A stretch of DNA of 64,000 nucleotides from assembly GCA_937995755.1 (NCBI GenBank), contig CALKJD010000019.1, positions 1 through 64,000 on the forward strand, given 5' to 3'. The translations under genes and the position numbers were made by a program. Positions 1 to 64,000 of this stretch are shown in pieces (the stretch's first letter is position 1; the number at the start of each line of letters is the position of its first letter). Source of the DNA: an uncultured Saprospiraceae bacterium. GTDB lineage: Bacteria > Bacteroidota > Bacteroidia > Chitinophagales > Saprospiraceae. The notes beneath the pieces were generated by a model, which ran no database searches, was not told the DNA's origin, and worked only from the letters and a program-made list of their open reading frames with translations.

Positions 1-693
1 CATCATAACGAAGGTGTCACTACTGATATATTTAGAACGATGCCAGAACTCGTAGAGTTGATATTTACTGAGCGATATGTCCAGATATTTAAAGATTTAT
101 TGGGACCTGATATGATCATACTTCCTGAGCCAGCCATGCATCGCAATAGATTCTATTATTGGCATAAGGACTCAACTTTTTTAGATGAACAAGCCGAGAC
201 ATTTCATTGGAATAAAGATTTTCAGGCAATCATGGCGGCTATGTACCTTCAAGATAATGATGATGAGTATGGTGGTGGTCTAACCGTAGTACCTCATACT
301 CAACATAATAGAGATCCGTATCATAAGATACCAAAGATGAATATCGCTCAAAGAATATATCTTAAAGTACAAAAGATGCTAGGTCTTTCGTTTTTTGATA
401 CATTAGAAAAAGATCCCAAGCTTACCAATATACAATCGATGAAGGGTGATATTGTCTTGATAGATATCAGATTAGATCACAAAGGTACTACGCCCAAGAA
501 GCGAAGAGAAAATTATGATAAATTTGCTTATTTCAACTTTGTATTAGACTCTGATAAATATACCGCTGATGTTATCCGATGCATGAGAGCAAGGCCATCC
601 GGATATTTTAAAGAGTACCTTCAACATGACAAAGAGCTACCTGCTATACTTGTCGAGAAGAGCAAAGAGTTAGACTTCAACATTGACTTTTAG
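1..693 (+). CDS. Phytanoyl-CoA dioxygenase (PhyH)-like protein, 5' end cut by window edge
   Basis: Frame is open from base 1 through the ATG at 40 (HHNEGVTTDIFRTM...), so the real start is outside the window. HKD motif (YWHKDSTFLDE), GGGLTVVPHTQH and distal LDHKGT resemble PhyH-type Fe/2OG enzymes. Confidence 0.65.
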   Translation, partial: HHNEGVTTDIFRTMPELVELIFTERYVQIFKDLLGPDMIILPEPAMHRNRFYYWHKDSTFLDEQAETFHWNKDFQAIMAAMYLQDNDDEYGGGLTVVPHTQHNRDPYHKIPKMNIAQRIYLKVQKMLGLSFFDTLEKDPKLTNIQSMKGDIVLIDIRLDHKGTTPKKRRENYDKFAYFNFVLDSDKYTADVIRCMRARPSGYFKEYLQHDKELPAILVEKSKELDFNIDF

Positions 694-893
694 TCTTTAA
701 GAAAAAAAAGACTACTTGATAAAGAACTCGGTATTTTCGACAACATCAATTACCTTGCATGCTCATGGCTTGACCTATTTAAAGTTAAACTTTTACAAAA
801 GCTTTAGTTTTTTAAAATGACTTAATGAACCAATCGTTGGTAATTTGCTTGTCTATAGTCAACATGCATTCGCACAATATAAATAAAGAAAAA

Positions 894-3020
894 ATGTCCT
901 ATACATCTAATATGTATCAGAAGAATGATATAAAAGCTCCAATAGCAAGGAAAGAATCTCACATCATCACCACTCACGGCGATGATAGAGAGGACAATTA
1001 CTATTGGATGCGTCTTACCGATGAGCAAAAAACAGCTAAAAAGCTAGATGATCATACACAAGAAGTTGTGGATTACTTAAATGCTGAAAATGATTATACG
1101 AATAAGATGACTGACCATCTTAAGCCGTTTCAAGAGACTCTATTTAATGAAATCGTAGGCAGAATTAAGCAGACCGATATGTCTGTACCCTACCGCGATA
1201 ATGGATATTTCTATATCACTAGATATGAAGAAGGAAAAGAATACCCAATCCATGCTAGAAAAGAAGGAAGCTTAGAGGCTGTAGAACAGATAATGTTAAA
1301 TGTCAATGAACTTGCTTCAAAGTATGAATACTATGCCGTAAGCGGACTGTCTGTCTCGCCAGATAATAAGATACTTGCCTATGGAGAAGATCCAGTAAGT
1401 AGACGTCAATATACTCTTCGTTTCAAAAACTTGGAGACTGGAGAAATGTATGATGATCAAATAGAGAATACTACTGGAGGAGCAACCTGGGCAAACGATA
1501 ATAAAACGGTATTCTATACTCGTAAAGATGATGCTTTAAGATCGTATAAAATTTTTAAACATGTTATAGGGACTTCGGCAAACGAAGATATAGAAGTGTT
1601 TCATGAAAAAGATGACACTTTTAATGCATTTGTCTACAAAACCAAATCAGAGAAATATATCGTTATCGGATCATGGGCCACACTAAGTCAAGAGTATCAG
1701 ATACTTGATGCTAACCATCCAGATAGCGAATTGAAAATGTTTCAGTCGAGGGTTCGCAACCTAGAGCATTCCATTGGTCATTATGGTGATAAGTGGTACA
1801 TCCGCACCAATAAGGATGGAGCTAAAAACTTCAAAGTCATGACGACTACAGAAGATGCTACAACACAAGAAAATTGGGTCGATTATATTCCTCATAGAGA
1901 GAACGCGTTCTTAGAAGGAATGGATTTCTTTAAAGATTACTTTGTACTGACGGAACGTATTAATGGTATTACTAAGATCCGAGTACAGAAATGGAATGGT
2001 GAAAATGACCATTATATCGATTTTGGAGAAGAGGCATATCTCGCCTATACGAGTACCAATCCAGAGTTTGATACTGTGCAGTTAAGAGTAGGTTTCACTT
2101 CATTGACGACACCTAATACCACATTTGATTATGATATGAATTCTCAGACACTCAAGAAACTAAAACAGCAAGAAGTGATTGGAGATTTTAATCCCAACAA
2201 TTATGCTTCAGAGCGTATTATGGTAGATGCTAGAGATGGAGCTAGAGTACCAGTCTCTATAGTATATAAAAAGGGATATCAGAAAGACGGAAAGCAGCCA
2301 TTACTCTTATATGGATATGGTTCTTATGGTAATAGTATGGATCCTTATTTCAGTTCGGTGAGATTGAGCTTATTAGATCGTGGATTTGCTTTTGCAATAG
2401 CGCATATCAGAGGTGGGCAAGAGATGGGTAGACAATGGTATGAAGATGGAAAATTCCTTAAAAAGAAAAACACATTTACAGATTTTATCGACTGTGGAAA
2501 GTATCTGATAGACAATAAATATACGAGTACAGATGGTCTCATGGCAATGGGAGGATCCGCTGGAGGCTTACTAATGGGAGCTGTAATCAATATGGAACCA
2601 AATATGTGGAAAGGTGTGGTATCAGCAGTACCATTTGTAGATGTAGTCACTACCATGTTGGACGAAAGCATTCCACTGACCACTGGAGAATTTGATGAAT
2701 GGGGAAACCCTAAAGACAAGGAGTACTATGACTATATCAAATCCTACTCACCATTAGATAATATCGAATCTAAAGATTATCCAGCCATGCTGATTACTAC
2801 TGGCTATCATGATAGTCAAGTGCAGTATTGGGAGCCTGCTAAATGGATCGCTAAACTTCGAGAAATGAAGACAGACAACAATCCTCTCTTACTTCATACC
2901 AATATGGGAGCTGGTCATGGCGGTGCTTCTGGAAGGTTTCAGAGATACAAAGAGACGGCATTAGAATATGCTTTCTTCTTAGATTTAGTAGGAAGGGCCG
3001 ATATCGTTTCTGAGGCTTAA
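894..3020 (+). CDS. ptrB: S9A prolyl oligopeptidase family, oligopeptidase B-like
   Basis: GGSAGGLLMG serine motif, YGYGSYG, YYWMRL, C-terminal GAGHGG. ORF is open from 825; ATG at 894 (MSYTSNMYQKND) is the more likely start. Confidence 0.85.
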   Translation: MSYTSNMYQKNDIKAPIARKESHIITTHGDDREDNYYWMRLTDEQKTAKKLDDHTQEVVDYLNAENDYTNKMTDHLKPFQETLFNEIVGRIKQTDMSVPYRDNGYFYITRYEEGKEYPIHARKEGSLEAVEQIMLNVNELASKYEYYAVSGLSVSPDNKILAYGEDPVSRRQYTLRFKNLETGEMYDDQIENTTGGATWANDNKTVFYTRKDDALRSYKIFKHVIGTSANEDIEVFHEKDDTFNAFVYKTKSEKYIVIGSWATLSQEYQILDANHPDSELKMFQSRVRNLEHSIGHYGDKWYIRTNKDGAKNFKVMTTTEDATTQENWVDYIPHRENAFLEGMDFFKDYFVLTERINGITKIRVQKWNGENDHYIDFGEEAYLAYTSTNPEFDTVQLRVGFTSLTTPNTTFDYDMNSQTLKKLKQQEVIGDFNPNNYASERIMVDARDGARVPVSIVYKKGYQKDGKQPLLLYGYGSYGNSMDPYFSSVRLSLLDRGFAFAIAHIRGGQEMGRQWYEDGKFLKKKNTFTDFIDCGKYLIDNKYTSTDGLMAMGGSAGGLLMGAVINMEPNMWKGVVSAVPFVDVVTTMLDESIPLTTGEFDEWGNPKDKEYYDYIKSYSPLDNIESKDYPAMLITTGYHDSQVQYWEPAKWIAKLREMKTDNNPLLLHTNMGAGHGGASGRFQRYKETALEYAFFLDLVGRADIVSEA

Positions 3021-3044
3021 TACAATTAAGATTGGGAATAATTA

Positions 3045-3080
3045 GAAGAGCTTAATTAACAGATTAAGCTCTTCCTTTTA
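3045..3080 (+). terminator. Rho-independent terminator after the oligopeptidase gene
   Basis: Perfect 12-bp stem GAAGAGCTTAAT/ATTAAGCTCTTC, 6-nt loop, T-rich tail. Confidence 0.75.
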
Positions 3081-3208
3081 ACACTGACCATTAGATGCTA
3101 CCGTATTAGTTATATACGATAACATAATATTAATGATCGTTGAATACTTACTTGACCTCTTTTTTCCTATCTTACATAGGTAACTCAAATAAAAGCTGTC
3201 TATTCAAC

Positions 3209-3493
3209 ATGAAATGCATCGCTCTCATATTAGCCATTTTAATTGCTCTCTTGCCAGTAGTCAGTACAGCTGATTATTTGATCAATGACGGTAAGGCTAT
3301 GTTTGGCGGAACACTTAGTGAAGAAGAACGTGAAACTGAAGATGAAATAGTAATCGACGAAGAATATGTTTTCAGTCTTGAATTCTATGCGTCTACAACT
3401 TCTTTTAAATCTAAAGATCAAAATTGTTACATAGAATGTATGATCCAATTGCAAGATTATAAAGAAAACATTTCGCCTCCTCCGCAAGTGTAG
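3209..3493 (+). CDS. Small secreted hypothetical protein with C-terminal ISPPPQV
   Basis: ATG at 3209 starts a good signal peptide (MKCIALILAILIALLPVVSTA); same orientation as the downstream SulP gene. Confidence 0.5.
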   Translation: MKCIALILAILIALLPVVSTADYLINDGKAMFGGTLSEEERETEDEIVIDEEYVFSLEFYASTTSFKSKDQNCYIECMIQLQDYKENISPPPQV

Positions 3494-3610
3494 AACTAAG
3501 TTCTTTTTATTTCAACATCTATTCTTCAAGGATCTAATTTTATCTAAGGTCTCATTATTTTTCAGTAGCACTCACTTACATGGTTGCCTTACTAATTCTT
3601 AAAATTTAAC

Positions 3611-5458
3611 ATGAAAAACTATTTCACATTAAAACATATAAAAGGTGACCTTTTTGGAGGAATTACTGCTGGTATTGTCGCTTTGCCATTAGCCTTAGCA
3701 TTTGGTGTAAGTTCTGGATTAGGACCTACAGCAGGACTCTATGGAGCTATATTTGTAAGTTTTTTTGCTGCCCTATTTGGTGGTACTAACACTCAAATAT
3801 CTGGGCCAACAGCACCGATGACCGCTGTAAGTATGGTGGTTATAGCTGGTATCGTTGCACTCAATGATGGAGATGTTACCAAGGCATTACCAGCTATCCT
3901 AACCGTATTTTTGTTGGCAGGACTCATGCAAGTAGGATTGGGTTTTCTTGGACTAGGAAAATATATCAAGTACATACCCTATCCTGTTGTTAGTGGTTTT
4001 ATGACCGCTATTGGAGTCATTATCTTGATTACTCAAATTATGCCCTCCATAGGCTACTATCCTAAAGAAGATTTAGAATATGTCAATCAATTTGTACCTC
4101 AAGCTGAAGAGTTGATTTTAGAAAACATATTAAAGGACGAAGCTAATGAGGGCTTACTTGTACTAGAAGATTTTGAAGAAACTATAAAGCGAGCTAAGGA
4201 CATTACTCCTGAAGAAATTCAGAGAGAAGCAGCAACTCTTGCAGGTAGCGATTCGTCTGGAGTGTTAGGAGCATTGAGGGTATTGCCGAGAGGATTTAAG
4301 AATATCAAATGGCTTGAACTTATTCTTTCCTTATGCACAATCCTCATCATATTTGGATTTAAAAGAATCACCACAGTGATACCAAGTACATTAGTCGCAT
4401 TGATTGTGGTATCAGGGGTTGCTTATTTTGCAGGATATGATTACATACCTATATCACAAATACCTAGTGGATTCCCTAAACCAAACTTAGGAATATTTAC
4501 CAATTTTGATCTTAGCTCAGTTACTCCCTATATCTTTACTGCATTGACACTAGCATTACTGGGAGCTATAGATTCATTACTCACATCCGTAGTAGCGGAT
4601 AACATGACTAAGACACAACACAATCCTAACAAAGAGCTTGTAGGCCAAGGAATAGGAAATGCTATAGGTGCAATATTTGGTGGACTTCCTGGAGCAGGAG
4701 CAACGATACGAACGGTAGTTAACATTAACTCTGGAGGAAAAACAAGAATATCTGGAATGATCGCTGGTGTTCTATTATTAATCGTAATGATCTCACTAGG
4801 GCCTACTGCTTCTAAGATTCCTGCAGCTGTGCTAGCAGGTATATTAATCACAGTAGGGATTAGTGTAATGGATTACAAAGGCCTCAAGGCAATTCCTAAT
4901 ATGCCGAAGCCTGAAGTAGCAATTATGCTCATCGTATTGGTCTTATCTAGTGTATGGAATCTTGTCTATGCAGTAGGTATCGGACTCGTCATAGCGTCTC
5001 TTATGTTCATGAAAAAAATCGGTGATCTAACGTCAGAAAAATCAGATGTAAAATCGCTTAATGAAGAACCTTGGGCAGATGAATTTGCCTTTCCAGAAAA
5101 TCTAAAAGAAGAGGTATTTATCAAGCATATACAAGGACCTTTATTTTTTGGAACCACAAGTGATTTCGTCGCCTTATCTAATCAATTACCGGACACAGCG
5201 CAAGCCGTAATTATTCGGATGGATAAAACATCCTATATAGATCAATCTGGATTATATGCTCTTGAAGATGTAATCGTTCCGCTAGCTAATAAAGGCAAAA
5301 AAGTATTAATCGTAGGTCTTCAAAAGCAACCTAAATATATGATGGAAAGAGTCAACATGATTCCTACATTATTACCAAAAGAACTTCTCTTTGAGAACAT
5401 CGATGAATGCTTGACTTACATTAAAGAAAATGTTGAAGATATCTATCCGAACAAGTGA
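3611..5458 (+). CDS. SulP family inorganic anion transporter with C-terminal STAS domain
   Basis: N-terminal GDLFGGITAGIVALPLALAFGVSSGLGP, TM-rich, STAS-like C-terminus (DQSGLYALEDVI). Confidence 0.93.
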   Translation: MKNYFTLKHIKGDLFGGITAGIVALPLALAFGVSSGLGPTAGLYGAIFVSFFAALFGGTNTQISGPTAPMTAVSMVVIAGIVALNDGDVTKALPAILTVFLLAGLMQVGLGFLGLGKYIKYIPYPVVSGFMTAIGVIILITQIMPSIGYYPKEDLEYVNQFVPQAEELILENILKDEANEGLLVLEDFEETIKRAKDITPEEIQREAATLAGSDSSGVLGALRVLPRGFKNIKWLELILSLCTILIIFGFKRITTVIPSTLVALIVVSGVAYFAGYDYIPISQIPSGFPKPNLGIFTNFDLSSVTPYIFTALTLALLGAIDSLLTSVVADNMTKTQHNPNKELVGQGIGNAIGAIFGGLPGAGATIRTVVNINSGGKTRISGMIAGVLLLIVMISLGPTASKIPAAVLAGILITVGISVMDYKGLKAIPNMPKPEVAIMLIVLVLSSVWNLVYAVGIGLVIASLMFMKKIGDLTSEKSDVKSLNEEPWADEFAFPENLKEEVFIKHIQGPLFFGTTSDFVALSNQLPDTAQAVIIRMDKTSYIDQSGLYALEDVIVPLANKGKKVLIVGLQKQPKYMMERVNMIPTLLPKELLFENIDECLTYIKENVEDIYPNK

Positions 5459-5464
5459 TAATTA

Positions 5465-5510
5465 AAAAGTATTCTGTGCCTATTTAAAGGCGCAGAATAC
5501 TTTTGTTAAT
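5465..5510 (+). terminator. Rho-independent terminator after the SulP gene
   Basis: AAAAGTATTCTGTGCCT/AGGCGCAGAATACTTTT stem (17 bp, one G-U), loop atttaa. Confidence 0.75.
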
Positions 5511-5734
5511 TTACAATTTGATCTAGCGTATAAGTTAAGTGAAAAGAACATTTCGATTAGAACTGGTACCAAATATATTTCAGTAGCAAGATTGATATTT
5601 CTTTGATAGAATTATTTTCTATCTCTATAATATAGCTGGACAATATTTCTAATCAGTTCGTATCAATTTGTATCAGTTTGTATCATTTACAAACTAGCCT
5701 AAATAGGCCTCTAAGCGAGTAAATAACGATAATT

Positions 5735-6835
5735 CTAAACTAGATTAAGTACCTCGATAATTTTTTCGCATTCTTTCTCCCATGCTAAAGACCCTTTAGC
5801 AGTTATACAAGATCTCTTCATATAGTCATATCTAACTGAGTCTTGCTGAAGGTCAATGATAGTTTTCACAATGAGTTTATCTGACAATTCTGACAACAAC
5901 TCCCCTATTCCATACTTCTCTACCACAACACGATACTCAGGAAAATCCATATGCAGCGCTGGTAATTCAGCTTGTATGTAGTCAAATGTTCTATTAGCCA
6001 ATGAATGATAATAATTGCCAGCAGAATCATCTAATAAATTAATTCCTATCCAAGCATTACTTGCCCAATCATGCATGTCATTTGGATTCATCCAACCCTG
6101 AAAATGTATTCGTTCATGAGCCACAGAATTATCCGCTAACAACCTCAATGCTAATGACCTATCGCCTTCACCTGCTATTCGAAGATCTAAATCTGGCAAT
6201 GATGACATTGCAAATATTACCTCCTCTAAGCCTCTCCCTTCATTTAATACTCCTTGATACCAAATATAGGGTCTTGCATAAATTAACTTCTTAGTACTTC
6301 TCTCCTTGGTCATCGGAAGATTTCTTACCGGAATAAATTCACATCCATAGGTTTCTGCTAATATATGAGCAAGCGATTCGTTTACAGTAAATCTATGATC
6401 GTATCCTTTCATCGTCATTTCACCCACTAGAGACCAGATTCTTCTCTTTATGGGAGATGCAATCAACTCAGGAACTTCAGTAAATAATTCGTGTGCATCA
6501 TGAATCGACAATGACCTTCTTAGCCATGCTGCTATTTTCACAGGCAAAGCTGTATCTAAATCTACACTATACATCAACTTAGGTGAAGAAGAAAAAAGTA
6601 AATAATAGAATAATCTGATCTGATACTCCACATAAAATAAGACGCCACTTTGAAATATCATAGATAACCGATGCTGACCAAATACTTGATTGTAAAGTGG
6701 TTCGCTGTTTTTCTTTCTGCGTCCAACAAGAGTAACATCATATCCTAAATCTTGTAGAGTAATACATATACGATGCATCCTTTGATCCTGATTGAGATCA
6801 TTCGTTACCGCTACATATGCATGAGATATTGACAA
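5735..6835 (-). CDS. Glycosyltransferase, GT4-like
   Basis: N-terminal TNDLNQDQRMHRICITLQDLGYDVTLVGR and GEGDRSLALRLLADNSVAHERIHFQGWM typical of GT-B enzymes. Confidence 0.8.
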   Translation of the reverse strand: MSISHAYVAVTNDLNQDQRMHRICITLQDLGYDVTLVGRRKKNSEPLYNQVFGQHRLSMIFQSGVLFYVEYQIRLFYYLLFSSSPKLMYSVDLDTALPVKIAAWLRRSLSIHDAHELFTEVPELIASPIKRRIWSLVGEMTMKGYDHRFTVNESLAHILAETYGCEFIPVRNLPMTKERSTKKLIYARPYIWYQGVLNEGRGLEEVIFAMSSLPDLDLRIAGEGDRSLALRLLADNSVAHERIHFQGWMNPNDMHDWASNAWIGINLLDDSAGNYYHSLANRTFDYIQAELPALHMDFPEYRVVVEKYGIGELLSELSDKLIVKTIIDLQQDSVRYDYMKRSCITAKGSLAWEKECEKIIEVLNLV

Positions 6836-6859
6836 TTAATATAAGTTGGATGTAAAATT

Positions 6860-7309
6860 CTATTCGCCTCGAAGTCTACTATCTTCTCGCTGCGCATATT
6901 TGACGATCTTACGCATACTTCGCATGATCGTAAGTAAGATGACATATCCAAATGTAAATACAAAGAATATCCACTTAAAAGATGCTGCTTCTCTAATAGT
7001 CAATCCTGAAAACAAATATGAGATACCTGCACCTAAAGTGGATAAAGCTACATAGGACAAAATAGACTCCGTCCAATATTTAGTCTGATCATCTTCAGCG
7101 AAACTCAAAAGACAGTTTGCTAATGCATAGAAAAGCAAAAACGAAAAACTTACCACATAAGGAAAATAGACCTTTGGAGAAAACCAACCAATCATGATAG
7201 CAAGCTTGGCCAATATACAAACGACAATAATGATAGCCAGCACTGTCAATGCCTGATACATTGGCCTGACTTTATACTCAAAAATCGATTTATTAGGATC
7301 TAATGTCAT
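6860..7309 (-). CDS. Hypothetical integral membrane protein
   Basis: Four predicted hydrophobic segments; same strand as and immediately upstream of the glycosyltransferase. Confidence 0.6.
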   Translation of the reverse strand: MTLDPNKSIFEYKVRPMYQALTVLAIIIVVCILAKLAIMIGWFSPKVYFPYVVSFSFLLFYALANCLLSFAEDDQTKYWTESILSYVALSTLGAGISYLFSGLTIREAASFKWIFFVFTFGYVILLTIMRSMRKIVKYAQREDSRLRGE

Positions 7310-7531
7310 AATTGGGCTTTCTTATTCTGCAATATACTAACACGTGACTATTTATAAGGTTATAACTACAACTATATAAAGCCATTAAAAGCGTTAATTT
7401 ATTGTAAAAACGTCCTATCAGACAACTATTGGTGTGTTTTACTAGTATTTATAAGAGAAATGATATTTTTGTATCCCTCTATCTCTGATGTGAAGGGTAA
7501 ATTTAATTATACTTAATATTAAACGCATACA

Positions 7532-9184
7532 ATGAAAAAACTATTAACCTTAGTACTTGCTTCAGCTTGCTATGTAACGATGTCAGCACAAGCACCTAGC
7601 GATTGGTATCACCAAGATCCTGCAGATGGATTCAATGGTGTATCAGTAGATAAGACTTATAACACATTACTCAAGGGGAGATCATCTCAAACTGTAGTAG
7701 TAGCGATCATCGACTCTGGTATGGATATAGAGCATGAAGATCTTGCTGATAATATGTGGGTAAATCCGGGTGAAATACCAGGAAATGGAATTGATGATGA
7801 CAATAACGGATATATTGATGATATCCATGGTTGGAATTTTATCGGAGGTAAAGATGGTAGCCATGTTGGTGGTGACAATCTAGAAGTAACTAGACAATAC
7901 GCCATTTATAGAGGTAAATTTGATAAAGTATCTAATCCTGCGTCTCTTAACAAAGAGGATAAGATGAAGTATGAAAAATACCTTATCTATAAAGAAGAAG
8001 TAGAATCTGCGAGAAAAAGAGCAACTAGTAGAATCGCTAGAATGGATAGCATTGGTACTGAACTAGCATTATCTATTGATGCTGCTGCTACTGCTATTGG
8101 ATCTGATACGATCACTGCAGCTGCTGTCAATTCTATAGAGGCTGGTGATGATGCTAAATTAGCTATGGCTAAAAGAGTATTACCACAGTTTTTAGCTGAA
8201 CCAATGACTTCTGCACAAGTAAAAGAAGCTTTAAAAGGAGCTCTCGATGGTGATAAAGCATATTGGAACTCTCAATTGAAATATCATTACAACCCAGATC
8301 TCAATACAAGAGAAATCGTAGGTGATGACTATAGTGATAGCAGACAAACAGACTATGGTAACAATGATGTAGAAGGGCCAGATCCACTACACGGAACTCA
8401 CGTAGGTGGTATCGTAGGTGCTGTAAGAGATAATGGTATCGGTGTACAAGGTGTCGCTAACAATGTAAAGTTAATGTCTGTACGTACTGTACCTGACGGA
8501 GATGAGCGAGATAAAGATGTAGCTGCTGCCATCAGATATGCAGTAGATAACGGTGCAAGTGTAATCAACATGAGTTTTGGAAAAGGCTTTAGCCATGATA
8601 AAGACATCGTTGATGAAGCGGTAAAATATGCTAAGAAGAAGGATGTACTATTAGTACACGCTGCTGGTAACTCTGCACAAGACAATGACACTACAGGAAA
8701 TTTCCCTAACGACAAGTATGACAAAAGAGATGGTTGGTGGATATTCAAAAAGGATAAGAAAGCTAAAAACTGGATTGAAGTAGGTGCACTTAACTTTGAA
8801 AAAGGTGAAGACTTATCTGCAACATTCTCTAACTACGGTGCTGAAAATGTAGATGTATTTGCTCCTGGTGTACAGATATATAATACATTACCTAATAATG
8901 AATACAGAAACCTTCAAGGTACTTCAATGGCAGCTCCTGTAGTTGCTGGAGTTGCCGCTGTACTAAGATCTTACTTCCCAGCACTTACAGCTGAGCAAGT
9001 AAAAGATATCATTATGAATTCTGCAATCAAGCAAAGTGATATTGTAAAGAAGCCTGGTACTGATGAGATGGTTCCATTTTCTGAACTATCTGTTTCTGGT
9101 GGTATATTAAACATGTATAATGCTGTTGAATTAGCATTAAAAACTAAAGGAAAGAAGAAAGTAAAAGGAAAGAAGAAAGCGTAA
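7532..9184 (+). CDS. S8 (subtilisin-like) serine peptidase with signal peptide
   Basis: Catalytic motifs DSGMDIEHEDLADN, HGTHVGGIVGA, GTSMAAPVVAGVAAVL. Confidence 0.93.
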   Translation: MKKLLTLVLASACYVTMSAQAPSDWYHQDPADGFNGVSVDKTYNTLLKGRSSQTVVVAIIDSGMDIEHEDLADNMWVNPGEIPGNGIDDDNNGYIDDIHGWNFIGGKDGSHVGGDNLEVTRQYAIYRGKFDKVSNPASLNKEDKMKYEKYLIYKEEVESARKRATSRIARMDSIGTELALSIDAAATAIGSDTITAAAVNSIEAGDDAKLAMAKRVLPQFLAEPMTSAQVKEALKGALDGDKAYWNSQLKYHYNPDLNTREIVGDDYSDSRQTDYGNNDVEGPDPLHGTHVGGIVGAVRDNGIGVQGVANNVKLMSVRTVPDGDERDKDVAAAIRYAVDNGASVINMSFGKGFSHDKDIVDEAVKYAKKKDVLLVHAAGNSAQDNDTTGNFPNDKYDKRDGWWIFKKDKKAKNWIEVGALNFEKGEDLSATFSNYGAENVDVFAPGVQIYNTLPNNEYRNLQGTSMAAPVVAGVAAVLRSYFPALTAEQVKDIIMNSAIKQSDIVKKPGTDEMVPFSELSVSGGILNMYNAVELALKTKGKKKVKGKKKA

Positions 9185-9210
9185 TAACCTTCTACTTTTA
9201 TAAAATATGC

Positions 9211-9246
9211 AATGGCTACTTTCATTTTGGAAGTAGCCATTTTTGT
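9211..9246 (+). terminator. Terminator after the S8 peptidase
   Basis: AATGGCTACTT...AAGTAGCCATT followed by TTTTTG. Confidence 0.75.
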
Positions 9247-9362
9247 ATCCATAATATTATTTATTATAGATTGTTTGTAGAAACAAATCTGTTCCAACAC
9301 AGAAATGTATAGAACTTTATATTAGGCAGACAAATACTCAAAACACTTTAAATCTATGTAAC

Positions 9363-10163
9363 TTGCCAACGATGAGAAAACTATCCAATTTATACCAAAG
9401 AGTAAGGTTCTGCATGCGATTTGGAGCGACTTGGAGTGATAGCTATAAACTCATAATATTAACACTCAACTATCATCTAGCCATAAGGTCCAAAGCCAAA
9501 AGACTGCTACTCCAATCAGACAATCGGATATATACTATCCATGCACGATATCATGGAAAAGCATTTCCTTTGTTCTTCAGAAGACAAGACCTTTCTATGC
9601 TATATGAAGTGTGGATGGATCAAAGCTATCGTATCACATCAATAAATAGTATAATCGGCGATGTATTAGATATAGGTGCACACGTTGGATTTACTACACT
9701 GTACTTTTGGACTCTATTAGGCGATACACACCAATACATCTGTATAGAAGGATCTGAAAAGAATGGCTCTATCCTAAAGAAAAATACAGAGATAATATCA
9801 CGATGTACGGTATATCAAAATGTAGTAACCGGCGACGGAAGGCAAGTGCGATTTTATGACGAGATGTCAGGTCACCTACATCAAGTCCATGATACATTGG
9901 GTAAACTTCAAACCTCTAAGACTATTAACGACTTAATCACTAATTCGAAACATCTAGTGATTGGAATATGTAAGATAGATATAGAGGGAATGGAGCTTGA
10001 ACTACTAAGCACAAACAATCAATGGTTACTCAAGGTAAACCATCTCTTCTTAGAAATGCATCATCCTGACGAATATGATAGCATTGAAAAAACTTTAAAG
10101 ATGAAGGGATTAATATCTAATAGCAATTCGGCTATCAAGTATTTTGTCCGCCAAGAACATTAA
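9363..10163 (+). CDS. FkbM family methyltransferase
   Basis: GDVLDIGAHVGFTTLYF (SAM motif), ICIEGSEKNGSILKKN, CKIDIEGMELELL. Confidence 0.85.
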   Translation: MPTMRKLSNLYQRVRFCMRFGATWSDSYKLIILTLNYHLAIRSKAKRLLLQSDNRIYTIHARYHGKAFPLFFRRQDLSMLYEVWMDQSYRITSINSIIGDVLDIGAHVGFTTLYFWTLLGDTHQYICIEGSEKNGSILKKNTEIISRCTVYQNVVTGDGRQVRFYDEMSGHLHQVHDTLGKLQTSKTINDLITNSKHLVIGICKIDIEGMELELLSTNNQWLLKVNHLFLEMHHPDEYDSIEKTLKMKGLISNSNSAIKYFVRQEH

Positions 10164-10781
10164 TGGATAGGACGGAAGTAAATTAAAATAGCCCTACATA
10201 TATGTAGAGCTATAAAAATCATTTAACCTGAACATTTCAATTTGTCTTTTGGGAAGACCATGTCTTTAAGATAGATTCTCAATCAACCATGAAGGTGAAA
10301 ATACTAACCTCACTATCCTACTAAACATCTTATATCTAGTAACATTTCAAATAATAGACCAATTCGAAAATGTAAAATCGATCTGTCAACTAGCTTGCAA
10401 AAAAATCTTACTTACTCATATGAGCTATAATCCTTATATCACAGGCTTTTAGGTGTGATATTTGCTCATATTCTTATAGACTTTACTCTATGCTTCTTGT
10501 CAGTGAAATCCCTGATGCAACTGATTGATAGATAGAGTATTATTGCAATTAATACTCATTAACACTTTAAATGCTTACTAAATTATTACTACCTACGCTT
10601 AGGTATTAACCGAAAGAATTGGAATAAGCTGGATAACGAATTAGAATTTATACGATCATTTAATAGAGTAGATCTTATAGACCTTTTCTAATAAAGTTTT
10701 TGACTTTGTTGGTACGCTTAAAATTCTTGATATTTATAGAGCATTTGAAATTGTTGATTGTATAAGAATGGATAAAAGTAC

Positions 10782-13700
10782 ATGGAAAACCTATTGAAAT
10801 ACATTAGTATCACACTTATGCTTTGCATGACCTACACTAGTGAGGGTCAATGTGTAGCTGATTTTGACTACGATGACTCAAGCTTAGTCGTTTCATTTAG
10901 TGATAAGAGTCAGCATAACATCAATGATGACATTATCTCCTACATTTGGGATTTTGGTGATAATAGCAATGCTTCAGATCTTGCATCACCACAGCACATC
11001 TATGGAGCAAGTGGTGCGTATGATGTCACGCTTATTATAACTACCGAATCTGGCTGTACAGATACCATAACTCAAAGCATTTATATCTGTGGCTTCAATT
11101 TGACCTACGACCTTCAGATCGGATGCGATGATGATAATAAAGTATCTTTAGATCTATTGATACGTGATATATTTGGATCTGCTGAAGAGATCAACGTTTA
11201 TATTGATGGTGATATACTTAATTCTAATCCACTTACGATCATAAATGATACCGTAAGCCTATCAACTGAACTGCTAGCTGATGGTGAAGAGCACCTCATT
11301 CATATAGAATCTGTAAACCATACCAATTGTTTCCTGTCAGAGTCAATTGAGGTTACGGCTTGTGTTCCACCTTGCTATGTATCAAAACTTAAAGCCAACA
11401 TCACTAATAATATCACTATCAATGCATTAGTTACAGAGTCAGGATACAGTCCCCAAGTACTTAATGTCACTACCGGAGATACCATTATATACAAGTGGAC
11501 ATCAGACAATAAATCTATTACATCTAAACCCAACAACAATGGACAAAGTTGGGATAGTGGCATTCTTAATACAGGAGATGAATTCAAACTATATTCTTAT
11601 GCGCCTGGAATATTTTCATATTCATCTAGTAATACACCTATAGGTTTCATGGAAGGTTCGCTTGTGTCTACATGTCCAGACTCAGCTTATTATGATTTGT
11701 TACTCACGTTTCAAAACGAAGAACAGTCAGGCACTTATGACGTCTGGATTGATGGCGTACCTACTGATCTAAACGATTTACCATATGCCGCAAACGGATT
11801 CGATACTATAGAGCTTGTATTGCCAGGAGATGGCAATATACATACGTATAAAGTTATTGATCATAATTCTCCAAGTTGCAACCTAATAACCACCGTACAA
11901 GCTCCGCTTTGTGGAGTTTCTCCTGTATGTAATCTATTTTTGTCTGCCGCACAAATAACACCTTGCGATCAAGATAGTATCGTAGATGTTGCATTCACTA
12001 TATTGTCAGCAGGTGGTGGAGAAAATGGTTTTGACCTCTATATAGATGAAGAGCTATACGAAAGTAATATAGCCTATACTGGAACTGAGACTACTATAAT
12101 AAGACCTTTGTTTGGCGATGGCGAAGAACATAGTATCCAGATAATAGATACTGCTCAAGACTCTTGTATTGCTAGCACTACTATATTACTAGAAGACTGT
12201 ACACAGCCCTGCATCATCATCAATGCATTTGCTGGAGTAGGATCTAATAACAACTTCGTATCCAATGTGTTAAATGACTCCTTCTCACCTAAAGATATAA
12301 CTATATCCGTGGGAGATAGAATCATATGGCAATGGCAGACAGATACATTAAGATCGGTGACGGCGTTTGACTTTCTATTCGATAGTGGAGTCAAAGGTCC
12401 TGGCACTTCCTACACCTCACCAATACTTCCAATTGGTGTTCATAGATACTATTCAGAATATAATGGGATGGAAGGATCTATTACCGTAGAGCCTAACTGC
12501 GAAGGTGGCCTCATCCCAATAGTCTACAATTTCAATAAATTTGGTGGAGCTAATACAGGATATAACATATTCGTAGATAGCGTAAAAATAAATGGCGACC
12601 CAATACCTTACAGCGCAAATGGCAACAATTCTGGAAATTCTCTAGTAGCTGGAAACGGAGAATTACATCAAGTCCATATAGTGGATGCCGTAGATACATC
12701 TTGTAGTGCACTCCAAACTTTTAGTGCTCCATTTTGCGATGCGTCTACATGTGCACTCTTTATAGAAAATCCTGTAATTTCTGATTGCCGAGACGATAAC
12801 TTTTTTGACCTCACATTAGATTTGCTATCCTACAATACGATTGATTCTCAATTTGTGCTTTCGATCAATGATATCATTTCTGATACTATCACTTATGACA
12901 CCACTGAAGTGACATCTCTATACTTTAGACTTCCTGGAGATGGTACGCCACAAAACATCTATGTTCGTGATCTTGGTGAAGAATCTTGTGAAGCCTTATT
13001 TACATTTACAGCACCTGCTTGTGACAATCCATGTAGCTTTGACGCTATAGAAATTGATTATATCTTAGAGACCATTGCGGACTCTTGTTTCGATGGTACG
13101 GTACAGTTATTTGTCAGTACTCAAGCCGTACATAGCTTCAATAGCGACTACACTATATCGATCACTTCAGAGAATTTAGACATTCAAGAAACTTATGACT
13201 ACCCTGTGGATGGCTATATTAGTCATATCTTTCAACTCCCTGCTAATGGCGAACTTGTAGACATCACATTTACAAATCTAGATGATATTACCTGTCAAAA
13301 AGATACTACATTCAGCATATACAAATGTAATCCTGACCCTTGCAAGATCAGTCTTATTGATATATCCTATGATTCTTGCAGAGATGGCGGTCTTATGGAT
13401 ATGACTATAGAAATCGATACTTTTAGAATATCTGATTCGTTAAGTATACTGTTTGATGATGAACAGATTTTTAATGGAAGCTACTCTGATTTTTATGAAT
13501 CTCCGTCTTTTGAAATTGCTTATACAGGAGAAGAAAGAAAACTTACGCTCATCGACAAAGGAGTGGATGAGTGTATCACAGATGAATTTTTCTACACTGA
13601 TTTTTGCCCTACGGAATGTATTATCGACGTATCGTATGTACTCAGCGATTCTTGTATATTAGCAGAAGACCCCACCTATGACATCATCATTACAGGAACA

Positions 13701-15422
13701 GTACTAAATGCTATATCTGACTCCATTCTGCTTGACTTAGTGAGTAGTAATATTTCTATTACATATAGTTATGAAGAACTCATTAATGGTATTACACTCA
13801 CTATCGACCGCGCCGATAACAACCCAACTTTAGGTGTATTTGATTTATCAGATGATAGTTGCCGAAAGTTTCTACCGATAGAACCGCCCACATGCATTCT
13901 CGATTGCAATATCAATATCGAATCTGTTAACCAAGAAGAAGGTGATTGTATCAATGGTCTACGTGATGTAACATTCAAAATATCATATGCCTATCAGGAT
14001 GCAGAATCTATCGAGGTGATTATAGATGGAAATATCTCAAAAACAACTGTATACCCTACTGATAGTCTTGTAAGTACTGAGTTAATCGGAGATGGTCAGA
14101 CGCACAATGTCATTATACGAGATATCAATAACTCGGAATGTGCAGACACCTTAGATTTCATTGTGATGCCATGCCAGTTTAGCTGTAGCGACTTCTTAAT
14201 AGACTTTGACGTAGATATCGACACTCTCAATAAGACAGTAACTTATAATGACCTCACGACAGGCAATCCAGATAAATGGCGGTGGGATTTTGGAGATGGC
14301 ATTATGTCCAATGATGATAATCCATTTCATACATACACCGATTTTGGAACCTACACAATATGTCTTACCGCTCAGAACATAGAAGAAGGATGTATCCAAA
14401 CCATTTGTAAAGACATTGAATTAATAGATATCGACTGTTCTGCCGATTTCACTTATGCAGTAGACGAACTAACTGTTAATTTCCAAAGCTTATCTATGGC
14501 AGCAGAGGACATCAATAACCTTATCTGGACACTCGATGGTAACACTATTATTGAAAATGAAATGACAGGCTCATACACTTCAATCCAATCCGAATCCATA
14601 GAGCTTTGCTTGAGCATAGAGACCATAACTAACTGTAAAAGTACATATTGTGAATCCATACAACTCTTAAACCCATGTAATATATCTGCATCATTTGATG
14701 CATCGATCACTTTTGATTCCATTCGATTGATCAATAACAGTTTGGGAGACTATACTAATACCACATGGACCTTTGGAGATGGATTTACATTCTCGGGTAA
14801 TGAAGTAGAATATATATACCCACAGGATGGCGATTATGAAGTCTGCATGACTGTAGAAAATACGAATGCCATAGATTGTGAATTTACAATTTGCCAAATG
14901 ATAAACATTAATAGCTGTGATGCCAATGCATTATTTAGTGTGAATATCAATCAAGATACGCTCAACGCGAATTTGATTGCTCCTTTAGAAAATTATGAGA
15001 TATCTTGGGACTTAGGTAATGGATTCAATGCCAATATCAATCCTGTCCAATTTGTATACACCGTAGAAGGCGATTATACGATTTGCGCTACCGTTACGGA
15101 TACCGATCTAGACAACTGCACACAGACCTATTGTGAAGACATATCTATCATTCTCACAAGTATCGAAGCTAATGCATTACATGATTTGCAGGTGTACCCT
15201 AATCCAATCAAGGTTGGAGAATATGTAAGCATAGTGAATAAGGAAAAATTAGACCTTACGATTGACATTTACACACCATCAGGACAAAAGCTGAAAGCCA
15301 TAATAAATGATCTTGGAGATCGATATACCATTTCTACCAATTCGCTTTTAGCAGGAAAATACTTAGTGCAAATCTCATCATCTGATGAAAGTATTGTGAA
15401 ATCTATCATACTCATCGACTAA
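10782..15422 (+). CDS. Large secreted PKD-domain protein with Cys-delimited repeats and T9SS C-terminal sorting domain
   Basis: PKD motifs (YIWDFGDNSNASDLASPQHIYGASGAYDVTL; WRWDFGDGIMSNDDNPFHTY); C-terminus LQVYPNPIKVGEYVSI...GKYLVQISSSDESIVKSIILID. Confidence 0.9.
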   Translation: MENLLKYISITLMLCMTYTSEGQCVADFDYDDSSLVVSFSDKSQHNINDDIISYIWDFGDNSNASDLASPQHIYGASGAYDVTLIITTESGCTDTITQSIYICGFNLTYDLQIGCDDDNKVSLDLLIRDIFGSAEEINVYIDGDILNSNPLTIINDTVSLSTELLADGEEHLIHIESVNHTNCFLSESIEVTACVPPCYVSKLKANITNNITINALVTESGYSPQVLNVTTGDTIIYKWTSDNKSITSKPNNNGQSWDSGILNTGDEFKLYSYAPGIFSYSSSNTPIGFMEGSLVSTCPDSAYYDLLLTFQNEEQSGTYDVWIDGVPTDLNDLPYAANGFDTIELVLPGDGNIHTYKVIDHNSPSCNLITTVQAPLCGVSPVCNLFLSAAQITPCDQDSIVDVAFTILSAGGGENGFDLYIDEELYESNIAYTGTETTIIRPLFGDGEEHSIQIIDTAQDSCIASTTILLEDCTQPCIIINAFAGVGSNNNFVSNVLNDSFSPKDITISVGDRIIWQWQTDTLRSVTAFDFLFDSGVKGPGTSYTSPILPIGVHRYYSEYNGMEGSITVEPNCEGGLIPIVYNFNKFGGANTGYNIFVDSVKINGDPIPYSANGNNSGNSLVAGNGELHQVHIVDAVDTSCSALQTFSAPFCDASTCALFIENPVISDCRDDNFFDLTLDLLSYNTIDSQFVLSINDIISDTITYDTTEVTSLYFRLPGDGTPQNIYVRDLGEESCEALFTFTAPACDNPCSFDAIEIDYILETIADSCFDGTVQLFVSTQAVHSFNSDYTISITSENLDIQETYDYPVDGYISHIFQLPANGELVDITFTNLDDITCQKDTTFSIYKCNPDPCKISLIDISYDSCRDGGLMDMTIEIDTFRISDSLSILFDDEQIFNGSYSDFYESPSFEIAYTGEERKLTLIDKGVDECITDEFFYTDFCPTECIIDVSYVLSDSCILAEDPTYDIIITGTVLNAISDSILLDLVSSNISITYSYEELINGITLTIDRADNNPTLGVFDLSDDSCRKFLPIEPPTCILDCNINIESVNQEEGDCINGLRDVTFKISYAYQDAESIEVIIDGNISKTTVYPTDSLVSTELIGDGQTHNVIIRDINNSECADTLDFIVMPCQFSCSDFLIDFDVDIDTLNKTVTYNDLTTGNPDKWRWDFGDGIMSNDDNPFHTYTDFGTYTICLTAQNIEEGCIQTICKDIELIDIDCSADFTYAVDELTVNFQSLSMAAEDINNLIWTLDGNTIIENEMTGSYTSIQSESIELCLSIETITNCKSTYCESIQLLNPCNISASFDASITFDSIRLINNSLGDYTNTTWTFGDGFTFSGNEVEYIYPQDGDYEVCMTVENTNAIDCEFTICQMININSCDANALFSVNINQDTLNANLIAPLENYEISWDLGNGFNANINPVQFVYTVEGDYTICATVTDTDLDNCTQTYCEDISIILTSIEANALHDLQVYPNPIKVGEYVSIVNKEKLDLTIDIYTPSGQKLKAIINDLGDRYTISTNSLLAGKYLVQISSSDESIVKSIILID

Positions 15423-15533
15423 TTCATTGGTGGATTAGGTAATAAATACATTGAAATCTATCAAAAATCTCGTCTTCCGAAAATTGCAATCGATTGAATT
15501 TTCAATCCGTTAAAAATCAAAGATTAATTGGCT

Positions 15534-15562
15534 TTGATAACTGTCTAGCAATGCTATTTTTG
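15534..15562 (+). promoter_or_regulatory. Candidate Bacteroidota promoter for pgmB
   Basis: TTG (15534-15536) - 18 bp - TATTTTTG (15555-15562), fits TTG/TAnnTTTG, 28 bp before the ATG. Confidence 0.55.
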
Positions 15563-15589
15563 TTTGTTTACTAATCATTCAGACAGCTA

Positions 15590-16252
15590 ATGTATAGAGG
15601 AGTATTATTTGATCTAGACGGTGTTATCGTAGATACTGCCGGATATCACTTTGAAGCATGGAAAAGATTGGCCAATTCCCTTGGTACAGATTTTACCACA
15701 GAACAGAACGAACAACTCAAAGGTGTAGGACGAGTGGAATCACTCCAAATGATCTTAAAATGGGGCGAAATAGTTAAAACTGAAGAAGAGCAAGCAAGTC
15801 TTTGCATCATCAAAAATGATTGGTATCTCGATCTCATTACTCATATGAATGAAAGCGAGATTCTACCTGATGTCAAAAAAATGCTTGACAATCTCAAAGA
15901 TAACAATGTACATATCGCCTTAGGAAGTGCATCAAAGAATGCCGTAACTATCCTCAAGGCGGTAGGTCTTATAGATTATTTTGAAGCGATCATAGATGGT
16001 ACTAAAACGACTCGATCCAAACCAGATCCACAAACTTTTGAATTAGGTGCCGAAGCCCTTGGATTAGATCCATCGGAATGCGTAGTTATTGAAGATTCAA
16101 TTAAAGGTATAAAGGCAGCGAAACTTGGAGGCTTTGATACTATAGGAATTGGAAACCCGATCAATCTAAATGCCAGTGTAGTGACCGTAGCGGATCTCAC
16201 TGAGCTAAGCTATACATGTGATGATGGCAAGTTAATTATACTCGACAAATAG
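15590..16252 (+). CDS. pgmB: Beta-phosphoglucomutase (HAD superfamily)
   Basis: GVLFDLDGVIVDTAGYHFEAWKRLA, GLDPSECVVIEDSIKGIKAA; adjacent to a GH65 gene. Confidence 0.9.
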   Translation: MYRGVLFDLDGVIVDTAGYHFEAWKRLANSLGTDFTTEQNEQLKGVGRVESLQMILKWGEIVKTEEEQASLCIIKNDWYLDLITHMNESEILPDVKKMLDNLKDNNVHIALGSASKNAVTILKAVGLIDYFEAIIDGTKTTRSKPDPQTFELGAEALGLDPSECVVIEDSIKGIKAAKLGGFDTIGIGNPINLNASVVTVADLTELSYTCDDGKLIILDK

Positions 16253-16341
16253 GTATTTACCAACAAGAAATTGAGGACGCGAAATAGTATTTAATATTGC
16301 AAACTATATGATTGTAACACGATCATTTGATAAGATAAAAG

Positions 16342-18642
16342 ATGAAAGATTACTTAGTAAAAGACAACTGGAAGATCATAGAAGATCAATATCACGCGGA
16401 ATTCAATCAGATCTCTGAAAGTATATTTTCTATAGGTAACGGACAGATGGGCCAAAGAGCCAACTTCGAAGAAACTTTTACTGGAGAGACTTTACAAGGG
16501 AACTACATCGGCGGCGTCTACTATCCTGACAAGACACGTGTCGGTTGGTGGAAAAACGGATATCCAGAATATTTCGCTAAAGTACCTAATGCTTGTGATT
16601 GGATAGGAATACGCATTCTTTTAGATCAAGAAGAGGTAAATCTTCACTTATCAGATATAAAGAGTTTCTATCGAGAGCTAGATATGAAACGCGGTCTACT
16701 CACAAGAAAAGTTGAATTCATTACTCCTAAGGGAAGACATCTAAGCCTAGAATCACAGAGATTTTGCAGTATGGCCGATGATGAGCTCGGAGTAATAAGA
16801 TATAAAGTAACGTCGCATAATTATAGCGGAGGATTAGCACTTGTTTCTTTTCTTGACTTCGACGTAAAGAATAGTGATGCTAATTATGATGAAAAATTTT
16901 GGGATGAAGATCATCAAGTAGCTAATGATGATGCGATGTATGTCATAGCCAAAACTCGTAAAACCAACTTTCTCTGCGCAGCCAGCATGGATCACTCATT
17001 GACCATTACTGGTGGCAAGTCAGATTTTTACTTTGACTATGGTAATGGTGAAAAATATGTAGAAGTATTCATCTCTGGAGAAATAGTGCCAGATGGAGAA
17101 TGGTCGTATTGCAAATATGTAAACATTAGCAGCTCACGTAACCATACTAATGAAGACTTACAAATCAATGCACTATCTAAATCTAAAGCTGCTAAGGCAC
17201 AAGGTTTTGATGCTCTATTAAAAGATCATATCGATGCTTGGGCTAACATCTGGAATACTGCAGATATCGTAATCAAAGATGATGTAGCTGCACAACAAGG
17301 AATCAGATTCAATATATTCCAACTTTACCAAACGTATACAGGAAAAGATAGTCGACTAAACATAGGACCGAAAGGATTTACAGGAGAAAAATATGGAGGC
17401 TCTACCTATTGGGATACAGAAGCATATTGTTTACCATTTTACCTATCGACTACTGACGCATCAGTAGCACGTAACCTACTAATCTATAGACACAATCAAT
17501 TAGATCGCGCTATAGAAAATGCAGAGAAGCTCGGCTTCAATAATGGAGCAGCACTCTACCCTATGGTTACTATGAATGGCGAAGAATGTCATAATGAATG
17601 GGAGATCACATTCGAAGAAATACACAGAAACGGAGCTATAGCCTATGCGATCTATGATTACATCAAGTATACTGGAGATAAGAAATATTTGGCTAGTCAT
17701 GGCGCAGAAGTATTAGTAGCCATAGCAAGGTTCTGGGCCCATAGAGTAAATTTCTCTGAAGAAAAGCAACAGTATGTCATGCTAGGCGTAACCGGCCCTA
17801 ATGAATACGAAAACAATGTAAACAACAATTGGTACACTAACTATATTGCTTCTTGGTGTTTGGAGTATGCTGCTGAATCAATGGCCTACATTAAGGATAC
17901 TCATGCTGAGGATTATGCTAGGATTATTTCATTGATCGATTTTAGCGACGAAGAGTTGAAAAAATGGGATGATATCAGAAATAACATCTATCTACCAAGT
18001 GATAAAAACAAGGGTATCTATCTACAGCAAGATGGATTCTTAGACAAAGAAATCATACCTGTCGCAGATTTAGCTCCTGCCGATAGACCAATCAATCAGA
18101 AGTGGTCTTGGGATCGTATTCTGAGGTCCTGCTATATCAAACAAGCAGATGTACTTCAAGGTATCTATTTCTTTGAAGATAGATTTGATCTAGAAGACAT
18201 AAGACGCAACTATGTGTACTACGAACCATTGACAGTGCATGAGTCTTCACTATCACCTTGTGTACACTCTATCCTAGCTACGAAATTAGGTATGGATGAT
18301 AAAGCATACGAGATGTACCTACGTACAAGTAGGCTTGATCTTGACGATTATAATAACGATACCGAAGATGGCTGCCATATCACTAGTATGGCAGGAACAT
18401 GGTTAGCGATCGTAAGGGGATTTGCTGGCATGAGCGTCGAAGGCGAAACACTTTCATTTGCTCCTAGGCTGCCACAACAATGGACAGAAGTAAGCTTTAA
18501 GACCAATTTTAGAGGACAACTTATTGAGTTCATTATGAATACCAATGGTAACGAAATAAAAAATCTCTCTAACAGCCCTATAAAAGTATTACTTAATAAT
18601 AAGGAAGTAAGTATAGATCCTATGAAAGCAAGCGTTGAATAG
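16342..18642 (+). CDS. Glycoside hydrolase family 65 protein (maltose/kojibiose/trehalose phosphorylase type)
   Basis: GGSTYWDTEAYCLPFYL, GVTGPNEYENNVNNNWYTNYIA, HESSLSPCVHSI; paired with pgmB. Confidence 0.9.
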   Translation: MKDYLVKDNWKIIEDQYHAEFNQISESIFSIGNGQMGQRANFEETFTGETLQGNYIGGVYYPDKTRVGWWKNGYPEYFAKVPNACDWIGIRILLDQEEVNLHLSDIKSFYRELDMKRGLLTRKVEFITPKGRHLSLESQRFCSMADDELGVIRYKVTSHNYSGGLALVSFLDFDVKNSDANYDEKFWDEDHQVANDDAMYVIAKTRKTNFLCAASMDHSLTITGGKSDFYFDYGNGEKYVEVFISGEIVPDGEWSYCKYVNISSSRNHTNEDLQINALSKSKAAKAQGFDALLKDHIDAWANIWNTADIVIKDDVAAQQGIRFNIFQLYQTYTGKDSRLNIGPKGFTGEKYGGSTYWDTEAYCLPFYLSTTDASVARNLLIYRHNQLDRAIENAEKLGFNNGAALYPMVTMNGEECHNEWEITFEEIHRNGAIAYAIYDYIKYTGDKKYLASHGAEVLVAIARFWAHRVNFSEEKQQYVMLGVTGPNEYENNVNNNWYTNYIASWCLEYAAESMAYIKDTHAEDYARIISLIDFSDEELKKWDDIRNNIYLPSDKNKGIYLQQDGFLDKEIIPVADLAPADRPINQKWSWDRILRSCYIKQADVLQGIYFFEDRFDLEDIRRNYVYYEPLTVHESSLSPCVHSILATKLGMDDKAYEMYLRTSRLDLDDYNNDTEDGCHITSMAGTWLAIVRGFAGMSVEGETLSFAPRLPQQWTEVSFKTNFRGQLIEFIMNTNGNEIKNLSNSPIKVLLNNKEVSIDPMKASVE

Positions 18643-18798
18643 CCAAACAAAACTGGCTGTTTTCAAATTAATCAAAGTACTCATACAACTTTCATACTTG
18701 TGACCAGAAGACATCTTTTAATGACTTCTGCTTCACTACCATACTATTATTTGAACATATAGGCTATCAGCTAATGAGGAATTAAGTAATTTTATAAA

Positions 18799-20424
18799 AT
18801 GAATTACTTTCTTGTCATCTTTCTCCTGTTATCAGATATCTATATACTTACAGCGCAAGTAGATTTCACATCTTCTAATCTGCCTATCATTATAATAAAT
18901 ACGAATAATGAATCTCCTATTTTCGATGATCCAAAAGTAGAGGCGAACATTGGAATCATATATAATGGTGAGGGAGAAAGGAATACCATATTTGATCCAC
19001 GCAATGAGTATTTCGGTAAATGCGGAATTGAAATTAGAGGGGAATCATCTCAGTTATTTGATAAAAAATCTTACCTCTTTGAAACTTGGGATGCCGATGG
19101 CAATGATATAGATACAAGCTTTCTCGGATTTCCTGCCGAAGAAGATTTTATTCTCTATGGTCCATATTCGGATAAGACGTTGCTCAATAATGTACTTGCC
19201 ATGCATCTTGCCAATCAGATGGGGCATTACTCCAGTAGGACAAGATTTGTCGAAGTTATAATCAACGATTATTATAAAGGTATTTATGTGTTAATGGAAA
19301 AAATAAAACGTGATAAAGACCGAGTAGATATTGCAAAACTCAATAGCGTTGATATCGAAGGAGATGAATTGACAGGTGGATACATCGTCAGAATAGACAA
19401 AGGAGTATATGATGGATGGACATCGCAGTACGATGCCCATAATTCATTCAATGATGTTAAATTTCAATACTACTACCCTGATCAAGACAATATACAATCC
19501 GAGCAGAAATTATATATCAAATCTTACGTTGATGATTTTGAATCTGCCGTAGCCAGCAATAATGGATTCAATGAGGGTGGTTTTCATTATACGCATTATA
19601 TAAATCTAAGATCATTTGTAGACAACTTTATATTAAACGAATTATCAAAAGATGTAGATGCCTATAGATTAAGCTCATACTTCCATAAAGACAAAGACAG
19701 TAAAGGAGGACGATTCACTGCAGGCCCATTTTGGGATTTCAACCTAGCTTTTGGAAATGCAGATTATTGTCAGACATCTGTTACTTCAGGTTTAATCTAC
19801 AATCAATGTGGAGGCAATAATCCATTTTGGTGGAATAGGTTTCTAAATGACGTCACTTTTCTTCCTGCCATGAAATGCAGATGGGAAGAACTAAGGCAAA
19901 GTATTTTTAGTAAAGAATACATCGATGACTTTCTAGAAGAACACAAAGTATTATTAGAAGAAAGCCAAGAAAGAAATTTTACTCAATTCCCTATCCTAGG
20001 ACAATACATTTGGCCTAATCCAACATTCTTTGAAAATGCTTCTTCGCATTCTATTGCTATAGATATTATGAAAGATTGGCTTAATAGCCGTATTGAATGG
20101 CTAGATAATAATCTTCCTGGTTTTGCTGTGGGTTGTGATAAATTTGATGATCCTAATTATGAAGTTATGATGGACGTATCTCTATCAGATTTGAATCGAG
20201 AATCAATTAAGTTATTTCCAAATCCAACAGCAGATTATGTTCAAATAAGTAGCGACAAGAGTATCGGTGAAGTAATAATTTTTGATATGATTGGAAATCA
20301 ATTAAAGACTTTAAATCATGATACAAAATCAGCTATTATCGATTTACGAAGTCTTTCGAGTGGAACGTATATTTTGAAAACTGGTCCGTCATTAGCAACG
20401 GCAGTAAAATTGATCAAATTGTAA
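18799..20424 (+). CDS. CotH kinase family protein with T9SS sorting domain
   Basis: GIEIRGESSQLFDKKSYLFETWD, YYKGIYVLMEKIKRDKDRVDI, GPFWDFNLAFGNA; C-terminal LFPNPTADYVQIS...GTYILKTGPSLATAVKLIKL. Confidence 0.9.
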   Translation: MNYFLVIFLLLSDIYILTAQVDFTSSNLPIIIINTNNESPIFDDPKVEANIGIIYNGEGERNTIFDPRNEYFGKCGIEIRGESSQLFDKKSYLFETWDADGNDIDTSFLGFPAEEDFILYGPYSDKTLLNNVLAMHLANQMGHYSSRTRFVEVIINDYYKGIYVLMEKIKRDKDRVDIAKLNSVDIEGDELTGGYIVRIDKGVYDGWTSQYDAHNSFNDVKFQYYYPDQDNIQSEQKLYIKSYVDDFESAVASNNGFNEGGFHYTHYINLRSFVDNFILNELSKDVDAYRLSSYFHKDKDSKGGRFTAGPFWDFNLAFGNADYCQTSVTSGLIYNQCGGNNPFWWNRFLNDVTFLPAMKCRWEELRQSIFSKEYIDDFLEEHKVLLEESQERNFTQFPILGQYIWPNPTFFENASSHSIAIDIMKDWLNSRIEWLDNNLPGFAVGCDKFDDPNYEVMMDVSLSDLNRESIKLFPNPTADYVQISSDKSIGEVIIFDMIGNQLKTLNHDTKSAIIDLRSLSSGTYILKTGPSLATAVKLIKL

Positions 20425-20652
20425 TGCTAGATAAAGTGTGACAATGGTCGTGCTACATTTGAAGTTGTATTACTTGTTTTTAAATCACTTCGATATTGAG
20501 TATTGCAAAAAAATATATTGACTATTGGGAAAATTACGAAATCAAATACCTATATTAGTGTTGAAACTAGATCGGATGATTAGATGAAAGTACCCTAAAT
20601 TCCTTTCTAGATTAAAGAATAAACCTATAATCTAAGTACCTATGTCTAAATT

Positions 20653-20688
20653 ACCTACGGCCGTGACCTACGGCCGTGACCTACGGCC
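20653..20688 (+). repeat. 13-bp tandem repeat (ACCTACGGCCGTG, ~2.8 copies) at the start of a lipoprotein gene
   Basis: Direct reading of 20653-20688; the unit contains the 8-bp palindrome ACGGCCGT. Confidence 0.95.
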
Positions 20689-22403
20689 AGAGCTTTGTTA
20701 TTCTTTTTATTAGTATGTTATTTTTTAGTTCTTGTCAGAAGGAAGAACTAACAACAATGTCCTCTCAATCAGAAAACCTTTTAGAAACGGTAACAAGAAA
20801 TGGCAATTCGTGTGACGCATGTCCTAACCTGATTATTAATGGTGACTTTTCAGATGTTTGTTCCCCTGCTGGAACAACACCATTTATTGACCCTGGATGT
20901 GTTGGAGGTAACTGGGTGAATGCTCATGGCTCAATGAATGTTAAAAATGGGGCGATGGAAGGAGTTGTAGGTTATTCCGTTATTGATGAAATTTTAGAAT
21001 TTTTTAATCCAGAAGCAGCATATTCCTTAATGAACTTCAACTCTGACATTGAATATTGTCTTTGTTTCAGTTCAATGTATAGTGGCCAACATAATACTTC
21101 TGACATTAACGATTGGAAAATATGTGTTTATGCAACTGATAACTTAACCTCTGGTGGCCCTGGGGTCGAAAATATGCCGTCTCCATATACTGACCCCAAC
21201 TTCGATACCAATTTTGAAGAGATCTACTGTTATGACCTTACGAATGATGATATAGGAAATTGGGTTGAACATTCTATTCCTAATTTTTCAGTATCTGAAT
21301 CTTACACTCAATTTTGGCCAATTATGCTACCGAAAGAAAGTCTAGATCTTACTACGGAAACAAGCAACTATAATAATCATTATTACTTTGATGATATAAA
21401 CTTAACTTGCAAATCCGAACAACTCATAGGCATTGGTCACTCTGAACCCTTCCCATGTAATTTTTCATTTTTTGCAGAAGAAATCCCAAATATAAATGTC
21501 GAAAAAACAACTTACACTTGGGATTTTGGCGACGGAAACACTGGAACAGGTCGAAACCCAACACACTTCTATGATCAAGGTGGCAACTACACAGTAAAAT
21601 TATATATCATAGATGAAAACGGTTGCTGCCAACAAAAAACAATAGAGGTAAAATGTGATCCAATGCTAATGGATTATTGTAAATATATATGTCATGAAGA
21701 TTATCTAACTGTATTGGTTAATGATGATCCAACGACTCAAGGAATAATTGAAACTGATCCTTTCACTTGTGCAGTGGGTGTTTTGTTTAACGATCATAAC
21801 CCTAATACAGCACCAGTGCGAGAATTATATTTTACTCAGGCATACAGTCACACCGATTTTGCAGGGATTGCAAATGAAATAGAAACTGAATTAAATAATA
21901 TAGGATTCAACATGATAGTTGACAATTATGATCCGACAGGAAATGTTACATGCTACAAATCTATTTGCTTAGGTTGCGATGGAACTGCTATACCACCACA
22001 GTTTGAAACTGAAATGGGAGTACCAACTGGAGTTGTAAGTGGAACGTGGACAGGTACTACAACCCTTATGACTGGTAATGGAATTCCTTTGGGTACAATC
22101 TTTACTAATGCAGCAAATGTAGATATAATAGGAACTAGTGTACCTGTGACATATACTATTACCATATCAAATAATATAGATCCTAATACTGTCGTAGTGA
22201 CACAAAACCCTAATGGTCCTGGCTTCATTCTTCAATACGAAGAAACTGAAGGTTTATTTGCTATGGGAGATGTAGAAATACTAACCGTTCTGGGCACTAG
22301 CGATTTTAATGATGTTTACGATAATTTCGGAAACTGGGTAACTCAGGAATGCGGTACTTTTCAATCTGGTCAGCCAACTAAGCCATTCAACTTCTGTCCG
22401 TAA
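20676..22403 (+). CDS. PKD-domain-containing putative lipoprotein; start codon uncertain (GTG inside the tandem repeat)
   Basis: FVILFISMLFFSSCQKEE is a lipoprotein-like signal; PKD motif YTWDFGDGNTGTGRNPTHFYDQGGNYTVKL. The in-frame TGA upstream at 20664 is created by the repeat. Confidence 0.75.
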   Translation: MTYGQSFVILFISMLFFSSCQKEELTTMSSQSENLLETVTRNGNSCDACPNLIINGDFSDVCSPAGTTPFIDPGCVGGNWVNAHGSMNVKNGAMEGVVGYSVIDEILEFFNPEAAYSLMNFNSDIEYCLCFSSMYSGQHNTSDINDWKICVYATDNLTSGGPGVENMPSPYTDPNFDTNFEEIYCYDLTNDDIGNWVEHSIPNFSVSESYTQFWPIMLPKESLDLTTETSNYNNHYYFDDINLTCKSEQLIGIGHSEPFPCNFSFFAEEIPNINVEKTTYTWDFGDGNTGTGRNPTHFYDQGGNYTVKLYIIDENGCCQQKTIEVKCDPMLMDYCKYICHEDYLTVLVNDDPTTQGIIETDPFTCAVGVLFNDHNPNTAPVRELYFTQAYSHTDFAGIANEIETELNNIGFNMIVDNYDPTGNVTCYKSICLGCDGTAIPPQFETEMGVPTGVVSGTWTGTTTLMTGNGIPLGTIFTNAANVDIIGTSVPVTYTITISNNIDPNTVVVTQNPNGPGFILQYEETEGLFAMGDVEILTVLGTSDFNDVYDNFGNWVTQECGTFQSGQPTKPFNFCP

Positions 22404-22413
22404 ATCAAAGAAT

Positions 22414-23955
22414 ATGAAAATAAATATTATAATACCGATCTACATATTCGTAATTTTTTCAACCTTAAGTGGTCAGGCCCAAGTCTGTATAGGGAATATT
22501 ACATTAGAAACGCAATCTGATGTAGATAATTTCAATATCGATTACCCTTCTTGTACCGAGCTAGAAGGCAATTTATTGATAACAGGCAGTGATATAACCG
22601 ATATTAGCCCTCTAGCACAATTAGATAAAGTGATAGGTAATTTTGAGATCATAAATTGTCAAAATTTACTTTCCATAAATGATACTCAACTAAATGTAAT
22701 TGGTAATGTACGTATCATAGAAAATGAATCTCTAAATGAGATAAATGGATTCAATTCGACGGATTCACTCAAAACATTGAACATTTTTAAGAACACTGCA
22801 TTAAGTATTGTTGCTGGGTTTGATGGCTTAAGAGTAGTCTCGGATAGTTTATACATCGATAGTAACAACGGCTTACAAAGTATTCCTTATTTTAATAATG
22901 TTGATTTTATTGGACGACTTGAAATAGATCAAAATTCTATTCTTGATTCGGTGATTGGATTTAATAATTTGGATTCTATAAATCTTCTATCTATATATAA
23001 TATTCCAATTATTATTGGATTTAATTCTCTTATAATAGGAGGAACAATGTCATTTACGAACCCTCCTATGGGTATTAAACGGATTGAAGGGTTTAATAAT
23101 GTAGAGCGGTTAGCAGGAGGACTTACCTTGGGTGGAATTACACAGGAAGCCCCTATAGAAATATTTAATAAAGTAAAGACCATTGCAGCTAATCTAACTA
23201 TAGGTGTCCAAGGAGGCGAGTTTAATAGTTTATTGCAGTTAGAAGAAGTGCAATCTAATCATATTAATATTTTAGCTTCCAATTTCCAAAATTTAGATTT
23301 TTTATCCAATATGAAGCGTATGGGTGGATTCAAGCCTTTCATTAGGATAGACGACTGCCCTAATCTTACAGATATATCTGGGCTAGATGGAATCGATCCT
23401 GAGACGGTTAATTGGTTTCGAATTAGAAGGAACGAAAACCTCACTGTCTGTCACTCAAATCTAATATGTGCTGTGCTAGAGCGCGGTGACAACGACCCTC
23501 CATCCGTATTGATAGATAATGGCCCTGGCTGCAACAGCACAGAAGAAATACTAGCACAATGTACAGACAAACCTGACGATCCAGAAGTAGATCCTACGCT
23601 CTGCCCTATCGCTTCACGTCCAGGAATGCAGATTGATAGGATTAGCGATGATCGATATGATATTATGTATAATTATGGAATCAAACGCATGTACCTTAGT
23701 GGTATAGCCTATTCCGATCTATTAGCTCTCATCGAATATCATAAAATTGAGAAAGACTTACTTTTTGACTTTTCTACTTTTACGCTTGAGCGGTATTGCA
23801 AACAAGCAGAAGATATTTTGCGTGGAGTAAACTATAGTATGCTAGTCACAGACGATCCTATTCTCCAAGACATTGTAAATCGTGTCATGAGTGAGATTGA
23901 TTTCTTCAGTAATTTTGTATTGACTATTGATGAAGGTGAGTGTGTTAAATTGTAA
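22414..23955 (+). CDS. Secreted receptor-L-domain/LRR-like hypothetical protein
   Basis: Signal peptide; repeating LEGNLLITGSDITDISPLAQL / VIGNFEIINCQNLLSIN / LTDISGLDGI units. Confidence 0.65.
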   Translation: MKINIIIPIYIFVIFSTLSGQAQVCIGNITLETQSDVDNFNIDYPSCTELEGNLLITGSDITDISPLAQLDKVIGNFEIINCQNLLSINDTQLNVIGNVRIIENESLNEINGFNSTDSLKTLNIFKNTALSIVAGFDGLRVVSDSLYIDSNNGLQSIPYFNNVDFIGRLEIDQNSILDSVIGFNNLDSINLLSIYNIPIIIGFNSLIIGGTMSFTNPPMGIKRIEGFNNVERLAGGLTLGGITQEAPIEIFNKVKTIAANLTIGVQGGEFNSLLQLEEVQSNHINILASNFQNLDFLSNMKRMGGFKPFIRIDDCPNLTDISGLDGIDPETVNWFRIRRNENLTVCHSNLICAVLERGDNDPPSVLIDNGPGCNSTEEILAQCTDKPDDPEVDPTLCPIASRPGMQIDRISDDRYDIMYNYGIKRMYLSGIAYSDLLALIEYHKIEKDLLFDFSTFTLERYCKQAEDILRGVNYSMLVTDDPILQDIVNRVMSEIDFFSNFVLTIDEGECVKL

Positions 23956-23990
23956 ACTAGTAATTTTCTAAAAAATAGAATTGATGTAAA

Positions 23991-25322
23991 TTATTTCACA
24001 ATTACTATTGAAGTAGTAACAGATTTTCCTGATTCTGTAGTTATCAATAACTGATAGTTAGCATCGGATAATGTAGAAACATCTATACCTTTTGTACTCA
24101 AGTTTCCTTCCTGTACTTTCCTACCGACCATATCTACAATCGTATAACTTAGTAACTGTTCATCACCCTGATAATCTATCGATAAGATGTCCGTCGCAGG
24201 CATAGGATATAATGATATACCTAGCTCTTCTGCTGTATAATTCACTGCAGGAATTACTATTTTTTGCCACTCTAATTTGAATACTTTATCCGACACTTGC
24301 TGATTGGCTAACATACCTCCAGCTATATATTGTATACTATCAGCTACGTTTTCGATTCCTCGTAGATCCATTGGTATTTCAGCATCATACATTTCTCTAT
24401 AAAATATTACATCACTGAATCCATCGATTAGGGTTACATCTTGATTAGCCGTAGGTACTCCACCTGAACCATTATATGCAATGCCATCATAATTGTACGT
24501 AACATTAGATCCACCAACCCAATGCACCTCTTCATCAACAGAAGTCGCAGCCATTCGATATCCATTGATTGTAGGATCAGGCTGACTGATAGACCATTCT
24601 ATATTTGATGGGTTTTGATGATCTATTTCACCGACTCTTAGATAATTTTGAATTGGGAAGTTACCCGTAGATCTAGCGCCACCAAAGTAAAAAATCTTGT
24701 CACCTATGATAGTTCCAGAAGCACCAAAGGACTTAAAATTGTTATCATTAGGTAACGATGTTCCAGCAGTCCAACTATCTGTAGTGGGATCATATATTTG
24801 AGTAGATCGGATATTCCCATTATTACTCCATCCACTAATCACATATATCAAACTATCTCTCCAAACCGCTTGCACATGATCGTCAGTAGCTACTAATAGA
24901 TCAGCAGCATCACTGAGAAATTCATTATTGTCAATATCATATCGTCTTACTTTACGAGAAGAAACTTCACTCCCATTACTATTGACAGTGTAGCCACCTA
25001 CTATATAGATGATATTTCCTATCCTACTAGCTCCTGTCGCCAATAAACCTTGACCTCCTGGTAAGTCCGCGATTTGTTCTGATATTCCAGTTTCTATATT
25101 GTATCGAAAAGACCTAAGATGTGTTCCTGATGAGTTTTTATTCTCATCTAATCCTGCAAAAGAAAATAGGTAAGGAACTCCATCTACAAATCCTTCACAG
25201 ACTGCATTATTCGTTACTGCCTCTGGAAGGGCTCCTACTTCTGTTATGATTAATTGGGCAAAAACTTCACTAACTAACAATAATAAGAATAGTGAAATAA
25301 TATATGGATGGATCGTTTTCAT
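23991..25322 (-). CDS. Kelch-repeat protein with T9SS sorting domain
   Basis: Kelch-like repeats (IGNIIYIVGGYTVNSNGSEVSSRKVRRYD, IGDKIFYFGGARSTG); C-terminal LYPMPATDILSIDYQGDEQ...YQLLITTESGKSVTTSIVIVK. Internal ATG gives the better signal peptide than the ORF start at 25355. Confidence 0.8.
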   Translation of the reverse strand: MKTIHPYIISLFLLLLVSEVFAQLIITEVGALPEAVTNNAVCEGFVDGVPYLFSFAGLDENKNSSGTHLRSFRYNIETGISEQIADLPGGQGLLATGASRIGNIIYIVGGYTVNSNGSEVSSRKVRRYDIDNNEFLSDAADLLVATDDHVQAVWRDSLIYVISGWSNNGNIRSTQIYDPTTDSWTAGTSLPNDNNFKSFGASGTIIGDKIFYFGGARSTGNFPIQNYLRVGEIDHQNPSNIEWSISQPDPTINGYRMAATSVDEEVHWVGGSNVTYNYDGIAYNGSGGVPTANQDVTLIDGFSDVIFYREMYDAEIPMDLRGIENVADSIQYIAGGMLANQQVSDKVFKLEWQKIVIPAVNYTAEELGISLYPMPATDILSIDYQGDEQLLSYTIVDMVGRKVQEGNLSTKGIDVSTLSDANYQLLITTESGKSVTTSIVIVK

Positions 25323-25462
25323 TGGGTGAAGATAACATAAGAATATATTATGCAAAGTACATAAACCGTTATACAGCTATGAACGCTTTACATCGATAGT
25401 AATTCTCCAAATCCAATTTATTTAACTTGTCAACCTCAAACAGATCGATAAAATAGATACAA

Positions 25463-26503
25463 CTACTCTACCGTAATACGAGGCACTAAATACCACGCAT
25501 CTTTGGCGATATCTTTTCTAACTTCTATCATGAAGTCCTTAAGATCTTTCTGACTACAATCAAATTTAAATCCAACGCGTGTTACATCCATTGTGTCGAA
25601 GTATTCTTCATAGGGTTCATAGCCCATCTGACTTACTTTAGTCGACATCTTCATCGCGTTACGAGCACTTTCAAATGCACCAAGTATGATTACACATTCA
25701 GTTGGCTTGTTGACTTTGATTGCACTATCAACTACTGCAGTTCCTGTACCTTTTTCGATATTTCTTTTATCACTTACCTCCTGCTCACCATTGCTCTTGT
25801 CGACATCTACTATCGTTGTGTCTATCGGATCTACTTTTTGCTTTACTTGGTTACTTTTATACGCTTCACATCCTTTAAATAGCAATACACTTAACAGTAC
25901 TAAACCAAATATCCAGAATAGTGGCTTTAACCAGCTACTATCATCATCATCGTTATAATTATATGTCGCTTGAGTATGAGTTGTTGTGGATATAGTAGTA
26001 GCTGCAGCAGTTCTGTTCGGTACAGCTGCAGTAGATACAGCCATAGCAGTATCCTTCATTTCTCCTCCTTTGAAGAATTGGATAGGATTCAACTTTACTG
26101 GCAACAATCCGAAAAAATCAGAATTAACTTCACCCTGAGACTGAACAAATTTAATATCCTCTCTACCTTCCTTTACAAACAGACCCACAGTAGAAATATC
26201 GGCTTTCCCATAATTCAAAAGGTTATTGATAATATATTGACCATATTTATCAACCTTTTCAACAGCTTTATGCGTAGGTATATCCAACCTATTGGCTACA
26301 TAGGTAACAAATTGATCTGGATCATCAATATTCTCCTTAAAGTGAAGCGAATTAGAAGGTGGAAATATTAGAGATTTGTCATCCGAAAGATAAGCTGAGT
26401 GGTACTTGTAGAACAAAGTGCCCAAACCCAGTATGGACGTATTGCCATATTGCAGTAGATGATCTAAGATCAGCTTGGGTATTTCTATTTTATTCTTCGC
26501 CAT
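25463..26503 (-). CDS. HU-CCDC81-like N-terminal / SPOR C-terminal domain membrane protein
   Basis: N-terminal LGLGTLFYKYHSAYLSDDKSLIFPP, central TM LFWIFGLVLLSVLLFKG, C-terminal CVIILGAFESARNAMKMSTKVSQMGYEPY. Confidence 0.75.
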   Translation of the reverse strand: MAKNKIEIPKLILDHLLQYGNTSILGLGTLFYKYHSAYLSDDKSLIFPPSNSLHFKENIDDPDQFVTYVANRLDIPTHKAVEKVDKYGQYIINNLLNYGKADISTVGLFVKEGREDIKFVQSQGEVNSDFFGLLPVKLNPIQFFKGGEMKDTAMAVSTAAVPNRTAAATTISTTTHTQATYNYNDDDDSSWLKPLFWIFGLVLLSVLLFKGCEAYKSNQVKQKVDPIDTTIVDVDKSNGEQEVSDKRNIEKGTGTAVVDSAIKVNKPTECVIILGAFESARNAMKMSTKVSQMGYEPYEEYFDTMDVTRVGFKFDCSQKDLKDFMIEVRKDIAKDAWYLVPRITVE

Positions 26504-26646
26504 TATCTGGTTTCACAAATGTAATGAAGGCTGTGTAAATAGTGCCTTTTAGCCATATCTTTTACGTCAAACTGACGAATTCAGGGCTGTATATCATTAC
26601 TTTTGCCAATATATAAGCAATATTCATACTAGAAATTTAAAACTAC

Positions 26647-27939
26647 ATGATTAAGAGAGATAAATCTGAAAAATTATACAAAGAAGCGAAGCAATACTTC
26701 CCTGGTGGAGTCAATAGTCCTGTGAGGGCATTTAAGTCTGTGCATGGCGCACCATTATTTATAAAGAAAGGAGAAGGTGCTTATATTACAGATGAAGACG
26801 ATAATACATTTTTGGACTTCTGTGGAAGTTGGGGACCGCTCATTTTGGGTCATGCTCATCCGGAAGTGATAGAGACTATATCAGAGACGATCAAAGATGG
26901 AGTTACTTTTGGCACTCCTACAAAGTTGGGTAATGAGATTGGCGAATTATTTGTAAAAAACCATAGCTACGTAGATAAGATACGATTCGTAAGTTCTGGA
27001 ACGGAAGCGGTGATGAGTGCCATCAGGCTGGCTAGAGGATTTACAGGAAAGGATAAGATCGTTAAGTTTGAAGGATGCTACCACGGCCATGTAGATTCAC
27101 TACTTGTAAAAGCAGGATCTGGACTAGTAACATTTGGCGAAAGTACATCAGCAGGTGTACCCAAGTCCTTTGCAGAAGAGACAATCGTACTTGACCTCAA
27201 TGATGTACAAGGCGTAGAGGACACTTTAAAAGAGCATGGAGACAAGATCGCTGCGATAATAGTAGAACCGATTCCAGCAAACAACGGATTATTATTACAG
27301 GATCAAGCATGGCTAGTATGGTTACGTCATTATTGTGACAAATACAAAGTACTACTCATATTTGATGAAGTAATATCAGGATTCAGAGTTGGATTTGAAG
27401 GGGCAGCACGTCATTATAGTGTGACTCCAGACATTCTTACATTTGGTAAGATCATCGGTGGTGGTATGCCAGTAGGTGCCTATGGAGCTAGTCATGAGAT
27501 CATGGCTCATATCTCTCCAGAAGGTCCAGTATATCAAGCAGGTACCTTATCTGCTAATCCAGTGGCTATGGCTGCGGGTATCGCAACTATGAAAGAACTG
27601 CTAAAGCCTGGATTCTATGAAGAGATGAATGATAAGACAGTTGCATTCTGTAAGACTCTTACAGATCACATCGAGGCAAAGGGTTACCCAATGCATATCG
27701 TACAGATTGGTTCTATATTTTGGATGGCATTTAGCGAAAAGCGTATTATAAAAGCATCGGATATAGACCCTGCAAGCATGAAAATATTTGCAGAGCTACA
27801 CGGCGAGCTTCTTAATAGAAATATATATCTGGGACCTTCTGGATATGAAGTGGCCTTTATATCATCAGCGCATACCGCTGAAGATCTCGCCTATGCCAGC
27901 AAGCATATTTGTGAAGCATTAGACAAAGTGTTAGGATAG
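26647..27939 (+). CDS. hemL: Glutamate-1-semialdehyde 2,1-aminomutase
   Basis: PGGVNSPVRAFKSVHGAPLFIKKGEGAYI, GCYHGHVDSLLVKAGSG, LTFGKIIGGGMPVGAYG. Confidence 0.97.
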   Translation: MIKRDKSEKLYKEAKQYFPGGVNSPVRAFKSVHGAPLFIKKGEGAYITDEDDNTFLDFCGSWGPLILGHAHPEVIETISETIKDGVTFGTPTKLGNEIGELFVKNHSYVDKIRFVSSGTEAVMSAIRLARGFTGKDKIVKFEGCYHGHVDSLLVKAGSGLVTFGESTSAGVPKSFAEETIVLDLNDVQGVEDTLKEHGDKIAAIIVEPIPANNGLLLQDQAWLVWLRHYCDKYKVLLIFDEVISGFRVGFEGAARHYSVTPDILTFGKIIGGGMPVGAYGASHEIMAHISPEGPVYQAGTLSANPVAMAAGIATMKELLKPGFYEEMNDKTVAFCKTLTDHIEAKGYPMHIVQIGSIFWMAFSEKRIIKASDIDPASMKIFAELHGELLNRNIYLGPSGYEVAFISSAHTAEDLAYASKHICEALDKVLG

Positions 27940-28141
27940 TAACAATGAAAATCGTCAAATAACTAAGATTCCAAACTTTTACTGTAACTCTAACATAAAG
28001 AGTTAAGAGAGTTATTATTTGGCGATTTTCTTAGTATCAAGATCGTAGTTGAGATTGATAGGATCAGTAAACAATAACTGGTTAGATAGACTATTTTTTT
28101 TTTGGAAACATGATCAGTCTAATTAGCAATAGTAATTAATA

Positions 28142-29125
28142 CAAAGAGAAAAAACTATGATTAGATGGCTCAGTATCGTAGTCGTTTTATATATGCTAGC
28201 CGCCCTCACTTGGTGGACGGTACTACTACATCGTGGACAGACTAAGCTATCAGAAGCTAAGGAGAAAATCCTACAGTTACAGTATGACCGTGTCTATGGT
28301 GTTAAAGATTTTGATACTACTCAGTTATCCGAATTACAAGATATTCATGCTGAGCGAACTAGCTTTCATTATATGATACATGGAGAAGCCATCGTATTTG
28401 CATTAGCTTTGATACTAGGTATATTCTATTTGTATAGATTGTATAAAAAAGAGATCTCCGTAGCCTCACAGCAGAAAAATTTCTTACTATCAATTACGCA
28501 CGAACTCAATAGTCCATTGACAAGTATTAAACTAGTATTCGAAACACTCAAGCGTAGAGCATTAGGACCAGAGCAAGTACAGACGCTCAGCTCAAATGGC
28601 CTAGAAGAAACCAATAGATTAGAATCTCTTGTGGACAAATTACTCTTTGGTGCTAAATTAGAATCAAGCTATAGTTTTCATATGGAAGAATCCGATCTTA
28701 ATCGATTTTTGGATGGTATAGTTTCGAGATATCAGCAACAGTTTACTAATTATAGTTTCACACTAGATACTGATACGGAAATAAGTAGACCGATAGACAA
28801 AGAGGCGATGACCATCATGATCAATAACCTTATAGAAAATGCTATCAAATATAGTCCCAAGCATACTGAAATCAATATTAACCTTACCGAAAACAACGGT
28901 AAAGCATTGATCTCTGTAGTAGACCAAGGCGTAGGTGTAGATAAAAAAGATATCCCTTTTATCTTTGATCAGTTCTATAGATCAGGATCTGAAGAAACAA
29001 GAACAACTAAAGGAACAGGGATCGGATTATACATATCGCAACAAATTGCAAAGGCTCACAATAGTAAGCTGAATGTAAAAGTTAGAAAAGATGGTAAAGG
29101 AAGCGAATTCTTCCTTGAACTATAA
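28142..29125 (+). CDS. Membrane sensor histidine kinase
   Basis: H-box LLSITHELNSPLTSIKL, N-box NNLIENAIKYSP, G-box GTGIGLYIS; two TM segments. ORF track starts at 28157. Confidence 0.9.
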   Translation, partial: QREKTMIRWLSIVVVLYMLAALTWWTVLLHRGQTKLSEAKEKILQLQYDRVYGVKDFDTTQLSELQDIHAERTSFHYMIHGEAIVFALALILGIFYLYRLYKKEISVASQQKNFLLSITHELNSPLTSIKLVFETLKRRALGPEQVQTLSSNGLEETNRLESLVDKLLFGAKLESSYSFHMEESDLNRFLDGIVSRYQQQFTNYSFTLDTDTEISRPIDKEAMTIMINNLIENAIKYSPKHTEININLTENNGKALISVVDQGVGVDKKDIPFIFDQFYRSGSEETRTTKGTGIGLYISQQIAKAHNSKLNVKVRKDGKGSEFFLEL

Positions 29126-29167
29126 TATACAGCAAAGCATTATAATTAATACAACTATTTATATCTA

Positions 29168-29863
29168 ATGAAAAGAATCCTCCTAGTAGAAGACGAAGCG
29201 CAAATCCAGAAATTGGTAAAGATGAACCTTGAGCTAGAAGGTTATGAAGTCATTGCCCAAGATGATGGACATAATGTACTTCAAACTTTAGAATCTGAAC
29301 ATATCGATCTTATTATACTAGATCTTATGCTGCCAGATATTGATGGTATTCAGATCTTAGAGCAGATAAGACTTAGATATAGTGATGTAGCGGTACTGAT
29401 TGTATCTGCTAGGGATGCTTCAGCAGATAGAGTATTAGGATTAAAATCAGGTGCTGACGATTATCTTACTAAGCCATTTAACTTAGAAGAACTTATACTG
29501 CGTGTCGAGCGACTAATCCAACGAACACAGCCAGTGGCTGCAATAGAAGTAGAATCATTTAGCTTTGGAGATAATCAGATCAACTTCAGTACCTATGAAG
29601 CAACTGGGCAAAATGGAAAATTTACACTGACTCATAAAGAAGCACTTTTGCTCAAGATGTTAGTCGAACGTAAAGACGAAGTAGTATCACGTCAGCAGAT
29701 CCTTCAAAATGTTTGGGGATATGATGTCTACCCTAGTACACGTACGATTGACAACTTTATACTCTCATTCAGAAAATACTTTGAGGCGGATCAAAAACAC
29801 CCTGAATATTTCATGAGTGTTCGTGGCGTTGGGTATAAATTTGTAAGTCCAACCGAAGCTTAG
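29168..29863 (+). CDS. OmpR/PhoB-family response regulator
   Basis: Receiver ILLVEDEAQIQKLV...LIILDLMLPDIDG...LTKPF; winged-helix VWGYDVYPSTRTIDNFILSFRKYFE...RGVGYKF. Confidence 0.95.
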   Translation: MKRILLVEDEAQIQKLVKMNLELEGYEVIAQDDGHNVLQTLESEHIDLIILDLMLPDIDGIQILEQIRLRYSDVAVLIVSARDASADRVLGLKSGADDYLTKPFNLEELILRVERLIQRTQPVAAIEVESFSFGDNQINFSTYEATGQNGKFTLTHKEALLLKMLVERKDEVVSRQQILQNVWGYDVYPSTRTIDNFILSFRKYFEADQKHPEYFMSVRGVGYKFVSPTEA

Positions 29864-29974
29864 TAGCGATACAGAGTCGAACAGCAATAGTATATAATCA
29901 AGTAAGAACAGAGCGATACTTGAATATTCAAGGCTAATTATTATTTTTGAGTACTCACCAAAATTATAATTAGA

Positions 29975-30994
29975 ATGGGATTTTTTAGTAAACTATTTGG
30001 CAGCAAAAAGCAAAAGCCAGCAGTCTCTTCCAGAACTTCGAACAGTACACCTAAGAATACAACCGCACCTAAGAAAGATATTAAGCAGAATAACTTTATT
30101 ACTAATACTGCTGATCATGGTCTTGGAGATATACAATTAGGTATAGCCGGTAAGTTAAGAGTTGATGGTCTACTCGCTATAGCTAGAATGGAAGAAATAG
30201 CTAAGAAGAGAAATCTAGAATTTGATTTTGGAGTACTCTACACATCCTTACTTGAAGAAGGTGCGCTCACTGTTCCAGTAGTATGCTCTATAGGCGAAAC
30301 CAAGTATTCTATCTACTTCATCTATACGGAAGAAGAACTATTAAAATATAAAGACTTAGTAAATCACGTCGATAAAACAGAGTACCCTAATCTCATTTAC
30401 TTTAGCTCTATACCGATATATGATGGTTATACTCCCAAACCTATAATAGAGCCATTTCAGTTGGCTGATCTAAGATATGATAAAAGTACTAAGACTAGTG
30501 GCACTTATGCAATGTGGTCTCGCACTAATCAAGACCCTACTTTTCACGAGTCCAAAACTTGTGACATATTGACTAAAATGAATGAAATCAATAACGGATA
30601 TGAAACATATCTTGTTGGGTATGTCCTCCGTCAAACAAGAATATCTGGCTCAACAGAATTACAAAGAACTAGCCTTCCAACTAATCATGTCAGCTATATC
30701 ATCGAGGGACCAGAACAGAAGAAAATCATCCTTGATCTCTCGCAAGAAAAAGGAATTCGTTTTCTATTTCCCATAGCCGAAACTACCACGGTATATAGAG
30801 AACGTTTTCTTAAAGGTGCTATGATAGATATGGCTGCTACAGCTATTCCTCTACGACAACAACAATATCCAAAAGATGAAAAATTAGATCCCAATAGCTA
30901 TGATTGGTTTTCATTTATGAGTAGAATGGTAAAGCAAAAGGAAGTAGAAAATGAATCAATTGATATGATTGGTATAATGGAGACTGGCAAATAA
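29975..30994 (+). CDS. Hypothetical protein, family not recognised
   Basis: Long ORF with no family motif I recognise; its TAA overlaps the next ATG by one base (TAATG). Confidence 0.7.
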   Translation: MGFFSKLFGSKKQKPAVSSRTSNSTPKNTTAPKKDIKQNNFITNTADHGLGDIQLGIAGKLRVDGLLAIARMEEIAKKRNLEFDFGVLYTSLLEEGALTVPVVCSIGETKYSIYFIYTEEELLKYKDLVNHVDKTEYPNLIYFSSIPIYDGYTPKPIIEPFQLADLRYDKSTKTSGTYAMWSRTNQDPTFHESKTCDILTKMNEINNGYETYLVGYVLRQTRISGSTELQRTSLPTNHVSYIIEGPEQKKIILDLSQEKGIRFLFPIAETTTVYRERFLKGAMIDMAATAIPLRQQQYPKDEKLDPNSYDWFSFMSRMVKQKEVENESIDMIGIMETGK

Positions 30995-31743
30995 TGACAA
31001 TATTAAAAACGCTCGTACAATATGATTTTCTAAATGATAAAGAAAATATAGAACTGCCCAATTCTTTAGATCCATTTCTCAGCACACCAAACGAATTAGC
31101 TAAAGAAGCTGCTGAACATTTACAGTCAGAAAAACTGATTTCTATAGATCACAATTTTGGATTAGATCCCCAAAAAGAAGGGCGACCAATAGGAAAAATG
31201 TTTGGCGTTCTCGTCGTCCAAGACAATGAAGGTCATCTCGGATATTTATCCGCTTTTTCTGGAAAATTAAATGGCGGAAATCATTATGAAGGATTCGTTC
31301 CGCCTGTCTATGATGGATTACAAGAAGGTGGCTTTCTAAATAAAGGAATGACAGAACTATCAGTAATAGTAAGAGAAGTAAGGTCACTGCAAAAACTGAA
31401 TGATCCATCTGTAGAAGACGAGTTACAAAACCTCATTACAAAAAGAAGTAAACACTCTAAAGCATTACAGCAACAACTCTTTGAATCTTATCACTTTTTA
31501 AATTCTAAAAAAACGAGTAAATCTTTATTAGATATATTTAATGGTAAGCAACCTCAAGGCGGCTCAGGTGAATGTGCAGCACCTAAACTTTTTCAGCATG
31601 CTTTTCTCCATAACTTGAAACCGATATCTATTGCTGAGTTCTGGTGGGGAGAGTCTCCAAAATCACAGCACAGAGTACATAAAGAATTCTACCCTTCATG
31701 CGAAGAAAAATGTAGGCCGATCTTAGGCTGGATGTTGTCTTAG
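30994..31743 (+). CDS. Stand-alone homologue of the N-terminal domain of a RluA-type pseudouridine synthase family
   Basis: GGSGECAAPKLFQHAFLHNLKPISIAEFWWGESPKSQHRVHKEFYPSCEEKCRPILGWML matches, from memory, the region preceding the synthase domain in long RluA-family proteins; the ORF stops there. Confidence 0.6.
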   Translation: MTILKTLVQYDFLNDKENIELPNSLDPFLSTPNELAKEAAEHLQSEKLISIDHNFGLDPQKEGRPIGKMFGVLVVQDNEGHLGYLSAFSGKLNGGNHYEGFVPPVYDGLQEGGFLNKGMTELSVIVREVRSLQKLNDPSVEDELQNLITKRSKHSKALQQQLFESYHFLNSKKTSKSLLDIFNGKQPQGGSGECAAPKLFQHAFLHNLKPISIAEFWWGESPKSQHRVHKEFYPSCEEKCRPILGWMLS

Positions 31744-31799
31744 TTTATCACACATTGATACTCTACTACATTTAAAAACTGGAGAAAAAATATTTGGCC

Positions 31800-33041
31800 T
31801 TAATAGAGCAAATACTTTTCTCTAATAGTTTTAAAGTCATCTACCCCACTCTTCCATGATGCTCTGATCTCTTCTGCTGATTTCCCTGCTTTTAACTGAG
31901 CTCGTAATTGATCAGTTCCTGCCAGTTTTTCAAAGAAATTAGTCTCCAGGAAAAAAGGCTCACCTTGCGCAGTAAGAACCTGATACATCTCTACTAAGTA
32001 ATCCATATTTAGACCATCACGATTATGCAGCGCACCTTTCGTTAAATCTTGCAATGATTTATAGCCAATCGTCTTGTTCTCATGCTTCGGGTATTTCGCT
32101 CCTGGCATTGATTTTATTTTAATCTTAGATGGTGCATCAGTCCATGCCGGATGTCCATACATCTGAAACTGCATCTCTGTACCTCGACCTACACTTACAT
32201 TAGTGCCTTCAAATAAACAAAGCGAAGGATACAAAAATATAGATTGAATATTAGGTAAGTTTGGAGACGGCTTAATCGGTAGATTGTAATATGTAGTATG
32301 ATCGTAATTTTTACATGGTATTACGGTCAGATCACATTGTGCGCCATTCTTTAACCAATCTTCGCCATTGATCATCTTCCCATATTCTCCTATAGTCATA
32401 CCATATACTGTAGGTACTGGGTGCATACCTACGAATGAAGTAAATTCCTTTTCTAAAATAGGCCCATCGATATAATGTCCATTGGGATTAGGCCTATCTA
32501 ATAGTATCAGTGGCACATTATAGTCTGCGCAAGCCTGCATCACGTAATGCAGAGTAGAGATATATGTATAGAATCGGACTCCTACATCTTGAATATCAAA
32601 TACCATCACATCTAAACCCTCCATATCTTCAGCAGCAGGCCCTTTCTTCTTGCCGTAAAGAGATATTACAGGTGCTCCTGTCTTAGCATCCATTTCATTC
32701 TTTACATGCTCTCCAGCATCGGCCTTACCTCTAAATCCGTGTTCAGGAGCAAAGATCCGCTGTATGTCTGCACCCATTAGCTTTAATGTATCTACTAAAT
32801 GAATACCATCTACTACGCTTGTTTGATTGACAACAAGACCTACCTTTTTGCCCTTAATCTGTGGAAAGTATAGTGCTAGTCGCTCCGCAGCAGGAATTAC
32901 ATCACTTTCTGATTGGCTTACGACTGAAGCAGAGGCTACTTGCGTTATTTCGGCTTCATCACTTCTACAGGAAGACGACGACATCGTCAAGAATAGAAAC
33001 GAAAGTAAAATTACCGTGGTAATATCTTTAATCAAATTCAT
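31800..33041 (-). CDS. namZ: DUF1343 / exo-beta-N-acetylmuramidase NamZ-like lipoprotein
   Basis: KKVGLVVNQTSVVDGIHLVDTL, IFAPEHGFRGKADAGEHV, LLDRPNPNGHYIDGPIL, FEGTNVSVGRGTEMQFQMYGHP. Start chosen for the lipoprotein signal (LTMSSSSC); ORF extends to 33083. Confidence 0.85.
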   Translation of the reverse strand: MNLIKDITTVILLSFLFLTMSSSSCRSDEAEITQVASASVVSQSESDVIPAAERLALYFPQIKGKKVGLVVNQTSVVDGIHLVDTLKLMGADIQRIFAPEHGFRGKADAGEHVKNEMDAKTGAPVISLYGKKKGPAAEDMEGLDVMVFDIQDVGVRFYTYISTLHYVMQACADYNVPLILLDRPNPNGHYIDGPILEKEFTSFVGMHPVPTVYGMTIGEYGKMINGEDWLKNGAQCDLTVIPCKNYDHTTYYNLPIKPSPNLPNIQSIFLYPSLCLFEGTNVSVGRGTEMQFQMYGHPAWTDAPSKIKIKSMPGAKYPKHENKTIGYKSLQDLTKGALHNRDGLNMDYLVEMYQVLTAQGEPFFLETNFFEKLAGTDQLRAQLKAGKSAEEIRASWKSGVDDFKTIREKYLLY

Positions 33042-33188
33042 AAAATACGTTTTGTATAGTTCTCTTTTAACGAGATAATTCAATGTCTCAAAAGATTCTA
33101 AATTAACAATTTGCTGTAAGTTAATATCAGTTGAGAGAAATTCTTCATATGTTAGCCGACCTTAACAATACTACAACATCATAGCCAA

Positions 33189-34574
33189 TTGAAAAATTAT
33201 GCCATTGTCGATTTAGAAACTACTGGAGGAATGTCAAAGAGAGACCGTATTACCGAAGTCGGAATAGTAATATTCGATGGTGAGAAGGTAATCGATAAGT
33301 ATGAGACATTAATCAATCCAGAACGATCTATTCCTCATGAGATCACTCGTATCACGGGTATCTCCAATGAAATGGTCGCTGATGCACCTAAGTTTTATGA
33401 GGTCGCTAAGAAAATAGTCGAAATGACTGAGGGACACATATTCGTAGCTCATAATGTAAGATTTGATTATGGTTTTTTACGAGAAGAATTTAAAAGCCTT
33501 GGATTTACTTTTACTCGGAGACAATTATGTACGGTAAGACTAAGTAGAGAAAAACTACCTGGATTAAAATCTTATAGTCTTGGCAACATCATTAGACACT
33601 TTGACATCAAAGTAAATGCACGTCACCGAGCATTAGACGATGCCTTGGCTACTGCAGAACTGATGAAAATCATATTCCAACAGACTGATCCGACAGAAAC
33701 CATCAAGTCCATGATCAACAAAGGAATTAAAGAATCTAAGTTACCTAAAGGAGTGACAATGGATTACCTGCAGAACTTACCAGAAACTGCTGGCGTCTAC
33801 TATCTAAGTAATGACTACGATGTGATTGTTTACATTGGTAAAGCTATCAATATACAAAAGCGTGTGATGCAACACTTTTCTAAAGTAACGCAAAAGGCTG
33901 AGAAGCTTGCACGAATGGTATCTCAAATTGACTATGTAGAGACTGGTAGCGAATTAGTCGCCCTACTCCATGAATCCGCAGAAATCAAGGCACACAAACC
34001 TGAAGTCAATAAAGCTCAGAAAAACAGTAGCTACCCCTACTTCGTGCATCAGTTCTTTGATGAATATGGCTACGCTTGCTGTGGCATACTTAAAGACACC
34101 GTGAAAAATGCAAAAGGAAAAGACATAATCGGATATTATAAATCTATACCTTCTGCTAAGTCACACCTCAATAGCGCATTACACAATTTCGATTTATGTC
34201 AAACTAAAGTAGGTCTTAATACCAATGAAGGATCCTGCTTCTATGTTACTATTGGCAAATGTCATGGTGCCTGTACAGGACATGAAGAGGCGGAAGAGTA
34301 CAATCTACGTGCAGAGGAAAGTCTACAATATCTCAAAAAGGTATTTGATGAAAATCTAGTGATCATCGAAGAAGGTAGAACAGAAGATGAATCCGCAGTA
34401 ATCTTAGTAGAAAATGGACATTATCTAGGCTATGGCTATATAGATAAGAGAGACGCTAAACTTGGAATAGAAGAAATCAAAGAAGCTATCGACTACAAAA
34501 GACCTAATCCTGAAACAAATGGTATCGTAAGAAATTACTTGAATGGTGAAAAAAGAAAAATCATCCGTTTTTAA
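33189..34574 (+). CDS. DnaQ-type exonuclease fused to a UvrC/Cho-like GIY-YIG nuclease
   Basis: YAIVDLETTGG...HNVRFDYGFLREEF...HRALDDALAT (DEDDh) followed by ETAGVYYLSNDYDVIVYIGKAINIQKRV (GIY-YIG). Starts with TTG. Confidence 0.85.
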   Translation: MKNYAIVDLETTGGMSKRDRITEVGIVIFDGEKVIDKYETLINPERSIPHEITRITGISNEMVADAPKFYEVAKKIVEMTEGHIFVAHNVRFDYGFLREEFKSLGFTFTRRQLCTVRLSREKLPGLKSYSLGNIIRHFDIKVNARHRALDDALATAELMKIIFQQTDPTETIKSMINKGIKESKLPKGVTMDYLQNLPETAGVYYLSNDYDVIVYIGKAINIQKRVMQHFSKVTQKAEKLARMVSQIDYVETGSELVALLHESAEIKAHKPEVNKAQKNSSYPYFVHQFFDEYGYACCGILKDTVKNAKGKDIIGYYKSIPSAKSHLNSALHNFDLCQTKVGLNTNEGSCFYVTIGKCHGACTGHEEAEEYNLRAEESLQYLKKVFDENLVIIEEGRTEDESAVILVENGHYLGYGYIDKRDAKLGIEEIKEAIDYKRPNPETNGIVRNYLNGEKRKIIRF

Positions 34575-34582
34575 ATCAATTG

Positions 34583-35845
34583 TTACTTAAAAGGATTTCT
34601 CGCTTTCCACTCTTCTTTGGGTGTAAGAAAATCTAACAACTTAGGCGTGTACTTAGCTACAGCTTTACTGGACAACTTAAGATATAAATGAAGGTCAGTT
34701 GGTGTAGCACCTACAGAAGACTTAATTTCTAATGCGGTTCTTGACATATCTACATGAGAGACACCCAACGATATCCCTTCTTCGACTAAATCGTAAAGCA
34801 TATTGAGATACAACTGATGCGAACCATTGTAATTATGATCATAGCCTAAAAAGTGTGCATCTAGCGCATCATGTGTTTGTATTGATGTATAAAAGCCGAC
34901 CATCTTTCCATCTAAAAAATAACCTGTAACATTCATCTTGTCACCGAGTTGGTTCTTGAGATGATAGAAATAATTATCCTTTAATATAAATAGATTAAAT
35001 GCAGCTTGATCAGATACATACCTATATAATTTCGAGATATCCGCTTCATAAGAATTGACTTCGCTAGCTGAGAGTATCCTCTTTTGAATGTCAATGGCTT
35101 TCTTTCGAGCACCACGCATACGTACACGATACTTACTCTTCATCGCAGAAACATAATCCTCAGTTGTTTTCCATAATGGGTCGATATTTACAGACATTGT
35201 CGGCTGCACCGAAAACTGAGTATAACCATGCTGAATTGGCATCCTATGATCATCATGAAAATCTTTATACATCACACCGCGCACCTTTATTCCTTCTTTC
35301 TTTAGAATAGGTAACAAGACGTCCAATGATTGCTCTATAAAAGAGAACTTCTTATCTACAGCAATATCACTATTAAAGAACATTCCATAATTACCAGTAA
35401 GTGTAAGGTTTCCCACTACAAGCGTGTATGCTCTAAATCTAGATGCAACAGATCGCTTTACACTGGCTAATATTCTACTGGTTTTGGACCCACTTATATC
35501 TTTATCAAATCGGATACTCTCATCTAATCTAATCGTCTTGATCTGATAGTAGCCAATTCCTATATCACCTTGCTCTTCTGTAGAAAACAAAGCATATCTA
35601 AATCTTGAATCACTCGGAGGTGCCAATTCTAATGCTCTCAAAAAATCTCTTCCAAAGAAAGTATCGTCTGACGGCACTACCGTTTTCCATCGATCAATAA
35701 TAGAATCTATAGAAGTATAAAACTGAACTGATACCGTATCATCTATAGGTAGTGGAAAGCTTTGATCCTGTAAGATCACCTTAGACTTAACTGCAGTCGA
35801 TTCGGCAATACTAGGAAAACAAGATCCAAGTGAAATAGAGGTCAT
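34583..35845 (-). CDS. GNAT/FemAB-like acyltransferase
   Basis: MKSKYRVRMRGARKKA, GKMVGFYTSIQTHDALDAHFLGYDHNYNGSHQLYLNMLYDLVEEGISLGVSHVDMSRTALEIKSSVGA. Confidence 0.6.
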   Translation of the reverse strand: MTSISLGSCFPSIAESTAVKSKVILQDQSFPLPIDDTVSVQFYTSIDSIIDRWKTVVPSDDTFFGRDFLRALELAPPSDSRFRYALFSTEEQGDIGIGYYQIKTIRLDESIRFDKDISGSKTSRILASVKRSVASRFRAYTLVVGNLTLTGNYGMFFNSDIAVDKKFSFIEQSLDVLLPILKKEGIKVRGVMYKDFHDDHRMPIQHGYTQFSVQPTMSVNIDPLWKTTEDYVSAMKSKYRVRMRGARKKAIDIQKRILSASEVNSYEADISKLYRYVSDQAAFNLFILKDNYFYHLKNQLGDKMNVTGYFLDGKMVGFYTSIQTHDALDAHFLGYDHNYNGSHQLYLNMLYDLVEEGISLGVSHVDMSRTALEIKSSVGATPTDLHLYLKLSSKAVAKYTPKLLDFLTPKEEWKARNPFK

Positions 35846-35989
35846 AAATAGTTACGAGTAATAATTATGCAACATGCACAGCTATAATGTCAAAATTAAA
35901 TATAAAGTTGTGTATTGAATGGAGAATTGTGTCTAAATACTATTTATAATAGATCAAAAGACCTTTTATCTTGATTATTCTCTTCCTAT

Positions 35990-36529
35990 CTACCCTTTCG
36001 GCTTTTGACCTTTAGCTGCTGTTATCTTTCTGAGCGCATATTGCTCATCTTCCCAGGAAAGTAGCTTTACCTTGGCAAATCCCTTATAATTAGTAAAATA
36101 TTGCTCAATCATCCACTTGATAGATGCATGCTCTACAGCGAAATCAGAAAATTCGCTCGCCTTAAATGTCTGTCTTTTCTCTTTACTCGGAATAGCTATA
36201 AAGAAATCTTTCTTTACCCCATCGTCTGACAGCCTCATCGCACCTATCGGAATTACATTAAGTTCTTGACCTTGATAGATCCGATCTGATAGAATAATAA
36301 AATTGAGTTTTGTCTTATCATCTACAACTTTCTCAGCCACGTTAAATGGTAAAGGAAGGTAAGGTTTTATAGCATCTTGCACATCATAACTGTCGCCTGC
36401 ACCGTATATCACTTCTACTAATACACCATCTTCAGAAATATCCATTACAGATTGTTCTGTTTCTTCTTTGCAGGAAGTCAAGGCTAAACCAAAGCATAAA
36501 ATATAAGTGAGTACGCGCATATTAGTCAT
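35990..36529 (-). CDS. Lipoprotein resembling a divergent family I inorganic pyrophosphatase
   Basis: Lipobox LALTSC. VIPIGAMRLSDDGVKKDFFIAIPSKEK...WMIEQYFTNYKGFAKVKLLSWEDEQYALRKI aligns by eye to PPase [22 protein letters not shown]...[31 protein letters not shown]. Confidence 0.55.
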   Translation of the reverse strand: MTNMRVLTYILCFGLALTSCKEETEQSVMDISEDGVLVEVIYGAGDSYDVQDAIKPYLPLPFNVAEKVVDDKTKLNFIILSDRIYQGQELNVIPIGAMRLSDDGVKKDFFIAIPSKEKRQTFKASEFSDFAVEHASIKWMIEQYFTNYKGFAKVKLLSWEDEQYALRKITAAKGQKPKG

Positions 36530-36624
36530 ATAGATATAAATACGCTTACAAGATAGTAAATGTTGTTTGATTGCAGATGATAATATATACTTCATGTCAT
36601 GCAAAGCAACAATATAAATCATAA

Positions 36625-38361
36625 TTACATCACTGCATCTAGTAAGTCCTTCGTGTATTGTTGCTGAGGATTATTAAGTATAGACTCTGTATCATTCATC
36701 TCTACGATCTTGCCAGACTGCATGACCATGATTCGATCACTGATGAATTTGACAACAGATAGATCATGAGAAATAAATATATAGCTTAAATCAAATTCAT
36801 CCTTAAGATCTTTGAGCAGATTGAGAATCTGTGCTTGCACACTTACATCAAGTGCAGATACTGATTCATCGCAAATAATAAACTTGGGATTCATACTTAG
36901 TGTCCGTGCGATACAGATACGCTGGCGCTGACCACCAGAAAATTGGTGCGGATATCTATCGTAAAAGTCAGGCTCTAAACCTACTTTCTCTAATAAATCA
37001 ATTACCTTCTCCTTTCTTACGGCATCGTTACTATGCAGACCATGGACTTTCATGGGTTCCTGAATCGCTGCACCTATCCGCATCCTTGGATTAAGAGAAG
37101 AAAATGGATCTTGAAAAATGATCTGATAATCACGACGAAGCATTCTCATGGATTCCTTATCCAAACCAAATACATCTTGATTCTCAAAAAACACTTTCCC
37201 TGCAGTCGGTGGTATTAATCGTAAAATCGTCTTTCCCAAAGTAGACTTACCACTTCCTGACTCTCCTACTAATCCTAGCGTTTCTCCTTTCTTCATCGTG
37301 AAACTGATATCATCTACCGCTTTGGTATATGCTGTCGGTCTACCAAAAAAGTTCGTCTTAGCAGTATAGTATGTACTTAGATTTTCAACCCTAAGTATCT
37401 CTGGTTCTGACTCGAGTTCTATGATTCTTGAATTATAGTCGGCGATAGGTTCTATCAGCGAAGTCACAAAATCATTTTGTGATTGTTCATCATCTACACG
37501 ATTCATAAAATCAGAAATCGTAGGTAATCGATGCATACGTTTATCCATAGGTGGTCGACATGCAATTAGGCCCTTAGTATACGCATGCTTAGGATTGTAA
37601 AAAAGATCATGTGCTGTTCCTTGCTCAACTATGTCTCCCTTATACATTACTATGACATAATCGGCGATCTCTTTGATCACTCCTAGATCATGACTGATAA
37701 ATATCGTCGAAGTATTATACTCTGATTTGATCTCACTTAACAGCTTGATAATCTCTTTCTGTACTGTGACATCTAAGGCTGTAGTCGGTTCATCAGCGAT
37801 CAATACTTCTGGATGGTTAGATACTGCCATTGCAATCATGACACGCTGTATCTGTCCACCAGACATCTCATGAGGATAAGATCTGTATATCCGTTCAGGA
37901 TCAGGCAATTGCACTTTTTCAAATAACGCTATAACTTGTGCTTTGGCTTCTGCCTTAGTTACATTATTGTGTATCAGTATCGCTTCTGCCACTTGCTTAC
38001 CACACCTCTGAGTAGGATTAAGCGAACTCATGGGTTCCTGAAAAATCATAGAGATAGCGTTACCTCGTAATGTACACATCTCTGATTCTGTGATGGCCAG
38101 TATATCTTGCGATTTACCATCCTTGCTCGTATAATCAACCGTTCCACTTTTGATATATCCAGGTGGTGAGGGGATTAATCTCATAATTGAAAGTGATGTC
38201 ACAGACTTACCACTTCCTGATTCTCCTACTATACCGATAGTACTTCCTTTGGGAATATCAAAAGATACCTTCTTTACGGCTTCGAACTCTTTGCCATCGT
38301 TGATGAAGACAGTTTGGAGTTCATTGACGCTAAGTACGTTGTTATTAGTAGTGCTTGACAA
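36625..38361 (-). CDS. Tandem-ATPase peptide/oligopeptide ABC transporter ATP-binding protein (DppD-DppF / YejF type)
   Basis: Two full ABC cassettes: GESGSGKS twice, signature motifs [14 protein letters not shown] and [14 protein letters not shown], Walker [12 protein letters not shown] and [11 protein letters not shown]. Confidence 0.93.
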
Positions 38362-38510
38362 TATCCTCGGTTAATTTAGTGTATTGTAAATATGTGAAAA
38401 ATATATCTAATATGTATAAAAGCTTAGATAGCTATTCAATCTTAGCTGTAATTCATTTACTTAAGTCTATTCTCAAGGTAGAACTTCAACACAATAACAC
38501 CTATAGAATC

Positions 38511-41500
38511 TTATTTATACACAGAAAACTCTCCACCACTAATAATATTTATGAGTCCTCCGTTCTGATTCTTGAATACTTCTTCCATATAAGTACCTGA
38601 TAATGACAGATATCCATGTACATTAATAACACCTTCATTGAGGATCGCTTTTTTCGCAAGTTCATTTTCGTAAATGTTTATGTTAGAATAACCTTCTAGA
38701 TTCATAATTCCATTCACAGTATTGTGTACACCAAAATCTCCAATGTCTTGAATGTAGAATCCACCATTACCACTAATAGAAAAAACTCCATTATTTATAA
38801 TTGCTGTATTATTAGTGCCTTTCTGATCTCTGACTTCGAGATAACCATATAAAATGAGAGTCCCATTATTTTCTATAACACCATTACCTAAGACAGATAG
38901 ATTGGTGGTGTCACCCATTTGGAGTGTTGTGTTAACGCCTACAATCAGATTTCGTACTTTTAGTTGTCCATATCCATCAGCCCCACCACCTTCACCTTGA
39001 CTTTGATTGCCTAGAATAATAAGATTTATTGTTTCGTTGTTGTTCCCTATTTCAACATTTTCACATATGGTAGGTATATGACCAAGACTCCAATTTAAGG
39101 GGTCCTCAAATATACCAAGTGTATCTGGTCCAATCCATTGATTTGGTCCAAAATCAGAGCCTTCATCTATGGTTCCATTACAGTTGTTATCCATAGCATC
39201 ACAGAGGACTTCATCAGCACTTGGATTAATATCTTCATCGTAATCATCACAATCCTCTACTTCGTTACAATAGCCATCTGAATCCCAATCTGTGCCCCAA
39301 CCATTTTCACATAATAAGCTAACATCTCCTGCATAAGGTAATCCTGGATTATTACTCAGGTTGATAGAATCTTTGTAACAAAAACTACTTATTCCATTCA
39401 CAAAACAACCTGCGAGCATATTGTTAGATGCTGTAAATGTTCTTAAACTACTATTGTATCCCAAGCCTACAGGAATACTATCTAATTCATTAAAATCAAG
39501 ATGGATCATATTAATACTTGTCATCGTCTTAAATGATGTAGGTATAGCACCTGAAAATTGATTGTTGCTTAAATCCAACTTTACCAATAGATCTAATGAA
39601 TCCCAATATTCTGGAATGCTATCTATGAGTGCATTGTTGCTTAAGTTTAAATAATTCAATCCAGTCAATGCCGTTAATTCAGCAGGGAGCGGTCCTTGTA
39701 AATTGTTGTTGGAAAGGTCAATTGATGTAATTTGACCTATGTAGTTACACGTGATTCCTGTCCAATTACAATAATCACAGGCCACACCTGTATAACCGTT
39801 AGCCCAACCTTGATTATCCGTCCAAGTGGAGCCATTTAAATCTTCGTAGATATTCAATAATGTATCCAGTTGGTATTGACAAGGAAGATCATCAGAGTAA
39901 ATACAAATCGAGAACTCACCTTCATCATCAGAGCCATCTTCAACTACTCTGATGTAAATGATTTCATCCACTAAAGCAGGATCATCTAAACTAAATGAAA
40001 TAGGATCTCCATTAATCGAAAAACCACATTCCAAGGATACCAATGCATTACATTCTCCAGTATATAACTCAACTACTACATCAGAAATACCGTCCGTCGC
40101 TTGCAATGTCAAATGAATCTCATCTACATTTCCATAATCAAATCGATACCAAATATCTTTCTCATCTCCTGAGTTACCACAACTCATATTGCCACCATTG
40201 CCTGAAGACGTAGTGGCATAATTATTATAAAATCCATTGACGCAGTAATTTAAAACCGGTAACTCCTTGGATCTAGAACAGACATCGTTAAATGGCGATA
40301 CAAAAGCGCAATTTCCACCAGTCTCACAAGAGGCGTTACTATACCGTTCATAAATCAAATTTCCTGGCTGTGGGCCAAATCCATTACTCAAATTGATACC
40401 CGCTGAGGTAAGATGGCAATAAGACATGATCGTACCACCAACATTATTAGGTGGGTTTCCTGGATCTGCACAACTACCTTCAATGGTTCCGCAGCCATCA
40501 ATAGCAGTATTGTTTCCATTCCATACACATGCTTGCGTATGATTAGATCCCATATTGTGCCCCATCTCATGTGCAACCACCATTACATTCCAAGAATAAG
40601 AAGGATAAGGTACCGACCCACTGCTAAGATTGGCACTTACTGCCACATTGAATGAGTTACTACAAAGCTGATTAAGATATGCAATACCACCACCTAGACT
40701 TCGACCTGAGAGTAAATGCGCTAGGCGACCATTATTATTTGGGTTATTGTAAACTGCTGATCTAAATAAACTTAATGCCTCAGAAGTATTAGAGGAAGTA
40801 ACATACGGATCTGGTGTATCCCACACTTGAATACCAGAAATATTAATCGGTACATCATACTCCATATATAGGATAGAAACCTGATTAAACAAAGTCACAA
40901 CCCATGCTTCTGCATTAGTTATATTTGATCCTTGCTTATTGTACATATTGTGATCCACCTCAAAAAATACCGTTACACATTCAGGAGTTGAACTGGATCG
41001 AGATTGCGCTTCATTATCTTCTACTCTAACTGAAGATTCATCTACCATATTACATACCCATTCTCGATCTACAGTGGATTTTCGATTATGATCATAATAC
41101 CCAGCATAAAGGTCTTCATACTTTGCTATTTCATAATTACCATCGCCATCGAATATGCTGATATTGACTTTACTATCGTAAAAGACCATCGTCACTTTAG
41201 AATCCTTTGTCCCTTTTACGCTACCTTGATAGAAAGTATATTTATTAGCAGTATCGATTGATTTACCAGAGCTAGTATATAGTTTATAGCCATCACTGAG
41301 AATATTTACTTTTTCTAGAGAAATAGTCTTTTTACCCATTGTTGCAGGAATTTCAAATTCTACAAATTGACTTTCATTTAATCTATTTCTAAGTTGATCA
41401 ATATCTATTTCGTAATAGTCAACAGCAGACAAAACAGATAAACCTTCCTTTTCTATGGTCTCCGAGACTTCTGCCCTTGTCACTAAATTTTGACTTTGAG

Positions 41501-41567
41501 CTAAGGGCGAAAGGAAAAGCACTAATATAATAGATGCTAACAGATTGAATAACAGACTATTCTGCAT
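38511..41567 (-). CDS. Secreted reprolysin-like (M12B-type) zinc metalloprotease with LRR and MopE-like motif
   Basis: VVAHEMGHNMGSNHTQ (HExxHxxGxxH); LRRs SIDLSNNNLQGPLPAELTALTGLNYLNLSNNALI; DSDGYCNEVEDCDDYDEDINPSADEVLCDAMDNNCNGTIDEG. Confidence 0.88.
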   Translation of the reverse strand: MQNSLLFNLLASIILVLFLSPLAQSQNLVTRAEVSETIEKEGLSVLSAVDYYEIDIDQLRNRLNESQFVEFEIPATMGKKTISLEKVNILSDGYKLYTSSGKSIDTANKYTFYQGSVKGTKDSKVTMVFYDSKVNISIFDGDGNYEIAKYEDLYAGYYDHNRKSTVDREWVCNMVDESSVRVEDNEAQSRSSSTPECVTVFFEVDHNMYNKQGSNITNAEAWVVTLFNQVSILYMEYDVPINISGIQVWDTPDPYVTSSNTSEALSLFRSAVYNNPNNNGRLAHLLSGRSLGGGIAYLNQLCSNSFNVAVSANLSSGSVPYPSYSWNVMVVAHEMGHNMGSNHTQACVWNGNNTAIDGCGTIEGSCADPGNPPNNVGGTIMSYCHLTSAGINLSNGFGPQPGNLIYERYSNASCETGGNCAFVSPFNDVCSRSKELPVLNYCVNGFYNNYATTSSGNGGNMSCGNSGDEKDIWYRFDYGNVDEIHLTLQATDGISDVVVELYTGECNALVSLECGFSINGDPISFSLDDPALVDEIIYIRVVEDGSDDEGEFSICIYSDDLPCQYQLDTLLNIYEDLNGSTWTDNQGWANGYTGVACDYCNWTGITCNYIGQITSIDLSNNNLQGPLPAELTALTGLNYLNLSNNALIDSIPEYWDSLDLLVKLDLSNNQFSGAIPTSFKTMTSINMIHLDFNELDSIPVGLGYNSSLRTFTASNNMLAGCFVNGISSFCYKDSINLSNNPGLPYAGDVSLLCENGWGTDWDSDGYCNEVEDCDDYDEDINPSADEVLCDAMDNNCNGTIDEGSDFGPNQWIGPDTLGIFEDPLNWSLGHIPTICENVEIGNNNETINLIILGNQSQGEGGGADGYGQLKVRNLIVGVNTTLQMGDTTNLSVLGNGVIENNGTLILYGYLEVRDQKGTNNTAIINNGVFSISGNGGFYIQDIGDFGVHNTVNGIMNLEGYSNINIYENELAKKAILNEGVINVHGYLSLSGTYMEEVFKNQNGGLINIISGGEFSVYK

Positions 41568-41580
41568 ATGATGGTTTTTT

Positions 41581-41645
41581 AGGTAAAAACGATGAGGTTT
41601 GTAAAAGCAATATGATATGAGACATCATAAAGCTAATACCTCATC
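41581..41645 (-). promoter_or_regulatory. Attenuator-like hairpin plus U-tract upstream of the metalloprotease gene
   Basis: GATGAGGT/ACCTCATC outer stem (41591-41598 with 41638-41645), inner AGC-aa-TATGAT/ATCATA-aa-GCT; on the minus strand followed by GTTTTTACC. Confidence 0.55.
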
Positions 41646-41896
41646 AATATACTAAAAGAGTAAAGACTTACGAACCTTGTCTATCTTTCTTCAATCGAAA
41701 GTGTCATCAGTTTATCTTAAAGAGCTAAGGATAAGCTAACATTAAATAAATCTTAAATCGATCAAATCTGTATGTAGATAGTTAGATAGAGACATTATAT
41801 AAGCAGTAACTAGGTATATTTGATCTAGTAAAGCAAAACTTAAAATCCCAATAAGTGTATTAATCCAATTCAGATTACCACTTAACAAGAATAATT

Positions 41897-44800
41897 ATGA
41901 AAATAGTAAAGAAAATAGCTTGGATCCTACTGATTCTATTTATAGGTCTTATCATAGCTGCCTTAGTGGTACCTGCGGTGTATAAAGATGAGATCGTAGA
42001 AAAACTAAAGATTACACTCAACGATCAACTAAATGCTAAAGTAGATTTCGATGATATTGACTTATCGATAATCTCCTCTTTCCCTAATGCTCGATTAGAT
42101 ATTGAAAATCTATCGGTAACGGGTATTGATCAATTTGCAGATATCACATTATTCAAGTCGAAGCACACTATGTTTGATGTGAGTATTCCATCCCTTATCA
42201 ATGATGACATTCCTTATCAATTAAGAGAGGTCCTTATAGAAGAAGCGGATATTACATTAATGCTGTCTACTGACGGAAGCGCTAACTACAGTATAACTGA
42301 AGAATCGGAAGGAGAATCGGCAAGTTATACCTTAGACTTGGACAAGTACTCTTTGACAGATAGTAAAATCACTTACATAGATCAAAGCTCTAACCTTAAA
42401 ATGGTTGTAGCTGAGCTGAATCATACTGGTAAAGGTAGATTTACAGAAAACATATACGATCTAGACACCTACAGTGAGAGTGGAAGTATGACAGTTACTA
42501 GTGAGGGCGTAAGTTATATACGTAACGCAAAGGCCAAGCTAGATGCTGTAATCAATATCGATATGCCTAATGAAAAATATACACTCAAGGATAATAAAAT
42601 CTCACTCAATGAGCTTAATCTCGACGCGGATGGTTATGTACAGATGAGAGGTGACAATATATTTGTGGATGCTACTATCAAAGGATTGGAAGATAATTTT
42701 AGAAGTTACCTCTCGGTAGTGCCTCATGCATATGTGGACCAATTTGCAAATGTGGCTACAGAAGGAAAAGGATCGCTTACCGCTGTTATCAAAGGAAACT
42801 ATAACAGTATCAAACCTTCATTTCCAGCTATCGATGTAGACCTTAATATCTCTGATGCTTATGTAAAGTATAATAATATGCCTAAAGCAGTAGAAGGTAT
42901 TTTTGCCTCTATCAATATAGATGCTAAAGAAGGTAACTATAATGATATGATTATCAATATACCTTCTCTCAAAGCACGTGTAGGAGATGATCCATTAGAA
43001 GCTAAACTAGTTATTAGTGATTCAGCTACCGATCCTAAGGTAGATGGTGCATTCAAAGCAGATATTGATTTAAGAAATTGGAAATCTGCTCTTCCTGCAG
43101 AGATGATCAAAGATATGGAAGGTCGAGTAAAAGCCGATATTGCATTTGCAGGCAAAGCCTCAGACATAGAATCTTCTAATTATAGCAACCTCAAACTTGA
43201 TGGTGAGATGGCAATTAATGATGTACAAATAAAGCGTGATAATGATCTAGATATCGTTGTAACGAATGCAACAGTAAAGGCTTCACCAAGTTTATTAGAT
43301 ATCAAAATGGATGGTGTTAGATATGGTAAGTCTGACTTTAATCTTACCTCAAACGTAAAAGATCCTCTCATGCTGGCGATCAATACCGATGAACCAATCA
43401 TATCTGATATTGATTTTCAAGCAGGTACATTAGATGCTAATGAAATGCTTGGAATCACTAGCAAGACTGGGACTACAAGTTCTACCGAATCACCATCTGC
43501 TGGATCTGCATTTAACATTAATGAAAGTAGAGTAAATCTTTCGGCTACAGCTGACGAAATACTTTATGAGGATCAAGTTTGGAAAAATGTAAACCTTAAA
43601 GGAAAACTGGATGGTGACAAGATAGATATCACAGATGCATCTGCGAAAATGAAAGACAATGATATCAGTATGAAAGGTACACTGAATCATCCCATGGGAT
43701 ATATGGATGGTACAGACAAACTTACTGGAAAGATTGACATCAATAGTAACCAACTAAATTTCAATGATTTCATCGCTGATACTGCGACTGACACTGAAGT
43801 AGAAACTTCTAATTTTATTGTACCCGAAAATATAGATGTAGATATAACTGCTAATATTAAAGACCTTACATATACAAATATGAAAATGGCTAATAGTACG
43901 GCCAATATCAAAGTAAGTGATCAAGTAGCCAATATCACATCACTTACCACTAATACACTTGGTGGAGAGATAGGAATGCGAGGTGCGTATGATAGTAAAG
44001 ATACTAATAAGCCCATTTTTGACATGATGTTGGACTTCAATAAGATAGAGTTTGTCAAAGCTTTTGAAAAAATGGAAACTATGCAAAAGCTAGCACCTAT
44101 TGCTCAATACATCAGTGGATTTTTCAATTCAACATTGACATTTAAAGGTGCGCTTGGTGAAGATATGTTGCCGGACCTTTCAACCTTAAATGCCTCAGGT
44201 TTTGTAGAGACATTTAATAGTAGTATTAATGATTTTAAAATTCTTGAAGGCTTAGGTGAAAAATTAAATATTGATCAACTCAAATCAATAACACTGGAAA
44301 ATACTAAGAATTGGTTTGAAATAGTAGATGGAATGGTAGAGCTTAAGCCTAAGAAGTTTAAGGTAAAGGATATCGATATGGCTATCGCTGGTAAGCATGG
44401 ATATGGTAAAGACATGAATTACTTTATCGAAATGAAAGTGCCTAGAGAAATGCTCAAACAAAATGTAGTAACTGGATTTTTGGATCAAGGTATGAGTAAG
44501 ATCGAAGCCGAAGCGGCCAAATATGGTGTTACTATTGGTACTGGTGATTATATTAATCTAGAGATCGGTATCACAGGAAGTATGCAATCACCTAAGTACT
44601 CTATCAAGCCAGTAGGATACGAATCTGGTGGTGTCAAGCAAGTAGTGAAAGACGAAATCAACAATCAAATTGCGACGGTTAAAGATTCTGTAAATACGGT
44701 AATTAACAACACCAAAGAAACGATAAAAGATACAGTTAGAACGGTAGCTAATCAAGCGGTAGATAGTGCAAAAACTGTAATCAACACTAAAGTAAATGAA

Positions 44801-44986
44801 GTGAAAGATAGTGTAAAAACGGTAATAGCAAATCAAGTAGATAGCTTAGCCACTCAAGTAGGTCTTGACTCATTAAAAGACAAGGTTAAAGATGTATTAG
44901 GTAATGGCGCTGATAAAGAAGCAGATAAAATAAAAGACAAAATAAAAGAATGGAATCCATTTAACAAGAAGAAAAAGAACGAATAG
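41897..44986 (+). CDS. AsmA-like family protein with helical C-terminal repeat tail
   Basis: N-terminal TM followed by DDIDLSIISSFPNARLDIENLSVTG typical of Bacteroidota AsmA-like proteins; long beta-rich body. Confidence 0.85.
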   Translation: MKIVKKIAWILLILFIGLIIAALVVPAVYKDEIVEKLKITLNDQLNAKVDFDDIDLSIISSFPNARLDIENLSVTGIDQFADITLFKSKHTMFDVSIPSLINDDIPYQLREVLIEEADITLMLSTDGSANYSITEESEGESASYTLDLDKYSLTDSKITYIDQSSNLKMVVAELNHTGKGRFTENIYDLDTYSESGSMTVTSEGVSYIRNAKAKLDAVINIDMPNEKYTLKDNKISLNELNLDADGYVQMRGDNIFVDATIKGLEDNFRSYLSVVPHAYVDQFANVATEGKGSLTAVIKGNYNSIKPSFPAIDVDLNISDAYVKYNNMPKAVEGIFASINIDAKEGNYNDMIINIPSLKARVGDDPLEAKLVISDSATDPKVDGAFKADIDLRNWKSALPAEMIKDMEGRVKADIAFAGKASDIESSNYSNLKLDGEMAINDVQIKRDNDLDIVVTNATVKASPSLLDIKMDGVRYGKSDFNLTSNVKDPLMLAINTDEPIISDIDFQAGTLDANEMLGITSKTGTTSSTESPSAGSAFNINESRVNLSATADEILYEDQVWKNVNLKGKLDGDKIDITDASAKMKDNDISMKGTLNHPMGYMDGTDKLTGKIDINSNQLNFNDFIADTATDTEVETSNFIVPENIDVDITANIKDLTYTNMKMANSTANIKVSDQVANITSLTTNTLGGEIGMRGAYDSKDTNKPIFDMMLDFNKIEFVKAFEKMETMQKLAPIAQYISGFFNSTLTFKGALGEDMLPDLSTLNASGFVETFNSSINDFKILEGLGEKLNIDQLKSITLENTKNWFEIVDGMVELKPKKFKVKDIDMAIAGKHGYGKDMNYFIEMKVPREMLKQNVVTGFLDQGMSKIEAEAAKYGVTIGTGDYINLEIGITGSMQSPKYSIKPVGYESGGVKQVVKDEINNQIATVKDSVNTVINNTKETIKDTVRTVANQAVDSAKTVINTKVNEVKDSVKTVIANQVDSLATQVGLDSLKDKVKDVLGNGADKEADKIKDKIKEWNPFNKKKKNE

Positions 44987-45007
44987 TGTTCTGAAATTGA
45001 TTCTTAG

Positions 45008-45046
45008 AGAAGGTTCTATCTATGATGATGGAACCTTCTTTTTATT
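45008..45046 (+). terminator. Terminator after the AsmA-like gene
   Basis: AGAAGGTTC/GAACCTTCT stem followed by TTTTATTT. Confidence 0.7.
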
Positions 45047-45101
45047 TACATCATTGTCTTTTCTTACATTTACATTTCTATCAATAATATATATCTAGAT
45101 C

Positions 45102-46070
45102 ATGCTTATTACCAGAGGAGATTTTATAGATGTATGGTCTAAATTAAACCAACGAGGAAAGGGCTTTTTGTTGTCCAAGCTTAATCCATCTAAAGTCAAT
45201 CGTACGAAGAGCGCATTTAATGAAAGTGCTGTGTCTGCAGCTAACTGGTGGATCATACCTAGTGTCCGTCAACGTTGGAATCATATGATCACTAATCAAG
45301 TAGAATTGGACTATGAAGATTATATGATGCAAAAATTCTTTTCTAATGGATCAAACCTCAACTTGCTTTCAATCGGATCAGGAGTATGTAGCCATGAAAT
45401 CAAACTCGCAAAGCACCAACAACTTACTAAGGTAGTATGCACTGATCTTGTTCAATCATTATTAGATAAAGCTAGCAACAATGCTAAGTCAGAGCACCTT
45501 AAAAACATGGAATTCATATGCGGTGACATTAATGAAACCATACCCACGGAAGAGCAATTTGATATCGTTTTCTTTCATGCCTCACTTCACCACTTCTATG
45601 ATATTGATGCATTTATAAAATCCACTGTAATTCCGCGACTCAAACCCAATGGACATATCGTGATCAATGAGTATGTAGGAGTCAATAGATTACAATTCCC
45701 AAAGAATCAAATCAAGGCAATCAATCAAGCTTTAACACTTGTTCCTCAATCATTGCGAAAGAGATTTAAATCGAATGCGATTAAGAGTAAATTTTATGGT
45801 AGTGGACTGATCAGAATGATACTCGCTGATCCAAGTGAATGTGTAGATGCGGAACAAATATTACCTGTATTGCATCAGTATTGTCATGTGGTAGAAGAGA
45901 GACCTTATGGTGGCAATATACTCATGAACGTATTGAAAGATATTGCCCATAATTTTCTAGAGGATACACCAGAGATCCATCAAACCTTACAGAAGCTATT
46001 TGATTTTGAAGATGAATATCTCAAAGAAAATCAAAGTGACTTCCTATTTGGAGTGTATCAAATAAAGTAA
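45102..46070 (+). CDS. Class I SAM-dependent methyltransferase
   Basis: LNLLSIGSGVCSHEIKLAKH, FDIVFFHASLHHFYDIDAFI, RLKPNGHIVINEYVG. Confidence 0.8.
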   Translation: MLITRGDFIDVWSKLNQRGKGFLLSKLNPSKVNRTKSAFNESAVSAANWWIIPSVRQRWNHMITNQVELDYEDYMMQKFFSNGSNLNLLSIGSGVCSHEIKLAKHQQLTKVVCTDLVQSLLDKASNNAKSEHLKNMEFICGDINETIPTEEQFDIVFFHASLHHFYDIDAFIKSTVIPRLKPNGHIVINEYVGVNRLQFPKNQIKAINQALTLVPQSLRKRFKSNAIKSKFYGSGLIRMILADPSECVDAEQILPVLHQYCHVVEERPYGGNILMNVLKDIAHNFLEDTPEIHQTLQKLFDFEDEYLKENQSDFLFGVYQIK

Positions 46071-46117
46071 GACTTACTTTGTGTAAATCCATTTCCAAGA
46101 AACAAGCATTAAACTAT

Positions 46118-46750
46118 TTATGCCCAAGGAAATCCATTAACCAATTCGCTTATAAAGTCCAGAAAGATAGTTGGCTTATAGATAATAGTAATTACAACTC
46201 CAGCTATAGCCCCCCAAAAGTGAGCGTCGTGTCCAATATTATCTCTTGCATTTTTCGCCGACCAAGACTCATACCATAGATATAAAACTCCAAAAATAAT
46301 TGCAGGCACGGGTATGACAAAATACAGACCTAGCATAGACCATGGCGCATATAATATAAATGCAAACAACACACCTGATACTCCACCCGATGCTCCTATG
46401 GCAGAATATCCTGGATTGTTTTGATGCTTGAAGTATGTAGGCGTATCAGCCAATGCGATAGTCAATAAATACATGACAACAAATAAGATCGCTCCCATAG
46501 TTACACCAAACATATCTTTGTACCAAGCCTCCACGTGTCTACCAAACTCGTGTAAGACATACATATTGATTCCTAAGTGCATCCAACTTCCATGCAAAAA
46601 ACCAGACGTGATCCATCTGTAGTATTGCTTTTCTCTTTTCTCAGTATATGGGTGATGCTTCAACTGATCAAATAATTGTCTATTACTAAATGCTGGAATC
46701 GACACCAAGCATGTAATAATGACTATAATAAGGGTAACTGATAATGTCAT
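46118..46750 (-). CDS. Rhomboid family intramembrane serine protease
   Basis: GFLHGSWMHLGINMYVL, GASGGVSGVLFAF (GxSG), GHDAHFWGAIAG. Confidence 0.92.
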   Translation of the reverse strand: MTLSVTLIIVIITCLVSIPAFSNRQLFDQLKHHPYTEKREKQYYRWITSGFLHGSWMHLGINMYVLHEFGRHVEAWYKDMFGVTMGAILFVVMYLLTIALADTPTYFKHQNNPGYSAIGASGGVSGVLFAFILYAPWSMLGLYFVIPVPAIIFGVLYLWYESWSAKNARDNIGHDAHFWGAIAGVVITIIYKPTIFLDFISELVNGFPWA

Positions 46751-46752
46751 GT

Positions 46753-47220
46753 CTAGCTGTTATGATATTTTTCGTTGCGCAATATAGTATAAGCGCGATA
46801 CAGTTGCTCCGTAAAGAACAATCTAATCATCTGATGTGAGAATGTCATTTGTGATAAGGATAACTTTTGATCTGCCCTTTTGATGAGGCTCTCATGCGCT
46901 CCATATGCTCCTGCCACTACGAACACTACCCTTTTGATTGATCTTAGTTGCATCTGCCCTAGAGCTGCAGCAAAGTCTTCTGAGGAGTATTCTTTGCCTT
47001 TTTCATCTAAAAGCATCAAATAATCTGTAGGAACCAAGTTTTTCATAATCTGCTCCGCCTCCAATAACTTTAGAGCTTCTGGATCTTTCTGAGGCTTCAC
47101 ATCTTTGATGATCTCCATCTTAAACTTACAATAATGAGATAGTCTCTTCGTATAGATATCTATCCCTTGCTGTAAATACTTCTCACTCGTCTTTCCTATA
47201 CACCAAAGCTGTACTTGCAT
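46753..47220 (-). CDS. rlmH: 23S rRNA (pseudouridine1915-N3)-methyltransferase RlmH
   Basis: YLMLLDEKGKEYSSEDFA, VVFVVAGAYGAHESL, LSLSQMTFSHQMIRLFFTEQLYRAYTI. Confidence 0.95.
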   Translation of the reverse strand: MQVQLWCIGKTSEKYLQQGIDIYTKRLSHYCKFKMEIIKDVKPQKDPEALKLLEAEQIMKNLVPTDYLMLLDEKGKEYSSEDFAAALGQMQLRSIKRVVFVVAGAYGAHESLIKRADQKLSLSQMTFSHQMIRLFFTEQLYRAYTILRNEKYHNS

Positions 47221-47429
47221 TTCCCTACTATTAAATCTTGAATGCTCAAAATTAAGAAAGATAAACAGAAATCACTCAAGCCTCAGAATACTCATGACAA
47301 TTTCTCCTTGAATAGCCATATAATGATCTTCTTCTATTCCTTATTAACTATCAAACAATAATAGATCTAGAAGAACCAAATCCACTATCCAAGCATTGAT
47401 AATATTAGAAATATGAACAACCAAACGCT

Positions 47430-48083
47430 GTGAATACGACATACTTTATACCTGGGCTTGGATTTAATGAAGAGGTAATCACACCTATAGTTGATCAAGG
47501 TCTCGATATCCAAACTATCAATTGGATAGAGCCAATTCCATTGGAGTCTATACAGAGCTACGCACATAGAATGAGCGAAAATATAGACTCTAGCTTAGGG
47601 CCTGTAACGTTAATTGGACATTCTTTCGGTGGTATGATAGCTCAAGAGATCAGTCAACTCATAGATATAGATCAGATCATACTCATATCTACCTGTAAGT
47701 CTAGAGCAGAAAACTCGCTAGCACTTAAATCATTATCTCCACTGAAGATCAACAAATTCATTAAGAAAGATCTTATACTCAGAACGTTTCCTCTATGGTC
47801 ACGTAATTATGGTTATGAGACAGAGCAAGAGATGGAAGTATTTAAAAGCATGATCGAAAAGAATACTGATACGTATCTCAATTGGGCTCTTAAGTCGGTC
47901 AGTACTTGGGAAAGGGAATTTGAAATAGCAACGCCCATCATACATATACATGGTGATAAGGATCGAACTTTTCCAATCAAAAACATTCATGATGTCACTC
48001 ATGTCATAGAAGGTGGAAATCACTTTATGATCTATAAAAAGGCAGAAGAGATTGCAGAGTTACTTAAGAAGTATATAACATAA
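47430..48083 (+). CDS. Alpha/beta hydrolase
   Basis: LIGHSFGGMIAQEIS nucleophile elbow, HIHGDKDRTFP, EGGNHFMI; GTG start. Confidence 0.8.
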   Translation: MNTTYFIPGLGFNEEVITPIVDQGLDIQTINWIEPIPLESIQSYAHRMSENIDSSLGPVTLIGHSFGGMIAQEISQLIDIDQIILISTCKSRAENSLALKSLSPLKINKFIKKDLILRTFPLWSRNYGYETEQEMEVFKSMIEKNTDTYLNWALKSVSTWEREFEIATPIIHIHGDKDRTFPIKNIHDVTHVIEGGNHFMIYKKAEEIAELLKKYIT

Positions 48084-48095
48084 CGGAGACGTAAC

Positions 48096-51000
48096 TTAAT
48101 CTACATGTACATATTCTAATACCGTGACTGTACCGACTTGCTCTATAGTGATATAATATATTCCGTTAGAAGTAAACGACTGAGCATCTATCTCGATCAT
48201 TTCATCTTGATGAGCAGATTTTCTAGCGTACACTACCCTTCCTGTCGCATCCATAGCCGTAATAGTAATCTCTTCACTAGAATCAGTTTCGTTAAGTATA
48301 ATACATTGCGTCGAAGGATTACTTAGCAAACTGAATCTATGATCAGATGCTGTAACCTCCACGTCTGACCGCAATTCACTTTGTAATGTCAATGAGTAAG
48401 GATACTCACCTTCATAAATTACATTTTCATAATCATTAGACAACTCAAAAAGGTACTCTTCTCTAACTTCTACTAATTCGAAATGTATGGAGTAAAGTGA
48501 TTGATTTGCTTCGATTTCTGTTGGTTGTACATGTACGTCTACCAAATTGATTCTACCATCAGCAATATGATATTCATCTGGATTTACCACTTTACCATTA
48601 TATCCTACTACTGCTACAGGATACATTGCTCTCGCATCATAGGTAATAGATAATTGAGATGCATCAGCCAATATTGAAGATTCAGAAGTGATAGCTAATG
48701 TCAATTCATTATCCTCTATAGAATATGTACCGTCAAGATTGTAACTCTCACTAGTTCTAACCTCAGCAGTATTATTTCCTTGCATTACCGCTTCATAAGA
48801 TTCATTTACATCACCAAGCTTTATAGCTGTGAAATTAACATGTTGAACGGTATCCACTAAAGGCTCTAAATATATGTTTTGATCGTATCCCCACGGAGAT
48901 GATGCATCCATAAACACCCATCCTTCAGGTATGAATCTCCAAGGCATATCACCATTTGGCAACTCAGATTTGATACCCAAAACTACTTTTCTAAGCAATA
49001 CGATATCTGCTCCTGATATCGAATTAGATCCATTCATATCTGAAGCAATAATTTGATATGGATCCGTAAACTCTGAGAATCCAAGAACATGTCTTTGGAT
49101 CAATACTAGATCTAATGATGTAACCCCATTAGTTAATTCATCCATCTTACGAGGAGTTACAAAGTATGGTACGTTATCAAAAGTAGCTTGTGAAGTATAT
49201 TTTCCAGCTTCATTACTCCAAGTCGTATGAACATACGCTTCTTTTACATCTTTATATTCTACTTCTACAGCGTTGATACGGTCGCCAGCTATTGTTCTGA
49301 GATCTCCTTTTACGATTCCATCTTGCTCTTGATTTTCACAGATATCATCGTTATCTTGAATTACAATTTGAATTTCACAAAAATCTTGATTTCCATCTGA
49401 ATCCGTCACATACATGGTAAGCGGCAACCATTGTATAGCTCCGTTTTCGATATCTTCACAGTCTATAGTCCAACTCGTATCATCCACATCCTCAGAAAAT
49501 GAAAATTGCAAATCAGAAACAGGCGTACAATTATCATAACTGTCAAAATCAAAATCTTCCGCCCAAATAGTTACTTGTCCAGTAGTAGGCATCAGTACTG
49601 TAGTGATCGAACTAAAGCAATATGGCGTTGGTGCTTTACAATCTTTCACTGTTACCATATAATCACAAGTAGTTACATTTCCACAGGCATCAGACACTGT
49701 CCAATACACTTTATGCGTACCATGATTTAGAGTAGTTTCAATAGTAGCATTCCCACCTGATAAATCAATGGTTCCATCGTTATCATTGTCAATTTCCCAA
49801 GAATAATCTAGAAGCAAAGTATCAGTACAATCATCACCTGCTGATAGATCAAAACTATATTGTGCCACCATACAGTCATCATCATAAGAACAAATCTCTA
49901 CATCAGTACAATTAGATATAGTCGGTGCTATGTTATTCGTAAGTTTAATTACTTGATTATCTGTCCAATACCCTTCACCAGTATCAGGATTATGCTGACA
50001 CCAATCGATTGCTGTCCAATGTCTAATGATCTTTACACAAGCTGTATCCGCGATTGGAAATATTTCATCGTAAAACTCAAATGCAATAGCACCACATGTC
50101 ACTCCTGACAATAATGGAACACCAGTCTTACTAGTATCAGATTCGATATCTTGACATCCTGTAGTGGTAATATCTAACGGCCACTGAATATCACTTTCTT
50201 GAATATAATCTGCATTCTGAATTGTAATAGATTGTATACCACTTTCTGACATCCCAAACTCATCAGTAACGGTAAACGTACGTAGTATCGTTCCTTGATA
50301 ACAATCAACAGATTCTACAGATGTCTCACTTACACTAGCGGTACAATTATCAATGTAATATCCATCAGAACCTGCAATACCAGAGTTGAAATCATCATTG
50401 ATGATAATACTTTCTACATCATCTACATTAGATCTTACCACTCCAAAAGGTGAAAGGTCTTCTAAATCGTAATAAGTATCACAAGAAATCGTGATATCAG
50501 AAGGTACTACTAATTCTGGTGCTATCTTATCTTCTATAATTACCGATACCATACAAGTATTAGAATTGCCATTTGCATCTGTTACTTGCATCGCTACCAT
50601 TATAGTATCATTTACTTCTTCACAACAAAAATCAACATAGTCTCCGAAAGCCAATCCAAAACCACATTCATCAGTCATCTTGGCTACTTGGTAACTTACG
50701 ATCTCACAGTTATCTGTTGATCCATCATCAAATGTAGCTGCGTATACTCTAGATCTTCCATCAGAAGTAATACTTGTAGACGTAAATTCATCGCATACTG
50801 GATAAGGTTCTACATCATCTTCTACTGTTATTGTTGCAGTACACATAGCGCTATTACCACATTCATCAGTAACTGTATAGGTTACATTAACCAAACCTTG
50901 TGGAAGATTGTCTACATACAATTGTTCTTGTACCTCAGTAACAGGATAAACATTAACATTACTTACACCTTGTACTTTAGCTGTAATAGTATACTCACTG

Positions 51001-52382
51001 CAATCTGTAATATTTGTTGGAAGATTCAAAAGTGTATTGTTACTCTCACAATCATAGACCGATGTAGAAATAGTAATGTCATTTACACAAGTAAATGTTG
51101 GCGCTGAAGTATCATCCACCTTTATAACTTGGTTCTTCGTCGCTGTTTCTACTAAGCACCAATCAATAGCTTCCCAAGCCCTCAACACTTTAAATCCTCC
51201 TCCACATAATGGTATAACCGTATCTGTATAAATAAAATCTAGATGATTACAAGAGCTAGGCGTTGGGCTACCTGTAACTGAAGTGGCAGGATTACCGTCT
51301 GCATCAGTTTCATATACTTGATCACAATCCAATGTGGGTGCCTCATTTCCATCATAATGTGGAGGAAAGACTAACTGATCTACCGTTATTCTTTCTATCA
51401 GTATAGATTGAGCACAATAGCTTGTATTTCCATTGGCATCCATTGCGATCCAAGTTCTATTAATGATCTTATCTAATGAAGTATTACATGAAGGAATCGT
51501 TACATCATCTGTATAACTCAATGCAACATTTCCGCATGCATCCCATCCTGATACGATGTAAGCGTCATTACCGTTAGCTACGGCCACCGCAGCGGCAGGT
51601 ATCGGCAAACCAATCTCATCTGCAGAATTTCCTTCGTCACAAATAATCTGACTATCAATACATGAGAATACTGGAGCATAATTATCTGTCACCGTCAAAG
51701 AACCGGAGCAAGTCACTTGAGTACATTCATGCCCAACTTTATAAGTAATGTTCTGTCCAATGTGCTCTCCAGTTAAAATATTTCCAGAGATATTGATTCC
51801 ATTCTCGTCCATCACATTTATAATATATCTATCTATTGGTTCAGCAGGATTAGAAACTAACATATCAATAGTTACCGCTTGCTGGCATTGCACGTCTAAG
51901 GTTACGTTGATCGCATTGTTACATGCGAGAGCTGGAGCATTCTGGTACGTGATGCTTACTACATCAGATACTTCTATCATTGGCCCAATCCCATCTGGAT
52001 CGTCTGAAACTAAAATTAAACTAAAAACACCGTTAGCTTGATCTTCAACACCTGGCACATAGGCCGTAGTCGTAGAGAATGTACTCATACTATTACCAGA
52101 AGGAAGGAATAAACCATCTCCAGTAGTAAACCAATTGCCATCACTAACAATACCTGATATAGTTGCTTCTAGCATATCGATATCAAGACTACTACCATAA
52201 CAAAGGCTAGTATCGTCTCCTGCAAATACCGTTATTTGTGCAGAAGCACTTTGATACAGTCCTGTGTTTAATGCTATAAATACTATTAGTAGCACTGAAT
52301 CTAGACTCATACACTTCTCCCACATAGCGCTAACCGCACTATGCAAAGATGAAAGATATGTAGTTAATAGATTCAAAATCAA
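48096..52382 (-). CDS. Large secreted HYR-like repeat protein with dockerin-like module and T9SS sorting domain
   Basis: Repeats such as DECGNSAMCTATITVEDDVEPYPVCDEF; dockerin-like VTSLDLVLIQRHVLGFSEF...SDMNGSNSISGADIVLLRKVVLG; C-terminal NGIYYITIEQVGTVTVLEYVHVD. True start probably 52310-52325 (signal peptide). Confidence 0.85.
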   Translation of the reverse strand: MILNLLTTYLSSLHSAVSAMWEKCMSLDSVLLIVFIALNTGLYQSASAQITVFAGDDTSLCYGSSLDIDMLEATISGIVSDGNWFTTGDGLFLPSGNSMSTFSTTTAYVPGVEDQANGVFSLILVSDDPDGIGPMIEVSDVVSITYQNAPALACNNAINVTLDVQCQQAVTIDMLVSNPAEPIDRYIINVMDENGINISGNILTGEHIGQNITYKVGHECTQVTCSGSLTVTDNYAPVFSCIDSQIICDEGNSADEIGLPIPAAAVAVANGNDAYIVSGWDACGNVALSYTDDVTIPSCNTSLDKIINRTWIAMDANGNTSYCAQSILIERITVDQLVFPPHYDGNEAPTLDCDQVYETDADGNPATSVTGSPTPSSCNHLDFIYTDTVIPLCGGGFKVLRAWEAIDWCLVETATKNQVIKVDDTSAPTFTCVNDITISTSVYDCESNNTLLNLPTNITDCSEYTITAKVQGVSNVNVYPVTEVQEQLYVDNLPQGLVNVTYTVTDECGNSAMCTATITVEDDVEPYPVCDEFTSTSITSDGRSRVYAATFDDGSTDNCEIVSYQVAKMTDECGFGLAFGDYVDFCCEEVNDTIMVAMQVTDANGNSNTCMVSVIIEDKIAPELVVPSDITISCDTYYDLEDLSPFGVVRSNVDDVESIIINDDFNSGIAGSDGYYIDNCTASVSETSVESVDCYQGTILRTFTVTDEFGMSESGIQSITIQNADYIQESDIQWPLDITTTGCQDIESDTSKTGVPLLSGVTCGAIAFEFYDEIFPIADTACVKIIRHWTAIDWCQHNPDTGEGYWTDNQVIKLTNNIAPTISNCTDVEICSYDDDCMVAQYSFDLSAGDDCTDTLLLDYSWEIDNDNDGTIDLSGGNATIETTLNHGTHKVYWTVSDACGNVTTCDYMVTVKDCKAPTPYCFSSITTVLMPTTGQVTIWAEDFDFDSYDNCTPVSDLQFSFSEDVDDTSWTIDCEDIENGAIQWLPLTMYVTDSDGNQDFCEIQIVIQDNDDICENQEQDGIVKGDLRTIAGDRINAVEVEYKDVKEAYVHTTWSNEAGKYTSQATFDNVPYFVTPRKMDELTNGVTSLDLVLIQRHVLGFSEFTDPYQIIASDMNGSNSISGADIVLLRKVVLGIKSELPNGDMPWRFIPEGWVFMDASSPWGYDQNIYLEPLVDTVQHVNFTAIKLGDVNESYEAVMQGNNTAEVRTSESYNLDGTYSIEDNELTLAITSESSILADASQLSITYDARAMYPVAVVGYNGKVVNPDEYHIADGRINLVDVHVQPTEIEANQSLYSIHFELVEVREEYLFELSNDYENVIYEGEYPYSLTLQSELRSDVEVTASDHRFSLLSNPSTQCIILNETDSSEEITITAMDATGRVVYARKSAHQDEMIEIDAQSFTSNGIYYITIEQVGTVTVLEYVHVD

Positions 52383-52733
52383 TACATTATATTATTAAAT
52401 TCTTATATAAGTATTCATAACAATGCGAGTTACTTATATATTACAAATATGTTTAATGCAAAATCTGTACCGTTTTTAATCATTCTCAGAATTAGTTACT
52501 TCTAGGCAAAAACTAACATTTCTATAAGTTGCCAATTGGGCCATCATATGAGAATTATTTCATATTATAGACATAGCTACAACACTGTAGAGAAGTTCTA
52601 AGTAAAGGTGAGTAATAGATTTCTAGATATGACAATTACCACTAAATATTGGAATGAAACACTCCATATCCAAAGAATATTCTATTGGTAAATATGTACC
52701 TCAATACTGTAATTCTGTAATATCTATGAAAAC

Positions 52734-53549
52734 CTACTCAAAGATTGGCTTGATTTCATAGCCTTGATTCCTAAGTAAATGAAGCATACCATGCTTACCA
52801 GAAAGGTGAGCCGCACCAACTGCTGCAAATAAAGATTGATTCTTACTTAAAGATATGAAACGATTCACCATATTCTCATTACGGCGATATAGCATCAGCA
52901 ACTTCAAAGGTCCTAGTGACTTTTTACTTTTGCTATATAACTTGTGTAATTTGCCTTGTGCGTATAGGTCGCCAAGAGTGATTATTGATTTGCCATATTT
53001 ATTTACATTCCTAAGTACTTGCTTGAGGCCAGTAACTTGGTGTTGCATAGGAATACTTTGCAAAATATCGATTTGATCTTGTACAGATTCGAGTCCATAT
53101 AATGCCTTGTCTAATTTGGTGGCATAGCTCCATAGATGATGATCCAAAGCTAAACCATAATCCTCATAAGAGAATGCCTCAGCAATGATATTAGTGATAG
53201 CCATCGGAGTAAGATGTATCACTTCCGCCATATGAACTCCAGTAATCTTGTAAAAGATAGAAGACATCCTTTTAAACTGTCTCGGAGTATAATAATCAGA
53301 AAGCGACTGATCACTTGGTAATTGAAAATATTGATGTAAATCTGCCTCAGAGGCATGCTCTAAATGCATCTCGCCAGAATAGCTATCTACTAGAGGCACA
53401 TATTTTTCAGCTAAAAACGCGTAGGTATAAGCATTTAAATCCTTGAGGTGCATCGTCCCCATAAGGTAATTAGTACGATCTAAAATAGGATCATAAACAG
53501 ACCACAATACCGATTCTCTCTTACTTACTGCCATATTTATTAACTGCAA
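52734..53549 (-). CDS. TraB/GumN family protein
   Basis: SVLWSVYDPILDRTNYLMGTMHLKD, YSGEMHLEHA, LFAAVGAAHLSGKHGMLHLLRNQGYEIKPI. Confidence 0.8.
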   Translation of the reverse strand: MQLINMAVSKRESVLWSVYDPILDRTNYLMGTMHLKDLNAYTYAFLAEKYVPLVDSYSGEMHLEHASEADLHQYFQLPSDQSLSDYYTPRQFKRMSSIFYKITGVHMAEVIHLTPMAITNIIAEAFSYEDYGLALDHHLWSYATKLDKALYGLESVQDQIDILQSIPMQHQVTGLKQVLRNVNKYGKSIITLGDLYAQGKLHKLYSKSKKSLGPLKLLMLYRRNENMVNRFISLSKNQSLFAAVGAAHLSGKHGMLHLLRNQGYEIKPIFE

Positions 53550-53557
53550 CTATACAC

Positions 53558-53591
53558 AAAGGCCGCTAAGATATTACATCTAGCGGCCTTT
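53558..53591 (-). terminator. Terminator downstream of the Lrp/AsnC gene
   Basis: AAAGGCCGCTA/TAGCGGCCTTT perfect 11-bp stem. Confidence 0.7.
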
Positions 53592-53627
53592 TGGACTTTA
53601 TTTATCGAACTCTGATTAGAATTGTAC

Positions 53628-54119
53628 TTATATTCTAATCGGAGAGGTATAATCAAAAGGAAGAGTATTAGACATTTTCACATCTGACAACGTCATCAAT
53701 GTTTTTAATCTTTCGATCTCTTCTATTTGACTTAATGTCTTAAATAAAAGCTGCTCATAATCTTGTAAATCCTTACATACTATCTTGAGCAGAAAATCTG
53801 CATCACCCGTAATGATATAACATTCAACGATTTCTTCTACTTCTTTGATCTTCTTGATGAAGTTCTCCAATGCATTTTCTTTCTGCCATGCTAATGATAC
53901 TAGTACAAAGGTACGTACGTTAAGTCCAAGCTTTGCAGCGTCAACTTTCGCATGATAACTCTTGATTATTTCTGTTTGCTCTAGCTTCTTTACTCTCTCT
54001 AAAGTAGGTGCTGGAGATAGACCTATCTTCTTAGATAGATCTAGGTTTGTAATCTTACTGTTCTCTTGTAATATTTTAAGAATCTTAAGATCAATTTTAT
54101 CAAATTTGGTGCCTGCCAT
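53628..54119 (-). CDS. Lrp/AsnC family transcriptional regulator
   Basis: KFDKIDLKILKILQENSKITNLDLSKKIGLSPAPTLERVKKLE; C-terminal ECYIITGDADFLLKIVCKDLQDYEQLL. Confidence 0.93.
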   Translation of the reverse strand: MAGTKFDKIDLKILKILQENSKITNLDLSKKIGLSPAPTLERVKKLEQTEIIKSYHAKVDAAKLGLNVRTFVLVSLAWQKENALENFIKKIKEVEEIVECYIITGDADFLLKIVCKDLQDYEQLLFKTLSQIEEIERLKTLMTLSDVKMSNTLPFDYTSPIRI

Positions 54120-54439
54120 TTGTCAATTTGTTTTTAACTAATTAATAATAGTTTTCAACTTTATCGATATATATCCAATAAATATGAAGAAATTGAATCA
54201 ATCTCCAGTTTATATCTCGACAATAAATTAAAAGGGAGTGTAAATAAAATATAATTCTCTTAATTTAACACTATAGTATAGAAAATATCCTTATATAATT
54301 ATTTCAAAGCTCTTTATCAAACGAATATACTGTTGTTGCAACAATAGATGTACCGTACATTACAGCAGATTTGGAGACAAAAAAGCCTTAAAATCAAAAC
54401 TTATAGGATTAAGTGATTTATTCGTAAAAGTAAAGAACA

Positions 54440-55318
54440 CTACATTTTTACCCCAACCACTTCGTTAGGTTTAGTATGCTTCCATCTTCGATGTGTCCAT
54501 AACCAATCGGATTCATTATTTCTAATATGTTCTTCTAACTCGATACTATATCGATCCAGAATAGACCCATATGGAGCCTCCACTGGATTTAACTCTAAGG
54601 CTGTATTATGGACTTCATAATAGCCTCGTTTCACCCTATTGATTTTAAAGTGAAAAACAGGCATATCGTACTCTTTGGCAAATTTCTCCGCACCATATTG
54701 TACTGCAGTATCTCTACCAAAAAAATTAGTCCAATACGCTCTTTTTGCTTTATGAGGAGATTGATCTGATGCAAAAAAGTATAAGGTAGGTTCTGTAGTC
54801 TCTGCAATAACTTCTTTAATTTCAGCCTTAGGTATCGCTCTGCAACCAAATTTAGTTCGTGAGTCTACTACCTTCTTATACAGAAATTCATTGCTCAAAG
54901 GTGTCATAATACCCAAAGATCTATGATTTATTAGCTTATCACTAATTACCATCCATTCCCAATTACTTACATGGCTTACCAGACCTACTACACTACGTCC
55001 CTGTTCATAATAAGGCTGTAAATTATCAACATCATGCATTATCATCCGTTTTCGAAGCTCTTTCTCACTAATACTGAACAACTTTAGAGACTCTATCATT
55101 ACATCACAGAAGTTCTTATAAAACCCTTTTGCGATTTGTATTCGTTCCTCTTCAGTTTTTTCAGGAAATGCAATCGCCAGATTACCAAAAACTACTTTTT
55201 TTCGATATCCAATAATATAGTACGTAAGTAGATACAATAGATCAGAAAGCCTATGTAATAACCACATAGGTAATAATGAAAGTGGCTTAATTATAAGATA
55301 GTATAGGATTGGGACCAT
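54440..55318 (-). CDS. LpxL/HtrB-like lipid A acyltransferase family protein
   Basis: VVGLVSHVSNWEWMVI, FFASDQSPHKAKRAYWTNFFGRDTAVQYGAEKFAKEYDMPVFHFKI, WLWTHRRWKHTKP. Confidence 0.88.
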   Translation of the reverse strand: MVPILYYLIIKPLSLLPMWLLHRLSDLLYLLTYYIIGYRKKVVFGNLAIAFPEKTEEERIQIAKGFYKNFCDVMIESLKLFSISEKELRKRMIMHDVDNLQPYYEQGRSVVGLVSHVSNWEWMVISDKLINHRSLGIMTPLSNEFLYKKVVDSRTKFGCRAIPKAEIKEVIAETTEPTLYFFASDQSPHKAKRAYWTNFFGRDTAVQYGAEKFAKEYDMPVFHFKINRVKRGYYEVHNTALELNPVEAPYGSILDRYSIELEEHIRNNESDWLWTHRRWKHTKPNEVVGVKM

Positions 55319-55329
55319 ATGATGGTGTT

Positions 55330-56760
55330 CTACTCTTCGATTATCTCTTTGTCAGCAACCTCAAGACGCATGATTTCGTCTACGATCTCACCTAATTTTT
55401 CGGCTGGAATATCTTTAATAACAATTTCCTTGTTCTTATCCAATACAATAATCTTTGGCGTCTTAGTCACATACATTTTCCTCTGAAACCGTATGTACTC
55501 ATCACCAGTATTCATCAACCTCAACATATCTTTATCTTCCAGTGAATCCCAACAACCATCGTACTTTTCTCCACCTTTAGTACAGATGCTTATCGTCTTA
55601 ACTCCTTTAGCAAGATACTCATCATTGAATTTCACTATATGTGGCATCGCTTTTTTACAATGACCACAGTTCGGAGCCCAAAACAAAAGCACTGTATAAT
55701 CCGCTTCTATTTCTCTGATTTTCACAGGATTACCGTCTTTATCATACGTAGTTATATCTGGTACTATGTTACCAATCAATAGTGGTTTCAGTTTATTGGC
55801 ATTGTCTACTATTTTGGCTAAAGTCTCATCTTTTACCCACGGTGCTTTACCATTAGCATAGTATTTATCGACAATATGCACGTATATAGCATCTTGCCCT
55901 ACCATTTTCATTTGAGCAAATTGATTTAGAAAATGAGAAGTATAAAATTTACGAGCTTCCTCATTATTGTCAAACTTAGAGAGTATATAGTCTATCGCTA
56001 TGATTGTACTATCTGGTAAAGGAGAATTCAACTTCTCCATATAATAATCTATTCTATCATGTAGAAACGGAGTTCTAATAATAGCTGGCATATTAAAATC
56101 AACATTATCAAAATAATGATCTCTATAATATCTAAATCTCTTTGATTTAATCTCCTCAGGTGTACCTTCTGTAAATTCTGGAATATCTACCTGAAAATTA
56201 GCAGCTATCAATGCTGCAGTAATAGTATTAGGATGTTTGTTAACCAATTCTTTCTGATATTCTAAAATCTCAATATCTAATACTGAAATCTGCTCTTTTA
56301 TTTTAGAAGCATCTTTGCCTAGAGAGTCAGCAACTATCAATTCATTTTGAAGTCTTACATTTTCAGGTCTACGTTTTTTAAGATAGCGGAGATAATCATA
56401 GAATAACTTGTTCTCTTCAGATCCTTTGCTCTTCAGTTCTGATAGATCTTCGTAGTTCATTTCTAGCTCAAACTCTTGATCATCTGTAGGAATAATAAAT
56501 TGTGAATATTGATGATCTGGAATCGTAATTGCGATATATACGCCTGACTCAAATAATGAATCTGCCTGCAACTCAAACTTGTCTTTGTTAGATTTACGAA
56601 TAAGAGTATCTTTTACTAACTGCCTATCAGCGAAGTAATTACCGACTATAAGCGTATCATTTTTGTAATTATCTATCTTAATCTCAATATCAACTTTCTG
56701 AGCAGTCACAGATGTGATCACAAAGATTGAAAAAAGCAAAAGTGTATGTATTCTGTTCAC
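55330..56760 (-). CDS. Secreted thioredoxin-fold (TlpA-like, DUF5106-type) protein
   Basis: YTVLLFWAPNCGHCKKAMPHIVKFNDEY (CGHC); N-terminal VDIEIKIDNYKNDTLIVGNYFADRQLVKDT. Confidence 0.85.
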   Translation of the reverse strand: MNRIHTLLLFSIFVITSVTAQKVDIEIKIDNYKNDTLIVGNYFADRQLVKDTLIRKSNKDKFELQADSLFESGVYIAITIPDHQYSQFIIPTDDQEFELEMNYEDLSELKSKGSEENKLFYDYLRYLKKRRPENVRLQNELIVADSLGKDASKIKEQISVLDIEILEYQKELVNKHPNTITAALIAANFQVDIPEFTEGTPEEIKSKRFRYYRDHYFDNVDFNMPAIIRTPFLHDRIDYYMEKLNSPLPDSTIIAIDYILSKFDNNEEARKFYTSHFLNQFAQMKMVGQDAIYVHIVDKYYANGKAPWVKDETLAKIVDNANKLKPLLIGNIVPDITTYDKDGNPVKIREIEADYTVLLFWAPNCGHCKKAMPHIVKFNDEYLAKGVKTISICTKGGEKYDGCWDSLEDKDMLRLMNTGDEYIRFQRKMYVTKTPKIIVLDKNKEIVIKDIPAEKLGEIVDEIMRLEVADKEIIEE

Positions 56761-56886
56761 GTATATTATAGATTTCTATTTACTAATGGTAACTGACACA
56801 AATCTCTCAGTCCACCTATGAAACATAACTCACAAGCTAGATCGCCATGTGAGATGTGATTTTATATTTTATTTAACGATTGGCTC

Positions 56887-57819
56887 TTAACCACGTACTC
56901 CAGCCAATAAGTATAAAACCGCCATTCTTACAGCAACTCCATTTTCCACTTGTTGCAATATGATGGAATGATCAGAATCAGCAACGTCACTCGTAATCTC
57001 CACTCCCCTATTAATTGGACCTGGATGCATGACAGTAATCTCTTTATCCAATCGAGACAAACGATCTTTATTGACACCATAATAGAGTGAGTACTCTCTC
57101 AGTGATGGTATGTACTTAATATCTTGTCTTTCTAATTGGATTCGTAAAATATTAGCGATATCGCACCAGGCTAAGGCCTTATCAATATCATACTCTACTA
57201 AAACACCTAAGGAAGACATATGCTTAGGAATCAATGTTGGTGGTCCACAGACCATAACTTGAGCTCCAAGTTTGAGTAAACAATATATATTAGATAAGGC
57301 AACCCTACTATGCATGACATCTCCAATAATCACTACTTTTTTGCCTTTGAGATTTCCTACTTTCTCCGTCATAGAGAATGCATCTAATAATGCTTGAGTA
57401 GGATGCTCATGAGTACCATCACCCGCATTAATAATATTTGCATCTATATGCTGAGCTAAAAAATGATGCGCTCCAGGAGCAGGATGTCTCATCACTACCA
57501 TATCTACTTTCATAGATAGGATGTTATTGACTGTATCGAGTAGAGTCTCTCCTTTCTTTACAGAGCTACTTGCAGCAGAAAAGTTTACAGTATCTGCAGA
57601 TAGTCTCTTTTCTGCTAACTCAAAGGATATCCGAGTCCGTGTACTATTCTCAAAAAATAGATTGGCTATAGTGACATCCCTTAAAGAAGGCACTTTCTTG
57701 ATAGGCCGATTAATTACCTCTTTGAAATTTTGTGCGGTTTTAAAAATGAGATTGATATCATCAGTATTTATATACTTGATGCCTAATAGGTGTTTCGTAC
57801 TCAGTTGAGACTGACTCAT
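56887..57819 (-). CDS. pyrB: Aspartate carbamoyltransferase catalytic subunit
   Basis: FFENSTRTRISFELAEKRL, GDGTHEHPTQALLDAFSM, VMHPGPINRGVEI. Confidence 0.96.
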   Translation of the reverse strand: MSQSQLSTKHLLGIKYINTDDINLIFKTAQNFKEVINRPIKKVPSLRDVTIANLFFENSTRTRISFELAEKRLSADTVNFSAASSSVKKGETLLDTVNNILSMKVDMVVMRHPAPGAHHFLAQHIDANIINAGDGTHEHPTQALLDAFSMTEKVGNLKGKKVVIIGDVMHSRVALSNIYCLLKLGAQVMVCGPPTLIPKHMSSLGVLVEYDIDKALAWCDIANILRIQLERQDIKYIPSLREYSLYYGVNKDRLSRLDKEITVMHPGPINRGVEITSDVADSDHSIILQQVENGVAVRMAVLYLLAGVRG

Positions 57820-57857
57820 TTGCTACTAACCGTTTTAGTTATTTAGTTTTACTAATA

Positions 57858-58412
57858 TCATTTCGCCGTTTTGGCAGAAAACAATAAAATCCTATCCTCT
57901 GATTCTACGTGATTATATTCGACTTTGACATACGCTTCATCATATGCATCTACTACTAATCCTGTATAGTTAGGTTGAATAGGTAAGTGTCTATTAAATC
58001 TTCGATCGACCATGACCAATAGTTCTACCCTAGCTGGACGACCAAAATCTTGGAGAGCAGTCATCGCTGCATGTATAGTACGTCCTGAGAACAATACATC
58101 ATCCACCAGAATAACATCCTTCCCATCAATACTGAATTCAATATCCGTCTCGCTAGCCTTGATTGGCTCAGTCCGTATCCTATAATCATCTCGGTAAAAA
58201 GTAATATCTAATTTTCCAACTTTCATATTACTACCGCGCTCCAGTACCGCCAATCTTTCAGCTATACGTTCAGCAAGGAATATGCCTCTTTCTTGTATCC
58301 CTATGATACATTTTTCTTTAGACGAAGGATAATTTTCGATGATTTCATAGCATAACCTATCCAGAGTTAATCTGAATTGATCATTTTTCAATAATGTCTT
58401 TGCTCTTGCCAT
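57858..58412 (-). CDS. pyrR: Bifunctional pyr operon regulator / uracil phosphoribosyltransferase
   Basis: GIQERGIFLAERIAERL, DVILVDDVLFSGRTIHAAMTAL; upstream of pyrB on the same strand. Confidence 0.95.
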   Translation of the reverse strand: MARAKTLLKNDQFRLTLDRLCYEIIENYPSSKEKCIIGIQERGIFLAERIAERLAVLERGSNMKVGKLDITFYRDDYRIRTEPIKASETDIEFSIDGKDVILVDDVLFSGRTIHAAMTALQDFGRPARVELLVMVDRRFNRHLPIQPNYTGLVVDAYDEAYVKVEYNHVESEDRILLFSAKTAK

Positions 58413-58419
58413 GTTGATA

Positions 58420-58427
58420 CAAAGATA
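58420..58427 (-). promoter_or_regulatory. Candidate -7 element (TATCTTTG) 7 nt before the pyrR ATG
   Basis: Plus-strand CAAAGATA at 58420-58427; fits TAnnTTTG. No clear -33 TTG. Confidence 0.4.
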
Positions 58428-58567
58428 AGAAGTTAATAATACTATTTAAGATTTTGAATGCTGTATAACGGACGGAGTCAAAAATTAATATTGCAATTGA
58501 AAACCCAAATTGACTCTTTCAATAAGTCTACTACATCCAAGATAAAAAAGAATAAATTACGGCTTGA

Positions 58568-59104
58568 CTACTCAAAAAAGCTAAACATGCAACCTCCGTA
58601 TTTACGGACATCCACAAACCTTTTGTGCTCCTCAAAAGAATTCTGTCTATCGTGCTCTATCACCAATATACCTTCTTCAGCTAATAGGCCGTGGTCCAAG
58701 ATAAGATCAGGCAACTGACTTAGTGTTTTTAAATGATACGGTGGATCTGCAAATATGAAATCAAATTGCTCTTCGGTAGACTTAATGTATCGAAATACAT
58801 CAGACTTCAACACCTTCAACTCGTCTTCTACTTTTAGTTCCTTAGCTGTTTTTTTGACAAAAGCGACACACTTTCCAAAACTGTCAACATATGTAACATC
58901 AGAACTTCCTCTGGAAAGAAACTCATAGCAATGATTACCTGTTCCTCCAAACAAGTCTAGCATCTTGGTTTCTTCAAAACTGATTTTATGTTGCAGAATA
59001 TTATAAAGCGCTTCTTTCGCAAAATCTGTAGTAGGCCTAGTGGGCCAATTGTTAGCAGGCGGATTAAATCTCCTACTCCCAAACTTACCTCCTATGATGC
59101 GCAT
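58568..59104 (-). CDS. rsmD: 16S rRNA (guanine966-N2)-methyltransferase RsmD
   Basis: MRIIGGKFGSRRFNPPANNWPTRPTTDFAKEALYNIL, MLDLFGGTGNHCYEFLSRG, FDFIFADPPY. Confidence 0.94.
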   Translation of the reverse strand: MRIIGGKFGSRRFNPPANNWPTRPTTDFAKEALYNILQHKISFEETKMLDLFGGTGNHCYEFLSRGSSDVTYVDSFGKCVAFVKKTAKELKVEDELKVLKSDVFRYIKSTEEQFDFIFADPPYHLKTLSQLPDLILDHGLLAEEGILVIEHDRQNSFEEHKRFVDVRKYGGCMFSFFE

Positions 59105-59898
59105 AAGGCATTGGCGTATAATGCGAAATAATGATGCTTCAAATGATCTTCATCTTTAGATTCAAGATTCATGGCTGATAGCCCTACCCACTCTAAGTGA
59201 CGATAATATGGAGAGATATACTTATATATATCAGAATCCACGCCTAACCATCCACCAATTTCCAGCACATCTACTTCTCTATCGACACTGGCAAAGTCTG
59301 TTGCCAATTGCAAATAGTATAGAAAATCCTCTTTAGTCCTATACGTATAGGCATTGTACAATACTAACCCTCCTTTATTATAAGACATATAATGTAACCT
59401 ATCCGCTCCAACCAAAATCACATTCTTCTTGGCATGAGATGGATAAATGTATTGTCGCATCGCCGTAGAAATATGCATCTCTGATGATGGCATTACAATT
59501 TCATTGATATTTGCTCTCAACTGGCGATCTACAGGAAATACTACGTGAATACCACTATCTGTTAATCTATCATTTAGGATTTCAGATCCAATTGCCATAT
59601 CATTAAAATAAGCTTCAAAGTCTCCTCCTCCAAAATCTAACTCGCCGAGATGAGCGAATTCCTCTGTGGAATAAACTACTAGAGACTTATAATAATCAAC
59701 ATTGACGTTTTCATCCTTTTTAACATCAGCAAATGGATCTTGCTTATGCATATCTATCGTATGATCACCCGCAGCTACAAGGTTAAGCTGCTTGTCAAAT
59801 ACACCATAAACAAAACTGTCTGCCTCAATAAGGACAGACAGTATGTGATCTTTCGGATCTATATTTTTTGATATGAAGGTTAGATTTATCTGTCCCAA
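59092..59898 (-). CDS. DUF3822-like protein
   Basis: Position overlapping rsmD and sequence style typical of Bacteroidota DUF3822 neighbours of rsmD. Confidence 0.65.
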   Translation of the reverse strand: MGQINLTFISKNIDPKDHILSVLIEADSFVYGVFDKQLNLVAAGDHTIDMHKQDPFADVKKDENVNVDYYKSLVVYSTEEFAHLGELDFGGGDFEAYFNDMAIGSEILNDRLTDSGIHVVFPVDRQLRANINEIVMPSSEMHISTAMRQYIYPSHAKKNVILVGADRLHYMSYNKGGLVLYNAYTYRTKEDFLYYLQLATDFASVDREVDVLEIGGWLGVDSDIYKYISPYYRHLEWVGLSAMNLESKDEDHLKHHYFALYANALCAS

Positions 59899-60470
59899 CT
59901 TCCTGAGATATTTGGCTTAGATAAATCTCCAAACTTTATACGTTTAGCTGGCTCATATGATTGATCATACTTAGCATACTTAGGATCAGCATACTTACCC
60001 ATGAAATCTTTCCAGTATGTTCCTACCTCTACAACATTTACTAATGTTGATTGATAAGTGAGCGTATCTGCCGCGATGTCAAAAGTCTTACCATTAGAAA
60101 ATGGTACATACTTAAGAGAATCTAAGTTGATTGCCAAAGCATTAATACTATCTATAGCAGATTCATAAATCGTATCTGTCAAGAATTTTTCAGTATCTCC
60201 AGGAAATTCAGGATCTTCAGTAATAACTAAGAAAGGAATTTCTCCTGTTTTAAGCACAGCAGACAAACTATCAAAGTCACCAGCAAATTTACCAGTAATT
60301 GATCTATAGATTTCTTGTGCAGATCTGATATCTTCTAACTGCTTGACTACTACAGCTTTTCTTGTTTGCTTTGCTGCCTGGAACTTAATAGGTTCCTTAA
60401 TTGAAGCATATAACATATATGCGAGTAATGCAGCAAGTAGGTATATGAGTATTTTGAAAACGTTTTTCAT
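59886..60470 (-). CDS. Hypothetical membrane-anchored protein
   Basis: N-terminal TM then RKAVVVKQLEDIRSAQEIYRSITGKFAGDFDSL; overlaps the downstream gene by 13 nt. Confidence 0.65.
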   Translation of the reverse strand: MKNVFKILIYLLAALLAYMLYASIKEPIKFQAAKQTRKAVVVKQLEDIRSAQEIYRSITGKFAGDFDSLSAVLKTGEIPFLVITEDPEFPGDTEKFLTDTIYESAIDSINALAINLDSLKYVPFSNGKTFDIAADTLTYQSTLVNVVEVGTYWKDFMGKYADPKYAKYDQSYEPAKRIKFGDLSKPNISGSWDR

Positions 60471-60659
60471 TGAATAAAGCTTAATTTTGCGTTTGTTACT
60501 AGTTAGAAGTTTTTCCTACATAAATCTACAATAATATTGATCTATGTACTCTTATAAGACCTCCTCTGATGATAGATGCAAATCCTTATCAGTTTTGGCG
60601 CGTGACAATATTACAAAGATTAATTTATTTAACGCAAGGTATATATCCATTTTTAAAAT

Positions 60660-61679
60660 ATGAATGATAAGAAAGGTGAAAAAGTGATCATTTTGGCAAT
60701 AGAATCATCTTGTGATGACACTTCTGCGGCTGTAATAGTGGATGGAGAGATAAAAAGCAATCGAATTGCTAACCAAAGTGTGCACGAACAATATGGCGGT
60801 GTAGTACCCGAACTGGCCTCTAGGGCACATATGGCTAATATCGTTCCTGTCGTCAAATCAGCATTACAAGATGCAGGAGTAACTCAAAGTGAACTTAGTG
60901 CCATTGGATTTACAAGAGGTCCTGGATTATTAGGCAGTTTGATCGTAGGGGTCTCTTTTGCTAAGTCTTTAGCACTCAGTTTAGATATACCCTTGATCGA
61001 AGTACATCATATGAATGCGCATATTCTAGCTCACTTTGCAGAAGATCCGAAACCTAAGTTCCCATTCCTCTGCCTTACTGTATCAGGAGGCCATACACAG
61101 ATCGTAAGAGTAGACGACTACCTAGACATGACTATCTTGGGAACAACTATAGATGATGCAGCAGGTGAGGCATTTGACAAAACTGGAAAAATACTAGGTC
61201 TCCCATATCCTGCTGGACCGATAATAGACAAATACGCTAGAGAAGGAGAAGCTATATATACATTCACTGAACCCAAAGTCGATGGACTCAACTTTAGTTT
61301 TAGTGGTCTAAAAACCAGTATCATGCATTTTCTTCAGAAACAAATGAAGAAAGATGATCAATTCATCAATAACAACATGAATAATATCTGCGCATCAGTA
61401 CAAGCACGCATAGTCTCCATACTACTTAACAAACTAACGATTGCTGCCGAATCATCTAATATTACTCAAATAGCAATAGCTGGTGGCGTCTCTGCGAATA
61501 GTGGACTGCGTAATGGCCTAATCGATCTTTGTCAAGAAAAAGGTTGGAATCACTTTATACCTGCATTTCAATATTGCACGGACAACGCTGGCATGATTGC
61601 CGTTTCCGCATACCAAAAATACTTAGCTGGTCAATTTATTGGCCAAGAGGTAACTCCCAAAGCTCGTATGGAAATGTAA
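60660..61679 (+). CDS. tsaD: tRNA N6-threonylcarbamoyladenosine transferase TsaD
   Basis: ILAIESSCDDTSAAVIVDG, ASRAHMANIVPVV, HHMNAHILAHF, SGGHTQIVRVDDY, GGVSANSGLR. Confidence 0.97.
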   Translation: MNDKKGEKVIILAIESSCDDTSAAVIVDGEIKSNRIANQSVHEQYGGVVPELASRAHMANIVPVVKSALQDAGVTQSELSAIGFTRGPGLLGSLIVGVSFAKSLALSLDIPLIEVHHMNAHILAHFAEDPKPKFPFLCLTVSGGHTQIVRVDDYLDMTILGTTIDDAAGEAFDKTGKILGLPYPAGPIIDKYAREGEAIYTFTEPKVDGLNFSFSGLKTSIMHFLQKQMKKDDQFINNNMNNICASVQARIVSILLNKLTIAAESSNITQIAIAGGVSANSGLRNGLIDLCQEKGWNHFIPAFQYCTDNAGMIAVSAYQKYLAGQFIGQEVTPKARMEM

Positions 61680-61822
61680 TACAGATAGACAAGGAATTTT
61701 TACAATTTGGATCTCTTTCAACTCAAGGAAGGATTCCAACATAATTCTCTTTAGAGATTGATTATGGATAGTACAACTACACATAAATTCTTCTATACAA
61801 CAAGCCAATAACTTTGGGGCAT

Positions 61823-61927
61823 AAAAAAAGGGGAAGAAAAAGCGAGCGCTTTTGTCTATCCCCTAGATAATTAGAATGCTTCTTATATAACTTTAAACAG
61901 TTAAACTGTTATTCTATCTCTTTCGAT
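61823..61927 (-). ncRNA. Candidate ~105-nt small RNA (prediction only)
   Basis: Minus-strand promoter TTG (61962-61960) - N20 - TAGATTTG (61939-61932); minus-strand terminator hairpin 61863-61830 followed by T7 (61829-61823); no ORF between. Confidence 0.5.
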
Positions 61928-62173
61928 AACACAAATCTATTACCATTATTTGAATAATTCAACTTTTTCACAAAAAAAATATATTTTTTTTTCAAAAAAT
62001 CATTTCGAGCACGGTTTCAACACGATGTTTACTAGACTTTTCAATTCTAAATTAACTTAATTTCAATAATTATAGATTTAGTTGGAACTAAGCATGCCTT
62101 AACAGAGTTTGTAACTTGCATGGTAAAAGTACCGTGATTGATAGTACATGCAAACGTACGATTAATAATATAT

Positions 62174-62538
62174 GGGGCTGACTGGTATCGACGGTAGAGT
62201 TGATTGGTTAGTAAGCACGCCGGAGCACTGATGATACACTCCGTTAACAAATGATGATCAAACCATAATTGGCGAAAATAGATTCGCACTAGCTGCCTAA
62301 TCAAGGATTAGTAAGCTTTTAGTCCTTGCGCTTGATGCCTGATACACAGCGTAATGACTTAAAAACTTCGGGTAAGGAAGACTGGGTACTTTGACAGTAA
62401 TCCGAGATTAATTGAAGATAAGATGATGGTGTCGCCGCTTTTATGCCTACCTGATTACGAAAATCTGAATAAAAGCTAAGCATGTAGAAAGCTCTCCGGT
62501 GCTATGTCCGGACCAGGGTTCGAATCCCTGCAGCTCCA
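62174..62538 (+). ncRNA. ssrA: Transfer-messenger RNA (tmRNA)
   Basis: 5' GGGGCTG pairs with 3' CAGCTCC; T-arm GGTTCGAATCC; tag ORF 62271-62300 GGC GAA AAT AGA TTC GCA CTA GCT GCC TAA = GENRFALAA*. Confidence 0.95.
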
Positions 62539-62570
62539 CTTAAAACGACTCAATTGAGTCTCTCGACTAA

Positions 62571-62606
62571 ACCCTTGTAGGATTATATCTTACAAGGGTT
62601 TTTTAT
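62571..62606 (+). terminator. tmRNA terminator
   Basis: ACCCTTGTA/TACAAGGGT followed by TTTTTATT. Confidence 0.8.
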
Positions 62607-62694
62607 TGGTTGAAACCAGATACTATATCATCCTGCTTAGAACAGACTATCCTAGATCTCGAATGATTAAGCAATCAGCTAATCTATAAATACA

Positions 62695-62727
62695 CAAGAG
62701 GCAAACTCAAAATGAGAATGCCTCTTG
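62695..62727 (-). terminator. Likely terminator of the downstream mini secreted protein gene
   Basis: CAAGAGGCA/TGCCTCTTG perfect 9-bp stem, 30 nt past the stop at 62757 on the minus strand. Confidence 0.55.
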
Positions 62728-62756
62728 AAATTTGAAATTTTAATTCCTTTGACTGA

Positions 62757-63176
62757 TTATAAGATCACGATCTTTTCAGAATGCACTTCACCTGCATCAT
62801 TTGACAAGATTAAGTAATAGGACCCTGAAGGTACATCACTCATATCCACCTTACTCTTAGACTTGCTAAGCTTTACCGTCTTTACGGTTTCATTGCTATC
62901 TTCATCTAACAATTCCGCTTGAGTATACTTCACAGTACCCTCCGCAATGTCAAATGATTTAGTTCGCCAATTGAAATGTGAGACCTGCTCAGGTATATCG
63001 TAATATACCTCAGTACTAGCCTCGCTGGATTCTATAATCTCTTCATCTATAGATGAGAAATCAGTTAGGAAATCTGATTGAACTGTACTACTAATATCAG
63101 CGGTTAGATTTTGAGCTGAAGCGATGTTTACAAATAAAAACATCACCGTAATACATCTAAATAGTTTTGCACACAT
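62757..63176 (-). CDS. Small secreted protein, signal peptide plus T9SS CTD-like module (paralogue 1)
   Basis: LFVNIASAQNLTADIS signal/mature junction; C-terminal VDMSDVPSGSYYLILSNDAGEVHSEKIVIL. Confidence 0.75.
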   Translation of the reverse strand: MCAKLFRCITVMFLFVNIASAQNLTADISSTVQSDFLTDFSSIDEEIIESSEASTEVYYDIPEQVSHFNWRTKSFDIAEGTVKYTQAELLDEDSNETVKTVKLSKSKSKVDMSDVPSGSYYLILSNDAGEVHSEKIVIL

Positions 63177-63478
63177 ATTTAAGTATTAAGTTGTAAAAAG
63201 TATATTCATTAATATGATTGCAATCTATATTAAATAATCATTACGCACAAGTCTCTATCTTTAGTAAAACAACAATCCGCAATACATAAACAAAATTGCA
63301 ATCTTTTCTACCATATATAATTTTATAAAACGGATCGACTAATAGGTTTCAACAAAGAATACACCTTGTATATTAACAGATACAGAACAAGCTATTTAAT
63401 GTATTCAAGAATGTATAGTATTGTACATATTCCACATTTATCTTTTGATAGCATGTACTTTGCTGAGTTTAGACGTTC

Positions 63479-63895
63479 TTATAACACAACGATCTTTTCA
63501 GAATGGACTTCACCTGATTCTTTCGTCAAAATCAAATAATACGTTCCAGTAGAAACATCACTCATGTCAACTCTATCTACTCCTTTCAAACTAAAGCTCT
63601 TCACTGTCTCGTTACTAACCACTTCTAGTAATTCAACATAAGAGTAGTTCGATAACTCTTTTGAAATTTTGAATGTTTTTGACTGGCTGTCATACTCCGC
63701 AGTTTGTACTGGGATATCGTAATACACACCATTATCCGCCTCATCAAAATCGGAAAACCCAATATATACAGTTGGGAAATCGGTCACATAATTTAAATCA
63801 TTACCATTACTAGTATTAGCTACTAGATTTTGAGCGTTCACAGCACTCGAAAATAAGAACAATCCAATAATACTTGTCAATAACCTTACACACAT
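63479..63895 (-). CDS. Small secreted protein, signal peptide plus T9SS CTD-like module (paralogue 2)
   Basis: FLFSSAVNAQNLVANTS; C-terminal VDMSDVSTGTYYLILTKESGEVHSEKIVVL, clearly paralogous to the neighbour. Confidence 0.75.
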   Translation of the reverse strand: MCVRLLTSIIGLFLFSSAVNAQNLVANTSNGNDLNYVTDFPTVYIGFSDFDEADNGVYYDIPVQTAEYDSQSKTFKISKELSNYSYVELLEVVSNETVKSFSLKGVDRVDMSDVSTGTYYLILTKESGEVHSEKIVVL

Positions 63896-64000
63896 AATAA
63901 AATATTAAAAATGAAAAAATCAATTCTCTAATATGATTCTATATACAAACGATCTATCCTCTGAGATTTAACTCTGTTTCAGGATGGACATTTGTTTAAT

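Follow-up and report, generated by a model that had tools for sequence, protein, structure and literature searches.

A frame-setting 13-bp tandem array at the start of a predicted PKD lipoprotein gene in an uncultured Saprospiraceae bacterium: recent slippage or a switch?

The stretch of DNA analysed here (the window, 64,000 nucleotides) belongs to a draft genome of an uncultured Saprospiraceae bacterium (G000; 4.4 Mb, 163 contigs). It carries a predicted PKD lipoprotein gene and an adjoining partner gene, and the features of this locus are collected in Table 1. The PKD domain (PF18911) was recognised in the main frame at 63.2 bits against a cut-off of 27, and the rest of the protein gave no family match. 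In combining PF18911 with an FSSC lipobox after a hydrophobic stretch, the protein resembles other Bacteroidota PKD lipoproteins. It is unlike them in this family-less remainder and in that just one further species of the genus yielded homologues of its N- and C-terminal parts. Among the 299 relatives searched the C-terminal part was confined to the genus, and a protein-pattern search of genome contigs returned no wider homologues.

Table 1. Features of the lipoprotein locus, in positions of the window
Feature	Position	Strand	Remark
Conserved leader (ATG, repeat and the bases directly before the ATG)	20623..20688	+	92% identity over 53 bp to sister species G002, contig C158
ATG-started 23-aa ORF (MSKLPTAVTYGRDLRPELCYSFY, then TAG)	20642..20713	+	Reading from this ATG in the 2.8-unit allele, out of frame
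Perfect tandem array, ACCTACGGCCGTG x 2.8	20653..20688	+	1.8 units in G002
Main frame, predicted PKD lipoprotein, 575 aa	20676..22403	+	GTG start inside the repeat, first possible start
In-frame ATG, codon 14 of the main frame	20715..20717	+	One base past the TAG of the 23-aa ORF; read from the sequence
Lipobox Cys codon of the main frame	20733-20735	+	FSSC, downstream of the hydrophobic stretch
Partner gene, secreted-type protein	22414..23955	+	Weak Recep_L domain match; adjoins the lipoprotein gene

The array was the top-scoring row of Tandem Repeats Finder in the 64-kb window (period 13, 2.8 copies, 100% match, score 72), and a chance origin is negligible for a perfect 23-base self-match at one offset in 64 kb. 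The reading from ATG 20642 was recomputed for each array size. With 0.8 units it gave 27 aa; with 1.8 units, 582 aa beginning MSKLPTAVTYGQSFVILFISMLFFSSCQKEE, with a K in the n-region, a hydrophobic core and the FSSC lipobox, as expected of a lipoprotein; with 2.8 units, as in the window, 23 aa ending at TAG 20711-20713; and with 3.8 units or more, 16 aa ending at TGA. Three in-phase units contain this TGA and longer arrays run into it, so that 1.8 units is the single size able to be ON. An earlier note on this DNA had described about 2.8 copies of the repeat, an early stop in the ATG frame, restoration of the lipoprotein by removal of one unit and a TGA brought in by a third full unit, and all of these were reproduced here.

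The unit is GC-rich (9 of 13 bases, where the surrounding region has about 35% GC) and self-complementary, and neighbouring units pair to form a stem-loop. The total fold energy of the leader was not exceptional compared with shuffled sequences (z of -1.54 and -0.61), and a terminator created by the repeat was looked for and not found. An Rfam search of the leader returned sub-threshold matches only, and a known RNA leader was therefore rejected.

The two possible starts were compared with a position-weight profile that was built from 558 long open frames and covers the 25 bases leading up to the first ATG in each; it takes most of these ATGs to be true starts. ATG 20642 fell at the 60th percentile of these 558 genes and GTG 20676 at the 0.5th. 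In the predicted fold, 31% of the bases around the GTG were unpaired, versus 61% around the ATG. Moreover, one or more K or R residues occur in 40 of the 42 lipoprotein-like leaders in the genome sample, and the GTG-started leader has neither before its hydrophobic core, in agreement with the earlier description of an annotated ORF that starts in the repeat and lacks a charged n-region. From these features the real start looks like ATG 20642 rather than GTG 20676. Because the ATG context is typical and the GTG context is below that of 99.5% of genes, the 2.8-unit allele, with its ATG out of frame, is probably OFF or weak, as had been proposed. GTG starts do occur in bacteria, and some lipoprotein may be made. 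ATG 20715 is a possible reinitiation site; a start there would give MLFFSSC..., which lies inside the signal core and leaves no usable signal peptide.

The repeat was then sought in relatives. The two-unit motif had no match in 396 of 398 family genomes, and the sole other carrier was G002, which is a separate species in the genus; in GTDB contigs one exact match was found, the same G002 copy (CALBEE010000158.1). The G002 leader has 1.8 units and reads ATG TTA AAA TTA CCT ACG GCC GTG ACC TAC GGC in frame into LSLVIILHFSSCQKDE. The predicted allele with one unit fewer, in which the ATG joins the lipoprotein signal, thus exists in a relative. About 30 codons in, the G002 copy shows a frame jump, and the remaining protein, 40% identical to the lipoprotein of the window, continues in another frame up to the contig end. 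The jump follows closely on the lipoprotein signal, with A and AC runs nearby (L036, G002:C158, ~6700-6740), and is possibly a real mutation or a consensus error. Programmed frameshifting was rejected: the required shift is +1 in the window and -1 in G002, so that no frameshifting mechanism is shared.

The leader is far better conserved than the gene that follows it. The window and G002 share 92% identity across 53 bp that span the ATG and repeat, versus 53% in the downstream coding DNA. By hand count, with Met excluded and one unit set aside, the same codon is used at 12 of 12 shared leader residues versus 68 of 125 downstream (simple binomial ~7e-4, for a stretch picked after being seen). 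The conservation also covers bases that precede the ATG, and the header is seen again ahead of a truncated paralogue on contig C110 of the window genome. This nucleotide-level conservation is the best sign that the leader may be more than passive sequence. It could stem from gene conversion between copies, or from constraint on RNA or DNA.

Other arrays were surveyed in 1.11 Mb of stretches from the window genome at the same stringency of perfect repeat. The only other repeat found was an AAC-type array, which keeps the frame, and no further frameshifting array of this class was present in the 1.11 Mb. Outside this sample, an 8-bp array (AAACTCTC x 8.4; L035, G000:C110, 770-836) was seen between convergent genes, just beyond a Recep_L paralogue. 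The organism carries tandem arrays, yet no set of frameshifting ones was seen in the 1.11-Mb sample. With up to three mismatches allowed, no second two-unit copy was found elsewhere in the window genome, and single units with one mismatch occurred only twice; a scan of IMG/VR for the motif gave no match. A dispersed or mobile repeat was rejected on the lack of two-unit copies elsewhere in the genome, in 396 of the 398 family genomes and in IMG/VR.

Other copies of the gene were compared. On contig C110 of the window genome, the header ATCTANNTACNTATGNNNAAATTACC stands before an ORF of 112 aa that retains MLKLPT but no signal peptide and goes on directly with the C-terminal part; this copy has an internal deletion and lacks the repeat, and a Recep_L paralogue lies next to it. 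On contig C155 of G002, a Recep_L gene 73% identical to that of the window is preceded by only the last ~210 lipoprotein residues. With the frame jump on G002 contig C158, three other copies are thus damaged, each differently, and no clean ATG-started full-length lipoprotein was found among the copies located. A short lipoprotein frame was also observed beside another Recep_L gene (L058, G000:C6, 3211-3451); its nearest ATG (MNSLPLTNN, then a stop) is out of frame with the lipobox frame, and it has no obvious in-frame ATG. The lipoprotein/Recep_L pair lies within 20425-23990 of the window, and in G002 a copy sits at a different place. In the congeners G003 and G001 it is absent at this site, where the CotH gene (18799-20424 in the window) is directly followed by the next gene of the same synteny block. 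The pair is young or easily lost. No shared module ends or terminal repeats were seen around it, and the pair as a mobile element was rejected on that ground. Elsewhere in the window, two adjacent ~139-aa paralogues on the minus strand (62757-63895) form a small tandem gene family with a third just past the window (L038, 4306-4722).

The reading we lean towards, if only modestly, is a recent one-unit slippage duplication in the two-unit, hairpin-forming leader of a fast-turnover lipoprotein gene. The gene would start at ATG 20642 and its working form would have 1.8 units, as in G002. Replication slippage on the GC-rich, hairpin-forming direct repeat would have added one 13-bp unit in the lineage of the window and shifted the frame, and the resulting allele would yield no normal lipoprotein, or a little through the poor GTG in the repeat. 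The frameshift would be a recent and probably tolerated loss of expression in a young gene pair whose other copies are damaged. That the 1.8-unit form is older and the unit was gained in the window's lineage is the parsimonious order of events; low expression of the window allele and a lack of reversibility are likewise inferred. The gain appears recent because the main frame is otherwise intact, when ~0.7 stops would be expected in it per 1% of neutral divergence. The in-frame 1.8-unit allele of G002, the start contexts, the folded GTG region, the damaged copies and the absence of the pair from G003 and G001 all point this way. On the other hand, the frame jump in G002 may stem from an error in the consensus, and a GTG-started lipoprotein may be made. 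In its one-unit gain in one lineage, the different disabling changes of the other copies and the patchy gene pair, the locus is like an ordinary short-tandem-duplication frameshift under weak selection. It differs from one in its leader and unit, whose nucleotide sequence is kept from one species to the other, something not required of a passive accident; the 92% versus 53% identity is not predicted by simple decay and would argue against it.

The earlier note had proposed an on/off contingency locus, in which reversible slipped-strand mispairing turns the gene ON at 1.8 units and OFF at 2.8 units, the assembled genome having caught the OFF state. We regard this as rather unlikely. Like the simple-sequence-repeat contingency loci of H. 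influenzae (PMC2651432) and those reviewed elsewhere (PMC11868660), the locus has a repeat in the 5′ coding region with a unit that is not a multiple of 3. The unit number sets the frame of the start codon and differs between homologous loci in the predicted sense (2.8 versus 1.8 in two species of the genus), and the product is a predicted surface lipoprotein. The units are perfect, the leader is conserved and the stem-loop of the self-complementary unit favours slippage. Unlike those loci, the array has a long unit, only 1.8-2.8 copies, a single ON size and no repertoire of similar loci in the 1.11 Mb, and it is known from one allele per species in two species, so that the variation seen so far is between species. 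Two to three units appears minimal: the H. influenzae survey counted 7-9 nt repeats only at three units or more (PMC2651432). Phase variation is, moreover, defined by high switching rates and reversibility, detectable without selection (PMC11868660). An otherwise intact gene in the ON state was not found, as the sole allele of ON size, on G002 contig C158, carries the frame jump (possibly a consensus error) and runs off its contig; the other copies are damaged by unrelated changes. Hence the frame dependence, the likely ATG start and the sister 1.8-unit allele stand, and reversible switching is disfavoured by the single ON size, the very low copy number, the lack of other such arrays and the three disabled copies. 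In a narrower two-state form, nucleotide-level selection would keep the self-complementary unit at two copies (ON), and a third copy, gained or lost via the hairpin, would silence the lipoprotein, with no other ON state; this form we consider unlikely.

The leader might instead be primarily a nucleic-acid element (an RNA hairpin, a protein-binding site or a recombination site) through which the gene pair's expression or turnover is controlled, with the ATG frame as a by-product and the protein starting at the GTG or at ATG 20715. The codon identity of the leader, its conservation upstream of the ATG and the second header on contig C110 speak for such an element. We nevertheless think it improbable: the fold energy is unexceptional, no Rfam match is above threshold, the C110 header stands without the repeat, and gene conversion between copies could also explain the conservation. 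An assembly error, in which the extra unit is spurious and the true sequence has 1.8 units, would fit a draft genome of 163 contigs and the proneness of tandem repeats to assembler mistakes. It seems highly improbable, given that the 36-bp array would fit inside an ordinary short read and sits well within a 75-kb contig, and that the repeat itself is present in another assembly.

In the literature library searched, no paper was found on phase variation in Saprospiraceae, nor on slippage-driven phase variation of Bacteroidetes lipoproteins. Should unit numbers differ inside a single population, the locus would encode a slippage-controlled surface protein in Saprospiraceae, and a true switch here would mean that a very short, hairpin-forming array is able to act as one. 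If it is not a switch, the locus would exemplify two things: a recent frameshift, in a young gene family, that passes for a switch when one genome is looked at, and a GTG start wrongly chosen by annotation.
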